From Chromobacterium sp. IIBBL 290-4 (lineage in GTDB: Bacteria > Pseudomonadota > Gammaproteobacteria > Burkholderiales > Chromobacteriaceae), in contig NZ_CP100128.1 of NCBI RefSeq assembly GCF_024207115.1, forward strand, positions 1,364,001 through 1,428,000: a stretch of DNA of 64,000 nucleotides. The letters run 5' to 3'. Position 1 is the first letter of the stretch; every line of letters starts with the position of its first letter. This document shows positions 1 to 64,000 of this stretch, piece by piece. The notes below the pieces were generated by a model. The model did no database searches. It was not told the origin of the DNA and worked only from the letters and a program-made list of their open reading frames with translations. The position numbers were made by a program, and so were the translations under genes.

Positions 1-177
1 TTTCAGTAGTGCATCGGAAAAAACCCAGCCGTCACTATCCGAATCGCAGCGTAAGGCGAAGTTTTCAATCTCACCGGCCAACTCAAACACATCAGACTCC
101 CAAGCGGAAACTCGGATAAGGTCTAGGTGTAGTGGTAAATGACCAATAGTTACGAGCTTTATTCTTACTTTGTCCAT
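1..177 (-). CDS. Hypothetical protein, 5' part only
   Basis: The reading frame opens with ATG at 177 and runs out of the window, giving 59 N-terminal residues starting MDKVRIKLVTIGHLPLHLDL. I do not recognise the family. There is no signal peptide or membrane segment in the visible part, and acidic residues are common (ESDVFELAGEIENF). Base composition is clearly lower in GC than the genes that follow, and the stretch from 178 to 424 is also AT-rich and shows no convincing gene. This suggests acquired or decaying DNA at this edge. The start is inferred only from the ATG. Confidence 0.45.
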   Translation of the reverse strand, partial: MDKVRIKLVTIGHLPLHLDLIRVSAWESDVFELAGEIENFALRCDSDSDGWVFSDALLK

Positions 178-424
178 GTGCTAAACGGCTCAATAGGCAT
201 AACTTGTAATTAGCCACCCGAAACGTCAGGTGAAAACCACCAGATTGTGGTGCATAAAAATTATGCCGTCAAAATTTTGATATTAAAATCATGGCAATGC
301 CAGCCCGTGTGATTCTTGCAAGGACCTAAACTCGGACGAAACACACCACTTGCCTGGAGCGGTGTCTTGCACCACGGATCATTGATTGATGTTTTGTGAG
401 TTGGCCACAGTACGCGGGCGCGCC

Positions 425-1204
425 CTACAGCTGGCGAGCCACGGCCAGCTCGCCCGGCCTGCCCAGGTAAAAGCCCTGATACAGCTCCACCCCGAGCGCG
501 CGCATCGCTTCCAGCTGCTCGGCGGTTTCCACCCCTTCCACCAGCATGCGGCAGCCTATCTGCCAGCCCTGCCCCAATAGCGCCGGCAGGCGCTGGGTTT
601 CGCCCGACATGTAATCGAGCAGCAGGCTGCGGTCTATCTTGAGGATGTCCGGGCACAGCTCGCTGGTTTTGCCATGGCGCGAGCCCAGCGCGCCGAAATC
701 GTCCACCGCCAGGCCGAAGCCCATTTCCGAGGCGTGGCGCAGGCCGTCCAGCAAGGGCTGGCCGTGCTGCTCTACTTCAAACTCAGGGATTTCGAAGATC
801 ACCCCGCCGCTGTCCAGCTCCACGCTCTGCAGCAGGCTTTTCAGCATCGGCAGATGGGTGCGGCCGCGATGGTCTTCCTGCACGGTGGCGGCCAGCAGGT
901 TCAGCGTCAGGCAGCACTCCAGGCGGCTTTGGGCGAAATTGCGCACATGGATCAGCCGCGCCAGCCGGTCCGCCACCTGGGCCTGCTCCGCCGAGAGATT
1001 GCCCAGGTAACGATCCGGCGGCTGCCATTCTCCCCCTTCGTCCACCACTCTCAGCAAGGCCTCGTAGCCGAACAGGCTGCCGCCCTTATAAAAGATGGGC
1101 TGGAAGGCGCTGAAAAAACGGTGGCCGCCCAGGCTGGCGCAATAGCGGCCGGAGGCGTCGCGGAACAGCATGCCGTCCGCCAGAGGAAGCGTGGAAAGTT
1201 GCAT
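425..1204 (-). CDS. EAL-domain protein, probable c-di-GMP phosphodiesterase
   Basis: This 259-residue protein is a stand-alone EAL domain, the fold that hydrolyses the second messenger cyclic di-GMP to pGpG. The residues needed for metal binding and catalysis appear intact: E48 in GYEALL, N102 in LTLNLLA, E138 in FEIPE, D168 and D169 in AVDDFG, K189 in ILKIDRS, E223 and E226 in VEGVET, and Q243 in YQGF. There is no GGDEF, PAS or transmembrane part, so it should be a cytoplasmic enzyme with no obvious input domain. It is the last gene of a minus-strand run, 60 bases after the GlpR-type gene. Activity is inferred from the motif set only. Confidence 0.85.
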   Translation of the reverse strand: MQLSTLPLADGMLFRDASGRYCASLGGHRFFSAFQPIFYKGGSLFGYEALLRVVDEGGEWQPPDRYLGNLSAEQAQVADRLARLIHVRNFAQSRLECCLTLNLLAATVQEDHRGRTHLPMLKSLLQSVELDSGGVIFEIPEFEVEQHGQPLLDGLRHASEMGFGLAVDDFGALGSRHGKTSELCPDILKIDRSLLLDYMSGETQRLPALLGQGWQIGCRMLVEGVETAEQLEAMRALGVELYQGFYLGRPGELAVARQL

Positions 1205-1264
1205 GAAGCATCAGCCGATGAGGAGTGGAACGATGCTTCAGCATAGTATTGCGGAAAATACTTA

Positions 1265-2035
1265 TCAGTACGATTCGGCGATATGCAGCTGGGTGCCGCA
1301 CTCCTGCATGATGCGGGCGATGCCGGCCGGCACCGGCTTGTCGGTGAACAGCGCGGCCACCTGGGAGAGCCGGCCCAGCTCCACCAGCGCCGGCCGGTCG
1401 AACTTGCTGTGGTCGGCGGCCAGGAACACCTGGCGCGACTGCTGGATGATGGCTTCGGTGGTGCGCACTTCGCGGTAGTCGTAATCGCGCAGCGTGCCGT
1501 CGGATTCGATGCTGGACACGCCGATGATGCCGTAGTCGACGCGGAACTGGCGGATCATCTGCACCGTCGCCTCGCCGGTGAGGCCGCGGTCGCGTTTCCT
1601 GAGCGAGCCGCCCAGCACGATCACTTCGCAGTCCGGGTAGTCGCACATCTGCTCGGCCACATGCAGATTATTGGTGATCACCCGCAAGCCGCGGTGGCGG
1701 TGCAGCGCCTTGGCCACCTCCTCGGTGGTGGTGCCCAGATTGATGAACAAGGACGCGTTGTCCGGGATATGCCGCGCCAGGCAGGCGGCGATGCGGCGCT
1801 TTTCCTCTATGCACAGCACCTGGCGCGCCTGGTAGGCGACGTTCTCCACGCTGGACAGCACGCTGGCGCCGCCGTGATAGCGCTGCAGCTGCTGATGCTC
1901 GGCCAATAGGGCGATGTCGCGGCGTATGGTCTGGCGGGTGACGGCGAAGTGCTCGGCCAGCTTCTCCACGCTGACATAGCTTTCGCGCTTCACCATATCC
2001 AGCAGTTCTTGTTGACGTTGATTCAAGATCAGCAT
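1265..2035 (-). CDS. glpR: DeoR-family repressor, GlpR type
   Basis: The 256-residue protein has an N-terminal DeoR winged helix (about residues 5-60, with VSVEKLAEHFAVTRQTIRRD) and a C-terminal sugar-phosphate sensor domain. The stretch FRVDYGIIGVSSIESDG and the segment DYREVRT closely match GlpR, the glycerol-3-phosphate regulon repressor. ATG at 2035 gives the canonical N-terminus; the frame stays open far upstream, but that part is antisense to the neighbouring gene. It lies 44 bases downstream of an FAD-dependent oxidoreductase on the same strand and may control it. The usual glpD, glpF and glpK genes are not in the window, so the exact ligand is not proven. Confidence 0.82.
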   Translation of the reverse strand: MLILNQRQQELLDMVKRESYVSVEKLAEHFAVTRQTIRRDIALLAEHQQLQRYHGGASVLSSVENVAYQARQVLCIEEKRRIAACLARHIPDNASLFINLGTTTEEVAKALHRHRGLRVITNNLHVAEQMCDYPDCEVIVLGGSLRKRDRGLTGEATVQMIRQFRVDYGIIGVSSIESDGTLRDYDYREVRTTEAIIQQSRQVFLAADHSKFDRPALVELGRLSQVAALFTDKPVPAGIARIMQECGTQLHIAESY

Positions 2036-2079
2036 GCTTGTTGTTTTCTCCCTTTGCCGGCGATTGTAAGCGATTTGCT

Positions 2080-3171
2080 CTAATCCAGCAGCGCGGCCGC
2101 CGCGTCGGCGATGGCCAGGCAGCTGGTCAGCCCCGGCGACTCGATGCCGAACAAGTTGACCAGGCCCGTCACGCCATGCGCTGGCGGACCCTGGATGAGG
2201 AAATCGGCGTCCGGCTCGCCCGGGCCGGCAATCTTGGCGCGGATGCCGGCATAGCCGGGCGACAGCGCGCCGTCGGCCAGCTGCGGCCACCAGCGCCGCA
2301 CCGCTTGGTAAAACGCGGCGGCGCGCGCGGGATCGACGCGGTAATCGACGCCGTCCACCCACTCCACGTCCGGGCCGAAGCGCGCCTGGCCGCCCAGGTC
2401 CAGCGTCAGATGGCTGCCCAGGCCGCCCGGCTCCGGCAGCGGATAGATCAGCCTGGAGAACGGCGCGCGGCCCTGCAGCGAAAAATACACGCCGCGCGCG
2501 TAGCGCGCCTGGGGGATGGCCTCTGGCGGCACGCCCGCCAGCGCGCGGGCGACATCGGGCGCGAACAGGCCGGCGGCGTTGACCACGCGGCGGGCCAGGA
2601 TCTCCATGCCGGCGATGCGCAGCACGATGCCGTCGGCGGTGATCTCGCCGCCCTCCAGCGGCGAGCCCAGCGCCAGCTGCGCGCCGGCGGCTTCGGCGTC
2701 GGCCAGCAAGGACAACATCAGCGCGTGGCTGTCTATGATGCCGGTGGACGGCGACAGCAGCGCGGCGGCGCAATCCAGCGCCGGCTCCAGCGCATGGGCC
2801 TGGTCGGCGGAGAGCCGCTGGACATCATTCACGCCATTGACGCGCGCCTGCTTTTCCAGCGCGTCGAGCTTGGCCAATTGCCCTGCGTGGCTGGCGACGA
2901 TCAGCTTGCCCAGCCGCTGGTGCGGAATCGCCCGCTCAACGCAATAGCGGTACAACCGGTCGCGGCCGGCCAGGCATAGCTTGGCCTTCAAGCTGCCGGC
3001 CGGGTAATACAAGCCAGCGTGGATCACCTCGCTGTTGCGGCTGGAGGCGTGCTGGCCTATGGCCTGCTCGGCTTCCACGATCAATACTTCGCGCCCTGCC
3101 TCGGCCAACGCCTTGGCGACGGCCAGGCCCACCACGCCGGCCCCGATGATGACGGTATCGATTTTATCCAT
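2080..3171 (-). CDS. FAD-dependent oxidoreductase, L-2-hydroxyglutarate dehydrogenase-like
   Basis: The 363-residue protein belongs to the DAO superfamily. It has a Rossmann FAD-binding site at the N-terminus ([16 protein letters not shown], then IVEAE) and a second conserved block [17 protein letters not shown] typical of the L-2-hydroxyglutarate oxidase/dehydrogenase group (LhgO, L2HGDH). The likely reaction is FAD-linked oxidation of a 2-hydroxy acid at the membrane or in the cytoplasm. The start at 3171 is chosen because AGGAG lies about 8 bases upstream; an ATG five codons earlier lacks this. It precedes the GlpR-like gene, so a glycerol-phosphate-type substrate is an alternative. Confidence 0.8.
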
Positions 3172-3182
3172 CAGCCTTCTCC

Positions 3183-3698
3183 TCAAAGTGAGCGCAAGAC
3201 GCGACGCATGGCGATGCGCTGGCGCAAACCAGCCAGCGCTTCCGACTTCAGCCGTTGTTCCAGCTGCGACGCAGTCGTCGGCACATAGGGTTCAAAACCA
3301 TGGCGTCGATAAAACGGCGCGTTCCACGGCAGATGCGCAAACGTGGTCAGCGTGACGGCGGCGAAACCGGCTGCCGCGCCATGGGCGGCCACCTTGGCCA
3401 GCAAGGCCGCGCCTATGCCGCGGCGGGCATGCGCCGGGTCCACGTCCATCTCGGCCAGATGCAGCTGGCCGTCCAGCATTTCCGCCAGCGCGAAGCCGGC
3501 GGCCTGGCCGTTCCGCTCGGCCACCCACAGCAGGCCGGCCGCGGCCGCCTCGCGCAGCAGCGCCTCCGGCAGCGTCTGCCCGCTGAGCGCCGCAGGCAGA
3601 TCGTCCGGCGAAAACAGCGCGGCGGCGCGGCGCTCTATCTGCGCCAACAGCGCCAATTCGCCCGCCAGCGGCGGGCGGATCGAGACAGCGTCGCTCAT
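3183..3698 (-). CDS. GNAT-family N-acetyltransferase
   Basis: The 171-residue protein shows the GNAT acetyl-CoA-binding core: [25 protein letters not shown] carries the R/Q-x-x-G-x-G/A loop, and [11 protein letters not shown] is the usual C-terminal motif. It should acetylate an amine on a small molecule or protein in the cytoplasm; the substrate cannot be read from the sequence. Its ATG at 3698 overlaps the stop of the MocR regulator upstream by four bases, so the two are translationally coupled and probably share a function. The FAD oxidoreductase follows after 11 bases. Confidence 0.8.
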
Positions 3699-5119
3699 GT
3701 CGGCGTCCTCAATTGTTCGGCGGCCAGCTGGCCCAAGCGGGCGATGGCCTGTTGTTGCGCCGCGTTCCAGGGCTGGCCGAAGTTCAGCCGCAGGCAGCGG
3801 CTGAAACGCGGCTCGGCCGAGAACAGCATGCCGGGCGCGAAACTGATCGACTCCCGCAGCGCCGCTTCCAGCAGCCGGCCGCTGTCCAGCCCCTCCGGCC
3901 CTTCCACCCATAGCAGCAACCCGCCCTGCGGCCGCCGCAAGCGGGTGCCCTTGGGAAAGGCCGCCAGCACCGCGTCCGCCACTTGCTCCATCTGCCTGGC
4001 CAATTGCTTGCGCAGCCGCTGGCTGATGCGGGCGTAGTCGCCGCTGGCCAGCAGATCGCTCAGCGCGCCCAAGAGCAGGGCCGGGCTCACCAGGCTGCTG
4101 CTGGCGCGCAAGCGTTCCAGCGCGGCGTGGTGGCGGCCGCCGGACAGCCAGCCCAGCCGGAACGACGGCGCCAGGCTCTTGGTGAAAGACGCGCAGTAGA
4201 TCACGTCGCCGTCGCGGTCCCAGGCTTTCAGCGGCGTCGGCCGCGTCTCGCCGAAATACAGCTCGCCGAACACGTCGTCCTCGATGATGGCGACGCCATG
4301 GCGGCGCGCCAGCGCCAGCAGCCGCTTTTTATGGTCGTCCGGCATCCGCGCGCCGGTGGGGTTCTGGAAGTTGGTCACCGTCACCAGGCAGCGCACCGGC
4401 GGGCCGTATTGCAGCGCGAATTCCAGCGCCTCCAGCGACAAGCCGGCATCGGGCGTGCAGGGGATTTCCAGCGCCTTCAGCCCCAGGGCGGACAGCGTTT
4501 GCAGCAGGCCGAAATAGACCGGCGTTTCCACCGCCACGGTGTCGCCGGGACGGGTCAGGTGGCGCAGCGCTAGGCTGATGCCCTCGGTGATGCCGTTGCA
4601 GAACAGGATCTCTTCCGGCTTGGCATCCAGCCCCCAGCCGGCGGCCAGCTGGCGCAGCTGATCGCACAGCCGGTCATGCTGCTTGGCCGGCAAATAGGCG
4701 CCGATCAGCTCCGGCCGCTGCTGCAAGGTGGCGTGCAGGCGGCGCGCCAGTTCGGCGGAGGGGTACAGGCTGTGATGGGCTTCGGCCATGTGCAGCTGCA
4801 CCGCCACGTCGGAAGAAGACAGCGCCAGCAATTGCGACATGCGGCTGTCCACCTGCACCAGCGTGGCCGGCGAGGGCAGCGCTTTGTCAGGCCGGCAGTC
4901 GGGTGCGACGGCGGGCAAGGCGGCGAAGAAACCGGCGCGCGGCCGCGCCACCACCCGCTGTTTCTGCTCCAGCCAGCGATAGGCGGCCAGCGCGGTCAGG
5001 CTGTTGACGCCGTGGCGCTCGGCCAGTTGCCGCACCGAAGGCAGGCGGCTGCCGGGCGGAAACTCGCCGGCGTCGAGCCGGGCCTGCAATTGGCGGGCGA
5101 TGTCCTGGTATTGCGGCAT
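3695..5119 (-). CDS. MocR-type GntR/aminotransferase-like transcription regulator
   Basis: The 474-residue protein fuses an N-terminal GntR winged helix (about residues 1-70; PPGSRLPSVRQLAERHGVNSLTALAAYRWLEQ) to a fold-type I aminotransferase domain. The PLP-binding lysine is in the segment YCASFTKSLAPSFRLGWLSGG. Such MocR regulators (PdxR, GabR, TauR) use PLP as part of ligand sensing and bind palindromes or direct repeats near divergent genes. It lies in one transcription unit with a DHCW-cupin gene just upstream (4 bases apart) and a GNAT just downstream. The BenE transporter gene is divergent. The effector is unknown. Confidence 0.88.
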   Translation of the reverse strand: MPQYQDIARQLQARLDAGEFPPGSRLPSVRQLAERHGVNSLTALAAYRWLEQKQRVVARPRAGFFAALPAVAPDCRPDKALPSPATLVQVDSRMSQLLALSSSDVAVQLHMAEAHHSLYPSAELARRLHATLQQRPELIGAYLPAKQHDRLCDQLRQLAAGWGLDAKPEEILFCNGITEGISLALRHLTRPGDTVAVETPVYFGLLQTLSALGLKALEIPCTPDAGLSLEALEFALQYGPPVRCLVTVTNFQNPTGARMPDDHKKRLLALARRHGVAIIEDDVFGELYFGETRPTPLKAWDRDGDVIYCASFTKSLAPSFRLGWLSGGRHHAALERLRASSSLVSPALLLGALSDLLASGDYARISQRLRKQLARQMEQVADAVLAAFPKGTRLRRPQGGLLLWVEGPEGLDSGRLLEAALRESISFAPGMLFSAEPRFSRCLRLNFGQPWNAAQQQAIARLGQLAAEQLRTPT

Positions 5120-5123
5120 GGGC

Positions 5124-5453
5124 TCAATCGACGATGAACAGCTTGGCGCCGTCCGGCGCGCGGGAACGGTGGGCTTCGGCGTGGTCCGCCACCTGGTAGC
5201 TCATGCCGGGCTTGAGGATGAACACGCGGCCGTCGTCCAGCTCGGTGTGCAGCTCGCCTGCCAGGCACAGCAGGATATGGCCCTTCTCGCACCAGTGGTC
5301 GGCCAGATAGCCGGCCGTGTATTCCACCATCCGCACCCGGATGTCGCCGAACTGGCGGGTGCGCCAGTAGGCGCGGCCCTGTTCGCCGGGGTGTTCGACG
5401 GCGGGAAGCTCGGACCAGTCGGTGATGCCGAAGGGGATATCGCGCAGCTGCAT
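5124..5453 (-). CDS. DHCW-motif cupin-fold protein
   Basis: This 109-residue protein is a single small cupin. The segment YLADHWCEKGHILLCLAGEL contains the DHWC/GHI signature of the DHCW-motif cupin family, followed by FILKPGMSYQVADHAEAHRS. Metal or small-ligand binding is likely, but the biochemical role of the family is not known to me. It is the first gene of the minus-strand unit cupin-MocR-GNAT, so its promoter lies in the 134-base gap shared with benE. Its position in front of a MocR regulator suggests it is a target of that regulator. Confidence 0.8.
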   Translation of the reverse strand: MQLRDIPFGITDWSELPAVEHPGEQGRAYWRTRQFGDIRVRMVEYTAGYLADHWCEKGHILLCLAGELHTELDDGRVFILKPGMSYQVADHAEAHRSRAPDGAKLFIVD

Positions 5454-5474
5454 GGAAGGTTCCTGTGGGATTGA

Positions 5475-5490
5475 CTGTTATATAGAACAG
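5475..5490. promoter_or_regulatory. Palindromic operator candidate between cupin/MocR and benE
   Basis: The 16-base site CTGTTATATAGAACAG has perfect CTGTT/AACAG arms and a near-symmetric AT-rich centre. It lies 22 bases upstream of the cupin ATG and about 98 bases before benE. The TATATAG core could also serve as a -10 box on either strand. Its position between a MocR operon and a divergent transporter fits a MocR binding site. This is inference from location and symmetry. Confidence 0.45.
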
Positions 5491-5587
5491 ATACGCCTCA
5501 GCATAAACTGTTTGGCCGGCTTGTGGGAGCGCGCCGGCCATCCGCCGTGGCACGCTGGCGACAATTCGCATTGATAGGAGTTTCGCC

Positions 5588-6793
5588 ATGTGGCAGACCT
5601 TGCGGCGCGACGCCGCCCCTTCCGCCCTGCTGGCCGCCGTGCTGGCCTTATTGGTCGGATTTTCCGGCCCCTTCCTGATCATCGTCCACGCCGCCCAGTC
5701 GGCCGGGCTGTCTTCGGCGCAGCTGGCGTCCTGGGTGTGGGCGGTGTCCATCGGCTCCGGCGTGGCCGGCCTGTGGCTGAGCCTGCGCTGGAAGGCGCCG
5801 GTGATCACCGCCTGGAGCACGCCCGGCGCGGCGCTGCTGCTGGCGGCGCTGCCCGGCGTGCCTTATCCCGAGGCGGTGGGCGCTTTCCTGGCCGCCGCCT
5901 CCATCGTCACCCTGGTGGGCGCGAGCGGCTTGTTCGATAAGCTGATGGCGCTGTTTCCGCCGGCTTTGGCGGCGGCTTTGCTGGCCGGCATCCTGTTTCA
6001 TTTCGTCGGCGAAGTGGTGAGCGAGGCGGCCGGCCATCTGGGCCTGGTGCTCGTCATGGCGGGCCTGTTCTTCATCGGCCGGCGCTGGTTTCCGCGCTAT
6101 GCCTTGCTGGCGGCCATCGCGGCGGGCGCGGCGCTGTCGGCCGGCGAGCTGCATGCGCCGGCAGCCAGCGCCCTGCCTATCGTCGCCATGCCGCTGTTCA
6201 CCTGGCCGGCCTGGTCGTGGGCCGCTTTCGTCAATCTGGCCCTGCCGCTGGCGCTGTTGGCGCTGACCAGCCAGTTCCTGCCCGGCATGGCGGTGCTGCG
6301 CACCTTTGGCTACGACATTCCGGCGCGCTCGCCGGTGACCGCGCTGGGCGTCGCCTCGCTGCTCACCGCGCCCCTGGGCGGCCACGGCGTGACGCTGGCG
6401 GCCATCATCGCCGCCATCTGCACCGGGCCGGAAGCCCACCCCGACCGCAGCCGCCGCTATGTGGCCGGCGTGTTTTGCGGGCTGATCTACATCGTCATGG
6501 GCATGCTGGGCGGCGCGCTGGCGGCGTTGGCGCTGGCCTTGCCCAAACCGCTGCTGGTGACGGCGGCCGGCCAGGCGCTGTTCGGCACGCTGGCCTCGTC
6601 CTTGAGCGCGGCGCTGGCCGACGCCGAGCATAGAGAATCGGCGCTGCTGACTTTTGTGGTGGCGGCCTCCGGCATCAACTTTGCGGGTTTGGGCGCGCCC
6701 TTGTGGGCGATGCTGGCGGGCGGCCTGCTGTGTCGGCTGTTGACCCCGGCCAAACCCATGGCGCGAAAGGCGGAAACGGCGGCGGCGCGCTAG
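5588..6793 (+). CDS. benE: BenE-family benzoate/H+ symporter
   Basis: The 401-residue protein is almost entirely hydrophobic, with about 11-12 predicted membrane spans. It matches the BenE family of inner-membrane transporters in length and in conserved stretches such as FSGPFLIIVHAAQ near the N-terminus, APVITAWSTPGAALL, and PLGGHGVTLAAIIAAIC in the second half. The family takes up benzoate by proton symport, but no ben or cat catabolic genes are nearby, so the real substrate may be another aromatic or organic acid. A Shine-Dalgarno AGGAG lies 6 bases before the ATG. It is divergent from the MocR-regulated genes and may share their operator. Confidence 0.83.
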   Translation: MWQTLRRDAAPSALLAAVLALLVGFSGPFLIIVHAAQSAGLSSAQLASWVWAVSIGSGVAGLWLSLRWKAPVITAWSTPGAALLLAALPGVPYPEAVGAFLAAASIVTLVGASGLFDKLMALFPPALAAALLAGILFHFVGEVVSEAAGHLGLVLVMAGLFFIGRRWFPRYALLAAIAAGAALSAGELHAPAASALPIVAMPLFTWPAWSWAAFVNLALPLALLALTSQFLPGMAVLRTFGYDIPARSPVTALGVASLLTAPLGGHGVTLAAIIAAICTGPEAHPDRSRRYVAGVFCGLIYIVMGMLGGALAALALALPKPLLVTAAGQALFGTLASSLSAALADAEHRESALLTFVVAASGINFAGLGAPLWAMLAGGLLCRLLTPAKPMARKAETAAAR

Positions 6794-6836
6794 ACTCGCG
6801 GCTGGCCGGCCGGCGCGGCGCATGATAACTTAGAGA

Positions 6837-6848
6837 ATTGTATACAAT
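6837..6848. promoter_or_regulatory. Perfect 12-bp palindrome upstream of the aminopeptidase
   Basis: ATTGTATACAAT is a perfect palindrome 39 bases before the aminopeptidase ATG. This form resembles operators of GntR regulators of the FadR/FCD type. It lies where the promoter should be, so repression of the downstream gene is a reasonable inference. No cognate regulator gene is adjacent. Confidence 0.4.
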
Positions 6849-6887
6849 GCGCGCGGCCTCGACGCGGCGCGCGGCCAAGGAGAAATC

Positions 6888-8276
6888 ATGTTCGCCCCTT
6901 CCGTCTACGCCCAGCGCCGCGCCGGCCTGAAACAAGCGGGTTTGTCCGGTTTGCTGCTGTTTGTCGGCAATGTCGATTCGCCGATGAACTACCACGACAA
7001 CATCCTGCCCTTCGTGCAGGACTCCAGCTTCCGCTATTTCTTCGGCCTGAACGAGCCGGGTCTGGCCGGCGTGATCGATGCCGAAAGCGGCGAAGCGGTG
7101 TTGTTCGGCAATGACCCGGATGTGGCGGACATCGTCTGGACCGGCCCCTTGCCGTCCTTGGCCGAACGCGCCGCGCAAGCCGCCGTGACGCGCAGCCGCC
7201 CTTACGCCGAACTGGCGCAGGCGCTGGCCGAAGCGCGCGCCTCCGGCCGCGCCGTCCATTACACCGCGCCGTATCGCGGCGAAACCATGATAGAGCTGGG
7301 CCGCCTGCTGGACGTCCATCCGGCCAAGGTGAAAGAAGGCTTCTCCGCCGCGCTGACCCGCGCCGTGGTGGCGCTGCGCGAAATCAAGGGCGCGGAAGAG
7401 ATCGCCGAGATGGAAGCCGCGCTAGGCGTGACCCACGCCATGCACATCGCCGCGATGCAAAACGCCAAGCCGGGCGTGGTGGAATACCAGGTGGTGGGCA
7501 TCATGGAAGGCATCATGCGCCGCCACGACTGGCAACTGGCCTACCCGTCCATCTTCTCCAAGCGCGGCGAAGTATTGCACAACCATCACCACGACCACGT
7601 GCTGCAACAGGGCGACCTGGTGCTGAACGACACCGGCTGTGCCAGCGGCGCCGGCTACGCCAGCGACATCACCCGCACCTTCCCGGTGGGCGGCAAGTTT
7701 TCCACCCGCCAGCGCGAGCTGTATGAAATCGTACTGGAAATGCAGGAAGCCGCCATCGCCGCCGTCAAGCCGGGCGTCAAGTATCAGGACATCCACAAGC
7801 TGTCCGCCGCCGTGATGGTGGAGCGGATGGCCGCGCTGGGCTTCTTTAACGGCGACGTGGACGCCATCGTCGAATCCGGCGCTTACGCCATCGCCTTCCC
7901 GCATGGCCTGGGCCACCAGATCGGCATGGACGTGCATGATATGGAAGCGCTGGGCGAAGACCTGGTGGGCTACGGCGACGACGCCGAGCGCAGCAAGCTG
8001 TTCGGCCTGGGCTATCTGCGCTTGGGCAAGACCCTGAAGGCCGGCATGGTGCTGACCGTGGAGCCGGGCGTTTACTTCATCCCGGCGCTGATCGAAGCCT
8101 GGGAAAAGGAAGGCCGCCACAGCCAGTACATCAACTTCGCCAAGTTCCGCGAATACGCCGACTTCGGCGGCATCCGCATCGAAGACAATGTGCTGGTGAC
8201 GGCGGACGGCAGCCGCGTGCTGGGCGAGCCGATTCCGAAAACCGTGGAAGAAGTGGAAGCCGTGATGGCGGTATAA
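6888..8276 (+). CDS. M24-family Xaa-Pro aminopeptidase (aminopeptidase P type)
   Basis: The 462-residue protein removes N-terminal residues in front of proline. All five metal ligands of the pita-bread fold are visible: D248 in LVLNDTG, D260 in YASDITRTFP, H343 in HGLGHQIGMDVHD, E392 in TVEPGVYF and E432 in GGIRIEDNVLV. The N-terminal 170 residues form the creatinase-type domain. It should be a cytoplasmic dimanganese enzyme. AAGGAG lies 7 bases before the ATG. It stands alone between a possible GntR-type operator and a strong terminator. Its sequence has an insertion before the last glutamate, so it is a divergent member rather than a standard PepP. Confidence 0.87.
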   Translation: MFAPSVYAQRRAGLKQAGLSGLLLFVGNVDSPMNYHDNILPFVQDSSFRYFFGLNEPGLAGVIDAESGEAVLFGNDPDVADIVWTGPLPSLAERAAQAAVTRSRPYAELAQALAEARASGRAVHYTAPYRGETMIELGRLLDVHPAKVKEGFSAALTRAVVALREIKGAEEIAEMEAALGVTHAMHIAAMQNAKPGVVEYQVVGIMEGIMRRHDWQLAYPSIFSKRGEVLHNHHHDHVLQQGDLVLNDTGCASGAGYASDITRTFPVGGKFSTRQRELYEIVLEMQEAAIAAVKPGVKYQDIHKLSAAVMVERMAALGFFNGDVDAIVESGAYAIAFPHGLGHQIGMDVHDMEALGEDLVGYGDDAERSKLFGLGYLRLGKTLKAGMVLTVEPGVYFIPALIEAWEKEGRHSQYINFAKFREYADFGGIRIEDNVLVTADGSRVLGEPIPKTVEEVEAVMAV

Positions 8277-8301
8277 GCCCGCCGCGCTTGGCCCCCAAAA
8301 G

Positions 8302-8332
8302 AAAACCCGCGCTGTTTTGGCGCGGGTTTTTT
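8302..8332 (+). terminator. Rho-independent terminator after the aminopeptidase gene
   Basis: An 11-bp perfect stem, AAAACCCGCGC paired with GCGCGGGTTTT, has a 7-base loop and runs into TTTTTT. It lies 26 bases after the stop codon. Confidence 0.9.
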
Positions 8333-8442
8333 CATGCCTGCAGCGCTTTCGCTTAGCTGTCCGATGGCTGGCGGCGCGGCTTTCCCTGCACGCTGATAAG
8401 CACATGAAAATTCATTATAAGTAATATATACATTAATTAAAT

Positions 8443-8458
8443 GCTAATGTCAATTAGC
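8443..8458. promoter_or_regulatory. Upstream inverted repeat of the alpha-oxoamine cluster
   Basis: GCTAATGTCAATTAGC has perfect 6-base arms around GTCA. It sits inside an AT-rich stretch (about 8400-8460) that differs sharply from the GC-rich surroundings and probably contains the promoter of the five-gene operon. Operator function is inferred. Confidence 0.4.
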
Positions 8459-8483
8459 CTACCGGACAGTAGCCTGAAAATGC

Positions 8484-8508
8484 CGAACGAATAGATATTT
8501 GTCGTTCG
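8484..8508. promoter_or_regulatory. Second inverted repeat before the alpha-oxoamine cluster
   Basis: Perfect 7-base arms CGAACGA and TCGTTCG are separated by 11 AT-rich bases, placing the half-sites 18 bases apart, nearly two helical turns. This suits a dimeric regulator. It lies 27 bases before the chosen start codon of the first gene. No regulator gene is encoded next to the cluster. Confidence 0.42.
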
Positions 8509-8535
8509 TACATTTCAACCTACATGGTGGCAGCC

Positions 8536-10083
8536 ATGACTGACATTTCGACGCCGGAGGCCTTGGCGGCTTTCAACAGAATCGCCGTGATCGGGGCGGG
8601 AACCATGGGGCGCGGCATCGCCTATCACTTCGCCTTGCAAGGCTTTGACACCCTGCTGATCAACCGCGGCGAAACCGGGCTGGCCGCCGCCCGCGAAACC
8701 ATCGCGCGCGACTTGGAAAAGAAAGTGGGCCAAGGCCGGCTGGCGGCGCAACAGGCCGCCGCCGTCCTGCAGCGGATCGCCTTCACCACCCGGCTGGCGG
8801 ACGCCGCCGACGCGGGCCTGATCATCGAAAGCGTCGCCGAGGACGCAGCGATCAAGACTGCCTTGCTCGCCGAACTATCCCGCCTCGCGGCGGCGGACGC
8901 CGTCATCGCCACCAATACTTCCTCGCTGTCCTTGAACAAGCTGGCCGCCGCGGTGGAACATCCGGCCCGCTTCATCGGCCTGCACTTTTTCAACCCGGCC
9001 CAGCTGATGAAGCTGGTGGAGATCATTCCCTCGTTTTTCACCGCCGACAGCGTGATCGCGCGCTGCCAGCGCCTGCTGGCGCAAAGCGGCAAAGCGACGG
9101 TGCGCTGCCAGGCCACGCCCGGCTTCATCGTCAACCGCATGGCCAGGCCGTTCTATCTGGAAAGCTTCCGCTTGCTGGAAGAGAACGTCGCCTCGGCGCG
9201 GCAGATCGACCGCGCGCTGAAGGCGACCGGGCTGTTCCGGATGGGGCCGCTGGAGCTGACCGATCTGATCGGCCAGGACATCAACTTCCAGGTCAGCACC
9301 CAGATCTGGCAGTCCTTGCAATTCGATGCCCGCTATACCCCCGTTTATCTGCAAGGCGCGCTGGTGGATGCCGGCCTGCTGGGCCGGAAAAACGGCCGCT
9401 CCTATTTCGCGGCCAGCGGCGATCCGGCGGAAACCGCAGCCGGCGCCGAAGACGCGCCGGACAGCCTGATCCTGTTCGGCCATGACCCGCTGGCGCGCCA
9501 GCTGGCCGAGGCGGTCCAGGCCCGCTGGCCCGCGGTCAGGCTTGAGCGCCGCGGCGACGACGCCGAGCTGGGCAGCCATCTGCTGGTGAACCAGGCCTTC
9601 ATCATCAAGGCCAGCGATGGCCGCACCGCCGCCCAGCTTGCCGCGGCGGCGGGACGCGATGTCTTCGTGGTGGACGTGTCGCTGGACTACGCCGCCGCCG
9701 ACTATCTCGTCGCCGCCCACAGCCCCGCGCCCGCGCCGGCGCATCTCGCGCTGTTCGGCGCCGCGCTGCGCGCGCTGGCCCCGGTCTTCGACTGGGTCAA
9801 GGACTCGCCCGGCCTTATCGTCGCCCGCGTGCTGTGCAGCCTGATCAATGAGTCGGTCGTCATGGTGGAGGGCGGCGTGTGCGCCAAGGCCGATATCCAG
9901 CTGGCCGCCACCAGCGGCGTCAATTACGCCAGCAGCCCCTACGACTGGCTGGACGCGCTGGGCGAGGCGCGCGCGCGGACGATACTCGGCCACCTGGCCA
10001 GCCAGCTGCACCCCTACCGTTACCGCCCTCATTACGCCTTGCAAAGAAACCCACCCCTCGCCGAACCGGCTGCGGCCGCTTGA
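8536..10083 (+). CDS. 3-hydroxyacyl-CoA dehydrogenase, PaaH-like
   Basis: The 515-residue protein catalyses NAD-dependent interconversion of 3-hydroxyacyl-CoA and 3-oxoacyl-CoA. It has a Rossmann motif VIGAGTMGRGIAYHF near the N-terminus. The catalytic block IGLHFFNPAQLMKLVEI contains the active-site histidine, and the C-terminal 3HCDH domain appears twice, as in PaaH. I chose ATG 8536, which has GGTGG five bases upstream; ATG 8524, four codons earlier, has no ribosome site. It is the first gene of a five-gene operon, followed by thiolase after 11 bases. With the hydratase at the end of the operon it could run beta-oxidation steps in either direction. Confidence 0.85.
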   Translation: MTDISTPEALAAFNRIAVIGAGTMGRGIAYHFALQGFDTLLINRGETGLAAARETIARDLEKKVGQGRLAAQQAAAVLQRIAFTTRLADAADAGLIIESVAEDAAIKTALLAELSRLAAADAVIATNTSSLSLNKLAAAVEHPARFIGLHFFNPAQLMKLVEIIPSFFTADSVIARCQRLLAQSGKATVRCQATPGFIVNRMARPFYLESFRLLEENVASARQIDRALKATGLFRMGPLELTDLIGQDINFQVSTQIWQSLQFDARYTPVYLQGALVDAGLLGRKNGRSYFAASGDPAETAAGAEDAPDSLILFGHDPLARQLAEAVQARWPAVRLERRGDDAELGSHLLVNQAFIIKASDGRTAAQLAAAAGRDVFVVDVSLDYAAADYLVAAHSPAPAPAHLALFGAALRALAPVFDWVKDSPGLIVARVLCSLINESVVMVEGGVCAKADIQLAATSGVNYASSPYDWLDALGEARARTILGHLASQLHPYRYRPHYALQRNPPLAEPAAAA

Positions 10084-10094
10084 AGGATGCCGAT

Positions 10095-11306
10095 ATGAGT
10101 CTGCATGACGAAAAAATCTACCTGATCGACGGCGCGCGCAGCGCCATCGGCAACTATGGCGGCAGCCTGGCCCTGACCCGGCCGGACGATCTGGCGGCCG
10201 CGCTGATCCGCGAGCTGGTCTCGCGCCGCGACGCCATCCGCGACGATATCGACGAAGTGATACTGGGCTGCGCCAATCAGGCCGGCGAAGACAATCGCAA
10301 CATCGCGCGGATGGCGCTGCTATTGGCCGGGCTCGATCCCAGCGTGCCGGGCATCACCGTCAACCGGCTATGCGCCTCCGGCCTGGACGCTGTGATCTAC
10401 GGCGCCGCGCGCATACGCAGCGGCGCCAGCGACCTGGTGCTGGTGGGCGGCGTGGAAAGCATGAGCCGGGCGCCATATGTGCTGGCCAAGGGCGAGAGCG
10501 CCTTCGACAAAGGCCAGCAGCTGCATGACTCCACGCTGGGCTGGCGCTTCATCAATCCGCGCATGGCCGAACAATATGGTTGCGATCCGCTCGGCGTCAC
10601 CGCCGAGAACGTGGCGCGCGAGCATGGCGTATCGCGCGAGGCGCAAGACGCCTTCGCCCTGCAGTCCCAACAGCGGGCCGCCGCCGCCATCGCGCGCGGA
10701 CGTTTCGCCCGCGAAATTGTCCCGCTGGAGGTGAAGATCGATCGCAAGCGCGTCGACCGCTTCGCCCAGGACGAATTCCCCCGCGCCACCAGCCTGGAAA
10801 AGCTGGCCGCGCTGAAACCGGCCTTCCAGTCCGGCGGCACGGTGACGGCGGGCAACGCCTCCGGCATCAACGACGGCGCGGCCGTCCTGCTGCTGGCCTC
10901 GGGCGCCTATGCGAAACGCCGCGGCCTGCAGCCCCTGGCCGAGATCGGCCCCGCCGCCGCGGCCGGCGTCGCGCCCTCGGTGATGGGCATAGGCCCGATC
11001 GCCTCGACCGAGCGCCTGCTGTCGCGGACCGGATTCGCGCTGAGCGATTTCGACCTGTTCGAAATCAACGAGGCCTTCGCCTCGCAAGTGTTGGCGACTC
11101 TGCGGCACTGGCGCGTCGCCGCCGACGACGCCCGCGTCAATCCCAATGGCGGCGCCATCGCGCTGGGCCATCCGCTGGGCATGTCGGGCGCGCGCCTGGC
11201 GCTGACCGCCGCGCTGGAACTGTCCGAACGGCAGGCGCGCCATGCCCTGGTGACGATGTGCGTGGGCGTGGGCCAAGGCGTATCCCTGATTCTGAAATCC
11301 GTCTGA
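10095..11306 (+). CDS. Thiolase (acetyl-CoA C-acetyltransferase type)
   Basis: The 403-residue protein joins or cleaves acyl-CoA and acetyl-CoA units. Visible active-site elements are the nucleophilic C93 in [11 protein letters not shown], the NEAFA motif, the histidine in [16 protein letters not shown], and the C-terminal cysteine in [11 protein letters not shown]. The start is ATG 10095, with AAGGA nine bases upstream; the frame is open further upstream but overlaps the dehydrogenase. The length and motifs fit biosynthetic acetoacetyl-CoA thiolase or the 3-oxoadipyl-CoA thiolase PaaJ. No other phenylacetate genes are present, so a role within this small cluster is more likely. Confidence 0.87.
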
Positions 11307-11323
11307 ACGACAAGGAAACCCCG

Positions 11324-12535
11324 ATGAGCATTCTGAATATCTTGGAAGCCAAGTTGGATGAAACCAAAAAGCAAGGCCGCTTCCGCGACTATCTGCACCT
11401 GGAGCGCAGCGCGCAAGACAAACCCTGGGCCATCCAGCATGGTCCGGCCGGTGAGCGGCGCTTGAATGTGTGGTGCTCCAACGACTATCTGGCGATGAGC
11501 CATCACCCCGTGGTGATAGACGCCACCATCGAAGCGGTGAAACGCGTGGGGCTCGGCACTTGCGGCGCGCGCAGCATCTCCGGCACCTCCATCTACCACG
11601 CGGAACTGGAGTCCGCGCTGGCCCAGGCCTACGGCAAGGAATCCGCGCTGCTGTTCAGCACCGGCTTCGGCGCCAACGACGCCGCCTTGTCCACGCTCAG
11701 CGACGCCATTCCCGGCCTGATCGTCTATTCCGACGAGCTCAATCACGCCTCGATGATCTACGGCATCCGCTACAGCAAGGCGGAGAAGAAAATCTTCCGC
11801 CACAACGATGTGGCGCACCTGCGCTCGCTATTGGAGCAGGACGATCCGCAGCGGCCCAAGCTGATCGCCTTCGAATCCTTGTACTCTATGGACGGCGACT
11901 TCTCGCCGCTGCAGGACATCATCGAACTGGCAGAAGAGTTCGGCGCGCTGAGCTATCTGGACGAAATCCATTCCGCGGGGATCTACGGCGAGCAAGGCCT
12001 GGGCTACGCGGAGCAGCTCGGCCTGCTGGACCGCATCGACATCATCCAGGGCGGCTTCGGCAAATCCTACGGTTCGGCCGGCGGCTATATCGCCGCGCCG
12101 CGCGTGGTCACCGAGGCGATACGCAGCTGGGCGCCCGCTTTCGTCTTCAGCACCTCGTCCCCCGCGCCGGTGGTAGCCGCGTCGCTGGCCAGCTTCAACT
12201 ACAATTTGCGCCACGACACCCAGCGCAAGCACTTGCTGGACATCATCAGCCACCTGAAGGACGGGCTGCGCCGCCTGGGCATCCCGCTGGCCTCAGAAGA
12301 CAGCCACATCCTGCCGGTTCTGGTCGGCGATCCGCACAAGAACAAGCTGCTGAGCCAATACCTGCTCAAGGAGTTCCACATTTACGTGCAACCGGTCAAC
12401 GCGCCAACCGTGCCGGCCGGCACGGAGCGGCTGCGCGTGACGCCGACCTCGGCCCACAGCCACGACGATGTGGAGACCTTCCTGGCCGCGCTGGACCAGG
12501 CCTGGCAAGCGCATGCGTTGCGGAGAGCGGGATGA
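11324..12535 (+). CDS. 5-aminolevulinate synthase-like alpha-oxoamine synthase
   Basis: The 403-residue PLP enzyme should condense an amino acid (probably glycine) with an acyl-CoA and release CO2, giving an alpha-aminoketone. It resembles ALA synthase along its whole length: R21 in QGRFRDY, the block NVWCSNDYLAM, SDELNHASMI, FESLYSMDGD, LDEIHSAGIYG, PLP lysine K247 in GGFGKSYG, and the end block IYVQPVNAPTVPAGTERLRVTP. At the acyl-recognition loop it reads GARSISGT, whereas ALA synthases have GTRNISGT, so the Thr and Asn that contact succinyl-CoA are replaced by A82 and S84. AAGGA precedes the ATG. hemL in this window shows haem precursor is made by another route. The MFS gene overlaps its stop. 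Confidence 0.85.
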   Translation: MSILNILEAKLDETKKQGRFRDYLHLERSAQDKPWAIQHGPAGERRLNVWCSNDYLAMSHHPVVIDATIEAVKRVGLGTCGARSISGTSIYHAELESALAQAYGKESALLFSTGFGANDAALSTLSDAIPGLIVYSDELNHASMIYGIRYSKAEKKIFRHNDVAHLRSLLEQDDPQRPKLIAFESLYSMDGDFSPLQDIIELAEEFGALSYLDEIHSAGIYGEQGLGYAEQLGLLDRIDIIQGGFGKSYGSAGGYIAAPRVVTEAIRSWAPAFVFSTSSPAPVVAASLASFNYNLRHDTQRKHLLDIISHLKDGLRRLGIPLASEDSHILPVLVGDPHKNKLLSQYLLKEFHIYVQPVNAPTVPAGTERLRVTPTSAHSHDDVETFLAALDQAWQAHALRRAG

Positions 12536-13704
12536 GCGCCCTTCAGTCAAACAGCCGCCTGATTCCGCTGGGGCTGATGGCGGCCGGCACCTTCGCCATC
12601 GGCACCGACGCCTTCATCGTCGCCGGCGTCTTGACGGAAATCGCGGCGGCGCTACGCGTCGGCCCGGCCGAGGCCGGACAGCTGATTTCGCTGTTCGCCC
12701 TGTCCTATATGGTCTTCGCGCCGCTGTCCGCCTGGCTGCTGGGCAATATCAACCGCCGGCGCATCTTGCAGCTCGCCCTGGTCCTGTTCATCGCCGGCAA
12801 TCTGGCCTGCGCCTGGGCCGACAGCTATCTGCAATTGGCCCTGGGCCGCGTGCTGGCCGCGCTGGGCGCGGCCTCGTTCACCCCGCAAGCCGCCGCGGCC
12901 GCCGGCACGCTGGTTGAGGAAAAGCGCAAGGGGCTGGCAATCTCCATCGTCTACGGCGGCATGACCCTGGCCATCGCGCTGGGCATCCCGTTCGGCACCT
13001 TCCTGGCCCATGTGATCGGTTGGCGCGACATCTTCCTCGGCATCGCCGCGCTGGGCGGCGTCGCCCTGCTCGGCCTGTCCTGGGTGCTGCAAGACCTGCC
13101 GGCGCCGGGCAAGCACAGCTTGCGCGAACGACTCGCCCCGCTGCGGCAAAGAGCGGTGCTGTCGACTTTGCTGATCACCTTTTTCGCGGTCAGCTCGGAG
13201 CATATCGTCTACAGCTACGTCAGCGTGTTGCTACGGGACACCCGGCTGGGCGTGGAAGCCATCCTGCCGCTGGCGCTGCTGGTTTTCGGCGTCGGTGCCG
13301 TGATAGGCAACGCGGTCTCCGGCGTATTGACCGATACACTGGGCAGCCGCCTCGTGCTGCTGGTTTCGATAGGCATCCAGACGCTGTCGTTGTTCCTGCT
13401 GGCCTTCTACGCGCATTCGCCGTGGTGGGTGCTCGGCATCTTCCTGATCTGGGGCGTCACCGGCTGGATGTATCTGGTTCCGATCCAGCACCGGCTGCTG
13501 TCGCTGTCCAAACGCTTCGGCGCCCTGACTGTATCGCTCAACAGCGCGGTGCTGTACGCCGGCATCGCCGCCGGCGGCATGCTGGGCGGACTGACGCTCT
13601 ACAGCCTGTCGGTCACCGTCCTCCCCTGGCTGGCCTTGCCGCTTGGCCTGGCGGCGCTGTTGCTGACCGCGGTGTGCTTCCGCAAGGAGCCCGAGCATGG
13701 CTGA
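12532..13704 (+). CDS. MFS transporter, DHA1-type exporter
   Basis: The 390-residue membrane protein has about 12 spans and belongs to the drug/sugar-efflux MFS group related to AraJ and Cmr. Visible motifs include FAIGTDAFIVAGVL in span 1, the loop LLGNINRRRILQ and LGRVLAALGAASFTPQAAAAAG in span 4. Its ATG overlaps the stop codon of the alpha-oxoamine synthase (ATGA), and its own end overlaps the hydratase start by 8 bases, so the three are tightly coupled. The most likely job is export of the cluster product from the cytoplasm. The substrate is unknown. Confidence 0.85.
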   Translation: MSALQSNSRLIPLGLMAAGTFAIGTDAFIVAGVLTEIAAALRVGPAEAGQLISLFALSYMVFAPLSAWLLGNINRRRILQLALVLFIAGNLACAWADSYLQLALGRVLAALGAASFTPQAAAAAGTLVEEKRKGLAISIVYGGMTLAIALGIPFGTFLAHVIGWRDIFLGIAALGGVALLGLSWVLQDLPAPGKHSLRERLAPLRQRAVLSTLLITFFAVSSEHIVYSYVSVLLRDTRLGVEAILPLALLVFGVGAVIGNAVSGVLTDTLGSRLVLLVSIGIQTLSLFLLAFYAHSPWWVLGIFLIWGVTGWMYLVPIQHRLLSLSKRFGALTVSLNSAVLYAGIAAGGMLGGLTLYSLSVTVLPWLALPLGLAALLLTAVCFRKEPEHG

Positions 13705-14431
13705 GGCCTCGCCTCCGGTTACGCTGGAGCGTCTGGAAGGCGGCGTGGCCCTGATCCGGCTGAACCGCCCCGAGAAGAAAAACGCCATCCACCTGCCGAT
13801 GGCGCAAGGGCTGCAAAGGCATTTGCGCGCAATCGAAGCCGATGGCGAGGTGCGCGCCGCCGTGTTGACCGGCCACGCCGGCTGCTTCTGCGCCGGCATG
13901 GATGTCCAGGCCTTCGCGGCTGGCGAGCTGCCCATCGTCGAACCTGAGGGCTTCGCCGGCATTGTCAGAGCGCAAAGGCGCAAGCCGCTTATCGCGGCGG
14001 TGGACGGCATCGCGCTGGGCGGCGGCTTTGAAATCGCGCTGGCCTGCGACCTGATCTTCGCTTCGCGCGAAGCGCGCTTCGCCTTTCCCGAGGCGGGGCG
14101 CGGCCTGGTCGCGGCCCAGGGCGGCTGCGCCAGGCTGCCGGCGCGGATTTCGCCCTATATCGCCCTGGACTGGCTGCTGACCGGCCGCCTGGTCAGCGCC
14201 GAAGAGGCGCATCGCAGCGGCGCGATCTCCCGCCTCTGCCAGGGCAGCGCGCTGGACGAGGCGCTGGCGGCCGCCCGCGAGATCGCCGCCAAACCCTCTT
14301 GGGCGATAGAAGCGGCCAAGGCCATCGTCAGCGGCGAATGCGATCTGAGGGACGCGCCCGCCTTCTCTCGACAAGAGCCCTGGGTGCAATCCGCGCGCAG
14401 CCAGGCGCGAGAGGCCCTCGCCCGATCCTGA
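13697..14431 (+). CDS. Enoyl-CoA hydratase/isomerase (crotonase family)
   Basis: The 244-residue crotonase-fold protein should hydrate 2-enoyl-CoA or isomerise an enoyl-CoA. The oxyanion-hole segments are CFCAGMD (residues 63-69) and ALGGGFEIAL (around 106-115), and E132 in FAFPEAGRG sits where crotonase has its first catalytic glutamate. The second catalytic glutamate is not obvious: the usual G-x-x-P block reads GLVAAQGG, so isomerase or other crotonase chemistry is possible. It is the last gene of the operon, overlaps the MFS gene by 8 bases and is followed within 10 bases by a hairpin terminator. Confidence 0.8.
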   Translation: MAEASPPVTLERLEGGVALIRLNRPEKKNAIHLPMAQGLQRHLRAIEADGEVRAAVLTGHAGCFCAGMDVQAFAAGELPIVEPEGFAGIVRAQRRKPLIAAVDGIALGGGFEIALACDLIFASREARFAFPEAGRGLVAAQGGCARLPARISPYIALDWLLTGRLVSAEEAHRSGAISRLCQGSALDEALAAAREIAAKPSWAIEAAKAIVSGECDLRDAPAFSRQEPWVQSARSQAREALARS

Positions 14432-14438
14432 CCGCATC

Positions 14439-14460
14439 GCCCCCCTCGCGGGGGGCTTCT
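14439..14460 (+). terminator. Hairpin terminator of the alpha-oxoamine cluster
   Basis: GCCCCCC and GGGGGGC form a 7-bp GC stem around TCGC, followed by a short T-rich tail (TTCT). It comes 8 bases after the hydratase stop. The tail is short, so termination may be incomplete. Confidence 0.65.
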
Positions 14461-14486
14461 ATCTCGCCTGGTTTGCCCAGGCGCGC

Positions 14487-15062
14487 CTATTGCGCCACGC
14501 GCCTATGCTCGGCCGCATGCTGCGCCAGATAAGCGTCCAGATCCGCCCCGCCAATGCCCAGCTCGCGCAGGATCTCCGCCATGAAACTGACCGGCGCGGT
14601 GCCAGACGCCGTCACCACGCCGCGCTCGCCGACCGCGTGCGGCACATCCTGGTAATGGGCGGCGCCGGCATAGCCGGCAACGGCCAGGTTATCCGCGGCA
14701 TTGGAGGTATGCCGCACCGAATCCAGCACGCCGGCCTGCGCCAGCGCGCGCGTGCCGTCGCAGATGCCGGCCACGACCACGCCTTGCGCATGGGCGGCGG
14801 TCACCAACTGACTGACATCGGGCGCTTGCGGCGTGCGCCAGATCGTGCCGCCGCACACGATCAACAGGTCCAGGTCCGACAACTCAATCGCCTCTATCGC
14901 CAACTGCGGCGTGACCCTCAAGCCGCCCGATGAGGTGACCGGCGCGCCGCCTGGCGAGGCATATTGCACATCGAAACCGTAATACCCGCGGCAGCAGGAA
15001 TTGATCAGGGCGGTTTCCCAATCGGAAAAGTTTTCGGTCAGAACTGTAATGGCGCGTTTCAT
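14487..15062 (-). CDS. DJ-1/PfpI-family protein
   Basis: The 191-residue protein has the glutamine-amidotransferase-like DJ-1/PfpI fold. The conserved nucleophile elbow is VVVAGICDGTRALAQAG, with C101 in the reactive position; the preceding block LLIVCGGTIWR is also typical. Members act as chaperone-like or glyoxalase-like stress proteins, or are of unknown role. The start at 15062 is supported by GGGAG a few bases upstream; 19 further codons upstream stay open but lack a ribosome site. It is convergent with the alpha-oxoamine operon and is probably monocistronic. Confidence 0.83.
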   Translation of the reverse strand: MKRAITVLTENFSDWETALINSCCRGYYGFDVQYASPGGAPVTSSGGLRVTPQLAIEAIELSDLDLLIVCGGTIWRTPQAPDVSQLVTAAHAQGVVVAGICDGTRALAQAGVLDSVRHTSNAADNLAVAGYAGAAHYQDVPHAVGERGVVTASGTAPVSFMAEILRELGIGGADLDAYLAQHAAEHRRVAQ

Positions 15063-15291
15063 AAGACTCCCAGGCTGTGTCAGTCGTAAACGCCGACTGC
15101 GGTGTTTGGAAGTCCGCAAGATAATCCAGCGCGTTGACAGGTCCTGTCAGGAGCATCGACGCAGACCCGGCTTTTGCTTGGGGCGGATGCGCAGCGCCGC
15201 TGCCGCGCCCAACACGGCAATCCCTCCGCGATAAACCCGCTACACTCAAATTGACCGTCTGTTTCCGCTTTAGCGACAGGAGGAGGCCGCC

Positions 15292-15561
15292 ATGAACGCG
15301 CTCAGCCGTGAAAACCTGCTGTGTCTGGTAGAGGATGTGGAGGCCGAGGACCCAATCGACTATGCCGATCTGCCTTTTGATGAACACAATCTGCGAGAGC
15401 TGATTGTCGATTCGCTGCTGGAGCGGGAACTGACTTTCCGCGCCGAAGAGCCGGACGAGGCCAAGCGCATGCTGGTCTACCTGGCCGCCACTGCGCGGCT
15501 GACGCTGGAAAATCTGGTGCTGCATGCCCGGCTGCTGCGCATCGGCCGCGAAGAAGGCTAA
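15292..15561 (+). CDS. Small conserved-looking hypothetical protein
   Basis: This 89-residue acidic protein starts MNALSRENLLCLVEDVEAED and ends in a helix-rich, leucine-rich segment (ATARLTLENLVLHARLLRIG). I do not recognise a named domain. There is no signal peptide or membrane span. A very good ribosome site (GGAGGAGG) lies 6 bases before the ATG and codon use matches the neighbours, so the gene is probably real. It stands alone between divergent and co-oriented neighbours, which gives no clue to function. Confidence 0.65.
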   Translation: MNALSRENLLCLVEDVEAEDPIDYADLPFDEHNLRELIVDSLLERELTFRAEEPDEAKRMLVYLAATARLTLENLVLHARLLRIGREEG

Positions 15562-15737
15562 GTGCCGGCCGGCCGCGCCCACCTGTTGCGCAAACGGGAA
15601 AAACTAGTCATTTCAAATACTTGATTGACATTCCAAATTAAGTATCGGCGTCTCCGGTTAGGAAAGTCAGGATAAGATGCGCCCTTTCGCGCCGCGGCTG
15701 GCTTGGCCTCGGCGCTTCCTCTTAGCCGTTTACGCCC

Positions 15738-16151
15738 ATGCACAAGATTTTCATCCCCTTATTGTCCGCGCTGGCCCTGGCTGGCTGCGCCGCCCATTCC
15801 ACCTCCACCATGAGCAGCGCCTCCCTGCATGGCGAAGTGGCGATCTACGACCAGCAGCATGTGACGCGGCAAGCGCTGCCGCACACCCGCGCTTACGACA
15901 ACACCAGCCTCAGCCGCTACGAATTCAAGGCCAGCGGCGAAGGCAAGCCGGCGCTGTACGGCGTGCTGCCCTTGCAGATCAATACGGCCAATATGGTTTC
16001 CGGCGTGCTGCTGTTTCCGCCGGCCTTGCTGGCCGCGCGCGGAGTCTATGCCTTTTACGACTTCGACCTGGATCGCGGCGTCGTCCGCTACCGTGAGCGC
16101 GAAGCCGACGCCTGGGCGGAATATCTGCCGCCGGCCGCCGCCGCGCGCTGA
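15738..16151 (+). CDS. Putative lipoprotein of unknown function
   Basis: The 137-residue protein has a short signal peptide ending in the lipobox LALAGC (cysteine near residue 18), so it should be lipidated and held in the inner or outer membrane. The mature part carries no domain I recognise; it contains one hydrophobic stretch, VSGVLLFPPALLAARGVYAFYDF, that might be a membrane-associated helix. It is monocistronic. About 290 bases follow before the next gene, with no further ORF of merit. Confidence 0.7.
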   Translation: MHKIFIPLLSALALAGCAAHSTSTMSSASLHGEVAIYDQQHVTRQALPHTRAYDNTSLSRYEFKASGEGKPALYGVLPLQINTANMVSGVLLFPPALLAARGVYAFYDFDLDRGVVRYREREADAWAEYLPPAAAAR

Positions 16152-16444
16152 CCCGAAACAGCGCCGGCGTCTCGACGCCCCGCTCTGAAGACCGCATCCA
16201 ACCTGACCGCCCGCCTGGCGGCGGTGTGTTGCCAGCGGCGGATCTCTGCCCGCTCCCGCCTTTTCTCCTTGCGCGGCCTGGGGCGGCGCGTCTTGGCTCT
16301 GGCTCGTTTCCAGGTTTTATCCGCGACGCGACAACCGCGCCGCGCGGAACCGCACTCCGCAAACGCGCTGCAAAACCAAATGGAATAAACATTTGGCATG
16401 GCCGGGATTATACTGTCGCTTCCTCCCACTTTCAGGATGCCGCC

Positions 16445-17062
16445 ATGCTCCGCCTGCTTGGACGCGCCAACTCCATCAATGTCCGCAAAGTGCTGTGGAC
16501 CTGCCATGAAATCGGCCTGGACTATCAACGCGAAGATTGGGGCCGCGGCGTACGGCCGGTTTCCGATCCGGAATTCCAGGCGCTCAACCCGCTGTCGCTG
16601 ATCCCGGTACTGGTGGACGGCGACACCCCGCTGTCCGAATCCAATACCATCTGCCGCTATCTGGCGGCCAAGCATGGCCGCCATGATCTATTGCCGGCAT
16701 CGCCAATCGAGCGGGCGCGCGTCGAGCGCTGGATGGATTGGCAGCTTGGGGATTTGAATCCGGCCTGGGCCTATGCCTTCCATGCGCTAAGCCGCAACAG
16801 CCCGGATCATCAGGACCCCGCGCGCATCGCCGAAAGCGTGGCGGCCTGGAGCAAGCAAATGGCCGTACTGGAATCGCAGATCGGCGATGGCTGGCTGCTG
16901 GGCGCAACCTTCACGCTGGCCGACATCGTCTTGGGCCTATCCATTCAGCGCTGGCTGCTGACCCCGTTCGACAAGCCCTCCCTGCCGAAAACGGAGGCAT
17001 ATTTCGAGCGGCTGCGCCAACGCCCGGCCTATCGCGCCCATGGCGGCGGCGGCATTGCCTGA
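16445..17062 (+). CDS. Glutathione S-transferase family protein
   Basis: The 205-residue protein has an N-terminal thioredoxin-like domain (about 1-80) starting MLRLLGRANSINVRKVLWTC, with the glutathione-binding segment LIPVLVDGDTPLSESNTICRYL, and an all-helical C-terminal domain from about residue 88. It should conjugate or reduce substrates with glutathione in the cytoplasm. ATG 16445 is chosen because it gives the canonical GST beginning and has AGGA upstream. The Nudix and O-methyltransferase genes follow closely on the same strand, so the three may be one unit. Confidence 0.87.
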   Translation: MLRLLGRANSINVRKVLWTCHEIGLDYQREDWGRGVRPVSDPEFQALNPLSLIPVLVDGDTPLSESNTICRYLAAKHGRHDLLPASPIERARVERWMDWQLGDLNPAWAYAFHALSRNSPDHQDPARIAESVAAWSKQMAVLESQIGDGWLLGATFTLADIVLGLSIQRWLLTPFDKPSLPKTEAYFERLRQRPAYRAHGGGGIA

Positions 17063-17066
17063 GTCC

Positions 17067-17531
17067 ATGATCCATCGCTGCGCGGCTGCCGCCTTGATAC
17101 GCGGCGGCCAAGTATTGCTGGGTCTGCGCGCGCCGGATCGCGCCTTTTATCCCGGCGTATGGGATGTGTTCGGCGGCCATCTTGAGTCCGGCGAAAGCGC
17201 CGAGGCGGCCTTGATGCGCGAGCTGCGCGAAGAGCTGGACATTGATATAGATGATCCGCGGCCGCTCGCCACGCTGCCCTTGCCGGGCGGAGAAGGCGAC
17301 TGCCGGCTGTTCCTGGTCACACGCTGGCGCGGCGAGGTCCGCAATCTGCAGCCGGCGGAACACCAGCGCATCGCCTGGTTCGCGCCCGAGGAACTGCCGG
17401 GCCTGCCGCTCGCCGACCCGGCGTATCTGCCCTGGCTGCTCCCTTTGCTCGCCCCCCGATACGATCCGGATGCCTCTCGCCGCTCGTTTGCGAGCGCGCC
17501 ACCCACCCTTGAGGAGAAACACCATGACTGA
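17067..17531 (+). CDS. Nudix hydrolase
   Basis: The 154-residue protein carries a Nudix box, GHLESGESAEAALMRELREELDI (from the G at 17176), matching GX5EX7REUXEEXGU except that the late G is D. It should hydrolyse a nucleoside diphosphate linked to another moiety, needing Mg2+. An alternative ATG at 17040 would add nine residues and overlap the GST gene by 23 bases; the 17067 start leaves a 4-base gap and gives a standard Nudix N-terminus (MIHRCAAAALIRGGQVLLGLR). The stop overlaps the next gene by 8 bases. The substrate is unknown. Confidence 0.82.
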   Translation: MIHRCAAAALIRGGQVLLGLRAPDRAFYPGVWDVFGGHLESGESAEAALMRELREELDIDIDDPRPLATLPLPGGEGDCRLFLVTRWRGEVRNLQPAEHQRIAWFAPEELPGLPLADPAYLPWLLPLLAPRYDPDASRRSFASAPPTLEEKHHD

Positions 17532-18192
17532 CACCAATTGGACCCGCTTGGATGCGTATTACAGCGAACAGCTGGTCAAACAGGACGATGCGCTGCAAGC
17601 GGCGCTGGACGACAGCGCCGCCGCCGGCCTCCCCGCCATCCAGGTGCCGCCGAACCAGGGCAAGTTTCTGAATCTGCTGGCGCGCATCCATGGCGCCAAG
17701 CGGATTCTGGAAATCGGCACGCTGGGCGGCTACAGCGCCATCTGGCTGGCGCGCGCGCTGCCGGCGGACGGCAAGCTGGTGACGCTGGAATTCGAACCGC
17801 GCCATGTGGAAATCGCCGCCGCCAATCTGCGCCGCGCCGGCGTGGCGGACAAGGTGGAGATCCTGCAGGGCGACGCGGCGGCCTCGCTGCGCCGCTTGAT
17901 CGAACAGCAGGCCGCGCCGTTCGACTTCATCTTCATCGATGCCGACAAACCCAATAATCCGCTGTATCTGGAACTGGCGCTGCAGCTGTCCCGTCCCGGC
18001 ACCGTCATCGTCGGCGACAATGTGGCGCGCCAAGGCGAGGTCGGCAACGCCGCCAGCGCCGATCCGGCCATCCAGGGCATCCGCCGCTTTATCGAATTGA
18101 TGGGCGATAACCCGCGGCTTTCCGCCACCGCGGTGCAAACCGTCGGCGCCAAGGGCTACGACGGCTTCGCCCTGGCCATTGTGGAGGCATAG
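17524..18192 (+). CDS. SAM-dependent O-methyltransferase
   Basis: The 222-residue protein is in the caffeoyl-CoA/catechol O-methyltransferase family (Methyltransf_3). The SAM-binding motif is AKRILEIGTLGGYSAIWLARAL, the acidic loop is LVTLEFEPRHVEIAAANL, and FDFIFIDADKPNNPLYLEL carries metal-binding residues. It should methylate a hydroxyl, using a divalent metal. GAGGAGAAA precedes the ATG, which overlaps the Nudix stop. A second gene of the same family is at 28951-29616. The substrate cannot be told. Confidence 0.87.
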   Translation: MTDTNWTRLDAYYSEQLVKQDDALQAALDDSAAAGLPAIQVPPNQGKFLNLLARIHGAKRILEIGTLGGYSAIWLARALPADGKLVTLEFEPRHVEIAAANLRRAGVADKVEILQGDAAASLRRLIEQQAAPFDFIFIDADKPNNPLYLELALQLSRPGTVIVGDNVARQGEVGNAASADPAIQGIRRFIELMGDNPRLSATAVQTVGAKGYDGFALAIVEA

Positions 18193-18241
18193 CCGCTGGC
18201 CATCCGGCCAGGGACGCGGCTAGCGTTTTGGGCTGAAATGC

Positions 18242-18270
18242 AAGAGTCGGCCTGAAGGCCGGCTCTTTTC
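18242..18270 (+). terminator. Terminator after the O-methyltransferase
   Basis: A 10-bp stem with one G-T pair (AGAGTCGGCC with GGCCGGCTCT) around TGAA is followed by TTTTC. It is 49 bases after the stop. Confidence 0.8.
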
Positions 18271-18289
18271 ATTTTCAAAGGGGAATCGC

Positions 18290-18934
18290 ATGAGCGGAAT
18301 CATCGGCTATTGGGCGCAAACCTGGCTGGGCGAACCGCCGCACCCGCCGACCAATGCCAATGTCGGCATCGCGTTCAGCGGCTGGACCAACGTCGACAAC
18401 GCCTTGTCGGAAAGCGCAGCCATCCATGACAGCCTGCAGGGCGCGAAGTACATCAGCCTGGGCGGCGGCAACGAAAACGGTTCTTTCAGCGCCGCGGCGG
18501 TGCAAAACATTACCGCCGCCATCCAGGCCGGCCGTTTCAGCGCTTACGACGGCATCGCCTACGATGTGGAAGAGGGCGAGGGCGGACTGTCGCAGTGGTT
18601 TGCCGAATCCTTCTCCGTCGCCAAGGCCAAGGGGCTGAAGGTCATCGTTACGGTCAGCCACTCGGCGCCCTACGGCGTGCCGGATGCCGCCGCGTTGATG
18701 CAGTCTTTCTTCACCGACAGCAATATCGACTACCTGTCTCCGCAGCTCTATACCTCCGGCTCGGAAACCGAGAACGACTTCACGCCGGGCGTGGTGCCAT
18801 GGAGCGACTACGCCAAGTCCAGGGCGCCCATCGTTCCCAGCATCGTCACTGCCAATCTCTACCCCAGCGCGCAACAGTTCTTCGCCGACCTAGGCATCGC
18901 CACTGCCGGCTTCATTCAGTGGAATAACGGCTGA
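18290..18934 (+). CDS. GH18-like (chitinase-fold) protein without signal peptide
   Basis: The 214-residue protein resembles a short family-18 glycosidase barrel. YISLGGGNENGSF (residues 54-66) matches the SxGG motif, and YDGIAYDVEEGEGG (residues 86-99) matches DGxDxDxE, with D87, D92 and catalytic E94 kept but the middle aspartate replaced by A90. The end, GFIQWNNG, looks like the last barrel strand. True chitinases are longer and secreted; this one has no signal peptide. It may be a catalytic hydrolase with changed kinetics, a lectin-like barrel, or cargo of another export route. GGGGA precedes the ATG and the gene is monocistronic. Confidence 0.65.
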   Translation: MSGIIGYWAQTWLGEPPHPPTNANVGIAFSGWTNVDNALSESAAIHDSLQGAKYISLGGGNENGSFSAAAVQNITAAIQAGRFSAYDGIAYDVEEGEGGLSQWFAESFSVAKAKGLKVIVTVSHSAPYGVPDAAALMQSFFTDSNIDYLSPQLYTSGSETENDFTPGVVPWSDYAKSRAPIVPSIVTANLYPSAQQFFADLGIATAGFIQWNNG

Positions 18935-19071
18935 GCAGCCCGCCCGGCGGCAGTTCCCAGGGCCGCGAGCAAAAACCCGCGGCATGCCTGCGCCAAGCCG
19001 CGCCGACGCGGACCGCAGCCGTGGCGCGGCAAGAAGGCGCAGGGAAGCATCCAGGGTTTTGTGGGCGGCGC

Positions 19072-20145
19072 TTAGCCGGGCAGCCGTGAAATCAGCCAGC
19101 GCAAATGCGGGCGGCCGCCCGACAGCTTGAGCGCCAGATCGGCGTAGCCAGGCTCAAAGGCGGCGGCCAGCTCCAGCGTCGCAGCGGCGTTGCGCGGATC
19201 GTAAGCGGCGCCGATCACATGGCCGGCCTCGTGGTGGTCGGAGCGGGCCTTGTCGAAAGGCACGGCGCTGCCGACGAATTCCGCGTGGGTGCGGCTGCCG
19301 TCCAGATAGGGCCGCAGAAAGGCCACGCTTTTTTGCAGCGATGCGCCCGACGGCGCTTGCAGCCGGTAGAAGTCCTCGCCGCGCTCGGCGAAGGCCAGGG
19401 CCAAGGTCAACAAGGGCTGCAAATCGTAAGTGTGGTAGGACAGCGCGTCGCGCTCCTGAAAATCTATGCTTGAGCCATCCGGCAGCAGGTTGTCGCTCAA
19501 CTGCTGTTTCAAACCATCGCGCGCATAGCGGATCAAAGCCTGGTCATTCAGCGCGAAGCCGATCAGGCCGACGATTTTCAGCCTGTGACTATGCCAGTTA
19601 TTGGTGGCGGTTTTGCGCTTCATATTGCGAGAGGCGATTTCGGCCCGCGCCACCTCGCGCAGCCAGCCGTCTATCTTGTCCCGTTGAGCCTTGGGCAGAT
19701 GATCACGCAGCAAGCGATAGCCAAAGATGGCCGGCTCCAAGCCGGTTTCGTCTATGGGATCGCCAGTGGGGCGGTTAGTCTCGGCCCAGGCCTGCAGATA
19801 AGCGCCAGCTTGCTTGAGATAGCGCGCGTCGCCATCCAGCGTCCACGCAATCGCCAGCGCCTGGATCTTGGCCATGTCGCGCAGCGCGGCTTCGGTCTGA
19901 ACCTTCACCGGATCGCCGGCCAGCCGGCCTTCGGTGGACAAGGCCGCCACCGCTTGCGGCCCATCGCGCAGAGCAGCGTCGGCGATGCGTCGCTGCGCCT
20001 GGAAAACGGCGCTGGCATCCGCATCGCTCTCGGTCTGTCGCTGCAAAGCCTGCCATTGCTGGGTCGATGGCCACAACGTTTCAGCAGCGTGAAGGGGGAG
20101 TGAGAACGCGCCCAGCAACAGGGCGGCGGCGAGGCGTGGCTTCAT
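19072..20145 (-). CDS. Secreted alginate lyase-family protein
   Basis: The 357-residue protein has a signal peptide (MKPRLAAALLLGAFSLPLHA) and an all-helical alginate-lyase domain (PF05426 type). The catalytic-region signature is TNNWHSHRLKIVGLIG, followed by DGSSIDFQERDALSYHTYDLQPLL. It should act on a uronate polysaccharide in the periplasm or outside the cell. I chose ATG 20145 for the clean signal sequence; an upstream ATG adds ten residues. No other alginate genes are nearby, so use of an external polymer, or another uronan substrate, is more likely than alginate production. Confidence 0.78.
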   Translation of the reverse strand: MKPRLAAALLLGAFSLPLHAAETLWPSTQQWQALQRQTESDADASAVFQAQRRIADAALRDGPQAVAALSTEGRLAGDPVKVQTEAALRDMAKIQALAIAWTLDGDARYLKQAGAYLQAWAETNRPTGDPIDETGLEPAIFGYRLLRDHLPKAQRDKIDGWLREVARAEIASRNMKRKTATNNWHSHRLKIVGLIGFALNDQALIRYARDGLKQQLSDNLLPDGSSIDFQERDALSYHTYDLQPLLTLALAFAERGEDFYRLQAPSGASLQKSVAFLRPYLDGSRTHAEFVGSAVPFDKARSDHHEAGHVIGAAYDPRNAAATLELAAAFEPGYADLALKLSGGRPHLRWLISRLPG

Positions 20146-20217
20146 GAGCGGCACCGGCGGCGGCGAAAGGCCCAAGTTAAGCCATCGCCGCGCGCCGGTC
20201 TAGCGCCGCGGCATGAA

Positions 20218-21039
20218 TCAGTAGGCGAAACGCTCGCGCAGATCCATCAGGTTCAGCTCGTCCAGGATGGCCAGCTGGCGTTCGCGGGCGCTGCTCTTGC
20301 CCTTGCCGGTCTTCTTGGCGATGATCAGCTCGTTCTTCATCGAATGCTCCCAGCCCACCAGCTCGGTCACGGTCAGCTGATAGCCGCGCGCTTCCAGCTG
20401 CAGGCAGCGCAGCACATTGGTCAGCTGGCTGCCGAACTCGCGGGTGTGGATGGGGTGGCGCCACAGCTCGGACAACGGCGTCTTGCCGAAAGTCTCGTTC
20501 TTCTTCTGGCGCAGCACCGAGGCCACCTCGGCCTGGCAGCACGGCACCAGCACGATGTACTGCGCGTCCTTGGCCAGCGCGAAGCGGATGGCGTCGTCGG
20601 TGGCGGTGTTGCAGGCGTGCAGCGCGGTGATGATGTCCACCTGCTCCGGCAGCTCGGTGGAGGTGATGGACTGCTCCACCGTCAGATTCAGAAAGCCCAT
20701 GCGCTCGAAGCCGAGGCGGTCGGCCAGCTCGCGCGACTTGTCCACCAGCTCCTGCCGCGTTTCCACGCCGTAGACGTGGCCGGCGGCCTTGTCCTTCAGG
20801 AACAGGTCGTAGAGGATGAAGCCGAGGTAGGACTTGCCGGCGCCGTGGTCGGCCAGCGTCATCGCGCCCTTTTTTTCCAGCACGTCGGCCATCAAGGGCT
20901 CGATGAACTGGTACAGGTGGTAAACCTGCTTCAGCTTGCGGCGGGTGTCCTGGTTGATCTTGCCGTCGCGGGTGAGGATGTGCAGCTCTTTGAGCAGCTC
21001 CAGCGATTGCTGGGGTTTGATTTCGGGAATCAGGCTCAT
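20218..21039 (-). CDS. Class I SAM-dependent methyltransferase (Methyltransf_32-like)
   Basis: The 273-residue protein has a Rossmann methyltransferase centre: MTLADHGAGKSYLGFILYDLF (SAM loop, with an unusual DHGAGKSYL), VYGVETRQELVDKS and VDIITALHACNTATDDAIR, then VLVPCCQAEVA. The HACNTATDDA and PCCQ blocks are typical of PF13679, whose substrates are poorly known; RNA or protein methylation is possible. The start at 21039 is set by AGGAGG nine bases upstream. It has no close operon partner. Confidence 0.75.
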   Translation of the reverse strand: MSLIPEIKPQQSLELLKELHILTRDGKINQDTRRKLKQVYHLYQFIEPLMADVLEKKGAMTLADHGAGKSYLGFILYDLFLKDKAAGHVYGVETRQELVDKSRELADRLGFERMGFLNLTVEQSITSTELPEQVDIITALHACNTATDDAIRFALAKDAQYIVLVPCCQAEVASVLRQKKNETFGKTPLSELWRHPIHTREFGSQLTNVLRCLQLEARGYQLTVTELVGWEHSMKNELIIAKKTGKGKSSARERQLAILDELNLMDLRERFAY

Positions 21040-21470
21040 GGCGGCCTCCTGCAAATTCAATCCAGCGATTGTAGCAGAGCGGCCGCCATGACCTATCTTG
21101 CAGACGCTTTAGCCACGGTCATGTCGTGGCTGCGTATTCTCAGGCAATGAAAACACGTATGCGACGCGCCCCATCTCCCCCTTCTGCGCGCGCCGCGAAA
21201 AATGCGGCGGGCAAGGTTTTAAGCCGCCGCTCTGTTCGATTGCCGCGCGACGGTAGCGCGCACTGCTGAGCGAATCAAAGATTTCGCACGCATGTAGTTT
21301 CGGCGGCGCCTTGCCTGGCGCATGTTTCTCGCGGTTTCGCGTGCGGCAGGGGCGTCCTGGGCTTGCAAGGGGCTGGCCGCGCAGCCCCCTTGTCCGTCCG
21401 CCGGGCGGAATCGGCACTCAAATCATCATCCGCGCAGCGGATTCAAAATCTGCCGCGCCGGAACAGCCGC
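21040..21470. other. Intergenic region with a weak hairpin
   Basis: No convincing gene is seen in these 431 bases. The GC-rich half-palindrome CAAGGGGCTG (21366-21375) and CAGCCCCCTTG (21382-21392) could form a hairpin, possibly a terminator for the META gene transcribed from the right. The methyltransferase promoter should lie near the left end. Confidence 0.4.
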
Positions 21471-22139
21471 TCAAGGCTTCTTCACGACTTCCTGCTCCAC
21501 CACCAGATCCAGAATCCAGCGGATGGACGAGGCGTCGGCCGGCGGATTGTCCACCTTCACCTCCTTGATGCGCAGACGGTAGGCCACGCCCGGCTCGGGC
21601 TTGAAGCCTTCGATCTCGCCGTAATGGAGCTGCCAGGGCTTGGCTTTGTCGTCGCGCACCTGCAGGCATTGCATAGGCGCCACGCCGCTGCACGGCTTGC
21701 GTTCGGCGGCGACATAGATGAACTTGATCTCGCCCTGCGGCTGACGCTCGAAACGCAAGGTCTGCTCGCCGTCCGACAAGCGCAACTCATCGCCGACCAG
21801 GCGGGCGCTCATGCCGGCTTCCAGCTGATGCCTGAGCTTGGCGTCGCGCTGCATCGCCTCGGGCGGGCACATCATCAGCGTGGCGGCCAGCCGTTCGGAG
21901 CGGATCGCACCCTGGCTCAGGGAGAAAGGCCCGAACATGCCGTTGCAGCCGGCCTTGGCGAACAAGCGCTCTTGGTCGATGCGCAGCAGGATGGCCTGCT
22001 CGCCCGCACCGGCCTGCTTCCATTCGCCCTGCAACTGGGCCGCGGTGGGAACCACGCCCTCGGCGACCGGCGTGGAGGAAGTGGCGCAGCCGGCCAACAG
22101 CGTGGCGGCCAGCGCAAGCGGGAGCAATCGTTTCTGCAT
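21471..22139 (-). CDS. META-domain plus DUF4377 lipoprotein (copy 1)
   Basis: The 222-residue protein has a lipobox signal (LAATLLAGCATSS, cysteine near 18). A META/HslJ-like domain follows (about 35-135; GCNGMFGPFSLSQGAIRSERLAATLMMCPPEAM), then a DUF4377 domain (about 145-222; KFIYVAAERKPCSGVAPMQCLQVRDDKAKPW). Both domains occur in envelope stress or adhesion-related lipoproteins, but no enzyme activity is known. ATG 22139 is preferred because AGGA lies nine bases upstream; ATG 22145 is too close to it. It is 51 bases downstream of a second gene of the same architecture. Confidence 0.78.
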   Translation of the reverse strand: MQKRLLPLALAATLLAGCATSSTPVAEGVVPTAAQLQGEWKQAGAGEQAILLRIDQERLFAKAGCNGMFGPFSLSQGAIRSERLAATLMMCPPEAMQRDAKLRHQLEAGMSARLVGDELRLSDGEQTLRFERQPQGEIKFIYVAAERKPCSGVAPMQCLQVRDDKAKPWQLHYGEIEGFKPEPGVAYRLRIKEVKVDNPPADASSIRWILDLVVEQEVVKKP

Positions 22140-22190
22140 CGTCATGTCCTGATAAATAAGCTTGGACGCGCCGCGCCGGCCAGGGTTCCG

Positions 22191-22865
22191 TCAATCCGCC
22201 AAGGGCGCGACGTTTTCCTGGTACACCACCTTCAGCAATTGCAGCGCCAGGCGGCCGTCATTGGCCTCGCCCTGCAGCTTCAGGTAATAGCTGCTGCCGG
22301 CCTCCGGCGCGAAGCCGGCAATGGCGCCGCGGTATTCGCGCCACGGACCGCTCTCGCTCTCGCGCACCTGCAAACAGCCTGCCGCCTGGCCGGCGCAGGG
22401 TTGGCTCGCCACATACCAGTACTGTTCGCCCAGCCGCGGCTGCGCCGCTTCGGCCTGCGTCGCGGCGGGTTTGAATGGGGGCGGGATGTCGGCGGTGGGC
22501 TGGCTGCGGGCGAAACGGTATTGCTGCTTGCCGGCGCGCAGGGTCAGATGCTGCAGCTTTTCATCCGGCAACAGCTGGAAAGGCGCGGACAACAGCTTGA
22601 GCAGCGCATGCTCGCGCTGCATCACTTCCGGCGCGCACAGCTTGCGGGTGGACGCCACTTGATGCTTGCCGTCGCCGTCCAGGCCAAGGGTAAAACGGTT
22701 GCAGCCGGAGAAGCCGCTGATCTGGTTGTCGGCGATGCTCAAGCTGGGGCGGGGATCGGGCTGGGAGGGCGACTCCAGCAGCCATTCGGTGTGTTGCAGG
22801 TCAGGCATGGCCTGGACGGGCAGCATCATGCTGCCGCTGATCAGAATGGCGCTGAGCGCGGGCAT
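22191..22865 (-). CDS. META-domain plus DUF4377 protein (copy 2)
   Basis: The 224-residue protein has the same order as its downstream neighbour: signal peptide (MPALSAILISGSMMLPVQA), META-like domain (SGFSGCNRFTLGLDG, then ASTRKLCAPEVMQREHALL) and DUF4377 (YWYVASQPCAGQAAGCLQVRESESGPW). It lacks a lipobox, so it should be soluble in the periplasm while copy 1 is lipid-anchored. GGAG precedes the ATG. The two genes probably form a small operon that arose by tandem duplication. Function unknown. Confidence 0.75.
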   Translation of the reverse strand: MPALSAILISGSMMLPVQAMPDLQHTEWLLESPSQPDPRPSLSIADNQISGFSGCNRFTLGLDGDGKHQVASTRKLCAPEVMQREHALLKLLSAPFQLLPDEKLQHLTLRAGKQQYRFARSQPTADIPPPFKPAATQAEAAQPRLGEQYWYVASQPCAGQAAGCLQVRESESGPWREYRGAIAGFAPEAGSSYYLKLQGEANDGRLALQLLKVVYQENVAPLAD

Positions 22866-22932
22866 ACGGTCTCCTTTATGGATGTGAAGGGCCGGACCGC
22901 CAGCCGGCGGCCGGCCCAGACCTGCTGTCCGC

Positions 22933-24306
22933 TCAATGTACTGCGTTTTTCAGCAAGTCCTCCACTACCTTTTTAGCATCGCCGAACACCATCATGGTTT
23001 TGTCCATGTAAAACAGCTCGTTATCCAGGCCGGCATAGCCGGCGTTCATCGAGCGTTTCACCACCACCACATTGCGGGCCTTGTGCGCCTCCAGAATGGG
23101 CATGCCGTAGATCGGGCTGGCCTTGTCCTTTTGCGCCGCCGGATTGACCACGTCGTTGGCGCCTATCACCAGCACCACGTCGGTGGTGGAGAAGTCGGCG
23201 TTGATCTCCTCCATCTCCAGCACATGCTCGTAAGGCACTTCGGCCTCGGCCAGCAGCACATTCATATGGCCCGGCATGCGGCCGGCCACCGGGTGGATGG
23301 CGTAGCGGACGTTGACGCCCTTCTCGTGCAACAGCTCGGCGAACTCCTGCAAGGCATGCTGCGCCCGCGACACCGCCAGGCCATAGCCCGGCACGATCAC
23401 CACCTGGTCGGCGTTGGACATCAGGAAGGCCGCGTCTTCGGCGCTGCCGCTCTTGTAGGGCTTGGCCTCGGCGGAGACCGCCGCGCCGCCCGCCGCCGCC
23501 TCGGCGCCGAATCCGCCCAGGAGCACGCTGACGATGGAGCGGTTCATCGCCTTGCACATGATGTAGGACAGAATCGCGCCGGAGGAACCGACGCAAGCGC
23601 CGGAAATGATCAGCACTGGGTTGTTCAGCGTGAAGCCGATGCCCGCTGCCGCCCAGCCGGAATAGCTGTTGAGCATGGACACCACCACCGGCATGTCCGC
23701 GCCGCCGATCGGGATGATCAGCGTCACGCCCAAGGCCAGCGCCACCGCCACCATGGCCAGGAAGGCCGCCTGGCTGTCGGTGAAGAAATAGGCCAGGCCG
23801 AATCCGACCATGGCCAGCGCCAGGATCAGGTTGAGCGGATGCTGGCCGGCGAAGTGTATGGCCTTGGCGCCGAAGCGGCCGGACAGCTTGCCGTAGGCGA
23901 TGACCGAGGCGGTGAAGGTGATCGCGCCGATAAAAGCGCCGATGAACAGCTCCACCTTCTGCACCGGCGTATGCTCGACGCCGCCGTGGAAGATGGCGGC
24001 CACGGCGATCAGCACCGCCGACAGGCCCACCAGCGAGTGCATCGCCGCCACCAGTTCCGGCATGCCGGTCATTTCCACCGTGCGCGCCTTCCAGCCGCCG
24101 ATGAGCGCGCCGGCGGCGATGGCGCCGATGATCAGCGTCAGCACCGGCTTGTCCAGGATGGCGAAGGTGGTCAGCACCGCGATGGCCATGCCGACGATGC
24201 CGTAAAGATTGCCGCGCCGCGCCGACGCCGGGCTGGACAGCCCTTTTAACGCCAGGATGAACAAAACGGCGGCGACCAGATAAAGAACCGCTGAAACATT
24301 CTGCAT
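22933..24306 (-). CDS. pntB: NAD(P) transhydrogenase beta subunit
   Basis: The 457-residue subunit carries about nine membrane spans followed by the NADP(H)-binding domain III (from about residue 290; VIVPGYGLAVSRAQHALQEFAELL and PVAGRMPGHMNVLLAEA). With the alpha parts it couples proton entry to hydride transfer from NADH to NADP+, making NADPH at the inner membrane. It is the last of three genes read from right to left, 2 bases after the small alpha segment. Length and motifs are normal. In a cell using the Entner-Doudoroff route this enzyme balances NADPH and NADH. Confidence 0.95.
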   Translation of the reverse strand: MQNVSAVLYLVAAVLFILALKGLSSPASARRGNLYGIVGMAIAVLTTFAILDKPVLTLIIGAIAAGALIGGWKARTVEMTGMPELVAAMHSLVGLSAVLIAVAAIFHGGVEHTPVQKVELFIGAFIGAITFTASVIAYGKLSGRFGAKAIHFAGQHPLNLILALAMVGFGLAYFFTDSQAAFLAMVAVALALGVTLIIPIGGADMPVVVSMLNSYSGWAAAGIGFTLNNPVLIISGACVGSSGAILSYIMCKAMNRSIVSVLLGGFGAEAAAGGAAVSAEAKPYKSGSAEDAAFLMSNADQVVIVPGYGLAVSRAQHALQEFAELLHEKGVNVRYAIHPVAGRMPGHMNVLLAEAEVPYEHVLEMEEINADFSTTDVVLVIGANDVVNPAAQKDKASPIYGMPILEAHKARNVVVVKRSMNAGYAGLDNELFYMDKTMMVFGDAKKVVEDLLKNAVH

Positions 24307-24308
24307 CG

Positions 24309-24608
24309 TTATCCCCTGTTCTTTTTCTTGAACATGTCCAGCATGCGCTGGGTCACCAGGAAGCCGCCGAAGATGTTGATGCTGGCCAGGAAGATGGCGA
24401 TGGCGCCCAGCACCGAGGTGACGGTGATCTGCTGGCCGTTGATGTCCACCACCTGCAGCATGGCGCCGACGACGATGATGCCGGAGATGGCGTTGGTGAC
24501 GGCCATCAGCGGCGTGTGCAGCGCCGGGGTGACGTTCCATACCACGTGGTAGCCGACGAAGACGGCCAGCACGAAAACGGTGAGGCTGGCGATGAAGGGA
24601 TCAACCAT
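24309..24608 (-). CDS. pntAB: NAD(P) transhydrogenase alpha subunit, membrane part
   Basis: The 99-residue protein has three membrane spans ([18 protein letters not shown], then [17 protein letters not shown] and [19 protein letters not shown]) and matches the C-terminal membrane region of E. coli PntA. The alpha subunit is therefore split in two genes, as in Rhodospirillum rubrum. Its start overlaps the end of the soluble alpha gene by 8 bases, so the two are translationally coupled. Confidence 0.92.
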
Positions 24609-25767
24609 GTTGCGGCTCCTTGTCTTGTTGAACGGCGGCGGCCGGGGCCGGCGCGGCGCCGAAGCGCTGCTCGCCCTGATGCGTGATCAGGGTGGCGGCC
24701 AGCAAATCGTCGCTCAGATCGATGTTCAGCCCCTCCGGCGTCAGCAGCAGGCCGAGGAAAGTCAGCAGATTGCGGGCGTACAGGCTGGAGGCGTCGGCCG
24801 CCAGCATGGCCGGCAGATTGGTCAGCCCCACCACGTGCACGCCGTTGTCGGACAGATGGGCTTCGCCCGGGCAGGTCATTTCGCAGTTGCCGCCGGCTTC
24901 GGCCGCCAGATCCACGATCACCGAGCCCGGCCGCATCGCCGCCACCGCCGCGGCTTGCAGCAAGATGGGGGCCGGCTTGCCGGGGATCAGCGCGGTAGTA
25001 ATGACGATGTCGGCGGCGGCGGCGCGCTTGGCCAGCAGCTCGTTTTGCCGCGCCAGGAACTCGGGCGTCATCTCGCGGGCGTAGACTCCGGAGCTGGCCG
25101 CTTTTTCCTCGTCGCTCATCGGCACCTCGACGAACTTGGCGCCCAGCGACTCCACCTGCTCGCGGGTGGCGGGGCGCACATCGTAGGCCTCCACCACCGC
25201 GCCCAGCCGTTTGGCGGTGGCGATGGCCTGCAGGCCGGCCACGCCTACGCCCAACACCAGCACGCGGGCGGCTTTCACCGTGCCTGCGGCGGTCATCAGC
25301 ATGGGCATGAAGCGCGGGTAATATTGGCCTGCCAGCAGCACCGCCTTGTAGCCGGCGATATTGTTCTGGCTGGAGAGCACGTCCATGCTTTGCGCGCGGG
25401 TGGTGCGCGGCAGCAGCTCCAGAGAGAAAGCCGACACCCCGCGCGCCGCCAGCGTGGGCAGCAGGGGGTTGTGATAGGGGGACAGCATGCCGGCCACGAT
25501 CACGCCGGGTTTCAGCGCGTCCAGATCAGCCTCTTGCGGCGAACGCACGCACAAGACGATGTCGGCGCTTTCCAGCAGGGCGCGCCGCGAGTCGACCACG
25601 CGGGCGCCCGCGTCTTCATAAGCGGCGTCGGGAATGGCGGCCGCCAGGCCGGCGCCGCGCTCCACCGCGACGGCATGGCCGGCGCCGACCAGCTTTTTCA
25701 CCGTTTCCGGCGTCGCCGCCACACGGTGTTCGCCGGACAGCCGCTCGGCTGGGATGACGATCTGCAT
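24601..25767 (-). CDS. pntAA: NAD(P) transhydrogenase alpha subunit, soluble NAD-binding part
   Basis: The 388-residue protein is domain I of the transhydrogenase and binds NAD(H). Visible elements are the N-terminal [26 protein letters not shown] shared with alanine dehydrogenase, the Rossmann site [22 protein letters not shown], and the mobile loop region. It is the first gene of pntAA-pntAB-pntB. ATG 25767 is supported by AGGAG nine bases upstream. A promoter candidate lies about 88 bases before the start. Confidence 0.95.
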
Positions 25768-26158
25768 CTCAATACTCCTGCTAACTAATGGGATAAGGAA
25801 AATCAGGAATCGGAATGGCCGTGCGCGGCTGTGTGTAACGGCCGTTTGAAAAACATTAAAAGCATGTTGCAGTGCATTATGCAAGCCATATATTGACTAC
25901 CGTATATCGTCGGACAAACCTGTCTCAACTGGGCGATAGGACATGCCAATGCAAGGGCGAACCACTAGCAGGGAATTGCAGCAGAAGCAGATGAAAGGCG
26001 TATGACAGTTCATCGACGGCCTTGGAGAAAGCGGCTGGTCCGGACCCGCGACAGCGCCGCGCATTTGTTGCCATGCAGCAACGCTAGCGCGGCGGCAAGC
26101 CGGAACCTAGTCGGGAAAACCGCACAATCGCAGGCTGTTTGCGCCAGATCAGCGCCGG
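25768..26158. other. Intergenic region upstream of pntAA
   Basis: These 391 bases hold no convincing gene. The right part is the 3' flank of the binding-protein gene; the left part is AT-richer and contains the pnt promoter candidate. No terminator for the binding-protein gene was identified. Confidence 0.5.
25855..25884 (-). promoter_or_regulatory. Candidate sigma-70 promoter of the pnt operon
   Basis: On the minus strand TTGCAT (-35, 25884-25879) and TTTAAT (-10, 25860-25855) are separated by 18 bases. Each matches four or five of six consensus bases. The predicted transcript has an untranslated leader of about 80 bases. Confidence 0.4.
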
Positions 26159-26920
26159 CTACTGTCCCATGCCGCTGCCGCGGTACAGATCCAGCCGGAA
26201 ACGCTCCAGCGTGCCGTCGGCGCGCAGCTTGGCCAGGCCGGCGTTGAAGCGGGCCATCAGCTGGGCATTGGCCGGCGAGCGCCGCATCAGCAAATGGCCG
26301 TATTGCACGCTGAAGGGCTTGGTTTCGGTGGTGATCAAATCATGCGCGCCGCGCGGAAACGCGTCGGACGCCAACAGCTGCCAGCCGGTGAACTCGTCAA
26401 GCGGAAACAAATCAATTCGTCCCGCCAGCAGCTTGAGCAGATTGACGCGGTCGTCGTCGGCCTCCTCAACGGCCAGCAAACCTTGGCGGGCCAACTGGCG
26501 GAATTCGACGGTATAGCTGTAGCCGCGCGTCGAGCCGAAGCGCAGGCTGTTCAGGTCGGACAGCTTTTGCCAGTTCGGCACCGCCCTATCCTTGCGATGA
26601 AACAACACCTCCCGGTGCTCCGATATCGGCGCGCTGTACAGAAACTCCTTGGCCTTGACCGGGTCGTCGAACCAGAAGGAGCTGGCCTGCACGCTGCCGT
26701 TGCGCAGGGACTCCAGCGCCCGCGCCCAGGGCAGATAGTCGAAACGCACCGCGATGCCCTCACGGGCGAAAGCCTCGCGCACCACGCGGTTGACGAAGCC
26801 ATCGCCCTGCAGTTTCTCGCCGCTCCATGGCGCGTATTCGCCGGTGGAGATCAATAACTCGACCGCCGCCGCCCAGCCCATCCAGCACAGCAACAGCGCA
26901 CCCGCCAGCCAACGTTTCAT
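26159..26920 (-). CDS. Periplasmic solute-binding protein, SBP_bac_3-like
   Basis: The 253-residue protein has a signal peptide (MKRWLAGALLLCWMGWAAA) and the two-lobed amino-acid-binding fold. Conserved parts are LLISTGEYAPWSGEKL at the start, FDYLPWARALESLRNGSVQASSFWFDD and the end segment LAKLRADGTLERFR. It should bind a small polar solute in the periplasm. No ABC permease or ATPase is adjacent, so it may be an orphan binding or sensing protein. GGGAGG lies eight bases before the ATG. It is divergent from the histidine kinase gene 132 bases away, which could mean joint sensing, but that is speculative. Confidence 0.75.
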   Translation of the reverse strand: MKRWLAGALLLCWMGWAAAVELLISTGEYAPWSGEKLQGDGFVNRVVREAFAREGIAVRFDYLPWARALESLRNGSVQASSFWFDDPVKAKEFLYSAPISEHREVLFHRKDRAVPNWQKLSDLNSLRFGSTRGYSYTVEFRQLARQGLLAVEEADDDRVNLLKLLAGRIDLFPLDEFTGWQLLASDAFPRGAHDLITTETKPFSVQYGHLLMRRSPANAQLMARFNAGLAKLRADGTLERFRLDLYRGSGMGQ

Positions 26921-27052
26921 CGAGCGCCTCCCTGGTCTAGCGCCATCAGGCCGCCGGCCAGGCGCAAGGGCCCTCGCCGACACTCCGTTATACACTGCGC
27001 CTCGCGCGGCGGCTTGCTATGATGGCCCCATTCCCCAGCCCGCGACTCCATC

Positions 27053-28036
27053 ATGGCTCCTGCCGATGCCCGCCCGTCCACGCTGCCCGATTTCCGCAAT
27101 CAGGGCATCATGCTGCGCGTCTTGCTGCTGCCTTTGCTCTTGCTGTTCGCGTCCGGCTTGCAGGCCCTGGCCTCGCCCGATCCTTGGTGGCGCTGGCTGC
27201 AAACCGCCATGGCGCTGCTGCCCGGCAGCCTGTTGACGCTGGCGGCGCTGGCCTGGCTCTCGCCCTGGCTGGCCCGGCGCAGCCGCGGCCCGCTGTGGGT
27301 GGCGGGGTTAACCGGCCTGTGTTTCGGCCTGTGCCAGTGGCGGCTGTCTCTGGACGGCCGGCTGGGCTGGCCCACGCCGGCGCTGGCCATGCTGGCCGCG
27401 CTGCTGCTGCTGCATTATCTGGCCTTGCGCCAGCGCGCCCTGTCGCCCGCGCTGGCCGAAGCCCGCCTCACCGCGCTGCAGGCGCGCATCCGTCCGCACT
27501 TTCTGTTCAACAGCCTGAATGCGGCCATCGCCCTGATCCGCGCCCAGCCGCAAAAGGCGGAAACCGTGCTGGAAGACCTGGCCGAACTGTTCCGCGCCCA
27601 GATGGCCGAGCCCGATCGCGCCTCCACGCTGGCGCGCGAGATCGAGCTGGCCAAGATGTACCTGGCCATCGAAACCGAGCGGCTGGGGCCGCGGCTCAAG
27701 GTGGTCTGGCGGATCGACGCCCCGCTGGACGCGCTGCTGCCGCCGCTGATTCTGCAGCCCTTGGCGGAAAACGCCGTCTGCCATGGCGCGGAACGGATGC
27801 CCGGCGAGGCGGAGATCGTCATCGCCGCCCGCTTGAAGGCCGGCCTGCTGGAACTGACGCTGGACAACCCGGCCCCGCCCGGCGCCGGCCGCGAGGGCGG
27901 TAGCGGCATGGCCTTGAGCAATTTGCGCGAACGGCTGGCCTTGTTCTTCGACGCCGAAGCCTCGATGGAAACAGCAGAAGAGTACGGCCGCCACCTGACC
28001 CGAGTCCGGCTTCCCTACCGCCGCGATACGCGCTAA
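27053..28036 (+). CDS. LytS/AlgZ-type sensor histidine kinase
   Basis: The 327-residue inner-membrane kinase has four hydrophobic spans in the first 130 residues, then the His_kinase domain with phospho-acceptor motif IRPHFLFNSLNAAIALIR and an ATP-binding part with LILQPLAENAVCHGAERM and GSGMALSNLRERL. This architecture matches AlgZ/FimS and the LytS group, whose partner is a LytTR response regulator such as AlgR. No response regulator lies beside it here. An extended -10 (TGCTATGAT, 27015-27023) precedes the ATG. A start at codon 20 (FRNQGIMLRVLLL) is also possible. Confidence 0.82.
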   Translation: MAPADARPSTLPDFRNQGIMLRVLLLPLLLLFASGLQALASPDPWWRWLQTAMALLPGSLLTLAALAWLSPWLARRSRGPLWVAGLTGLCFGLCQWRLSLDGRLGWPTPALAMLAALLLLHYLALRQRALSPALAEARLTALQARIRPHFLFNSLNAAIALIRAQPQKAETVLEDLAELFRAQMAEPDRASTLAREIELAKMYLAIETERLGPRLKVVWRIDAPLDALLPPLILQPLAENAVCHGAERMPGEAEIVIAARLKAGLLELTLDNPAPPGAGREGGSGMALSNLRERLALFFDAEASMETAEEYGRHLTRVRLPYRRDTR

Positions 28037-28056
28037 ACCGAATAGGGAGGCTAGAC

Positions 28057-28647
28057 ATGGAAAAGAACCGGCTGGAGGCGTTCAGCGACGGCGTGATCGC
28101 CATCATCATCACCATCATGGTGCTGGACCTGCACATTCCGCACGACACCACGTTCGGCGCGCTGCTGCAGCTATGGCCCATCTTCCTGTGCTATCTGCTG
28201 AGCTTTGTCTACGTCGGCATTTACTGGAACAATCATCATCACTTCTACCACGCCACCTGCCGCATCGACGGCCGGGTGCTGTGGGCCAATCTGCACCTGC
28301 TGTTCTGGCTGTCCTTGATTCCCTTCGTCACCGGCTGGATGGGCGAGAACCATTTCCAGCCGCTGCCGGTGGCCTTGTACGGCGTGGTGTTGCTGATGTG
28401 CTCCCTGGCCTGGTGGCTGATGCAGGCGGCGCTGCTGTGCCTGCCGGGCAACCGCACCCATTTGTCGGAAGCGCTGGGCAATGACATCAAGGGCAAGATC
28501 TCGCCGCTAGGCTATTTGCTGGCCATCGCGCTGGCCTGGGTCGCGCCATGGCTGTCCGGCCTGCTCTATCTGGCCGTGGCCCTGCTGTGGCTGGCGCCGG
28601 ACCGCCGCATCGAAAAGCTGTTGCAGGAAGAACGGGATGCGGCCTAA
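28057..28647 (+). CDS. TMEM175-family potassium channel protein (DUF1211)
   Basis: The 196-residue protein has about six membrane spans and opens with the family signature RLEAFSDGVIAIIITIMVLDL, the pore-lining helix of TMEM175-type channels. Bacterial members form tetrameric K+-conducting channels in the inner membrane. The motif YWNNHHHFYHATCRIDGRVLWANLHLLFWLSLIPF is also typical. It follows the kinase by 20 bases, with GGGAGG before the ATG, so the two may be co-transcribed. Confidence 0.85.
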   Translation: MEKNRLEAFSDGVIAIIITIMVLDLHIPHDTTFGALLQLWPIFLCYLLSFVYVGIYWNNHHHFYHATCRIDGRVLWANLHLLFWLSLIPFVTGWMGENHFQPLPVALYGVVLLMCSLAWWLMQAALLCLPGNRTHLSEALGNDIKGKISPLGYLLAIALAWVAPWLSGLLYLAVALLWLAPDRRIEKLLQEERDAA

Positions 28648-28710
28648 GCAGCATGGCGGCATGGCCGCGAATCGATTAAAATTGTCCGATCAGCAACCGA
28701 GGAGGGTACG

Positions 28711-28890
28711 ATGTACCAGTCCGAATTCACCCAATTCATGAACGGCTTCCTGGAAAAAAATCCGGAAGTGGACAATCAGCGCCGCGAACTGCGCCTTACC
28801 CTGTGGGACCGCGATGTGGATCTGGAAGCCCAGCGCCGCTACACGGAATCGCGCGTGCCGCAAAAGCCTTACGTCTACCAGCCGGAATAA
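28711..28890 (+). CDS. DUF3460 family small protein
   Basis: The 59-residue protein reads MYQSEFTQFMNGFLEKNPEV at its start and ends KPYVYQPE, matching the DUF3460 family found in betaproteobacteria. It is soluble, charged and probably helical. GAGGAGGG lies five bases before the ATG and a terminator follows 20 bases after the stop, so it is a complete small transcription unit. Function unknown. Confidence 0.8.
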   Translation: MYQSEFTQFMNGFLEKNPEVDNQRRELRLTLWDRDVDLEAQRRYTESRVPQKPYVYQPE

Positions 28891-28910
28891 GCGCCGGCCA
28901 GACCTGATCG

Positions 28911-28930
28911 ACGCCCCTCGCGGGCGTTTT
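28911..28930 (+). terminator. Terminator after the DUF3460 gene
   Basis: ACGCCC and GGGCGT form a 6-bp stem around CTCGC, followed by TTTTG. Confidence 0.75.
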
Positions 28931-28950
28931 GTCATTTTGAAAGCTCCAGC

Positions 28951-29616
28951 ATGACCCGTCACACCGTCGCGCTCAGCAGCGCCCTTGCCTCCTACCTGTT
29001 CGATATCGCCGTCGTCGAGCACCCGGTGCAGCGCGAATTGCGCGAATTCACCGCCGGCCACCGCCTGGCCAAGATGCAGATCTCGCCGGACCAGGGCCAG
29101 TTCATGGGCTGGCTGGCCAAGCTGATCGGCGCGCGCCGCTATCTGGAAATCGGCGTATTCACCGGCTACAGCGCGCTGACCGTGGCGCTGGCGATGCCGC
29201 AGGACGGCGAGGTGGTGGCTTGCGACGTCAGCGAAACCTTCACCGGCATCGCCCGCGAATACTGGGCCAAGGCCGGCGTCGCCGAGCGCATCGATCTGCG
29301 GCTGCAGCCGGCGCTGAATACGCTGCGCGAATTGCTGGAGCAAGGCCGCGCCGGCAGTTTCGACCTGGCCTTCATCGACGCCGACAAGCCGAGCTACCGC
29401 GATTATTTCGAAACCTGCCTTGAGCTGGTTCGCCCCGGCGGCGTCATCGCCATCGACAATATCTTCCTGTCCGGCCGCGTGGTGGAGCCCAAGCCGGAAG
29501 ACCCGCCCGGCGTCCATCTGGTGCATGCTTTCAACGCCAGCCTGAAGACCGATCCGCGCATCCAGATGTGCGTGCTGCCGATAGGCGACGGCCTGACGCT
29601 ATGCACCCGCCGCTAG
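28951..29616 (+). CDS. SAM-dependent O-methyltransferase (second copy of family)
   Basis: The 221-residue protein belongs to the same Methyltransf_3 family as the gene at 17524. Visible motifs are ARRYLEIGVFTGYSALTVALAMP (SAM loop), VVACDVSETFTGIAREYW, FDLAFIDADKPSYRDYFETCLELVRPGGVIAIDN and FNASLKTDPRIQMCVLPIGDGLTLC. It should use a divalent metal to methylate a hydroxyl group. It sits 113 bases before tolR, in the place where tolQ is normally found, but has no evident link with Tol. Confidence 0.87.
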   Translation: MTRHTVALSSALASYLFDIAVVEHPVQRELREFTAGHRLAKMQISPDQGQFMGWLAKLIGARRYLEIGVFTGYSALTVALAMPQDGEVVACDVSETFTGIAREYWAKAGVAERIDLRLQPALNTLRELLEQGRAGSFDLAFIDADKPSYRDYFETCLELVRPGGVIAIDNIFLSGRVVEPKPEDPPGVHLVHAFNASLKTDPRIQMCVLPIGDGLTLCTRR

Positions 29617-29688
29617 CCGCCTCGCATGAACTTTGCCGCCGCCTGGCAGTCTGAAATGTTTTGTCCACCGCATCGGCGGCCGCGCCGG

Positions 29689-29697
29689 TGCTATGAT
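29689..29697 (+). promoter_or_regulatory. Extended -10 promoter candidate for tolR
   Basis: TGCTATGAT is an extended -10 element (TGn then TATGAT, five of six consensus bases), 32 bases before the tolR ATG. A matching -35 is not obvious, as allowed for extended -10 promoters. It would let tolRAB-pal be transcribed without an upstream tolQ. Confidence 0.45.
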
Positions 29698-29729
29698 CAC
29701 CGTTTGACCGAGCCGAGTCCGAATTCTTC

Positions 29730-30143
29730 ATGCTGAACCGCCGTCCCCGCCGCCAGATGAACCAGATGAACGTCGTGCCCTATATCGACGTGATGCTGGT
29801 CCTGCTGGTGATCTTCATGGTCACCGCGCCGATGTTCACCCCGGGCGTCATCGATGTGCCCAGCGTCTCGCAGGCCGCATCCATCGACGTCCGTCCGCTG
29901 GAAGTCACCGTGGACGCCAGCGGCAAGATCGAGCTGATAGACGGCGAGCAGAAAACCCGCGTCGATTCGCTGGATGATCTGGCCAGCCAACTCAAGGGCC
30001 TGGTCGGCGACGGCCAGCGTCCGGTGGCCATTTCCGCCGACGCCAACCTCAAATACGCCGACGTGCTGAAGATCGCCGATAGGCTGCACCAGGCCGGCAT
30101 CAAGCGCGTGGCGCTGACCGTGAAGCAAACCGCCAAGCCATGA
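29730..30143 (+). CDS. tolR: Tol-Pal system protein TolR
   Basis: The 137-residue inner-membrane protein has one N-terminal span (NVVPYIDVMLVLLVIFMVTAP) containing the conserved D20 that takes part in proton-driven gating with TolQ, and a periplasmic ExbD/TolR domain. With TolQ and TolA it powers constriction of the outer membrane during division. The next gene, tolA, overlaps its stop by four bases. The gene immediately upstream is an O-methyltransferase, not tolQ, which is unusual because tolQ and tolR are normally adjacent. Confidence 0.93.
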   Translation: MLNRRPRRQMNQMNVVPYIDVMLVLLVIFMVTAPMFTPGVIDVPSVSQAASIDVRPLEVTVDASGKIELIDGEQKTRVDSLDDLASQLKGLVGDGQRPVAISADANLKYADVLKIADRLHQAGIKRVALTVKQTAKP

Positions 30144-31030
30144 GTTCGCCGTCCTCCGTTCGCCCTTGGTCGCTGCTGGTTTCGGCGCTATTCCACGCCG
30201 CCGTGATCGGCCTGCTGCTGTGGGGCGGCCTGCAAACCACGCCGCCGCAAAATCCGGCGCCGCTGGCGCTGGAGCTGTGGACCACCGCTCCGCCGCCTCC
30301 GCCAGCCGTCACCGCCCCCGTCGCTCCCGCCCCCGCGCCGGAACCGGCGCCCGAACCCAAACCGGTGGCGGACATGCCGCCGGCCGACGTGAATCTGGGC
30401 AAGAAAGAGCCGCCCAAGCCCAAGCAAGAGGCGCCAAAACCGGAAGCGAAGCCGGCGGCCGAACCCAAACCCGAACCGAAAAAACCGAAACCGGAGCCCA
30501 AACCGGCCGAGCCGGAGAAAAAGCCGCACGCCAAACCGGCGGAAAAAGCGCCGGAGAAGAAAGAAGCCAAGCCGGCGGCGACCCCGCCCGCGGCCAAACC
30601 GGGCCATAAAACCGCCAAGGCCTATAACAACGAGGCCGACGATCTGCTTTCCAGCCTGGACAGCACGCGCACCAGCGGCAAGCCCAACGCGCGCAGCGAC
30701 CAGGCCGGCAGCAAGCACGGCGTGGCCGGCGGCGCGGTCAACGGCTCCGGCGTCAGCGCCGGCTGGATCGATCTGGTGAAGGCCAAAGTGACGCCTCTGG
30801 TGCAGATTCCGCCGGCCATGGCCGGCAATCCGGAAGCGCAAGTGCGGGTGACGCTGTTGCCCACCCTGGAAGTGAAATCCGTGCAGTTGGTGAAAAGCAG
30901 TGGCGTGCCGGCTTATGATGACGCCGTGCAGCGCGCGGTATGGGAAGCCAAAACCTTCCCCCGTCTGCCGGCCGGCGCCAACTTCAACGACGGCTACCGG
31001 ACTTTTGTTCTGAAATTCCGCCCGCACTGA
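30140..31030 (+). CDS. tolA: Tol-Pal system protein TolA
   Basis: The 296-residue protein has an N-terminal membrane anchor with SALFHAAVIGLLLWG, a middle domain very rich in Pro, Lys, Glu and Ala (about residues 50-160; repeats of PKPE and PEKK type), and a C-terminal TolA/TonB-like domain (about 200-296; GWIDLVKAKVTPLVQIPPAM and YDDAVQRAVWEAKTFP). TolA spans the periplasm and contacts Pal and TolB. The middle domain is proline-rich rather than the long alanine helix of E. coli and the protein is shorter than the E. coli one. Translation is coupled to tolR. Confidence 0.93.
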   Translation: MSSPSSVRPWSLLVSALFHAAVIGLLLWGGLQTTPPQNPAPLALELWTTAPPPPPAVTAPVAPAPAPEPAPEPKPVADMPPADVNLGKKEPPKPKQEAPKPEAKPAAEPKPEPKKPKPEPKPAEPEKKPHAKPAEKAPEKKEAKPAATPPAAKPGHKTAKAYNNEADDLLSSLDSTRTSGKPNARSDQAGSKHGVAGGAVNGSGVSAGWIDLVKAKVTPLVQIPPAMAGNPEAQVRVTLLPTLEVKSVQLVKSSGVPAYDDAVQRAVWEAKTFPRLPAGANFNDGYRTFVLKFRPH

Positions 31031-31058
31031 ACGGGCGGCGCGAAGCCTTGAGGAAAAC

Positions 31059-32345
31059 ATGTCGAGTCTGAAAGCCCTGCTGCGGGGCGTGCTGGTGGCG
31101 GCGATGCTGGTCGCCGGCAGCGCCCGCGCCGAACTGAATATCGAAATCATCGGCGGCGGCGCCAGCCGCCACGCCATCGCCGTCACGCCGTTCAAGGACG
31201 AAGGCCCGATCCAGGGCAATCTGACGCCGGTGATCCGCAACGACCTGGAACTGTCCGGCGCCTTCCGCATGGTGGATCCGTCCACCGTCGCCAATGTGCC
31301 GTTCGAGCCCGCCGACATCCGCTATCCGCTGTGGCAGGCGGCAGGCGCGCAGTCCATCGCCATCGGCAAGGTGGAAAACGTTGCCGGCGGCCAGATCAAG
31401 ATCAGCTTCCGGCTGATGGACATTTCCCAGCACAAGCAGCTGACCGGCGGCGAATTCACCGTCACGCCGGACCGCAGCCGCCAGGTGGCGCACGCGATAG
31501 CGGACATGATCTATGAAGCCATCACCGGCCAGAAAGGCTTCTTCAACACCCGTCTCGCCTATGTGCTGAAATCCGGCCGCAGCTACGCCTTGCAGATTTC
31601 CGATGTGGACGGCCAGCGCAGCCAGACCATTCTGCGTTCGACCGAACCCATCATCTCGCCCAGCTGGAGCCCGGACGGCCGCTACATCGCCTATGTGTCC
31701 TTCGCCAGCCAGAAGCCGGTGATCTGGATTCAAGACCTAGCCACCGGCCAGCGCCGCGTCGCCGCCAACTTCAAGGGCAGCAATTCCGCGCCGGCCTGGA
31801 GCCCGGACGGCAGCAAGCTGGCGGTGGTGCTGACCACCAGCGGCAACTCGCAGGTCTACATCATCAATGCCGCCGGCGGCTCGCCGCGCCGGCTGATGAG
31901 CAATGGCGGCATCGACACCGAGCCGACCTTCAGCCCCGACGGCAGCATGGTGTACTTCGTTTCCGACCGCAGCGGCAGCCCGCAGATCTATCGCGTGCCG
32001 CTGTATGGCGGCGACGCCCAGCGCGTGACCTTCGAGGGCAATTACAATGTTTCGCCCAAAATCTCGCCGGATGGCAAAACCTTGGCCTATATTCGCCGCG
32101 CCGCGGGCAATTTCAAAGTAATCTCGCAAGACCTTGCAACTAATGACACTCGTCTATTGTCAGATGGTAGTTACAGTGAGCGCCCAAGCTTCGCCCCTAA
32201 CGGCAGCATGGTGCTGTACTCCAGCGATATCGGCGGCAGAAGCGTGTTGTACGCGGCTACCGCCGACGGCAGCAGCAAGGTGAAACTGGCAGTGCTCAAT
32301 GGTGATGTACAGGACCCGGCATGGGGTCCATTCAATAATCCTTGA
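31059..32345 (+). CDS. tolB: Tol-Pal system beta-propeller protein TolB
   Basis: The 428-residue periplasmic protein has a signal peptide ending near SARA, an N-terminal domain (about 25-160) and a six-bladed propeller with repeated WSPDGRYIAY, WSPDGSKLAV, FSPDGSMVYF and ISPDGKTLAY motifs. It binds Pal and controls its attachment to peptidoglycan. GAGGAAA precedes the ATG. Near the end (about 32120-32300) local GC content drops, but the frame is intact and the length is normal. Confidence 0.96.
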   Translation: MSSLKALLRGVLVAAMLVAGSARAELNIEIIGGGASRHAIAVTPFKDEGPIQGNLTPVIRNDLELSGAFRMVDPSTVANVPFEPADIRYPLWQAAGAQSIAIGKVENVAGGQIKISFRLMDISQHKQLTGGEFTVTPDRSRQVAHAIADMIYEAITGQKGFFNTRLAYVLKSGRSYALQISDVDGQRSQTILRSTEPIISPSWSPDGRYIAYVSFASQKPVIWIQDLATGQRRVAANFKGSNSAPAWSPDGSKLAVVLTTSGNSQVYIINAAGGSPRRLMSNGGIDTEPTFSPDGSMVYFVSDRSGSPQIYRVPLYGGDAQRVTFEGNYNVSPKISPDGKTLAYIRRAAGNFKVISQDLATNDTRLLSDGSYSERPSFAPNGSMVLYSSDIGGRSVLYAATADGSSKVKLAVLNGDVQDPAWGPFNNP

Positions 32346-32360
32346 TTTGGGAGCCAAACA

Positions 32361-32882
32361 ATGAACCTGAAACAACTCGCCCTCGCCACCAGCGTCGCCA
32401 CCCTGCTCGCCGCCTGCGCCAGCACCAAGCCGGCTGAAACCCCGGCCGCGCCGGCCGCTCCGGCTCCGAAAGTGGAAGCGCCGGTCACCTCCGGCACCAC
32501 CGCGCCGCAAGCTGCCATGGATCCGCTGAACGACCCGAACAGCCCGCTGGCCAAGCGCAGCGTGTATTTCGCCTTCGACTCCTCCGCCATCGACGGCGAA
32601 GGCAAAACCACCGTCGCCAACCACTCCGATTACCTGAAGAGCCAGGATGGCAAGAAGGTCATCATCCAAGGCAACACCGACGCCCGCGGCAGCCGCGAAT
32701 ACAACCTGGCCCTGGGCCAACGCCGCGCCGAAAGCGTCAAGCACGCCATGCAAGTGCTGGGCGTGAAGGAACAGCAGCTGGAAGCCGTCAGCTTTGGCAA
32801 GGAAAAGCCTAAGGCCACCGGCAACACCGACGCCGACTACGCCGAAAACCGCCGCGCCGACATCGTCTACCAAGGCCAGTAA
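32361..32882 (+). CDS. pal: Peptidoglycan-associated lipoprotein Pal
   Basis: The 173-residue outer-membrane lipoprotein has a lipobox (VATLLAACAST), a Pro/Ala-rich linker of about 40 residues, and an OmpA-like peptidoglycan-binding domain. Within it, VYFAFDSSAIDGEGKTTV and QGNTDARGSREYNLALGQRRAESV carry the diaminopimelate-binding Asp and Arg. It anchors the outer membrane to the cell wall and is the outer partner of TolA and TolB. It follows tolB by 15 bases. Confidence 0.96.
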   Translation: MNLKQLALATSVATLLAACASTKPAETPAAPAAPAPKVEAPVTSGTTAPQAAMDPLNDPNSPLAKRSVYFAFDSSAIDGEGKTTVANHSDYLKSQDGKKVIIQGNTDARGSREYNLALGQRRAESVKHAMQVLGVKEQQLEAVSFGKEKPKATGNTDADYAENRRADIVYQGQ

Positions 32883-33003
32883 GGCGGGCCTGCCGGTCGG
32901 CTGAGCCTGCCCGGCCGGTGCCAAGCCGGATATCGTCGGGGCTGGCGCGAATGCGCCAAACCGCTATGATATCCGGCTGTTCCATTCTACTTTCGGGATA
33001 CCC

Positions 33004-33750
33004 ATGAAACGCCTCGCCCTCAGTAGCGCGCTGTTGCTGTTCCTGAACGGCTGCGCGTCCACCAGCGATCTGGAAGAGACCCGCCGCCAACTGGCCCAGG
33101 TAAACCAGCAAGCCACCAACCGCATCGCCGCGGTGGAAACCAAGCTGTCCAACGACAAACTGTTGGAAATGGTCAGCCAGGTGGACAGCCTGAAGGCTGA
33201 AGTCGCCAAGCTGCGCGGCGACGTGGAAGTGTTGAACTACAATCTGCAAACCACGCAAAAGCGCCAGAATGATCTGTATAACGATCTGGACGGCCGCCTG
33301 GGCAAGCTGGAAGGCGCGCCGGGCAAACAGGATGCGTCGCAGCCCGCCGCCCAGCAGCAGGCCGCCGTCGCCGGGGACAGCCAGTCCGCGCCGGATTACG
33401 ACAAGGCGCTGAATCTCTTGCGTTCGCGCGATTTCCCGCGCGCCATCAACGCGCTGTCGCTGTTCATCCAGCAGAACCCGCAAGCGCCGCAGGCCGCCGA
33501 GGCCAGCTACTGGCTGGGCGTCGCCCACACCGCGCTGCGCCAATACGATTCCGCCATCGACATCCACCGCCGCTTCGTCGAGCAATATCCCAACAGCCAC
33601 TTCGCGCCGGAAGCCCTGCGCAATATCGGCAACTGCCAGCGCGACCTGGGCCAGGTGGATCAAGCCAAGGCCACCTACCGCCGCCTGATCAAGCTCTACC
33701 CCAAGACCGATTCGGCGCAGAAAGCCAAACAGGCGCTGGCCAAGCTATAA
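33004..33750 (+). CDS. cpoB: Cell division coordinator CpoB (YbgF)
   Basis: The 248-residue envelope protein has an N-terminal coiled coil (about 20-105; heptad-like LEETRRQLAQVNQQATNRIAAVETKL) and C-terminal TPR repeats (about 130-248; YDKALNLLRSRDFPRAINAL and ASYWLGVAHTALRQYDSAIDIH). It coordinates cell-wall synthesis with Tol-driven outer-membrane constriction. The signal segment ends in FLNGCAST, a lipobox-like sequence, so this form may be lipidated, unlike soluble E. coli CpoB. A TATGAT -10-like element occurs about 34 bases before the ATG in the 121-base gap after pal. Confidence 0.92.
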   Translation: MKRLALSSALLLFLNGCASTSDLEETRRQLAQVNQQATNRIAAVETKLSNDKLLEMVSQVDSLKAEVAKLRGDVEVLNYNLQTTQKRQNDLYNDLDGRLGKLEGAPGKQDASQPAAQQQAAVAGDSQSAPDYDKALNLLRSRDFPRAINALSLFIQQNPQAPQAAEASYWLGVAHTALRQYDSAIDIHRRFVEQYPNSHFAPEALRNIGNCQRDLGQVDQAKATYRRLIKLYPKTDSAQKAKQALAKL

Positions 33751-33767
33751 CGGTTGCGCCATCGTAG

Positions 33768-33795
33768 CGCGGGTTGGCCCCAGGCCATACCCGCG
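33768..33795. repeat. REP-like palindrome, family 2
   Basis: GCGGGT plus GGCC pairs with GGCC plus ACCCGC around a short loop. A closely related hairpin in the opposite orientation is at 43189-43214, where the shared arms are GCGGGTA and GCCAACCCGC. Both are intergenic, 3' of genes. Confidence 0.55.
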
Positions 33796-33908
33796 ACCCA
33801 CACCGCTTTACCCCCTTCTACTGCGTTGCAGCGCGATTCTGTCGTCCCACGACAATGACAAAGGCATTGAAATTGGATAGCCTGGATATTTTCTGACGAA
33901 ACCATCCC

Positions 33909-34460
33909 ATGCGTTCCGCTCTCGCCGTCATCACCGTCAGCTTCGCCCTTGCCCACGCCCATGCCCATGCCGAAACCATCAGTAGTCCCGCGCAAACGCT
34001 TTACCAACAGGATCAGGCAGACCGTAAGCAACTGAAGTCGCAGCCCTCCGAAAAACAAGACTGGCCCGCCTTGCGGGCGCGCGACCAACAAAGGCGCGAA
34101 ACCATGCTGCAGCTGCTGCGAGAAGCAAAACTACACTCCTCGGCCGATTATTTCGCCGCCGCCATGGTGTTTCAACACGGCGACAGCGCCGACGACTACC
34201 GGCTCGCCTTTTCCTTGGCCACGCTCGCCCAGACGCTAGACGACGCCAAACCGGAAACCCGCTGGCTCACGGCGGCAAGCTGGGACCGCTTGCTGCTGAA
34301 ACTGGGCAAACCGCAGTGGTACGGCACCCAGTTCGAGCGCGACGCCGCCGGCAAGCTGAAGCTCAGCCCGATAGACGCCGCCGCCGTCGATGATGCGGAA
34401 CGGGCGCGCCTGAATGTCCCGCCCTTGGCGCAAGCCGGCGCGCCTGCCAGCGCCAAATAA
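33909..34460 (+). CDS. Hypothetical exported protein, DUF6624-like
   Basis: The 183-residue protein has a signal peptide ([21 protein letters not shown]). Its mature part contains ALRARDQQRRETMLQLLREAK, ADYFAAAMVFQHGDSADDYRLAFSLATLAQTL and WLTAASWDRLLLKLGKPQWYGTQF. This helical pattern resembles DUF6624-type proteins, a family without known activity. A periplasmic place is expected. A strong bidirectional terminator follows directly. It is not clearly part of the Tol operon, being 158 bases after cpoB with a palindromic repeat between. Confidence 0.65.
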   Translation: MRSALAVITVSFALAHAHAHAETISSPAQTLYQQDQADRKQLKSQPSEKQDWPALRARDQQRRETMLQLLREAKLHSSADYFAAAMVFQHGDSADDYRLAFSLATLAQTLDDAKPETRWLTAASWDRLLLKLGKPQWYGTQFERDAAGKLKLSPIDAAAVDDAERARLNVPPLAQAGAPASAK

Positions 34461-34500
34461 GACAAAAAAAAACAGGCCGCATCGCGGCCTGTCTTGTTTG
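34461..34500. terminator. Bidirectional terminator between convergent genes
   Basis: ACAGGCCGC and GCGGCCTGT form a 9-bp stem with an ATC loop (34472-34492). A run of nine A on the left supplies the U-tract for the minus-strand eda transcript, and TCTTGTTT on the right serves the plus-strand gene. Confidence 0.85.
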
Positions 34501-34513
34501 GCGAAGGTCGAGA

Positions 34514-35140
34514 TCAACCCGCCGACAATTGGCAGGCTTCGCGCGCCAGTTGGGTGATGCGGTCCCAGTCACGGGCGGCGATGGCGTCGTCCGGCGTCAG
34601 CCAGCTGCCGCCCACGGCCAGCACATTCGGCAGCGCCAGGTATTCCGGCGCCTTCTTGATGTCGATGCCGCCGGTCGGGCAGAAGCGCAGGTCCGGGAAA
34701 GGGCTGGCCAAAGACTTCAGCAGCTTGACGCCGCCGACGGCTTCGGCCGGGAACAGCTTCAGCGTGTTGAAGCCTTCGTCTTGCGCCCACATCGCTTCGG
34801 ACGGGGTAGCGATGCCGGGGATCAGCGTCAGGCTGGACGCGCGCGCCGCCGAGGCCAATTCGCCGGTGAAGCCCGGGCTGATGCCGAACTGCGCGCCGGC
34901 GTCCACAGCCGCTTCCAACTGGGCGCGGTTGCGCAGCGTGCCGGCGCCGACGATGGCTTCCGGCACTTCGTCGCGCATGCGGCGCATCGCCGCCAGCGCG
35001 GCCTTGGTGCGCAGCGTCACTTCCAGCACCTTGATGCCGCCGGCCACCAGCGCGTGGGCCAGGTCCACCGCCACGGCGGCGTCGTTGACGATGATCACCG
35101 GAACCACCGGGCCCTGGCGCAGTACAGTCAAAGCATCCAT
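34514..35140 (-). CDS. eda: KDPG aldolase (Entner-Doudoroff)
   Basis: The 208-residue aldolase splits 2-keto-3-deoxy-6-phosphogluconate into pyruvate and glyceraldehyde-3-phosphate. The general-acid glutamate is in KVLEVTLRTKAAL, and the Schiff-base lysine is in FNTLKLFPAEAVGG. GAGAAAAAA precedes the ATG. It lies 65 bases downstream of edd and is probably co-transcribed with it. Length is normal for a single-function class I KDPG aldolase. Confidence 0.96.
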   Translation of the reverse strand: MDALTVLRQGPVVPVIIVNDAAVAVDLAHALVAGGIKVLEVTLRTKAALAAMRRMRDEVPEAIVGAGTLRNRAQLEAAVDAGAQFGISPGFTGELASAARASSLTLIPGIATPSEAMWAQDEGFNTLKLFPAEAVGGVKLLKSLASPFPDLRFCPTGGIDIKKAPEYLALPNVLAVGGSWLTPDDAIAARDWDRITQLAREACQLSAG

Positions 35141-35205
35141 TTTTTTCTCCTGTTAGCGGCCGACGCGCCTGAAGCGCGCCGTCCTGCCGAATCGTTCAAG
35201 CCAGT

Positions 35206-37038
35206 TCAGTTCCAGGCCGGATGGCGGAAGCTCATCGCGCCGGCCTCGGCCTCGTCGGCCAGATGGCGGAACACCGAGAACAGCTCGCGGCCCATGCCGT
35301 ACTCATTGTGCGACAAATCGGCCTGAACCTGTTCGCGCGCGGCCCATTCGGCGGCGTCTACCCGCGCGGACAGCTCGCCGGTTTCGGCGTCGACGCGGAT
35401 CAGGTCGCCGTCCTTGATCTTGCCGATGGCGCCGCCGGACAACGCTTCCGGCGAAATGTGGATGGCGGCCGGCACCTTGCCGGACGCGCCGGACATGCGG
35501 CCGTCGGTCACCAGCGCCACCTTGAAGCCGCGCTCTTGCAGAATGGTCAGCGCCGGGGTCAGCTTGTGCAGTTCCGGCATGCCGTTGGCGCGCGGGCCCT
35601 GGAAGCGGATCACCGCCACGAAGTCTTTTTCCAGCTCGCCGCGCTTGAACGCCGCCAGCATGTCGTTCTGGTCGTGGAACACCACCGCCGGCGCTTCCAC
35701 CACGCGATGCTCCGGCTTCACCGCCGACACTTTGATCACGCCGCGGCCGATATTGCCGGCCATCAGCTTCAGGCCGCCGTCGGCGGAGAAGGGGTTGGAC
35801 GCCGGACGCAGCACGCTGTCGTCGCCGCTGACCGCCGGGGCATCGCGCCATTTCAGCTCGCCCTTGTCCAGCCACGGTTCCTGGGTGAAATGCGACAGGC
35901 CGCGGCCCATCACCGTGCCCACATCCTCATGCAGCAGGCCGGCCGACAGCAGTTCGCGGATCACGAAGCCCATGCCGCCGGCGGCATGGAAGTGGTTCAC
36001 ATCGGCCTTGCCGTTGGGGTAGGCGCGCACCAGCAGCGGGATGATGGCCGACAGCTCGTCGAAATCGTCCCAGTTGACATTGATGCCGGCAGCGCGGGCG
36101 ATGGCGACGATGTGCATGGTGTGGTTGGTGGAGCCGCCGGTGGCCAGCAGGCCGATGATGGCGTTGACGATGGATTTTTCATCGATCATCTCGCCCACCG
36201 GGGTGAACTGCTCGCCCTGGGCGGCGATCTTGGCGGCCTGGCCGGCGGCGGCGCGGGTCAGCGCCTCGCGCAGCGGCGTGTTCGGATTGACGAAGGCGGC
36301 GCCCGGCAGGTGCAGGCCCATGATCTCCATCAGCATCTGGTTGGAGTTGGCGGTACCATAAAAGGTACAGGTGCCGGGGCCGTGGTAGGACTGGCACTCC
36401 GACTCCAGCAGCGCGTCGCGGCCGACCTTGCCTTCGGCGTACAACTGGCGCACCTTGGCCTTGTCGTCATTGGCGATGCCGGTGGTCATCGGACCCGCCG
36501 GCACGAACAGCGCCGGCAGATGGCCGAAAGTCAGCGCGCCTATCATCAGGCCCGGCACGATCTTGTCGCACACGCCCAGGTACAGGGCGGCGTCGAACAT
36601 CTGGTGGCTCAGCGCCACGGCGGTGCTCATGGCGATGACGTCGCGGCTGAACAGCGACAGTTCCATGCCGGCCTGGCCCTGGGTCACGCCGTCGCACATC
36701 GCCGGCACGCCGCCGGCGAACTGGGCGGTGGCGCCGGCCGCCAGCGCGGCCTCTTTCAGCCAGGCGGGAAAGGCTTGCAGCGGCTGGTGGGCCGACAGCA
36801 TGTCATTGTAGGAAGACACAATCGCCAGATTAGGACGGTGCTCTTCTTTCAAGTGGATCTTCATCGCGTCCGGCATCGCCGCAAAAGCGTGGGCGAGATT
36901 GGTGCACGACAGATGGGCCCGCTCCACCCGGCCTTGTTGTGCGGCGGCGCGCACGCGCGCGAGATAAGCGCTGCGGCGCGACTGGCTGCGCGCGACAATG
37001 CGGTCGGTAACGGCGGACAGGGTGGGATGCAAAGCCAT
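35206..37038 (-). CDS. edd: 6-phosphogluconate dehydratase
   Basis: The 610-residue IlvD/Edd-family enzyme dehydrates 6-phosphogluconate to KDPG with a [4Fe-4S] cluster. Cluster and active-site segments include [54 protein letters not shown] and [24 protein letters not shown]. The start at 37038 ([14 protein letters not shown]) is the canonical N-terminus; the open frame before it overlaps the promoter. A promoter candidate and a HexR-like box lie 30-57 bases upstream, between edd and zwf. Confidence 0.96.
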
Positions 37039-37066
37039 GATGACGTTCCGTGTTGAATTGGGTTTG

Positions 37067-37095
37067 ATAGTAGTTTTACTACACGCAAAATGCAA
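37067..37095 (-). promoter_or_regulatory. edd promoter candidate with embedded HexR box
   Basis: On the minus strand TTGCAT (37095-37090) and TACTAT (37072-37067) are 17 bases apart. The palindrome TGTAGTAAAACTACTA (37083-37068) covers most of the spacer and the -10 element. It closely matches the known HexR operator form TGTARTWAAAYTACA, and hexR itself is in this locus. Confidence 0.7.
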
Positions 37096-37247
37096 GGCGG
37101 ACTACGCGCCGCCTGCGGCGCTTAAACGCGAATATCCACTATCATCCGCAGATTTTCCAATGTATTCCTCCAAATTTTGAGCCAAGGCAAATGGTGTTGC
37201 AAAAGCGGCCACAGCGCGCGCGCGGGCATAGACAGCGCAACATCCGA

Positions 37248-37263
37248 TGGTAATATAACTACA
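37248..37263 (+). promoter_or_regulatory. HexR box upstream of zwf
   Basis: TGGTAATATAACTACA lies 30 bases before the zwf ATG and resembles the HexR operator. A -10-like TAATAT falls inside it, so bound HexR would block zwf transcription until KDPG builds up. Confidence 0.6.
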
Positions 37264-37293
37264 TCTAATACACTGCAAAGATGGAAGATCAGG

Positions 37294-38772
37294 ATGGAGA
37301 CTCGTTCTACCCCTACCCCGGCCTTCGACATGGTGCTGTTCGGCGGCGCCGGCGATCTGGTGATGCGCAAGCTGCTGCCTTCCCTGTATCAGGCGCATGC
37401 CGCCGGCCTGCTCAACGAGCAAGGCCGCATTCTGGCGCTGGGCCGCAAGGACCTGAGCCGCGACGACTACCTGGCTTCCGTCGAAAAACAATCCCGCATC
37501 CACATCAAGAGCCACTTCGACGACGCCGCCTGGCAAAGCTTCTGCGCGCGCATCGACTATCTGAAAGTGGATGCCTCGCAAGCGGCCGACTTCCCGGCGC
37601 TGGCGGAAAAAATCGGCGCCGATAGCGACAAGGTGGTGGTCTGTTATCTGGCCACCGCGCCCCATCTGTTCGCCGGCATCTGCGACAACCTGGCCGCCGT
37701 CGGCCTGAACCGCGACAACGTCCGCGTGGTGCTGGAAAAACCGCTGGGCACCGATCTGGAGTCGTCCAACGAGATCAACGACGATGTCGCGCGCTTCTTC
37801 AAGGAAGAACAGCTGTACCGGATCGACCACTACCTGGGCAAGGAGTCGGTGCAGAACCTGATGGCCATCCGCTTCGCCAACGCGCTGTTCGAGCCGCTGT
37901 GGCGCCGCGAATGGATACACGATGTGCAGATCACCATCTCGGAAGAGCTGGGCGTGGGCAGCCGCGGCGACTTCTACGACGGCACCGGCGCGTTGCGCGA
38001 CATGGTGCAGAACCACCTGCTGCAGCTGCTCTGTATCGTGGCCATGGAGCCGCCGGCCAACCTGGAAGCCGACGCGGTGCGCGATGAAAAACTGAAAGTG
38101 CTGAAAGCGCTGCGCCCCTTCACCGAACAAGAGGTCGCCACCAAGACCGTGCGCGGCCAATACAAGGCCGGCGCCAGCGGCGGCCAGCCGGTGGTGGGCT
38201 ATCTGGACGAAACCGGCATTCCCGAGCACAGCCAGACCGAAACCTTCGTCGCCATCAAGGCCGAGATCGATAACTGGCGCTGGGCCGGCGTGCCTTTCTT
38301 CCTGCGCACCGGCAAGCGCATGCAAGAGCGGCTGGCCGAGATCGTCATCAATTTCCGCGATGTGCCGCACCAGGTGTTTTCCGGCCCGCTGGGCGGAAAC
38401 CATCACGCCAACCGGCTGGTGATCCGCCTGCAGCCGGAGGAAAGCATCCGCCTGTACTTCCTGGCCAAGGAGCCGGGCGACACCATGCGCCTGCAGCCGA
38501 CCTACCTGGACCTGGACTTCTACAAGGCCTTCAAGGTGCGCCGCGCCGACGCCTACGAACGCCTGCTGCTGGACGTGATCCGCGGCAAACTGGCGCTGTT
38601 CATGCGCCGCGACGAGCTGATCGAAGCCTGGCGCTGGGTGGAGCCCATCATGGACACCTGGGCCGCCAGCACCAACAACCCGCCCAAGCAATACACCGCC
38701 GGCAGTTGGGGCCCGGCAGCCTCCAGCGCGCTGCTGTCGCGCGACGGCATCAGCTGGCACGAGGAGTGCTAA
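37294..38772 (+). CDS. zwf: Glucose-6-phosphate dehydrogenase
   Basis: The 492-residue enzyme oxidises glucose-6-phosphate to 6-phosphogluconolactone, making NADPH. The nucleotide-binding site is [22 protein letters not shown] near the N-terminus, where a GxxGDL-type motif is present, and the catalytic signature is [15 protein letters not shown] (about residues 178-192). [11 protein letters not shown] at 37294 is the chosen start. It is the first gene of zwf-pgl-glk-hexR-pgi, with a HexR-like box just upstream, though a palindromic repeat lies between it and pgl. Confidence 0.97.
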
Positions 38773-38773
38773 A

Positions 38774-38902
38774 GTAGGGCGGAAGCCCCCACGGGGGCGT
38801 TCCGCCTTTTTCATCTTCAGCGCCGCATATGGCGGAACGCCCGCCAACAGCAGCGACAAGACAGGATCGCGGCGGAACGCCCCTCAGGGGCTCCCGCCCT
38901 AC
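38774..38902. repeat. REP-like palindrome pair, family 1, copy A
   Basis: Two imperfect hairpins are arranged as a mirror pair. The first (38777-38806) has arms GGGCGGAAGCC and GGCGTTCCGCC. The second (38871-38899) has GGCGGAACGCC and GGCTCCCGCCC. The outer ends GTAGGGCGG and CCGCCCTAC are complementary. A partial third copy (ATGGCGGAACGCC) is at 38829-38841. The first hairpin is followed by TTTTT and may also attenuate transcription between zwf and pgl. Confidence 0.75.
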
Positions 38903-38976
38903 GAAAATACCGTCAGGGATGGAAAAAGCCCTAAGCCGTTTTCCCTCCCCATCCAAGAAACAACCGAGGTACGCGC

Positions 38977-39654
38977 ATGAACTGGCTGGAATTCTCCGAT
39001 GCTACGCAACAGACCAACGCCCTGGCCAACAGCGTGGCCTCCCGCCTGTCCGCCGCGATTGAAAGCCGCGGCCAGGCGGTGCTGGCCGTGTCCGGCGGCA
39101 AATCGCCCATCCCGTTTTTCCAGCTGATGTCCGAAATGGCGATAGACTGGGCGCGCGTCACCGTCACCCTGGTGGACGAACGCTTCGTGCCGCAGGACCA
39201 CGCCGACAGCAATGCCAGCCTGGTGCGCCAATACCTGCTGCAGAACCGCGCCGCGCCGGCCCGCTTCCTGCCGCTGGTGGGCGAAGCCGCCGACATCGCC
39301 GCCGAAGTGGCCGCCGCCTGCCGCGACTTCGCCGCGCCGGACGTCGCCATCCTGGGCATGGGCGAGGACGGCCACACCGCCTCGCTGTTCCCCGGCGCGC
39401 CGGAACTGGCAGCCGGCCTGAACCCTGCCGGCCTGGCGCCGCTGTTGGCCGTCACCCCTCAAACCGCGCCGCACCGCCGCGTGTCGATGAGCTACGCCGC
39501 GCTGCTGCAAGCCGGCAGCCTGATCCTGTCCATCCAGGGCGCTAAAAAACGCGAGGTGCTGGACCAGGCCGCCCGCGGCCCGAACGACGCGCTGCCGATC
39601 AGCCATTTCCTGGCCCAAAACAAGGTGCCGCTCGATGTCTACTGGTCTGCCTGA
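38977..39654 (+). CDS. pgl: 6-phosphogluconolactonase
   Basis: The 225-residue enzyme hydrolyses 6-phosphogluconolactone to 6-phosphogluconate. It has the SugarP_isomerase/NagB-like fold with AVSGGKSPIPFFQLM, VTLVDERFVPQDHADSN and VAILGMGEDGHTASLFPGAPEL, all typical of DevB-type lactonases. Its end overlaps glk by 20 bases. It is 204 bases after zwf, with the palindromic repeat between them. Confidence 0.95.
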   Translation: MNWLEFSDATQQTNALANSVASRLSAAIESRGQAVLAVSGGKSPIPFFQLMSEMAIDWARVTVTLVDERFVPQDHADSNASLVRQYLLQNRAAPARFLPLVGEAADIAAEVAAACRDFAAPDVAILGMGEDGHTASLFPGAPELAAGLNPAGLAPLLAVTPQTAPHRRVSMSYAALLQAGSLILSIQGAKKREVLDQAARGPNDALPISHFLAQNKVPLDVYWSA

Positions 39655-40681
39655 AGCCTGGCCGCGCCTGCTCGGCGATATCGGCGGCAGCAACGCCCGC
39701 TTCGCGCTGGAGACCGGCCCGGGCGTCATCGAGGACATCCTGACGCTGCCCACCTCGGCCTATCCCGGACTGGCCGAAGCCGCCGCCGACTACTTGGCCC
39801 AAGTGGGCGCCCGCCGCGTGGCCCACGCGGCCATCGGCATCGCCAATCCGCTTAACGGCGACCAAGTGAAAATGACCAATTGCCATTGGTCGTTTTCGAT
39901 TGAGACGACGCGCCGCGCGCTGGGCCTGAGCACGCTGCTGCTGCTCAATGATTTCACCGCGCTGGCCTTGGCCTTGCCCAAGCTTGCGCCGGCACAGCTG
40001 CTGCAAGTCGGCGGCGCCGCGCCGCGCGCCGGCTCGCCGTTGGCGCTGATCGGCCCCGGCACCGGCCTGGGCGTCTCCGGCCTGGTTCCGCATGCCGACG
40101 GCTGGACGCCATTGTCCGGCGAAGGCGGCCATGTCTCCTTCGCCCCCGCCGACGAGCGCGAAATCCAGATCTGGCGCTACGCGGCCGCCCGCTTCGGCCA
40201 TGTTTCCAATGAAAGGCTGCTGTCCGGCCCCGGCCTGGCGCTGATTCACCAAGCCCTGAAGGCCCGCGACGGCGAGCCGGATGCGGCGGAAGAGCCCGCC
40301 GACATCTGCGCGCGCGGCGCGTCCGGCCGCGACGAACGCTGCCGCGAAACGCTGGAAATCTTCTGCGGCCTGCTCGGCTCCGCCGCCGGAAATCTGGCCT
40401 TGACCCTCGGTGCCCGTGGCGGGGTATACATAGGTGGTGGTATTGTGCCGCGTATAAGCGGTTTTTTTGAACAATCCCCATTTCGCCGCCGCTTCGAGGA
40501 CAAAGGACGATCGTCGGCCTTTCTGTCGGACATTCCGGTTTATTTGATCACTAGCGCCTATCCGGCCCTGCCGGGCGTGGCCGCCCATCTGGCGACCCAC
40601 CTGGCGGCGCGCGGCGGTGTCGATCCAGTGCCCGCGTCCGCGCCTCCACGCGGCGGCTCAGCAGGAGACATGCATGCTTGA
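39635..40681 (+). CDS. glk: Glucokinase
   Basis: The 348-residue kinase phosphorylates glucose with ATP. Motifs are the phosphate loop LLGDIGGSNARFALE, the glucose-binding SFSIETTRRAL and LLLNDFTALALALPKL segments, GPGTGLGVSGLV and GEGGHVSFAP, and the adenosine loop RGGVYIGGGIVPRISGFF. It overlaps pgl by 20 bases and hexR by 8, so these are one coupled unit. The C-terminus extends about 25 residues past the usual end (HLAARGGVDPVPASAPP...), which is common in this group. Confidence 0.95.
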   Translation: MSTGLPEAWPRLLGDIGGSNARFALETGPGVIEDILTLPTSAYPGLAEAAADYLAQVGARRVAHAAIGIANPLNGDQVKMTNCHWSFSIETTRRALGLSTLLLLNDFTALALALPKLAPAQLLQVGGAAPRAGSPLALIGPGTGLGVSGLVPHADGWTPLSGEGGHVSFAPADEREIQIWRYAAARFGHVSNERLLSGPGLALIHQALKARDGEPDAAEEPADICARGASGRDERCRETLEIFCGLLGSAAGNLALTLGARGGVYIGGGIVPRISGFFEQSPFRRRFEDKGRSSAFLSDIPVYLITSAYPALPGVAAHLATHLAARGGVDPVPASAPPRGGSAGDMHA

Positions 40682-41522
40682 TCGCATCCGCGGCCAGCTG
40701 GAATTGCTGTCGGCGGCCGAGCGCAAGGTGGCCGAGCTGGTGCTGGAACAACCTTACACGGTGATTCAGGCGGCGGTGGCCGACATCGCCAAGAGCGCCG
40801 GCGTCAGCCAGCCCACGGTCATCCGCTTCTGCCGCACCGTCGGCTGCTCCGGCCTGCCCGACTTCAAGCTCAAGCTGGCCGGCAGCCTGGTGACCGGCGT
40901 GCCCTATGTGCACTCCAGCGTGCGCCCGGAAGACCCGACCTCCGAGATCGTGGCCAAGGTGTTCGACAACACCGTGTCGGCGCTGCTCAAGTGCCGCAAC
41001 GACGTCAATCCGCAGGCGATTGAAGCCGCGGTGCAGCTGCTAGCCGACGCCAACCGCATCGAATTCTACGGCCTGGGCAACTCCGGCATCATCGCCGCCG
41101 ACGCCCAGCACAAGTTCTTCCGTTTCGGCATTCCCACCGTCGCCTATTCCGACACCCACATCCAGATGATGGCGGCGTCGGTGCTGGGCCCGGACGACGT
41201 GCTGGTGGCCATCTCCAGCTCCGGCCGCACGCTGGAATTGCTGGAAGCGGTGGACGTGGCCATCGCCTCCGGCGCGCGGGTGATCGCACTGACCACCAGC
41301 GGTTCGCCCTTGGCGCGCCGCGCCACCGTATCGCTGATCGCCGACACGCTGGAAGACAACGAAACCTACAGCCCGATGATTTCGCGCATCGTGCATCTGG
41401 TGCAGATCGACATCCTGGCGGTCAGCGTGGCGCTGCGCCGCGGCCCCGGTCTGATCCGCCAGCTGGAAAAGACCAAGCACAGTCTGAAAAACCGCAGGCT
41501 GGACAATAAACAACCGGAATAG
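40674..41522 (+). CDS. hexR: RpiR-family repressor HexR
   Basis: The 282-residue regulator has an N-terminal RpiR-type helix-turn-helix (about 1-77; [31 protein letters not shown]) and a C-terminal SIS sugar-phosphate domain (about 120-250; [26 protein letters not shown] and [14 protein letters not shown]). HexR represses zwf, edd and related genes and is released by KDPG. ATG 40674 has AGGAG eight bases upstream; in-frame codons before it belong to glk in another frame. Two matching operator-like palindromes lie in the edd/zwf gap. Confidence 0.95.
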
Positions 41523-41533
41523 GACGAAACATC

Positions 41534-43180
41534 ATGAGTGAACTGACCGAACTGCCGGCCTGGCAAGCCCTCTGGGACCACTTCGCCGAGGCCAAGCATC
41601 TGCACATGCGCGAGCTGTTCGCGGCGGATCCGGAGCGAGCGGAGCGCTACTCGCTGGAAGTGGGCGGCCTGTTCCTCGACTATTCCAAGAACCGCATCAC
41701 CGACGCCACCTTGCTGGGCCTGATGCAGCTGGCGCGCGAAGCCGGCCTGCCCGCCCGCATCAAGGCGATGTTCAAGGGCGACAAGATCAACCGCACCGAG
41801 GAGCGCTCGGTACTGCACGTGGCGCTGCGCAACCGCACCAATTCGCCCATCGTGGTGGACGGCGAAGACGTGATGCCGCAGGTGAACTCGGTGCTGGAGC
41901 GGATGGGCCGCTTCGCCCACGCGGTGCGCTCCGGCGACTGGCTGGGCTACACCAACCAGCCCATCACCGACATCGTCAACATCGGCATCGGCGGCTCCGA
42001 CCTCGGCCCGCTGATGGTCTGTAGCGCGCTGAAGCCCTTCGGCCATCCGCGGCTGAACATGCACTTCGTCTCCAATGTGGACGGCGCGCAGCTGAAGGAA
42101 ACGCTGAAGAAAGTGCACCCGGAGACCACCCTGTTCGTGGTGGAATCCAAGACCTTCACCACCCAGGAAACCCTCACCAACGCGCTGACCGCGCGCGAGT
42201 GGTTCCTCAAGTACGCGCGCGAAGAAGGCGCGGTGGCCAAGCATTTCGTCGCCGTCTCCACCAACCAGAAGGCCGTCGCCGAGTTCGGCATCGACCCGGC
42301 CAATATGTTTGAATTCTGGAACTGGGTGGGCGGCCGCTACAGCCTGTGGTCGGCCATCGGCCTGCCCATCATGCTGTATCTGGGCGAGGAGAACTTCACC
42401 GAGCTGCTCAACGGCGCCCACATCATGGACCAGCACTTCATGAACGCGCCGTTCGAGCAGAACATGCCGGTGCTGCTGGCCATGATAGGCGTGTGGTACA
42501 TCAACTACTACGGCGGCGGCAGCCATGTGATCGCGCCTTATGACCAGTACCTGCACCGCCTGCCGGCCTTCATCCAGCAACTGGACATGGAGTCCAACGG
42601 CAAGCAGGTGACGCTGTCCGGCCAGCCGGTCAACTACGAAACCGCGCCCATCATCTGGGGCGAAACCGGCATCAACGGCCAGCACGCCTTCTTCCAGCTC
42701 TTGCACCAGGGCACCCACATCTCGCCTATCGACCTGATCGCCTCGCTGGAGAACCGCTCCAATCTGCCGGGCCACCATGAAATCCTGCTGGCCAATGTGT
42801 TCGCCCAGGCCGAAGCCTTCATGCGCGGCAAAACGGCCGAGGAAGTGCGCGTCGAGCTGGCCGAGCAGGGCCTGCAAGGCGAGGCGCTGGAAGCGCTGGT
42901 GCCGCACAAGGTGTTCGGCGGCAACCGCCCGACCAACACCCTGCTGATGAGCCGGCTGGACCCGCGCAACCTGGGTTCGCTGATCGCGCTGTACGAGCAC
43001 AAGATCTTCGTCCAGGGCGTGATCTGGCATATCAACAGCTTCGACCAGTGGGGCGTGGAATTGGGCAAGCAACTGGCCAAGACCATCCACGCCGAGTTGA
43101 CCGGCAAGCTTGAACACGCCGAGCACGACTGCTCCACCCGCCGCCTGATCGAACTGTATCGCCAGACCAACGCGCGCTGA
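41534..43180 (+). CDS. pgi: Glucose-6-phosphate isomerase
   Basis: The 548-residue enzyme interconverts glucose-6-phosphate and fructose-6-phosphate. Family signatures are [34 protein letters not shown] (with catalytic residues nearby), [19 protein letters not shown] and [13 protein letters not shown]. It is the last gene of the zwf operon, 11 bases after hexR. In a cell using the Entner-Doudoroff path it mainly feeds fructose-6-phosphate back to glucose-6-phosphate. A palindromic repeat region follows. Confidence 0.97.
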
Positions 43181-43188
43181 GCCTCGTT

Positions 43189-43214
43189 CGCGGGTAGGGC
43201 AAAGCCAACCCGCG
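43189..43214. repeat. REP-like palindrome, family 2
   Basis: CGCGGGT and ACCCGCG are perfect arms, extended inward by GGC and GCC, with an AAA loop. It is the reverse-oriented relative of the hairpin at 33768-33795. Confidence 0.6.
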
Positions 43215-43235
43215 CTTCGCGCCGCATGGCCGATG

Positions 43236-43344
43236 CAGGGCGGAAGCCGCAAAGCGGCGTTCCGCCTACAACTGGGTAAAAAGTCACGACGGAACGTCCT
43301 AAAGCTTCGGCGGAACGCCCGATAAAACCGGGCTTCCGCCCTAC
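43236..43344. repeat. REP-like palindrome pair, family 1, copy B
   Basis: The first hairpin (43238-43266) has arms GGGCGGAAGCC and GGCGTTCCGCC with loop GCAAAGC. The second (43309-43341) has GGCGGAACGCC and GGCTTCCGCCC. Arms are the same as in copy A at 38774-38902, while loops differ, as expected for paired REP sequences. A degenerate piece (GACGGAACGTCC) lies between them. Confidence 0.78.
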
Positions 43345-43513
43345 CGCTGCCCAGCAGCGATAGGCGCCTTATCCACAACCATCCCCTTTTCCGATAGTTA
43401 CCCACAGCCACCCGGCTAGCCCGCGCATGCGGTAAAATGCCCCATGATGCGGCCATGTCTTCTGCGCCGCGCCCTCATACCCGCGGCCCGCGCCGCCAGA
43501 CAAGGAAATCCTC

Positions 43514-44791
43514 ATGTCCCGCAATCTGGAACTGTTCGAACGTGGCAAGAAAGTCATCCCCGGCGGCGTCAATTCGCCGGTGCGCGCTTTCGGCCAGGTA
43601 GGCGGCACGCCGCGCTTCGTCGCCCGCGCCGAAGGCGCTTACTTTTGGGACGCCGATGGCAAACAGTATCTGGACTATGTCGGCTCCTGGGGCCCGGCCA
43701 TCGTCGGCCACGCCCACCCGGAAGTGGTGAAGGCGGTGCAGGATGCCGCTGTCGGCGGCCTGTCCTTCGGCGCGCCGACCGAGGGCGAGGTGGTGATCGC
43801 CGAGGAAATCTGCAAGCTGCTGCCGTCGGTCGAGCAAGTGCGGCTGGTATCGTCCGGCACCGAGGCGACCATGACCGCGATCCGCCTGGCGCGCGGCTTC
43901 ACCGGCCGCGACCTGATCGTCAAGTTCGAGGGCTGCTACCACGGCCACTCCGACAGCCTGCTGGTCAAGGCCGGCTCCGGCCTGCTCACTTTCGGCAACC
44001 CGTCCTCCGGCGGCGTGCCGGCCGATTTCACCCAGCACACGCTGGTGCTGCAGTACAACGACGTGGAGCAGCTGTCCCGCACCTTCGCCGAGATCGGCGA
44101 CAAGATCGCCTGCGTGATCCTGGAGCCAATCGCCGGCAATATGAATCTGATCCAACCGTCGCGCGAGTTTGTGCAGGCTTTGCGCCAGTTGACTGAAAAG
44201 CACGGTTCGGTGCTGATCTACGACGAGGTGATGACCGGCTTCCGCGTGGCCAAAACGTGTGCCCAGGGCCTGCACGGCATCACCCCGGACCTGACCACGT
44301 TGGGCAAGGTGGTGGGCGGCGGCATGCCGCTGGCGGCCTTCGGCGGCCGCGCCGACATCATGGGCAAGATCGCGCCCTTGGGCACTGTCTACCAGGCTGG
44401 CACCCTGTCCGGCAACCCGCTGTCCGTCGCCGCCGGCATGGCCACGCTGAAGCTGATCCAGCAACCGGGCTTCTACGAAACGCTGGGCGGCCGCACCGCC
44501 CGTCTGGCGCAAGGCTTGGCCGAGGAAGCCAAGAAGGCCGGCGTCACGCTGTCCACCGACAGCGTCGGCGGCATGTTCGGCTTCTATTTCAGCGCCCAGG
44601 CGCCCAAGTCCTACGCCGAGGCCACCGGTTGCGACATCGAGCGCTTCAAGCGCTTCTTCCACGCCATGCTGGACGAGGGCATTTACTTCGCGCCGTCGGC
44701 TTACGAAGCCGGCTTCGTCTCCATCGCCCACAGCGATGAAATGATTGAGCAGACCATCGCCGCCGCCGGCCGCGCCTTCGCGCGCGTTTGA
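43514..44791 (+). CDS. hemL: Glutamate-1-semialdehyde 2,1-aminomutase
   Basis: The 425-residue PLP enzyme makes 5-aminolevulinate from glutamate-1-semialdehyde, the last step of the C5 route to tetrapyrroles. Motifs are [19 protein letters not shown] at the N-terminus, [34 protein letters not shown] and the PLP lysine in [21 protein letters not shown]. Its presence shows haem precursor is made from glutamyl-tRNA, so the ALA-synthase-like gene at 11324 is not needed for haem. AAGGAAA precedes the ATG and a terminator follows. Confidence 0.97.
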
Positions 44792-44813
44792 GTCCGCGCG
44801 GCAGCGCAGCGAC

Positions 44814-44835
44814 AAGGAGCTTCGGCTCCTTTTTT
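44814..44835 (+). terminator. Terminator of hemL
   Basis: AAGGAGC and GCTCCTT form a 7-bp stem with a stable TTCG tetraloop, followed by TTTT. Confidence 0.9.
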
Positions 44836-44918
44836 GTTGCGCTGGATAAAACAAGGCGACTTGATAGAATGCCCAAGGTATTCAAAAAACTATACGGACC
44901 CATGAGGTCTGCGGGACA

Positions 44919-46238
44919 TTGCGGCAGTTGAGAAACAAGGGACTAAACAGAAAAACCGGCCTGCTTCTGGCCGCCGGCATAGGCGCGCTGGCCATCGGGG
45001 CCTGGGCGGCCTGGGCGCTGTGGGACAAGAACGGCGTCAAGACCGAACACCTGGACCTGGCCGGGAGGGAGGGACGCGCGCTGGCTGCCGCCGTCATGGA
45101 CCAGGCCTACGGCAGCCCGCAGCATGACGCGAAGCTGAACTGCTGGCACTACCTGCGCGAAAACGGCGGCGATTACTGCCTGAAGCCGCTGACGCTGGAC
45201 CGCGTCTCCGCGAATGGCCGGCGCAAGCTGTACCTGCTCGCCAGCGGCAACCGGGAAGGCGCGAGCGACGAGGACTTGAGCGGGCTGATCGGCGCCTTCG
45301 TCGTCAATGCCGACACCCTGGCGCCCATCGCCGGCAGCCGCGAGCTGGACTTTTTGAATCGCCGGGCAGCAGGCCCGGATCAAGCCCAGTTGCTGCAATT
45401 GTCCAGCGACGGCTATATGGGCTGGTTCGCCATCGGCCGCTCGGCCGGCGGCGACGCGCCCGAAGAATTTCCCTATATGTACGCGCCCAAGGGCGACAAG
45501 ATAGTGGAAATCGGCGGCGATATCTTCGGCCCGGACAGCGAAACCGCCGCGGGGCTGAAGTTCGCCTACCAGCTCGACTCCGGCAAAAGCAAAGCCGCCG
45601 CCTATCCGCTGTCGCTGACCGTACGGGACGGCAAGGACAAAGAACTGGCCGGCTTCGACTTCCGCTTCGACCGCAACCGCTGGGAATATGTCTGCGCCGA
45701 TATCGACTGCCGAGCGCGCGCCGGCTTGCCGATGCGGGCCGACAGCGCCAGCCGCGCGCCAAGGCCGGAAACGGCGACCGACGCCAATGAGGCGCTGTTC
45801 GGCCAGGGGCGCAAGCTGTCCGAGACCGATCTGCGCGACGTGCTGGGCCAATTGGGCGTGAGCTATGTGGCGCAAAACGGCGCAGCCGGCTTCGTGGACC
45901 AGCGCGGCTGCGACCAGCCTTACCCGCTGGATGCCCATTTCGAACGCGACGGCGGCCAGGAACAGTTGTGGGTGCGCGGCGGCGACAGCTGCACCTCCGG
46001 CGATGCCGGCAGCTCGGTCTGGGTCTTCGTCCGCGATGCCAATGGCCGGCTGCGCGCCAATCTGGGCATTCCCGCCGCCGAAGTGCGCCGCACCCGGGAC
46101 ATGTCGGTCGGCGTGCGCGACCTGCGCGTCGGCTCGGCGAATTTCTGCGACCGCATCTGGCGCTGGAACGGCAAGGCTTTCGTCCACCTGCTGACCCTTC
46201 CCAGCCAAACAGGCGGCTGCGACAGCGAGAGCGCGTAG
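44919..46238 (+). CDS. Hypothetical membrane-anchored protein, TTG start
   Basis: The 439-residue protein has an N-terminal membrane anchor (KTGLLLAAGIGALAIGAWAAWALW) and a large periplasmic part with pairs of cysteines (LNCWHYLRENGGDYC and CADIDC, then C-x-n-C near the end). I do not recognise the domain. No ATG or GTG starts the frame before the anchor; TTG at 44919 or at 44928 must serve. A nine-codon ORF begins at ATG 44902 and overlaps the TTG, which might couple translation. Cysteine pairs suggest disulphides in the periplasm. Codon use matches the neighbours. Confidence 0.65.
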   Translation: MRQLRNKGLNRKTGLLLAAGIGALAIGAWAAWALWDKNGVKTEHLDLAGREGRALAAAVMDQAYGSPQHDAKLNCWHYLRENGGDYCLKPLTLDRVSANGRRKLYLLASGNREGASDEDLSGLIGAFVVNADTLAPIAGSRELDFLNRRAAGPDQAQLLQLSSDGYMGWFAIGRSAGGDAPEEFPYMYAPKGDKIVEIGGDIFGPDSETAAGLKFAYQLDSGKSKAAAYPLSLTVRDGKDKELAGFDFRFDRNRWEYVCADIDCRARAGLPMRADSASRAPRPETATDANEALFGQGRKLSETDLRDVLGQLGVSYVAQNGAAGFVDQRGCDQPYPLDAHFERDGGQEQLWVRGGDSCTSGDAGSSVWVFVRDANGRLRANLGIPAAEVRRTRDMSVGVRDLRVGSANFCDRIWRWNGKAFVHLLTLPSQTGGCDSESA

Positions 46239-46396
46239 TCAAAAAACGGCGGCGCGGCAGGAGACGGCGAACCGGCTCGGCCGCGTCGCTCCCAAAGCCG
46301 GCAGGCTTGCGAAACGCATATGCGACTTGCCAAGCAACTGGCCCGGCATTTTGCCGGCAGGTATCATCGCAAGCATGCCTTGATGACGGAGACCCC

Positions 46397-47218
46397 ATGC
46401 TGAGCCTGCCTACCCTCACTCTGGCCGCCTTCGCGCTGCTGGCGCTGGGCCTGGTCGCTTCCAGCCTGCGCCAGGAAGCGCCGGGCTGGATCGCTCTGAT
46501 CACCAGCGCCATGCTGGCGCTCGCCTCCGGCCTGCTGCAGCCGGTGGGCGCGCTGGCGCTGCTTGCCGTCGCCAGCCTCACCGCCGCGCTGCGCCGTTAT
46601 CCCAGGCCGGAACTGTATCTGGTGTGGATCGCCGCGCTGCTGGCGCTGGCGCTGCATGCCTTGCCGGGCTTCGACAATCCCTTGCTGTGGCAGGGCAAGG
46701 CCAGCCTGGACAGCGCGCCCTATCGCTTGTTCTGGAGCTACGACAAAGGCTTGGCCGGGCTGATGCTGTTGCTGCATCTATGCCGCTCGCCGCAGCCGGA
46801 ACGCCGATTGGGCTGGCCGGCGGCGGCCGTCGGCGCCTTGTCCCTGCTGCTGGTGCTGGGCGTGGCCGCGCTGACCGGCATCATCGGCTTCGCGCCCAAA
46901 TTGACGGCCTGGCTGCCCGCCTGGCTGCTGGCCAATGTGTTCCTGGTGTCGCTGGTGGAGGAGGCCTTCTTCCGCGCCGGCGCGCAACGCTGGCTGGAGC
47001 TGCGCACCGAACCCTTCGCCGCGTTGATGGCGGCCTCCTTGCTGTTCGGCCTGGCGCATCTGGCCGGCGGCTGGGCCTGGGTGGGCTTGGCCACGCTAGC
47101 CGGCATAGGCTACGGCCTGATCTACGCCGCCCGCCGCCAATTGTGGCTGGCGGTGCTGGCGCATGCCGGTTTCAATCTGCTGCATCTATTGTTTTTCACC
47201 TATCCGAAACTGGCGTGA
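46397..47218 (+). CDS. CPBP-family intramembrane metalloprotease
   Basis: The 273-residue inner-membrane protein has about eight spans and the three CPBP (Abi, type II CAAX protease) motifs: E188-E189 with R193 in VEEAFFRAG, H221 in LLFGLAHLAGG, and H256 with N260 in LAHAGFN. These residues form the glutamate/histidine active site in the membrane. Targets are unknown in most bacteria. GGAG lies seven bases before ATG 46397; the longer open frame upstream is antisense-like and lacks a start signal. It is alone in its unit. Confidence 0.85.
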   Translation: MLSLPTLTLAAFALLALGLVASSLRQEAPGWIALITSAMLALASGLLQPVGALALLAVASLTAALRRYPRPELYLVWIAALLALALHALPGFDNPLLWQGKASLDSAPYRLFWSYDKGLAGLMLLLHLCRSPQPERRLGWPAAAVGALSLLLVLGVAALTGIIGFAPKLTAWLPAWLLANVFLVSLVEEAFFRAGAQRWLELRTEPFAALMAASLLFGLAHLAGGWAWVGLATLAGIGYGLIYAARRQLWLAVLAHAGFNLLHLLFFTYPKLA

Positions 47219-47343
47219 AAGCTTCGATTTCAGACAGCTATATTCGCTAACTGTCTTGATCTGAAAATAAAAAACCATAACGGGTAAGCCGCGGCATCGG
47301 TTAAAATCGCCGTCTTCGTTCACCATCCGCGAGCAGCATCGCC

Positions 47344-47832
47344 ATGATTGAAGTCGGCATCGTGATGGGTAGCAACAGCGACTGGGAAGTGATGCAGCAC
47401 GCCGCGAGCATGCTGAAGCGCTTCGGCATCGCCTGCGAAACCCGCGTCGTCTCCGCCCACCGCACCCCGGACCTGTTGTTCCAGTATGCCGAAGAAGCCG
47501 CGCCGCGCGGCCTCGCGGCCATCATCGCCGGCGCCGGCGGCGCCGCCCACCTGCCGGGCATGCTGGCCGCCAAGACCCACGTGCCGGTGCTGGGCGTGCC
47601 GGTGCCGTCCAAATATCTGCGCGGCGAGGATTCGCTGCTGTCCATCGTGCAGATGCCCAAGGGCATTCCGGTGGCCACCTTCGCCATCGGCGAAGCCGGC
47701 GCCGCCAACGCCGCGCTGTTCGCGGTGGCCATGCTGGCCACGACGCGTCCGGAGCTGGCCGAGAAGCTGGTGGCCTTCCGCCGGGAACAAGAACAAACCG
47801 TGTTGGCGATGACGCTGCCGGAGGTCGAATAA
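47344..47832 (+). CDS. purE: N5-carboxyaminoimidazole ribonucleotide mutase
   Basis: The 162-residue class I PurE converts N5-CAIR to CAIR in purine synthesis. The signature is [21 protein letters not shown], followed by [18 protein letters not shown] and [26 protein letters not shown]. Its stop codon shares a base with the purK start, so both are made from one message. Length is normal. Confidence 0.97.
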
Positions 47833-48962
47833 TGGCCGCCATCCTGCCGCCGGCCATGCTGGGCATACTCGGAGGCGGCCAGCTGGGCCGCATGTTCGCC
47901 GTGGCCGCCAAGACCATGGGCTACCGCGTCACCGTGCTGGACCCGGACGAAAACGCGCCGGCGGCAGCCTTTGCCGACCGCCACATCCGCGCGCCGTACA
48001 ACGACCCGGCCGCGCTGCGCGAACTGGCGCAAAGCTGCGCCGCCGTCACCACCGAGTTTGAAAACGTCAACGCCGACGCCATGCGCGAGCTGGCCAAGAC
48101 CACGCGCGTGTCGCCGTCCGGCGACTGCGTGGCCATCGCCCAGGACCGCATCGCCGAGAAAAGCTGGATCAACAAGGCCGGCCTGCCAACCGCGCCCTAT
48201 CTGGCCATAGAAAGCGTGGAAGACATCCAGGTCGAGCTCACGCCCTATCTGCCCGGCATTCTGAAAACCGCCCGCCTGGGTTACGACGGCAAGGGCCAGG
48301 TGCGGGTAAAAACCGCCGCCGAAGCGCGCGCCGCCTACGCCAATCTGGGCGGCCAGGCCTGCGTGCTGGAAAAGATGCTGGACCTGAAGCTGGAAGTGTC
48401 GGCCATCGTCACTCGCGTGAGCGCGGCGCAAAGCGCAGTGTTCCCGGTGGCGGAAAACATCCACCAGGACGGCATACTCGACGAATCCATCGTGCCGGCG
48501 CGCATAGCCCCGGCGCTGGCGGCGCAGGCGCAGGACATGGCCCGGAAGCTGGCCGACGCGCTGGATTACGTCGGCGTGCTGGCGGTGGAGTTCTTCGTGC
48601 TGGCCGATGACAGCCTGGTGGTCAACGAAATCGCCCCGCGGCCGCACAACTCCGGCCACTACTCGCTCACCGCCTGCCTCACCGATCAGTTCCAGCAGCA
48701 AGTGCGCGCCATGTGCGGCTTGTTGCCGGGCCGCACCGACCTGCTCAGCCCGGTGGTGATGGTCAACTTGCTGGGCGATGTGTGGAAAGAGGGCGGCGGC
48801 GAGCCGAACTGGGACGTGCTGATGGAAGCGCCCAACGCCCAGCTGCATCTGTACGGCAAAAAAGCCGCACGGCCGGGCCGCAAGATGGGCCACTTCAATG
48901 TGATGGCCGCCAGCGCCGATGAAGCGCTGGAGCAGGCCAGGGCGTTGAAGGACACCTTGTAA
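47832..48962 (+). CDS. purK: N5-carboxyaminoimidazole ribonucleotide synthase
   Basis: The 376-residue ATP-grasp enzyme makes N5-CAIR from AIR, bicarbonate and ATP. It opens with [25 protein letters not shown], and the central ATP-grasp part shows [33 protein letters not shown] and [25 protein letters not shown]. The gene is coupled to purE. It is followed after 133 bases by alkD and then purC, making a near-complete pur group. Confidence 0.97.
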
Positions 48963-49095
48963 GCCCCAAATGTCCCATGTATAAGCAAGCGATCCCGCCC
49001 CTGTCAGTAAGCCTGTTCACCCATCCCGAACTGAGCCGAACCCTGGGGCTTTTTACTTTGTTGCCGCGCGATGCCACGGCCCGGAAAGCCCGCGC

Positions 49096-49788
49096 ATGAA
49101 CGTTGAAGTCGTCTCCTTGCGCGCGGCGCTAAGCACTGTCGCAGACCCATCGCGCGCGCCGGCGATGCGCGCCTATATGCGCGAGCAGTTCGATTTTCTC
49201 GGCGTCGCCGCGCCCGCCCGGCGCAAGGCCGCCGTCGCCTGGATCAAATCCCACGACACCGCCGGTCCTGATGTGTGGCTGACCTTGGCCGAGAGGCTGT
49301 GGCGAGAGCCTGAGCGCGAATTCCAGTACGTGGCGGTGGACCTGCTGGATCGCCATGCCGCCAAGCTGCCGGCCGCCGCGTTGCCAAGACTGCTGGCGCT
49401 GGTCGCCGAAAAATCGTGGTGGGACACCGTGGACGGCCTGGCGGCCTGGGTCGTCGGCAAGCTGGTTCACGCCCATCGCGAACTGCAGGCCGACATGGAC
49501 CGACTTTGCGGCGACGATAACTTCTGGCTGCGCCGCGTCTCCATCCTGCACCAGTTATATTGGAAGCGCGAAACCGACGCCGAGCGACTGTTCCGCTACT
49601 GCGCGGCCAACGCCGACGACACCGAATTCTTCATCCGCAAAGCGATAGGTTGGGCCTTGCGCGAATATGGCTATACCGACGCCGATGCCGTACGCGGCTT
49701 CGTCGCCTCCACAGCGCTGTCGCCGTTGTCGCGGCGCGAAGCGCTGAAACGAATCCAACAGAAACCCCTGCCCGCGAAGGAAGCATGA
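49096..49788 (+). CDS. DNA alkylation repair protein, AlkD-like
   Basis: The 230-residue all-helical HEAT-like protein belongs to the AlkD glycosylase family, which excises bulky or positively charged alkylated bases without base flipping. Residues used by Bacillus AlkD are present: the tryptophan and aspartate in [14 protein letters not shown] and the tryptophan in [15 protein letters not shown]. It overlaps the purC start by four bases, so it is cotranslated with purine genes, an unusual partner. DNA repair function is inferred from the family. Confidence 0.83.
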
Positions 49789-50666
49789 TGACCGGACTGA
49801 ACACCACCAACCTGACCAGCCTGAAAAAGATCTACTCCGGCAAGGTGCGCGATCTGTACGAGATCGACGACAAGCGCATGCTGATGATCGCCACCGACCG
49901 GCTGTCCGCCTTCGACGTGATCCTGGACGACCCGATCCCGGCCAAGGGCCAGATCCTGACCGCCATCTCCAATTTCTGGTTTGAAAAACTGAAGGACGTG
50001 GTGCCCAACCACCTGACCGGCGACCAACCGGAAGACGTGGTGGCGGCGGCCGACCTGCCGCAGGTGCAAGGCCGCGCCGTGGTGGCCAAGCGCCTGAAGG
50101 CGGTGCCGATCGAGGCGGTGGTGCGCGGCTATCTGGCCGGCTCCGGCTGGAAAGAATACCGGCAATCCGGTTCCATCTGCGGCGTCGCCCTGCCGGCCGG
50201 CCTGCGCGAAGCCGACAAGCTGCCGGAACCGATCTTCACCCCATCCACCAAGGCGGCGGTGGGCGACCACGACGAGAACATCAGCTTCGCCCGGTGCGAG
50301 GCCATCGTCGGCGCGGAACTTGCAGCCAAGGTGCGCGACACCGCCATCCTGCTGTATAAAACCGCCGCCGAATACGCGGCCACGCGCGGCATCATCATCT
50401 GCGATACCAAGTTCGAGTTCGGCCTGGACGAAAACGGCACGCTGACGCTGATGGACGAAGCGCTGACGCCGGACTCCAGCCGCTTCTGGCCGGCCGACAG
50501 TTACCAGCCAGGCAGCAACCCGCCGTCCTTCGACAAGCAGTTCGTCCGCGACTGGCTGGAAGCTTCCGGCTGGAACAAGCAGGCGCCGGCCCCGGCCGTG
50601 CCGCTGGAGGTGCGCGAGAAAACCGCCGCCAAATACCGCGAGGCGCTGGAACGGCTGGCGGACTGA
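49785..50666 (+). CDS. purC: SAICAR synthetase
   Basis: The 293-residue enzyme joins CAIR and aspartate using ATP. Signatures are [51 protein letters not shown] and [19 protein letters not shown]. It is the longer PurC form of about 290-300 residues. Two adjacent ATG codons (49785 and 49788) can both serve, with AAGGA upstream. A GC hairpin follows at 50692. Confidence 0.96.
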
Positions 50667-50691
50667 GCCTCATCAGTATCTTTCCCACTCC

Positions 50692-50713
50692 GCCGCCGGC
50701 TTCCGCTGGCGGC
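50692..50713 (+). terminator. Hairpin after purC
   Basis: GCCGCCGGC and GCTGGCGGC make a 9-bp stem with one G-T pair around TTCC. It has no T-run, so it may be a weak terminator or a 3'-end stabiliser. AT-rich DNA begins soon after it. Confidence 0.45.
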
Positions 50714-50775
50714 ATAGGGCCGACATCAGGCTCCTCCGCATCATGTCAATATACCAAGCATGACAATCGCAGCAA

Positions 50776-50802
50776 TTGCCATTTTGATTATGGCTTTATA
50801 AT
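50776..50802 (+). promoter_or_regulatory. Promoter candidate for the bacteriocin-like gene
   Basis: TTGCCA (50776-50781) and a perfect -10 TATAAT (50797-50802) are separated by 15 bases, slightly short of ideal. The leader would be about 75 bases, very AT-rich, ending in the ribosome site AAAGGAAA. Confidence 0.5.
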
Positions 50803-50883
50803 TACATCCAATTTACAAAAAACAACAGTTTATTCCATTGGGATTCTGATAGCATTTAAGCTCAATCAAAAAAGGAAATAATA

Positions 50884-51114
50884 ATGAATGAACTTAATTC
50901 AATGGAATTAGAGCAAATCTCTGCTGCAGGACGTGCGCCTGTAGAAGCTATCAAGCGTCTTGGCGCAGAAATTGGCATCGGCGTTGTATCTGGTATGGTT
51001 TGGGACGGTATCAAAGCGGCTGCGGGAGCAGCAGAGGGATGGCTAAATAACCAGAATGGCAACTATGACTCCAGCAGTTGCGCTAATGGCGGTTACTGTG
51101 GCGGCGCAAGGTAA
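50884..51114 (+). CDS. Bacteriocin-like peptide precursor with double-glycine-type leader
   Basis: The 76-residue product opens with MNELNSMELEQISAAG, matching the class II bacteriocin leader pattern (EL...EL..IS then a small-residue pair). Cleavage after A15-G16 would release a 60-residue peptide starting RAPVEAIKRL. The mature part is glycine- and alanine-rich, amphipathic, with overlapping GxxxG spacings (G27 to G37) as in pore-forming two-peptide bacteriocins. C66 and C72 near the end could form a disulphide. The ribosome site AAGGAAA is excellent. The AT-rich context differs from neighbours. A CPBP membrane gene follows, as in many immunity modules. No exporter is adjacent. Confidence 0.65.
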   Translation: MNELNSMELEQISAAGRAPVEAIKRLGAEIGIGVVSGMVWDGIKAAAGAAEGWLNNQNGNYDSSSCANGGYCGGAR

Positions 51115-51126
51115 TTAGGCGCGCAA

Positions 51127-51156
51127 GCCATTCGGCAGCAGCGGCTTCCGAATGGC
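51127..51156 (+). other. Hairpin between bacteriocin-like and CPBP genes
   Basis: GCCATTCGG and CCGAATGGC are perfect 9-base arms around a 12-base loop. It lies 12 bases after the peptide stop and 9 bases before the CPBP frame. With no long T-run it may act as a partial terminator or RNA-processing site, letting the peptide be made in excess of the second protein. Confidence 0.5.
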
Positions 51157-51164
51157 CTACTTTC

Positions 51165-51713
51165 GTGTATCCGAACAACAAAATTATGCCTTCTCAAATC
51201 CTGGCTTATTTACGTAAAGCCCATGATCGTCTTGCGCGTTGGCCAAGAGCAAACTTCTGCATCGCCTTAGCTGTTGGTAATTTTGTCTTGGTGGTGCTTT
51301 TTGCCATACCGATAGCCATATATGTCGGCTCAACCTATCCCAACCGCGTCGTTCCATTTCACACAGTATGGGATAGCGAGTGGTGGATGTATTTTCTTGA
51401 CTCGGTAATTATGGCGCCGCTGATAGAAACACTGCTGATTCAAGTCTTGTTTATCGAACTAGCTCTCCGCTGGCGGCTGAGTCTACGCTATCAATACGCA
51501 CTGTCAGTCGTCCCATTTTTTTTACCACATGCCCTACGCGCTTTTCCCTACGGTGTGATTTCTGGCATCTGTATGGGTTTTTCTCTTGCCTACTGTTATC
51601 TGCGCTGGCGCAAGCACTCTCGCCGCTCCGCATTCTGGAGCACGGTAACCACCCATGCGCTATACAACGCCTTGGTGATGGCATCATTGACCGCCTCCAT
51701 CACCATCGGCTAG
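51165..51713 (+). CDS. CPBP-family membrane protein, possible bacteriocin immunity
   Basis: The 182-residue protein has four or five membrane spans and reduced CPBP motifs: E88 in MAPLIETLLIQ (the second Glu is T and the Arg is Q), F118 and H122 in FFLPH, and H164 with N168 in THALYN. Catalytic Glu and both His are kept, so it may be active. CPBP proteins next to class II bacteriocins often give self-immunity. The start is unclear: GTG 51165 or ATG 51186, neither with a good ribosome site. Base composition is lower in GC than flanking genes. Confidence 0.65.
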   Translation: MYPNNKIMPSQILAYLRKAHDRLARWPRANFCIALAVGNFVLVVLFAIPIAIYVGSTYPNRVVPFHTVWDSEWWMYFLDSVIMAPLIETLLIQVLFIELALRWRLSLRYQYALSVVPFFLPHALRAFPYGVISGICMGFSLAYCYLRWRKHSRRSAFWSTVTTHALYNALVMASLTASITIG

Positions 51714-51734
51714 AAATGTCATCGACATTTTGAT
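51714..51734 (+). terminator. Possible terminator after the CPBP gene
   Basis: AAATGTC and GACATTT form a 7-bp stem around ATC directly after the stop codon, then TT. The stem is AT-rich and the tail is short. Confidence 0.4.
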
Positions 51735-51766
51735 AGCATTTTGCCCTTTGTCATAAAAACTGCGCC

Positions 51767-52348
51767 ATGCCATTCGATCTTCCCATCCTGGACACTCCGC
51801 GCTTGCGTCTGCTGCCGGCCGCGCCGGCGCTGGCCGCCGCCATGCTGAGCCATAGGCAACGCAATCAAGAGCACTTTGCGCCGTGGGATCCCAAGCCGGG
51901 CCCGGACTTTTTCACCGAAGGCTATTGGGAAACGCAGCTGGCGCAGCGCGCGCAAGCGTGGCGCGAGGGCCGCGAAGCGCGCTATGTGCTGACCTTGCGC
52001 GGAGCGCCGGAACGGATCATCGGCACAGCCAGCCTCAGCAATATCGTCCGCGGCGTGTTCCAGGCCTGCCATCTGGGCTACGGCATAGATCAAGACTGCG
52101 AAGGCCAGGGGCTGATGCGCGAGGCGCTGCAAGCGCTGATCCGCTTTGCCTTCGACGAGCTGAAGCTGCATAGGATCCAGGCCAATTACCAGCCGCAGAA
52201 CGTCCGCAGCGGCGCGCTGCTGCGCAGGCTGGGTTTCATTGAAGAAGGGCTGGCCAAAGATTATTTGTTCATCAACGGCGGCTGGCGCGACCACACGCTG
52301 ACCTCGCTGCGCCACCCCAGTTTCGACGCCGCCTCGCTGTTGATCTGA
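51767..52348 (+). CDS. RimJ-like N-acetyltransferase (tandem copy 1)
   Basis: The 193-residue GNAT matches RimJ/RimL-type ribosomal-protein or small-substrate N-acetyltransferases. It has LDTPRLRLLPAAP at the start, GYGIDQDCEGQGLMREALQALI with the acetyl-CoA loop, and IQANYQPQNVRSGALLRRLGF. It should act in the cytoplasm. A close paralog follows after 67 bases. The ATG has no strong ribosome site, but length and N-terminus match the second copy exactly. Confidence 0.83.
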   Translation: MPFDLPILDTPRLRLLPAAPALAAAMLSHRQRNQEHFAPWDPKPGPDFFTEGYWETQLAQRAQAWREGREARYVLTLRGAPERIIGTASLSNIVRGVFQACHLGYGIDQDCEGQGLMREALQALIRFAFDELKLHRIQANYQPQNVRSGALLRRLGFIEEGLAKDYLFINGGWRDHTLTSLRHPSFDAASLLI

Positions 52349-52415
52349 TCCCAGGCTTGAGCGCCGCTTCGCCTTAAGACTACTATCTAGGCTGTCGTCA
52401 TCAAGATCCGCTGCG

Positions 52416-52997
52416 ATGAGCCTGCTCCAGCCCACTCTCGACACTCCGCGCCTGCGCCTGTTGCCGGCCCAGCCAGACTTGGCCGCGGCCGTATTGGATT
52501 ACCAACGGCGCAACCACGCCCATCTGGCGCCCTGGAACCCAAGTCCGGGGCCCTTGTTTTACACCGAGGCTTATTGGGCGATGCAGATGCGCCAGGCGGC
52601 GCGCTCCTGGTCCGAAGGCCGCAGCGCGCGCTTCCTGCTGACGCCGCCGACCGAGCCTGGGCGGGTGATCGGCACCGTGAGCTTCAGCAATATCGCGCGC
52701 GGCGCTTTCCAGGCCTGTCACCTCGGCTATGGCATAGACCGGGCTTGCGAGGGCCGGGGCTTGATGCGCGAAGCGCTGGAAGCCGCGATACGCTTCGCCT
52801 TCGATGACTTGCAGCTGCACCGCATCCAGGCCAACTACCAGCCGCACAATGTCCGCAGCGCTGCCTTGCTACAACGGCTGGGCTTCGTGATCGAAGGCCA
52901 GGCCAAGGATTATCTGTTTCTCGACGGCGCCTGGCGCGACCATGTGCTGACCTCGCTGCACAACCCGGATTTTGACAGCCGCGTCTTGCTCGGCTAA
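52416..52997 (+). CDS. RimJ-like N-acetyltransferase (tandem copy 2)
   Basis: The 193-residue protein aligns with copy 1 without gaps over nearly its whole length, for example ARGAFQACHLGYGIDRACEGRGLMREAL and HRIQANYQPHNVRSAALLQRLGF. It clearly arose by tandem duplication. Differences cluster in the first 90 residues, where substrate contacts lie in RimJ enzymes, so the two may acetylate different targets. The alpha/beta hydrolase gene follows after 11 bases. Confidence 0.83.
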   Translation: MSLLQPTLDTPRLRLLPAQPDLAAAVLDYQRRNHAHLAPWNPSPGPLFYTEAYWAMQMRQAARSWSEGRSARFLLTPPTEPGRVIGTVSFSNIARGAFQACHLGYGIDRACEGRGLMREALEAAIRFAFDDLQLHRIQANYQPHNVRSAALLQRLGFVIEGQAKDYLFLDGAWRDHVLTSLHNPDFDSRVLLG

Positions 52998-53008
52998 GAG
53001 GACCCCGC

Positions 53009-53929
53009 ATGCAACGCACCACCCTGACCGCCGACGACGGCCAAGCCATCCCGCTATGCCAGTGGCTGCCTGAGACGCCGCCGCGCGCGGTGGCGCTGAT
53101 CTCGCACGGCATGAGCGAGTACGCCGCCCGCTACCACCGCTTTGCCCAGGCGCTGGCCGCGGCCGGCTACGCCGTGTACGCGCACGACCACCGCGGCCAT
53201 GGAGATTCGCCCGCGCCGCGCGGCTTTTTCGCCGCCAAGGATGGCTGGAACAAAGTAGTGGATGATGTAGAAACGGTGCGCCGCCACGCCGCCGCCGAGC
53301 ATCCCGGCCTGCCCATCGCGCTGTTGGGCCACAGCATGGGCAGCTTCATCGCCCGCGCTTATTTCCTGCGCTACGGCGGCCAGCTGGCCGGTCTGGCCCT
53401 GTCATCGACGGGCTATCGCCAACGCCCGCTGGCGCGGCTGCTGGGCGCGCTGGCGCGTTTTCTGGGCCGGCTCCAGGGTTGGGACAAACCCAGCCGGCTG
53501 ATGGCGGCCCTGGTGTTCGGCAGCTTCAATCTGGGCTTCCCGCCCTGGCGCACCGGCATGGACTGGCTGAGCCGCGACGCGGCCGAGGTGGACGCTTATA
53601 TCGCCGACCCGGACTGCGGCTTCGACCCGACGCCGGGACTGTGGGTGGATCTGTTCCGCGGCATCATCGCCATGGAAGACGATGAGGCGGATGGCGGCGG
53701 CGTCAATCGCCAATGCAAGATGCTGCTGTTCGCCGGCAGCCGCGACCCGGTCAGCCTGGGCAAACTGGCGCTGGGCCAGTTGGAAATCCGCTACCGCGAC
53801 GCCGGCGTGTTGGATCTGCGCAGCCTGGTCTATCCCGGCGGACGGCATGAGATGTTGAACGAGACCAACCGCGCGCAAGTGGAAAGCGATATCCTCGCCT
53901 GGCTGGCGCGCGTCGCGCCCGCCGCCTGA
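53009..53929 (+). CDS. Alpha/beta hydrolase, monoacylglycerol lipase-like
   Basis: The 306-residue protein has the hydrolase_4 (serine aminopeptidase S33) fold. It shows an oxyanion HGMSEYAARY segment, HDHRGHGDSPAP, nucleophile S109 in LLGHSMGSF, the acid in LLFAGSRDPVS and the histidine in YPGGRHEMLNE. It probably cleaves monoacylglycerols or related esters in the cytoplasm. AGAGGA precedes the ATG. It lies between the acetyltransferase pair and a GST, 11 and 19 bases away, so the four or five genes may be one operon. Confidence 0.87.
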   Translation: MQRTTLTADDGQAIPLCQWLPETPPRAVALISHGMSEYAARYHRFAQALAAAGYAVYAHDHRGHGDSPAPRGFFAAKDGWNKVVDDVETVRRHAAAEHPGLPIALLGHSMGSFIARAYFLRYGGQLAGLALSSTGYRQRPLARLLGALARFLGRLQGWDKPSRLMAALVFGSFNLGFPPWRTGMDWLSRDAAEVDAYIADPDCGFDPTPGLWVDLFRGIIAMEDDEADGGGVNRQCKMLLFAGSRDPVSLGKLALGQLEIRYRDAGVLDLRSLVYPGGRHEMLNETNRAQVESDILAWLARVAPAA

Positions 53930-53948
53930 ATTCCCACCTGGAGCCGCC

Positions 53949-54560
53949 ATGATAGAAGTCCACCACCTGAACCAATCGCGCTCGCGCCGCATCACCTGGC
54001 TGCTGGAGGAGCTGGGCCAGGAATATGCCGTAGTGCGCTATGAGCGCAACCCGCAAACCCGGCTGGCGCCGCCGGAGCTGCAGGCCATCCATCCGCTGGG
54101 CAAGGCCCCGGTGCTGCGCGACGGCGAGCAGGTGCTGATCGAATCCGGCGCCATCATCGACTACCTGATCCGCGCCTACGGCAATGGCCGCTTCGCGCCG
54201 GACACCGCCTCGCCCGACTACAACCGCTACGTGCAGCTGATGCACTACGCCGAAGGCTCGGCCATGCTGCCCATCCTGCTGCGGCTTTACGTCGGCACCT
54301 TGGGCGAAGCCGGCGCGCCGCTGCACCCGCGCATCCACAGCGAGCTGGACAACCATCTGGGCTATCTGGAGCGCGAGCTGGAAGGCCGCGACTACTTTGT
54401 CGGCAACGAGCTCAGCGGCGCCGACGTGCAGCTGTCCTTCGTCGCCCAGATCGCGGCCCAGGGCGACGGCCGCCAGCGTTATCCCAATCTGGCGCGCTTC
54501 GTCGACCGCATCGAAGCCCGCCCGGCCTACCGCCGCGCCGCCGAGAAGCACGGCGAATAA
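53949..54560 (+). CDS. Glutathione S-transferase family protein
   Basis: The 203-residue protein has the GST N-terminal fold (MIEVHHLNQSRSRRITWLLEELG, then GKAPVLRDGEQVLIESGAIIDYLI) and a helical C-terminal domain with NELSGADVQLSFVAQIA. The Ser/Arg-rich start SRSRRITW suggests a bacterial GST of the URE2/YfcG-like or beta type. It is unlike the GST at 16445 in sequence. A GC hairpin (54564-54583) follows the stop. Confidence 0.87.
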   Translation: MIEVHHLNQSRSRRITWLLEELGQEYAVVRYERNPQTRLAPPELQAIHPLGKAPVLRDGEQVLIESGAIIDYLIRAYGNGRFAPDTASPDYNRYVQLMHYAEGSAMLPILLRLYVGTLGEAGAPLHPRIHSELDNHLGYLERELEGRDYFVGNELSGADVQLSFVAQIAAQGDGRQRYPNLARFVDRIEARPAYRRAAEKHGE

Positions 54561-54563
54561 ACC

Positions 54564-54583
54564 AGCCCGCCGTCAGGCGGGCT
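54564..54583 (+). terminator. Hairpin after the GST gene
   Basis: AGCCCGCC and GGCGGGCT form an 8-bp perfect stem around GTCA. No T-run follows, so termination is uncertain. Confidence 0.5.
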
Positions 54584-54630
54584 GAGTGCTGCAACTCTGC
54601 CAAGCAGGGCTAAGCCCGCATCCGGATTGA

Positions 54631-55197
54631 TCAGGCCGGAATCGCTTCCGTCTTGCCGTCCAGCGCCATCAGATAGGTGTCCACCGCCAGCTGCGGATGC
54701 TTGGCCTGGATGGCCAGCCTTAGCGCCGTCAGCGCCTTGGCGTGGATGGCCGTCTCCTTGGCCGGATCCTTGGCGAAGTCCTCGCCGAACACCACCTTGT
54801 AAGCGCCGCAATCGCGGTGATCCAGCAACACCACCTTCTTGATGTGGTGCAAATCTATCGCCACGCCCAGGTGCTGCCAGAAAGTGGTGTTCCAGGCCGG
54901 GAACTTGTCGGTGATGGAAATCAGCGAAGCGCCGGCCAGCACGATGTGGTCGTAATTGTCGCGCAGGCCCAGGCCATCCATGAAGGCGGCCGTTTCATCG
55001 ACCAGCCGGTAATCCATGCAGGACAGCAGCAATACGTCGGTGCCGCCGGCGGCCCAGGCCGTGCGCGGCACGAAGCTGCCCAGCAGCGCGACGCCGCCGC
55101 CCAGCGCGGCCAGTTTCAGGAAGCCGCGGCGGGCCAGCGGGCGCTGTTGCAGCGGGGTCAGGCAATCGGTGTGAGCGTGGTGCGTTTCTTGGCACAT
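54631..55197 (-). CDS. Tat-exported carbonic-anhydrase-like protein
   Basis: The 188-residue protein starts with a twin-arginine signal (R23-R24 in LARRGFLKLAALGGGVALLG), so it should be folded and exported to the periplasm. The mature part has beta-carbonic-anhydrase zinc residues: C60 with D62 and R64 in LLSCMDYRL, and H127 with C130 in LLDHRDCGAY. It may hydrate CO2 in the periplasm, but it is shorter than standard beta enzymes and could be a related metal protein. AAGGAG lies upstream of the ATG. It is convergent with the GST gene. Confidence 0.8.
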   Translation of the reverse strand: MCQETHHAHTDCLTPLQQRPLARRGFLKLAALGGGVALLGSFVPRTAWAAGGTDVLLLSCMDYRLVDETAAFMDGLGLRDNYDHIVLAGASLISITDKFPAWNTTFWQHLGVAIDLHHIKKVVLLDHRDCGAYKVVFGEDFAKDPAKETAIHAKALTALRLAIQAKHPQLAVDTYLMALDGKTEAIPA

Positions 55198-55292
55198 CTG
55201 TTGTTCTCCTTTGTAATGGCAGTTTCAAGCTGCCTATCGCGATTATACGAAGCGTTCGGCGCAACATGCCAAGCGGTTTCATGGCAGCTGCG

Positions 55293-55321
55293 TTGACAAC
55301 TTACTTACCAGTAAGTATCTT
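55293..55321 (+). promoter_or_regulatory. fadH promoter with palindromic operator in the spacer
   Basis: A perfect -35 TTGACA (55293-55298) and TATCTT (55316-55321) are 17 bases apart. The spacer holds the palindrome TACTTACCAGTAAGTA (55302-55317), with perfect 7-base arms, a form often bound by TetR-family regulators. Binding there would block RNA polymerase, so repression is likely. The fadH ATG is 86 bases downstream. Confidence 0.65.
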
Positions 55322-55389
55322 GGCCGACAGGGTTGACATCGCCAGACGAATCAAAGGCTTGGACGCGCCCCGCCCGAGCCGCTACATAA

Positions 55390-57429
<2,040 letters not shown>

Positions 57430-57450
57430 GTTCGACGCGATCCGGCCTTG

Positions 57451-57480
57451 AAGCCCCCGCCCAGCGGGGGCTTTGCATTT
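57451..57480 (+). terminator. Terminator of fadH
   Basis: AAGCCCCCGC and GCGGGGGCTT form a 10-bp stem with a CCA loop, followed by TTGCATTT. Confidence 0.85.
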
Positions 57481-57617
57481 CCATGCCGCGATTGCATTAA
57501 CAATTGTTTCCACAAGCAGCGGTTTAACAATCCATACACATTATTCAATCAGCATGGCGCGCGGCCATTTATTTGGCACGTTCAATAGGTCTACATAACA
57601 AATAACGGAGAAACGCC

Positions 57618-58877
57618 ATGACTGTACCCACCACTTTACGCCGCGCCGCCCTGGCCGCCGCGCTGAGCCTAGCCGCGCTGCAAGGCGCGGCCCACGCCGC
57701 CCCCTCGCCGCTGCTGGACGCCAGCCACCCGGTCAACTGGTGGTTCGCCTTCAAGTTCAACGCCGCTTCCTTTCCCGGCTGCGGCGGCTCGACCCCGGTG
57801 AACAGCTGCCAGTTCGGCGGCAGCCCGCAAAGCTACACCAGCGGCAAAAGCTTCAGCCAACAATACGTCTACGCCAGCAGCAGCCAGCCCAGCCTGAGCC
57901 AAGGCGGCGGCTGCGTCGGCGACACGCCGGCCGATCCGGTCGGCGCCACCTTCAGCCAGATCTACAACGGCACGCTGAACTACGTGGTGTGGAACGACCA
58001 GTTCTACGATGATCCGGCGATTCCCTCCTGCTCCGGCAATGCCTGCAACGCGCCCTGGGGCCACTCCAAGGGCGTGCTGGCCTGGGACGACCAGGGCAAT
58101 GGCGTGGTGATGCAGGTGAGCACGCCGTCGTGGCCGGCCTCCGGCAGCGCGCAATACCCGCGCACCAGCGACGGCAACACCCTGGGCTGCGTGCAGGACA
58201 ACGACGTCGAGGTCAGCCAGCACTTCTTCTCGCTGAAACTCAGCCACAACGATGTGCTGGCGGTGCTGCAGGGCCTGGCCAACGCCAGCGCCGTGACCGA
58301 TCCGGGCAACCCGCAGATCGTCAAGAACGGCGGTCCGGCCGACATCCAGAATGCGGTCAGCCAACTGGGCCAGCAATCGGCCAGCACCACTCCGCAAGTC
58401 AGCCAGCTGTCCAGCGGCGTCACGCTGATCGCCAAGCCATCCGCGCTGCAGGTGCCGCCGTGGCAGCTTGTTTCCGCCGAGCTGGGCGGCATTCCGCTGC
58501 GCGCCGCCACCTGGTGGGAGGCCAGCAAAAGCTACGCCATTCCCAGCACTAGCCAGGCCGGCGCGCCGGCTTGCTGGGACAGCAGCCTGCCGACGCCGGG
58601 CCCGGTGGCCATCGCCACCTCCGGCAGCTGGGCCGGCCAGACCTTCTCGCTGAAGGGCGGCCTGGGCAAGAACTTCAACCACGCCAAAATCGGCGTCAGC
58701 ACTGGCGGCGCCGCCCCTTATGCCATCTTTGGCGACATGAATCAGGAAGGCGCGCTGTCCGGCAATTGCGCCAGCGCCCAGAACGGCCGCGGCGGGCTGT
58801 TCTTCGCCCTGCCCAACGCCGCGCTGGCCCAGTCCATCGCCAAGCTGATCGGCGGCTCCACCGCCGCCGCGCGCTAA
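57618..58877 (+). CDS. Secreted DNase II-family protein
   Basis: The 419-residue protein has a signal peptide (LAAALSLAALQGAAHA) and matches the deoxyribonuclease II family, best known as lysosomal acid DNase of animals. Both HxK halves of the active site are present: H149-S-K151 in WGHSKGVLAWD and H355-A-K357 in NFNHAKIGVS. Other family features are HPVNWWFAFKF at the mature start, YVVWNDQF and AIFGDMNQEG near the end. It should cut DNA without metal in the periplasm or outside the cell. It contains many cysteines. GGAG precedes the ATG. A role in using or attacking external DNA is inferred. Confidence 0.8.
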   Translation: MTVPTTLRRAALAAALSLAALQGAAHAAPSPLLDASHPVNWWFAFKFNAASFPGCGGSTPVNSCQFGGSPQSYTSGKSFSQQYVYASSSQPSLSQGGGCVGDTPADPVGATFSQIYNGTLNYVVWNDQFYDDPAIPSCSGNACNAPWGHSKGVLAWDDQGNGVVMQVSTPSWPASGSAQYPRTSDGNTLGCVQDNDVEVSQHFFSLKLSHNDVLAVLQGLANASAVTDPGNPQIVKNGGPADIQNAVSQLGQQSASTTPQVSQLSSGVTLIAKPSALQVPPWQLVSAELGGIPLRAATWWEASKSYAIPSTSQAGAPACWDSSLPTPGPVAIATSGSWAGQTFSLKGGLGKNFNHAKIGVSTGGAAPYAIFGDMNQEGALSGNCASAQNGRGGLFFALPNAALAQSIAKLIGGSTAAAR

Positions 58878-59030
58878 ACCGGCGGATGGCGGAGGCAACG
58901 CATCTGCCAGCCTTCGCCATTTCAAACCTGGAGTTTCGACAGCTCATCCGCGCGCCGGCTTAATCTCTCCGCCGATTTTGGCGACACTGCATGCCAGATG
59001 CATCGGCATCGACCCACAAGGAGAGCAAGC

Positions 59031-59444
59031 ATGATTCGCCAAGACGCGCAGTATCAACAAGGCCTGGAACTGATCGAACGCCTGCATGGCGGCCACACCG
59101 GCGGCGAGCGGGTAGCCGCGGTGGCGGAAGTCAGCCCCGATTTCGCCGACATGACCATCGCCTGGGCCACCGGCCACATCCTGACCCGTCCCGGCCTGGA
59201 TCTGGCCACCCGCGAGCTGATTCTGGTCGCCGCCTGCGTCACCCAGGGCTTCGCGCTGGTGCAGCTGGTGGCGCACGCCGAAGCGGCCTTGCGGGTCGGC
59301 GCCACCCGTCAGCAGATTCTGGAAACCGTGCTGCAGCTGACTTTCTACGCCGGCGGTCCAGCTGTCAGCAACGCGCTGGTCGCCTTGAAGGATGTATTGG
59401 CGGAGCCCGCGACGGCGCCGGCCAGCGAGAGCCTTAACGCCTGA
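59031..59444 (+). CDS. Carboxymuconolactone decarboxylase-family protein
   Basis: The 137-residue helical protein belongs to the CMD/AhpD-like fold. The core is GLDLATRELILVAACVTQGFALVQLVAHAEAALRVGATRQQILETVLQLTFYAGGPAVSNAL. The C-x-x-C pair of true AhpD peroxidase partners is absent, so the redox role is unlikely and the CMD-like type is preferred. Substrate unknown. ATG 59031 has AAGGAGAG upstream. It stands alone between the DNase and PHB depolymerase genes. Confidence 0.8.
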   Translation: MIRQDAQYQQGLELIERLHGGHTGGERVAAVAEVSPDFADMTIAWATGHILTRPGLDLATRELILVAACVTQGFALVQLVAHAEAALRVGATRQQILETVLQLTFYAGGPAVSNALVALKDVLAEPATAPASESLNA

Positions 59445-59632
59445 CGGCAGGCCCTGCCTCGGCCCGCTTGAAATCCGCCTGCCGCTTCCCTGCGGCGGGC
59501 ATCTCCCCGGCCAAACGGCCTATTGCCATTCTCCTATCCATTTGCCATTTTCATCTTGAACCATCCTCTTGGAACAGCTTTCGCAGTTTCCCTTAATGCC
59601 GGCCTTGCCGGCCTCATCTCGAGGAGTGTTGG

Positions 59633-60628
59633 ATGAAATCCCCCACCTTGCTCAGCATCATCGCATTACTGGCCATGCCGGCCCTGGCCGCCGACCCGCT
59701 GCCGGCCTTCCGCGGCGACAAAACGCAATCGTCGGTGTCCGGCCTGTCATCAGGCGCCTTCATGGCCGCGCAGTATCAGGTCGCTTATTCCGCTTCGGTG
59801 GTGGGCGCCGGCGTGGTGGCAGGCGGACCCTATTACTGCGCCAAGGGCACGCTGGCCGGCGCCGGCCCATGCATGAATGTCGGGCAGCCGCCCGCGGTCG
59901 GCCCCTTGCTGGCCACCGCGCGCCAGTTCGCCCGCGCCGGCCAGATCGACCCGCTGGACAAGTTGGCCAGCCGCCGCGTCTACCTGTTCAGCGGCAGCAA
60001 CGACAACACGGTGAAAACCCAGGTGGTGGATGTGGCGGCGGAGTGGTTTCGCCAAGCCGGTGTGCCGGACAAGCAGATCGCCTATGAGCGCAGCCTGCCC
60101 GCCGGCCATGCCCAGATCACCCCGGCCTACGGCAATGATTGCGCCGTCACCAATACGCCCTATATCAATCATTGCGAGTCGCAGGGCAAGGGCTATGACC
60201 AGGCCGGCGTGATCCTGCAGCATATCTATGGCCCGCTGCAGCCTAAATCCCAGGCGCTGACCGGCAAGATCGTCCGCTTCGATCAAAGCCGCTACGCGCC
60301 GGCAGGCAGCAGCCTGGCGACGGAGGGCTTTGTCTATGTGCCGCGCGCCTGCGCCGAGGGCGAGGCCTGCAAGGTGCATATCGCGCTGCACGGCTGCCAG
60401 CAATACGCCGGCAAAGTCGGCGACGCCTTCTACGCCCACACCGGCTACAACAACTGGGCCGACAGCAACCATATCCTGGTGCTGTATCCGCAGACCACGA
60501 CTTCCACCGCGAATCCGCAAGGCTGCTGGGACTGGTTCGGCTATACCGGCCCGGCCTATGCCTGGAAGAGCGGCGCGCAGATGAAGGCGATCAAAGAGAT
60601 GGCCGACCATCTGGTATCCGCCCACTAA
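59633..60628 (+). CDS. Secreted polyhydroxybutyrate depolymerase-like esterase
   Basis: The 331-residue protein has a signal peptide (MKSPTLLSIIALLAMPALAA) and the catalytic fold of the extracellular PHB depolymerase family. The triad can be read as S39 in SGLSSGAF, D124 in FSGSNDNTV and H159 in PAGHAQIT. IALHGCQQ and NPQGCWDWFGY are also typical. It should hydrolyse poly(3-hydroxybutyrate) or similar polyesters outside the cytoplasm. No substrate-binding domain is attached, so short or amorphous polymer is the likely substrate. A ribosome site GAGGAG precedes the ATG and a strong terminator follows. Confidence 0.85.
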   Translation: MKSPTLLSIIALLAMPALAADPLPAFRGDKTQSSVSGLSSGAFMAAQYQVAYSASVVGAGVVAGGPYYCAKGTLAGAGPCMNVGQPPAVGPLLATARQFARAGQIDPLDKLASRRVYLFSGSNDNTVKTQVVDVAAEWFRQAGVPDKQIAYERSLPAGHAQITPAYGNDCAVTNTPYINHCESQGKGYDQAGVILQHIYGPLQPKSQALTGKIVRFDQSRYAPAGSSLATEGFVYVPRACAEGEACKVHIALHGCQQYAGKVGDAFYAHTGYNNWADSNHILVLYPQTTTSTANPQGCWDWFGYTGPAYAWKSGAQMKAIKEMADHLVSAH

Positions 60629-60655
60629 GCGCGCATCCGGCGCGCTTGGAAACGA

Positions 60656-60686
60656 CAATGCCCCGCCAAGGCGGGGCATTGCTTTT
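60656..60686. terminator. Bidirectional terminator between PHB depolymerase and aroG
   Basis: CAATGCCCCGCC and GGCGGGGCATTG pair perfectly over 12 bases with AA at the tip. CTTTT follows on the plus strand. The genes are convergent here. Confidence 0.88.
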
Positions 60687-60700
60687 GGCTCAGCGGCGGC

Positions 60701-61765
60701 TTATTCGGCGGCCCGGGCGCGACGCGCCTTGACCGCGTCGGCCAGCTGGCTCAGCAGCTTTTCAGTGTCGTCCCAGCCCAGGCAGCCATCGGTGATGCTC
60801 TGGCCGTACTTCAGCTCGCAGCCCGGCTTCTGGTCCTGGCGTCCTTCCACCAGATGGCTCTCCACCATCACGCCGAAGATGTTCTGGTCGCCGGCGGCCA
60901 TCTGGCTGGCCACATCGGCGCTGACCTCCATCTGGCGGCGATAGTCCTTGCGGCTGTTGGCGTGGCTGAAATCCACCATCAGCTTGTGCGGCAGGCCGAC
61001 GGCGGTCAGCTCGGCGGCGGCGGCGCTCACGTGCTCAGCCGAGTAGTTGGGCTCCTTGCCGCCACGCAGGATCACGTGGCAATCCGGATTGCCGCCGGTG
61101 GAGACGATGGCCGAATGGCCGGTCTTGGTCACCGACAGGAAGTGGTGCGGCACGCTGGACGAGCGGATCGCGTCCACCGCGATTTTCAGATTGCCGTCGG
61201 TGCCGTTCTTGAAGCCCACCGGGCAGGACAGGCCGGAAGCCAGCTCGCGATGCACCTGGCTTTCGGTGGTGCGCGCGCCGATGGCGCCCCAGCTGATCAG
61301 ATCGGCGAAATATTGCGGCGTGATCATGTCCAGGAATTCGGTCGCGGCCGGCATGCCCAGATTGTTCAGCGTCAGCAGCAGGCGGCGGGCGATGCGCAGG
61401 CCGGCGTTGATGTCGTAAGACTCGTTCAGGTGCGGGTCGTTGATCAGGCCCTTCCAGCCCACCGTGGTGCGCGGCTTCTCAAAGTAAACCCGCATCACCA
61501 CCACCAGCTCGTTCGCCAGCGCGTCGCGCAGCGGCGCCAGCTTTTGCGCGTATTCGATGGCGGCATCGGTGTCGTGGATGGAACAGGGGCCGATCACCAC
61601 CAACAGACGATCGTCCTCGCCGCGCAACAGCGCCGCGATGTCGCGACGGGTGTTGTAGATCAACTCGGAAGCCTGTTCGCTGATAGGCAGCTCGTACAGG
61701 TGGGCGATCGGAGGAAGCAGTTCTTTGATCTCGCGGATTCTGACGTCGTCGGTCTGGCGTTGCAT
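60701..61765 (-). CDS. aroG: 3-deoxy-7-phosphoheptulonate (DAHP) synthase, class I
   Basis: The 354-residue enzyme condenses phosphoenolpyruvate and erythrose-4-phosphate, the first step of aromatic amino-acid synthesis. Class I alpha features are LLVVIGPCSIHDTDAAIEYA, MRVYFEKPRTTVGWKGLINDP, WGAIGARTTESQVHRELASGLSCPVGFKNGTDG and MVDFSHANSRKDYRRQ. The presence of the N-terminal extension (about 45 residues) suggests feedback control by an aromatic amino acid; phenylalanine is most common for AroG. It follows dksA on the same strand but a terminator lies between. Confidence 0.95.
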   Translation of the reverse strand: MQRQTDDVRIREIKELLPPIAHLYELPISEQASELIYNTRRDIAALLRGEDDRLLVVIGPCSIHDTDAAIEYAQKLAPLRDALANELVVVMRVYFEKPRTTVGWKGLINDPHLNESYDINAGLRIARRLLLTLNNLGMPAATEFLDMITPQYFADLISWGAIGARTTESQVHRELASGLSCPVGFKNGTDGNLKIAVDAIRSSSVPHHFLSVTKTGHSAIVSTGGNPDCHVILRGGKEPNYSAEHVSAAAAELTAVGLPHKLMVDFSHANSRKDYRRQMEVSADVASQMAAGDQNIFGVMVESHLVEGRQDQKPGCELKYGQSITDGCLGWDDTEKLLSQLADAVKARRARAAE

Positions 61766-61852
61766 GCGGGTGTCCCTTGGCTAACTTGTTTTTTGCATAG
61801 CAACAAGATAACCGGATTTATCCGCAGCCGACAACTGCGGCGGCGAAACGGC

Positions 61853-61889
61853 AAACAAAAAGCGCCACGGCCTCGCGGCTATGGCGCTT
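61853..61889 (-). terminator. Terminator of dksA
   Basis: On the minus strand AAGCGCCA and TGGCGCTT form an 8-bp stem (inner GCC pairs extend it), followed by TTTG. It separates dksA from aroG. Confidence 0.75.
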
Positions 61890-61909
61890 CTGTTTGGAAT
61901 ACCGCCGGA

Positions 61910-62320
61910 TCAGTCGGCGTATTGGCGCTTCATGCGCTCGCGGCGTTCCTGAGCCTCCACCGACAGGGTGGCGGTCGGACGCGCCATCAGGCGCTTCAGG
62001 CCGATCGGCTCGCCGGTGTCTTCGCAGAAACCGTAGGAACCATCCTCGATCTGGCGGATCGAGGCCTGAATCTTTTGCAGCAGCTTGCGCTCGCGGTCGC
62101 GAGTGCGCAGCTCCAGCGCGTATTCCTCTTCCAGCGTGGCCCGGTCGGCCGGGTCAGGCGTGGCTTCCTGTTCTTGCAGATGGTTGGCGGTAGCGTTGGC
62201 GTTTACCAGCAACTCCTGCTGCATCTGCAACAACCGGTCCTTGAAAAACTCAAGGTGGTCGGCGTTCATATAATCATCGCCTTCCCAGTTGAGGATATCC
62301 TGTTCGGTCAGCTTGGCCAT
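61910..62320 (-). CDS. dksA: RNA polymerase-binding factor DksA, zinc-finger-less form
   Basis: The 136-residue protein binds in the RNA polymerase secondary channel and, with ppGpp, adjusts rRNA and amino-acid promoters. The coiled-coil tip DPADRA (D56, D59, A61) is kept, as is LELRTRDRERKLLQKI. In place of the four zinc cysteines of E. coli DksA it has C99-x2-T102 and S120-x2-A123, so zinc binding is probably lost, as in DksA2-type proteins. ATG 62320 gives MAKLTEQDIL; an ATG six codons earlier is possible. Confidence 0.92.
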   Translation of the reverse strand: MAKLTEQDILNWEGDDYMNADHLEFFKDRLLQMQQELLVNANATANHLQEQEATPDPADRATLEEEYALELRTRDRERKLLQKIQASIRQIEDGSYGFCEDTGEPIGLKRLMARPTATLSVEAQERRERMKRQYAD

Positions 62321-62858
62321 ATTTGGTGCTTCCAGCATAGAGTTGGCAACAGGCGGAGAAGATTACCGGTGGGCCAATATTTGCGCAACTGTCTTGGACC
62401 TGAATCCAAATAATCACCCGCTGCCGCTAACAATTGATATAGCCCCCATTTACAACGATAACAAGTCCGCCCTGTGAATAAAATTGAATAGGCGCGGCTT
62501 CTTCGACCCTTTTCTCCGCGACAAGTTCAGCGCCGGCTAGTAGCCGGCTCAAGCCGCGGACCAGGCGCCGCGAGTCCATTCCTGAAGAACCAGCATCAAA
62601 AACGCCACGCTTAAACGATTGATTTATCAGTCTTCTGAATGCGCTTTGATTCTTCGCCCGGCGCAGCTGGATCTGGCCCGCGCAGGCGTCGGCGCCATGC
62701 GCGCAGCCATCATTCCGCTCACGGCGCGCGGGGCTCGCCGGCAGGCTTAGGCCCGGAGGCTGCAAACACAGCGGCGCCCATAATCTGAAAGGCGGCCCAA
62801 GGCCGCCTTCGCAGGCAAGTCGTGTTGCGAACTTGCCTCATACAGATCGTTTATGTGC
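62321..62858. other. Intergenic region between cytochrome c and dksA
   Basis: These 538 bases lack a convincing gene. A minus-strand frame of 112 codons (62427-62765) has no family resemblance, an Arg-rich composition and no ribosome site, so I do not call it. The left end should hold the dksA promoter. A hairpin for the cytochrome gene is at the right end (62789-62809). Confidence 0.5.
62785..62809 (-). terminator. Hairpin after the cytochrome c gene
   Basis: AAGGCGGCC and GGCCGCCTT pair over 9 bases with a 3-base loop. On the minus strand it ends in TTTCAGATT, so it is a moderate terminator. Confidence 0.6.
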
Positions 62859-63164
62859 TTATTTCTGGCTCAGCACCCATTTCACCAGCGCGTGCAGATC
62901 GGCGTCCGGGATATTCGGATGCGGGGTCATCGGCACCGGGCCCCATACGCCGGAGCCGCCGTTCTTCACCTTGGAAACCAACATAGCCTCAGCGCCTTTC
63001 TGACCGGCGTATTTCTTGGCCACATCCTTGTAAGCCGGGCCGACAATCTTCTTGTCTACGGCGTGGCACGCGGTACAGGCGTATTTCTGGGCCAATTGCA
63101 TATTAGCCATGGCGGGCGTAGCGACAAAGCCAGCGACAAGCGCGGCGAGCAGGATCTTTTTCAT
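62859..63164 (-). CDS. Class I cytochrome c, c551/c8 type
   Basis: The 101-residue periplasmic protein has a signal peptide (MKKILLAALVAGFVATPAMA), a haem-binding CTACH motif (C30, C33, H34) and the distal ligand M79 in VPMTPHPNIPD. Size and the WGPVPM block match the small c551/c552 electron carriers that serve terminal oxidases or nitrite reductase. It is alone in its unit; its partner cannot be told. Confidence 0.93.
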   Translation of the reverse strand: MKKILLAALVAGFVATPAMANMQLAQKYACTACHAVDKKIVGPAYKDVAKKYAGQKGAEAMLVSKVKNGGSGVWGPVPMTPHPNIPDADLHALVKWVLSQK

Positions 63165-63239
63165 CTTGTTTCTCCGTTTCGATTCACCATGCCGCCAGCG
63201 AAAACGCCGGCGGCGTCAAAATATGACAAATATCCCGGA

Positions 63240-63824
63240 TTACTGAATGACCACCTTGAGTTGGGTCAAGAATCCTGCTTCCAGCATGCGAACCGGCAGC
63301 ATCAGAATCACCTGGACGATCAGCAACAGCACCAGCGGCGACAGATCGACGCCGCCGACCACCGCCTTGCGGAAAGGCCGCAGGAAAGGTCGGGTCAGGC
63401 TGTCCAGCACCGGCGCGATCGGATTATAGGGGTTCACCCAGCTGAGCACCGCCTGGACGATGACCGCGCCCATCAGCAGCGTCAGCGATTGCTTGAACAC
63501 CTCCAGCAAGGATAGCAAGGCCAGCGCCACCCATACCTGCGGAAACGCGAACACCTCGGGCAAGGAGCCCAGCAGCAGCATCAGAATGTTGGCCAGAAGA
63601 CACACCAGCCAGGCCAGCAACATGGTGGCGGTATCGTAATTGCGCACCGACGGCACCAGCTTGCGGGCCGGCAGCACCAGGAAATTGGTGGCGGCCATCA
63701 CGAACTGGCACACCGGGTGCTTGAACGGCGCGCGCGCCACTTGCAGATAGAACCGCAGCAGCAGCACCAGCACGAACAGGCCGGACAGGGTCTTGATCAG
63801 GAACTGCAGGGTATCGACAAACAT
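63240..63824 (-). CDS. YggT family membrane protein
   Basis: The 194-residue inner-membrane protein has two YggT repeats, each with a pair of spans around an amphipathic segment: LLRFYLQVARAPFKHPVCQFVMAATNFLVLPARKLVP and VLSWVNPYNPIAPVLDSLTRPFLRPFRKAV. The family is linked to osmotic tolerance and to cell-division or membrane assembly genes, but has no known activity. It follows proC by nine bases, a common gene pair in proteobacteria, and is probably co-transcribed with it. Confidence 0.9.
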   Translation of the reverse strand: MFVDTLQFLIKTLSGLFVLVLLLRFYLQVARAPFKHPVCQFVMAATNFLVLPARKLVPSVRNYDTATMLLAWLVCLLANILMLLLGSLPEVFAFPQVWVALALLSLLEVFKQSLTLLMGAVIVQAVLSWVNPYNPIAPVLDSLTRPFLRPFRKAVVGGVDLSPLVLLLIVQVILMLPVRMLEAGFLTQLKVVIQ

Positions 63825-63833
63825 GATGGCGGT

Positions 63834-64000
63834 TTACTCCTGGCTAAGTTGTTGGCCCATTTCGATGGAGCGGTCGCGGCAATCCATCGCGCCGGCGACG
63901 ATGGCGGCCTTGACGCCCTCCGCCTCGAAGCGCTGGATGGCGCGCTCGGTAGTGCCGCCCTTGGACATCACGTTCTGGCGCAGCGTGGCCACCGGCAGCG
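63834..64000 (-). CDS. proC: Pyrroline-5-carboxylate reductase, C-terminal part
   Basis: The last 55 codons are visible before the window ends: LPVATLRQNVMSKGGTTERA, then AIQRFEAEGVKAAIVAGAMDC, ending in GQQLSQE. The block VMSKGGTTERAIQ is the conserved C-terminal signature of ProC, the NADPH enzyme of the last step of proline synthesis. The 5' part lies beyond position 64000. The yggT gene follows. Confidence 0.88.
   Translation of the reverse strand, partial: LPVATLRQNVMSKGGTTERAIQRFEAEGVKAAIVAGAMDCRDRSIEMGQQLSQE

What the first reader, a model, noticed from the sequence alone, without database searches (positions are those of the whole stretch)
50667..51734. AT-rich cassette with bacteriocin-like peptide and CPBP protein
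Seen: between purC and rimJ-like genes lies about 1 kb of clearly lower GC. It encodes a 76-residue peptide with a double-glycine-type leader (ending ISAAG), GxxxG spacings and two C-terminal cysteines, then a CPBP membrane protein with active-site Glu and His kept. Known: CPBP proteins next to class II bacteriocins provide immunity in Gram-positive bacteria. Inference: this is a compact toxin/immunity module in a betaproteobacterium, using a peptidase-exporter encoded elsewhere.
Basis: partly seen in the sequence, partly recalled or inferred. Interest (0 to 1): 0.75.

Follow-up and report, generated by a model that had tools for sequence, protein, structure and literature searches.

The report
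Probable bacteriocin and membrane partner cassette
A one-kilobase foreign-looking DNA insert in a beta-proteobacterial chromosome carries a small secreted-looking peptide gene and a CPBP-like membrane protein gene, very probably an antibacterial peptide with its self-protection protein, and similar pairings occur twice more in this genome.

Summary
Window ~50714-51727 is an insertion absent from a close relative whose purC and rimJ-like genes lie about 125 bp apart; GC is 0.474 against 0.653. It encodes a 76-aa peptide with a GG-type leader and a 175-aa six-helix protein. Corrections: the leader's cleavage pair, in register, is AA followed by G, not GG/GA; and the protein is a divergent CPBP relative that keeps one Glu, FxxxH and HxxxN but has E-T-xxx-Q for EExxxR. 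The pairing is no accident: the same genome has two more peptide+CPBP modules, and a genome of another genus has peptide, CPBP, HlyD and C39 exporter in a row. The window genome has two C39 exporters with the catalytic triad (by eye); the one about 25 kb downstream is 72% identical to that linked exporter. Best reading: a class-II-microcin-like bacteriocin with a CPBP-type immunity protein, exported by a C39 transporter encoded elsewhere. Killing, immunity and export are inferred, not shown. In two of the four family loci with such a peptide the leader is stop-interrupted while the membrane-protein gene is intact. The kind is known from Gram-positives; this is a Gram-negative variant.

The parts
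50714..51727 (.). inserted AT-rich cassette (limits approximate: bases between the local alignments to the empty site)
   Evidence: alignment with congener G017, where the purC and rimJ-like matches are 125 bp apart; GC 0.474 vs 0.653
50740..50883 (+). AT-rich upstream region, presumed promoter and ribosome-binding site of the peptide gene
   Evidence: aligns with the upstream region of module 2; the consensus scan found no sigma-70 site here, so promoter function is inference
50884..51114 (+). 76-aa precursor peptide with a GG-type leader
   Evidence: ORF; paralog in module 2, pS 0.55 vs pN 0.23 over the aligned C-terminal part; relative in G038
50884..50928 (+). predicted 15-residue leader, cleavage pair AA with Gly at +1
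   Evidence: register by comparison with G038 (SGA then G) and the L028 peptides (NGA then G; SGG then G); graspetide-like precursors of L015 have VGGA then G
50929..51111 (+). predicted 61-aa mature peptide: Gly-rich part and C-terminal S-S-C-x2-G-G-Y-C-G-G tail
   Evidence: invariant columns in three relatives; composition; low-confidence model with helices 9-30 and 32-57 of the precursor
51127..51156 (+). inverted repeat between the two genes
   Evidence: 13-nt arms, 92% complementary; fold z-score -2.94 for 51112-51186
51186..51713 (+). 175-aa six-helix divergent CPBP-like protein, presumed immunity protein
   Evidence: 46% identical to P0004 of module 2; 14 of 18 aligned sequences hit PF02517, this one not; AlphaFold2 mean pLDDT 88.8
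50836..50857 (+). left copy of an imperfect 22-nt direct repeat bracketing the two genes
   Evidence: 82% identity; a 16-nt core has no third match in the 64 kb at up to 3 mismatches; meaning unknown
51720..51741 (+). right copy of the same direct repeat, at the insert's right edge
   Evidence: a related sequence stands at the empty site

Best explanation
A horizontally acquired bacteriocin module. The peptide is made as a precursor, its GG-type leader is recognised and cut by a C39-peptidase ABC exporter encoded elsewhere in the chromosome (most likely the HlyD + C39 pair about 25 kb downstream), and the Gly-rich, probably partly helical mature peptide, perhaps closed by one disulfide near its C-terminus, acts on the envelope of susceptible relatives. 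The six-helix CPBP-like membrane protein made from the next gene protects the producer. Shown: the insertion, gene pairing, duplication, conservation, exporter presence and homology to the linked exporter. Inferred: processing, export, killing, disulfide and immunity.
For: Three peptide+CPBP modules in one genome; in the 18 congeners no CPBP relative at E up to 0.001 with the three-sequence profile and no peptide match below E 0.038. In G038, another genus of the family, the order is peptide, CPBP, HlyD (in pieces, by eye), intact C39 ABC exporter. The peptide's C-terminal S-S-C-x2-G-G-Y-C-G-G is invariant in the three relatives and pS exceeds pN in peptide and CPBP gene. The exporter 25 kb downstream is 72% identical to the G038 exporter and keeps Cys, His and Asp (by eye). 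Loci of CPBP relatives outside the family, mostly Bacteroidota, have strict-pattern leader peptides within 1 kb upstream in 5 of 20, against a background of 0.007 per kb. The second peptide of module 3 weakly resembles the lactococcin G-beta/enterocin 1071B family (E 0.0098, below cut-off).
Against: No activity data. The window peptide has AA at -2/-1. It has no credible match to any bacteriocin model and no hit but itself in a word-based search of 5.8 billion proteins. Four of 8 CPBP relatives in the family have no such peptide beside them that I could see. At two of the four loci with one, the leader is stop-interrupted. CPBP proteins beside bacteriocins can have other roles (SilX, passages of PMC9298176).
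Confidence: 0.72

Rival explanations
1. The CPBP-like protein is a processing enzyme for the peptide, or for a signalling peptide, rather than an immunity protein.
For: S. anginosus SilX, a CAAX protease with EExxxQ, seems to act in pheromone maturation and not in immunity (passages of PMC9298176). Glu81, FxxxH and HxxxN are invariant or nearly so in 18 and 27 aligned sequences, which suggests a kept site.
Against: The second Glu of the motif is Thr in all of these, so catalysis is doubtful. The leader resembles C39 substrates and C39 exporters are present. A 61-aa Gly-rich peptide with two cysteines is unlike a pheromone (general knowledge).
Confidence: 0.13
2. The peptide acts on its own population, as the Neisseria autolysis peptides do, with the CPBP protein as a brake.
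For: Neisseria Naps are GG-leader peptides on a horizontally acquired island, without detectable antimicrobial activity, that promote autolysis (passages of PMC11798529, part of the abstract among them).
Against: No NapP/NapF-like genes were seen in the cassette. Naps are cationic, this mature peptide has net charge 0. Several peptides in one genome (two related ones and a two-peptide set) fit competition at least as well.
Confidence: 0.08
3. A decaying remnant: the peptide is no longer processed or expressed and only the CPBP gene is kept, as immunity against other strains.
For: At two of the four family loci with such peptides the leader is stop-interrupted beside an intact CPBP gene; the window leader has AA at the cleavage pair.
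Against: The window peptide frame is intact, and pS exceeds pN between modules 1 and 2.
Confidence: 0.07

Closest known systems
CPBP/Abi (CAAX-type) immunity proteins of Gram-positive class II bacteriocin loci
   Same: multi-pass CPBP-type membrane protein encoded beside a GG-leader peptide; an immunity role is reported for some (as cited in passages of PMC9298176; the original papers were not read)
   Different: Gram-negative host; divergent motif E-T-xxx-Q; no Pfam match by itself; no exporter or regulator seen beside the pair
Class II microcins (MccV type)
   Same: GG-type leader, small Gly-rich core, C39 exporter plus HlyD in the genome, adjacent membrane protein within the size range given for immunity proteins (51-216 aa, passages of PMC9746304)
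   Different: cleavage pair AA rather than GG/GA; exporter about 25 kb away; no match to a bacteriocin model found; CPBP-type partner (the 2022 microcin survey has 0 occurrences of 'CPBP')
Moraxella catarrhalis McbC/McbI
   Same: Gram-negative double-glycine bacteriocin gene followed by its immunity gene, with an export pair (abstract of PMC2761928)
   Different: exporter genes adjacent; [quoted passage not shown]
Neisseria autolysis peptides (nap island)
   Same: horizontally acquired GG-leader peptides with a C39 peptidase and a presumed immunity protein (passages of PMC11798529)
   Different: cationic, own peptidase and FapF-like channel in the island, LagC-like immunity domain, no antimicrobial activity seen
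Two-peptide (class IIb) bacteriocins, lactococcin G type
   Same: module 3 has two GG-type peptides in a row with GxxxG, the second weakly matching NF038034 (E 0.0098, below cut-off)
   Different: the window module has one peptide with a Cys pair and no partner peptide

Membership tests
Class II microcin / unmodified GG-leader bacteriocin | leader ending in GG or GA cut by a C39 peptidase | tested here: not met
   window peptide has AA in register with Gly at +1; relatives have GA or GG at the same place. It is therefore said to work like, not filed as, a class II microcin
Class II microcin / unmodified GG-leader bacteriocin | C39-peptidase ABC exporter with Cys/His/Asp and an HlyD adaptor in the genome | tested here: met
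   triad judged by eye in the alignments
Class II microcin / unmodified GG-leader bacteriocin | TolC-type outer membrane channel | not tested
   an outer-membrane-factor-like ORF was only seen by eye in L018
Class II microcin / unmodified GG-leader bacteriocin | adjacent small membrane immunity protein | tested here: inconclusive
   175-aa, six-helix protein directly downstream; immunity itself not tested
Class II microcin / unmodified GG-leader bacteriocin | antibacterial activity | not testable with these tools
   needs bench assay
CPBP (Rce1-like, PF02517) | Pfam match of the protein itself | tested here: not met
   no Pfam hit at E up to 1; no PF02517 match at this place in the own-genome search at E up to 10
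CPBP (Rce1-like, PF02517) | homology to accepted members | tested here: met
   14 of 18 aligned sequences hit PF02517; the 9 other proteins found by profile search all carry PF02517
CPBP (Rce1-like, PF02517) | EExxxR motif | tested here: not met
   E-T-xxx-Q in all 18 aligned sequences
CPBP (Rce1-like, PF02517) | FxxxH and HxxxN motifs | tested here: met
   H115, H157, N161 invariant in both alignments; F111 at least 90% of 18 and all of 27
CPBP (Rce1-like, PF02517) | Rce1 fold | tested here: inconclusive
   good model; the fold comparison gave no decision
Neisseria nap-type autolysis island | C39 peptidase and FapF-type channel in the same island | tested here: not met
   I recognise only the two genes in the ~1-kb insert
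Graspetide precursor | ATP-grasp ligase beside the precursor | tested here: not met
   none in the insert or its immediate flanks; the MvdD-like ligases lie at the C39 loci

The most novel reading that the evidence does not exclude
A family of exporter-less bacteriocin cassettes in Gram-negative bacteria (GG-type peptide plus a divergent CPBP immunity protein) that spread as about 1-kb inserts and borrow the C39 exporter of resident graspetide clusters; in several copies the peptide has decayed while the immunity gene is kept.
Probability: 0.3. Interest if true: 0.65.

Novelty: new variant of a known kind. Interest (0 to 1): 0.5.

Why it matters
To my knowledge CPBP-type immunity is described mainly from Gram-positive bacteriocin loci. 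Here the same pairing appears in a beta-proteobacterium, three times in one genome, with a divergent CPBP clade some of whose relatives in Bacteroidota also sit beside GG-leader peptides. This gives a handle (the CPBP clade) for finding unmodified bacteriocins in Gram-negatives whose peptides are too short and diverged for sequence search, and a testable case of cassettes that use another cluster's exporter.

Tried and rejected
Protein database search with the peptide and with the CPBP protein: only themselves at E up to 1. Plasmid DNA search: no match. PDB by sequence: one chance-level hit; by fold: no CPBP/Rce1 entry among the rows shown, which is uninformative. Weak hits set aside as chance: NCBIfam YydJ exporter permease for the membrane protein (E 0.016, 15 of 270 bits), Pfam HetE-N for the peptide (E 0.2), PHROGs membrane protein for the peptide (E 0.03). 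Sigma-70 scan: 3 sites against 1.8 expected. Order-wide and class-wide peptide searches: only the own genome (1 of 399; 1 of 369; in many genomes only part of the first-look candidates was scored). The family search returns G038 as well (2 of 61), but G038 is a row of the query alignment, so that is not independent; the G038 peptide was first found by reading upstream of its CPBP gene. Graspetide identity for the window peptide: rejected (no ATP-grasp beside it). Chance ORF: rejected on duplication and conservation. The order search with the CPBP profile gave 36 matches in 31 of 399 genomes. I did not type them by Pfam; many keep an EExxR-like motif by eye and look like ordinary CPBP proteins. 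A loose pattern flags small ORFs in many of the 29 loci L066-L094 that I scanned; by eye I hold only those of L081 for clear GG-leader peptides and one in L088 for possible.

Full report
What is there. The window contains, between purC and the first of two tandem rimJ-like acetyltransferase genes, a 76-codon ORF at 50884-51114 and a membrane-protein ORF that starts at 51186 (ATG) or 51165 (GTG) and ends at 51713. GC drops to 0.474 over 50714-51727 against 0.653 for the rest of the window. PurC was found in all 19 genomes of the genus. Of the 18 others, 12 have the rimJ-like match 103-184 bp after the end of the PurC match, 5 have it at about 0.8-1.0 kb (in the three of these that I read, a 181-aa ORF lies between that looks like an isochorismatase by eye), and one has no rimJ-like match in the stretch fetched. 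G017 has purC, 125 bp, a rimJ-like gene 90% identical to the window's first, then the second one, and so gives the empty site: the local alignments stop at about 50713 and resume at about 51728, with 43 bp in G017 against about 1,014 bp here.

The peptide. In register with its relatives, the leader is MNELNSMELEQISAA followed by Gly: Glu at -8, Leu at -7, Ile at -4, Ala-Ala at -2/-1. G038 has SGA then G, and module 3 has NGA then G and SGG then G. The AA pair is unusual, as GG or GA is given as the rule for class II microcins (passages of PMC9746304). The predicted mature part has 61 residues, net charge 0, 21% Gly and GxxxG at five places. The model made without an alignment has two helices and a loose tail at low confidence (pLDDT 65.5). 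No Pfam or NCBIfam model supports it beyond chance at E up to 1, and the search of 5.8 billion proteins, which needs shared 5-residue words, returned only itself. The leader pattern alone is weak evidence: a fixed strict pattern matches 3 ORFs in the 64-kb window on both strands, this one included.

The membrane protein. It has six predicted helices with mean pLDDT 88.8. It does not hit PF02517 by itself, but 14 of the 18 aligned sequences do, and the 9 other proteins that a profile search brings up all carry PF02517, two of them named CPBP by a source. In all 18, P78, E81, T82, Q86, H115, G131, H157 and N161 are invariant; E81, T82, F111, H115, G131, H157 and N161 are invariant in 27. So EExxxR has become E-T-xxx-Q while FxxxH and HxxxN remain. 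An Arg-to-Gln change at the motif's end also occurs in S. anginosus SilX (passages of PMC9298176). Whether the protein cuts anything is open. The fold comparison was uninformative.

The pairing is repeated. Module 2 (about C1:4888716-4889590, minus strand, L014) has a CPBP paralog 46% identical (E 1.6e-41) and a peptide paralog with the same SSCANGGYCGGA tail; its leader is interrupted by an in-frame stop. Module 3 (L028) has two GG-type peptides at 7688-7837 and 7847-8017 followed by a 166-aa CPBP relative at 8097-8597. The second peptide weakly matches the lactococcin G-beta/enterocin 1071B model (E 0.0098, below the cut-off). In the 18 congeners held there is no CPBP relative at E up to 0.001 with the three-sequence profile and no match to the window peptide below E 0.038; the module 3 peptides were not searched for there. 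Between modules 1 and 2, pS is 0.55 and pN 0.23 for the aligned C-terminal part of the peptide, 0.67 and 0.35 for the CPBP gene, which points to constraint for at least part of the time since they split.

Relatives. The CPBP profile of the three finds 8 proteins in 5 of 61 genomes of the family. Four of the 8 have a peptide of this kind beside them: the own three and G038. G040 (two proteins), G055 and G056 do not, as far as I could see. In G038 (L062, minus strand) the order is peptide (leader interrupted by a stop), CPBP, HlyD (in separate open frames, apparently broken, by eye), then an intact 727-aa C39 ABC exporter, with a phage-type integrase nearby. Outside the family a genome-contig scan returned 20 loci, mostly Flavobacterium and other Bacteroidota. 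With a strict leader pattern, 5 of 20 have such a peptide within 1 kb upstream on the same strand, 6 of 20 counting downstream; the background from the same loci is 2 matches in 280,902 strand-bases, about 0.14 expected in 20 kb. In two loci (L050, L059) the CPBP start was assumed and in two (L053, L059) less than 1 kb lies upstream; one of the five peptides (L056) is only 28 aa long. The loci are related to one another, so this is not 20 independent trials. A looser pattern finds more, with more chance matches.

The exporter. Five C39 (PF03412) matches exist in the genome. Two, L015 and L016, are full ABC exporters with HlyD-like partners and, by eye, the catalytic Cys, His and Asp; by eye L017 and L018 lack the Cys, and L019 is a weak match (26 bits). 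Both full exporters lie beside MvdD-like ATP-grasp ligases (TIGR04184, E 9.5e-114 and 2e-104, below the curated cut-off), i.e. graspetide-type clusters. Of four apparent precursors there, three have leaders with VGGA then G and one has VGGG; none hit a family where tested (two of the four). The L015 exporter, about 25 kb downstream of the cassette, is 72% identical to the G038 exporter; that of L016 is 51% identical to it. L015 is therefore the best candidate for exporting the peptide, by inference.

Between the genes. An inverted repeat separates peptide and CPBP genes in the window; fold z-scores of the intergenic stretch are -2.94 (window), -5.75 (module 3), -2.16 (G038) and -0.02 (module 2). 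It could set the ratio of the two products; that is not shown.

Mechanism and rivals. I take this to be a bacteriocin with a CPBP-type immunity protein, exported by a C39 transporter in trans (0.72). The main rivals are CPBP as processing enzyme (0.13), self-acting peptides like the Neisseria Naps, which showed no antimicrobial activity and promote autolysis (passages of PMC11798529) (0.08), and a remnant kept for its immunity gene (0.07). The interrupted leaders beside intact CPBP genes (2 of 4 loci) fit immunity kept after loss of the toxin, but four cases are few.

Novelty. Searches of the held papers for CPBP with bacteriocin, immunity and double-glycine, with class II microcin, Abi/CAAX with bacteriocin self-immunity, Chromobacterium with bacteriocin and microcin (the genus name is my guess, no call names it), two-peptide and Gram-negative, Neisseria with double-glycine bacteriocins, CAAX protease with microcin and CPBP with Bacteroidetes listed no paper that, from titles and abstract starts, describes CPBP immunity in a proteobacterial bacteriocin. 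I saw only the top of the longer lists. A Treponema paper mentions a CPBP-annotated 91-aa miniprotein and GG-type leaders (passages of PMC9200625), a different thing. Subscription papers and preprints are not held, so this is no proof of absence. The kind (GG-leader peptide plus CPBP) is known from Gram-positives; the new points are the host, the divergent CPBP clade, the threefold occurrence and the likely use of another cluster's exporter.

Noticed in passing
L015 2960-9657 and L016 4005-9236 (own genome C1 about 1.437-1.444 Mb and 0.517-0.522 Mb): Two graspetide-like clusters: MvdD-family-like ATP-grasp ligase, HlyD-like protein and C39 exporter, with small precursors containing a F-x-x-FLE-like leader motif and, in most, repeated T-x-x-(V/I)GEE-like cores (read by eye).
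   Followed up: partly
L016 9663-10028 (-): A 121-aa ORF with a leader ending FISGG upstream of the L016 exporter genes; no NCBIfam match.
   Followed up: no
window 50836-50857 and 51720-51741: Imperfect 22-nt direct repeat (82%) that brackets the two-gene module; a 16-nt core of it has no other match in the 64 kb at up to 3 mismatches. Insertion trace, promoter similarity or chance, undecided.
   Followed up: partly
L014 9811-10053 (-) and L028 8737-8979 (-): Transposase fragments (IS110-like and IS3-like, NCBIfam matches far below cut-off; an integrase-core Pfam match over cut-off for the second) beside modules 2 and 3.
   Followed up: partly
L061 4460-7336: G040 has two CPBP relatives flanking an ORF that looks like a MutS-type ATPase by eye; no GG peptide seen there.
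   Followed up: no
L081 513-1899: Two ORFs with leaders ending IAGG and ISGG directly upstream of a 317-aa CPBP-like protein in another family of the order.
   Followed up: no
window 46907-47182: A conventional PF02517 (CPBP) match (66.8 bits) inside a long open frame about 4 kb upstream of the cassette.
   Followed up: no
purC-rimJ-like interval in 5 congeners (L107-L111): A different 0.8-1.0 kb stretch lies at the same interval; in the three read (L107, L108, L111) it holds a 181-aa ORF resembling isochorismatases by eye, so the site may take up inserts repeatedly.
   Followed up: partly
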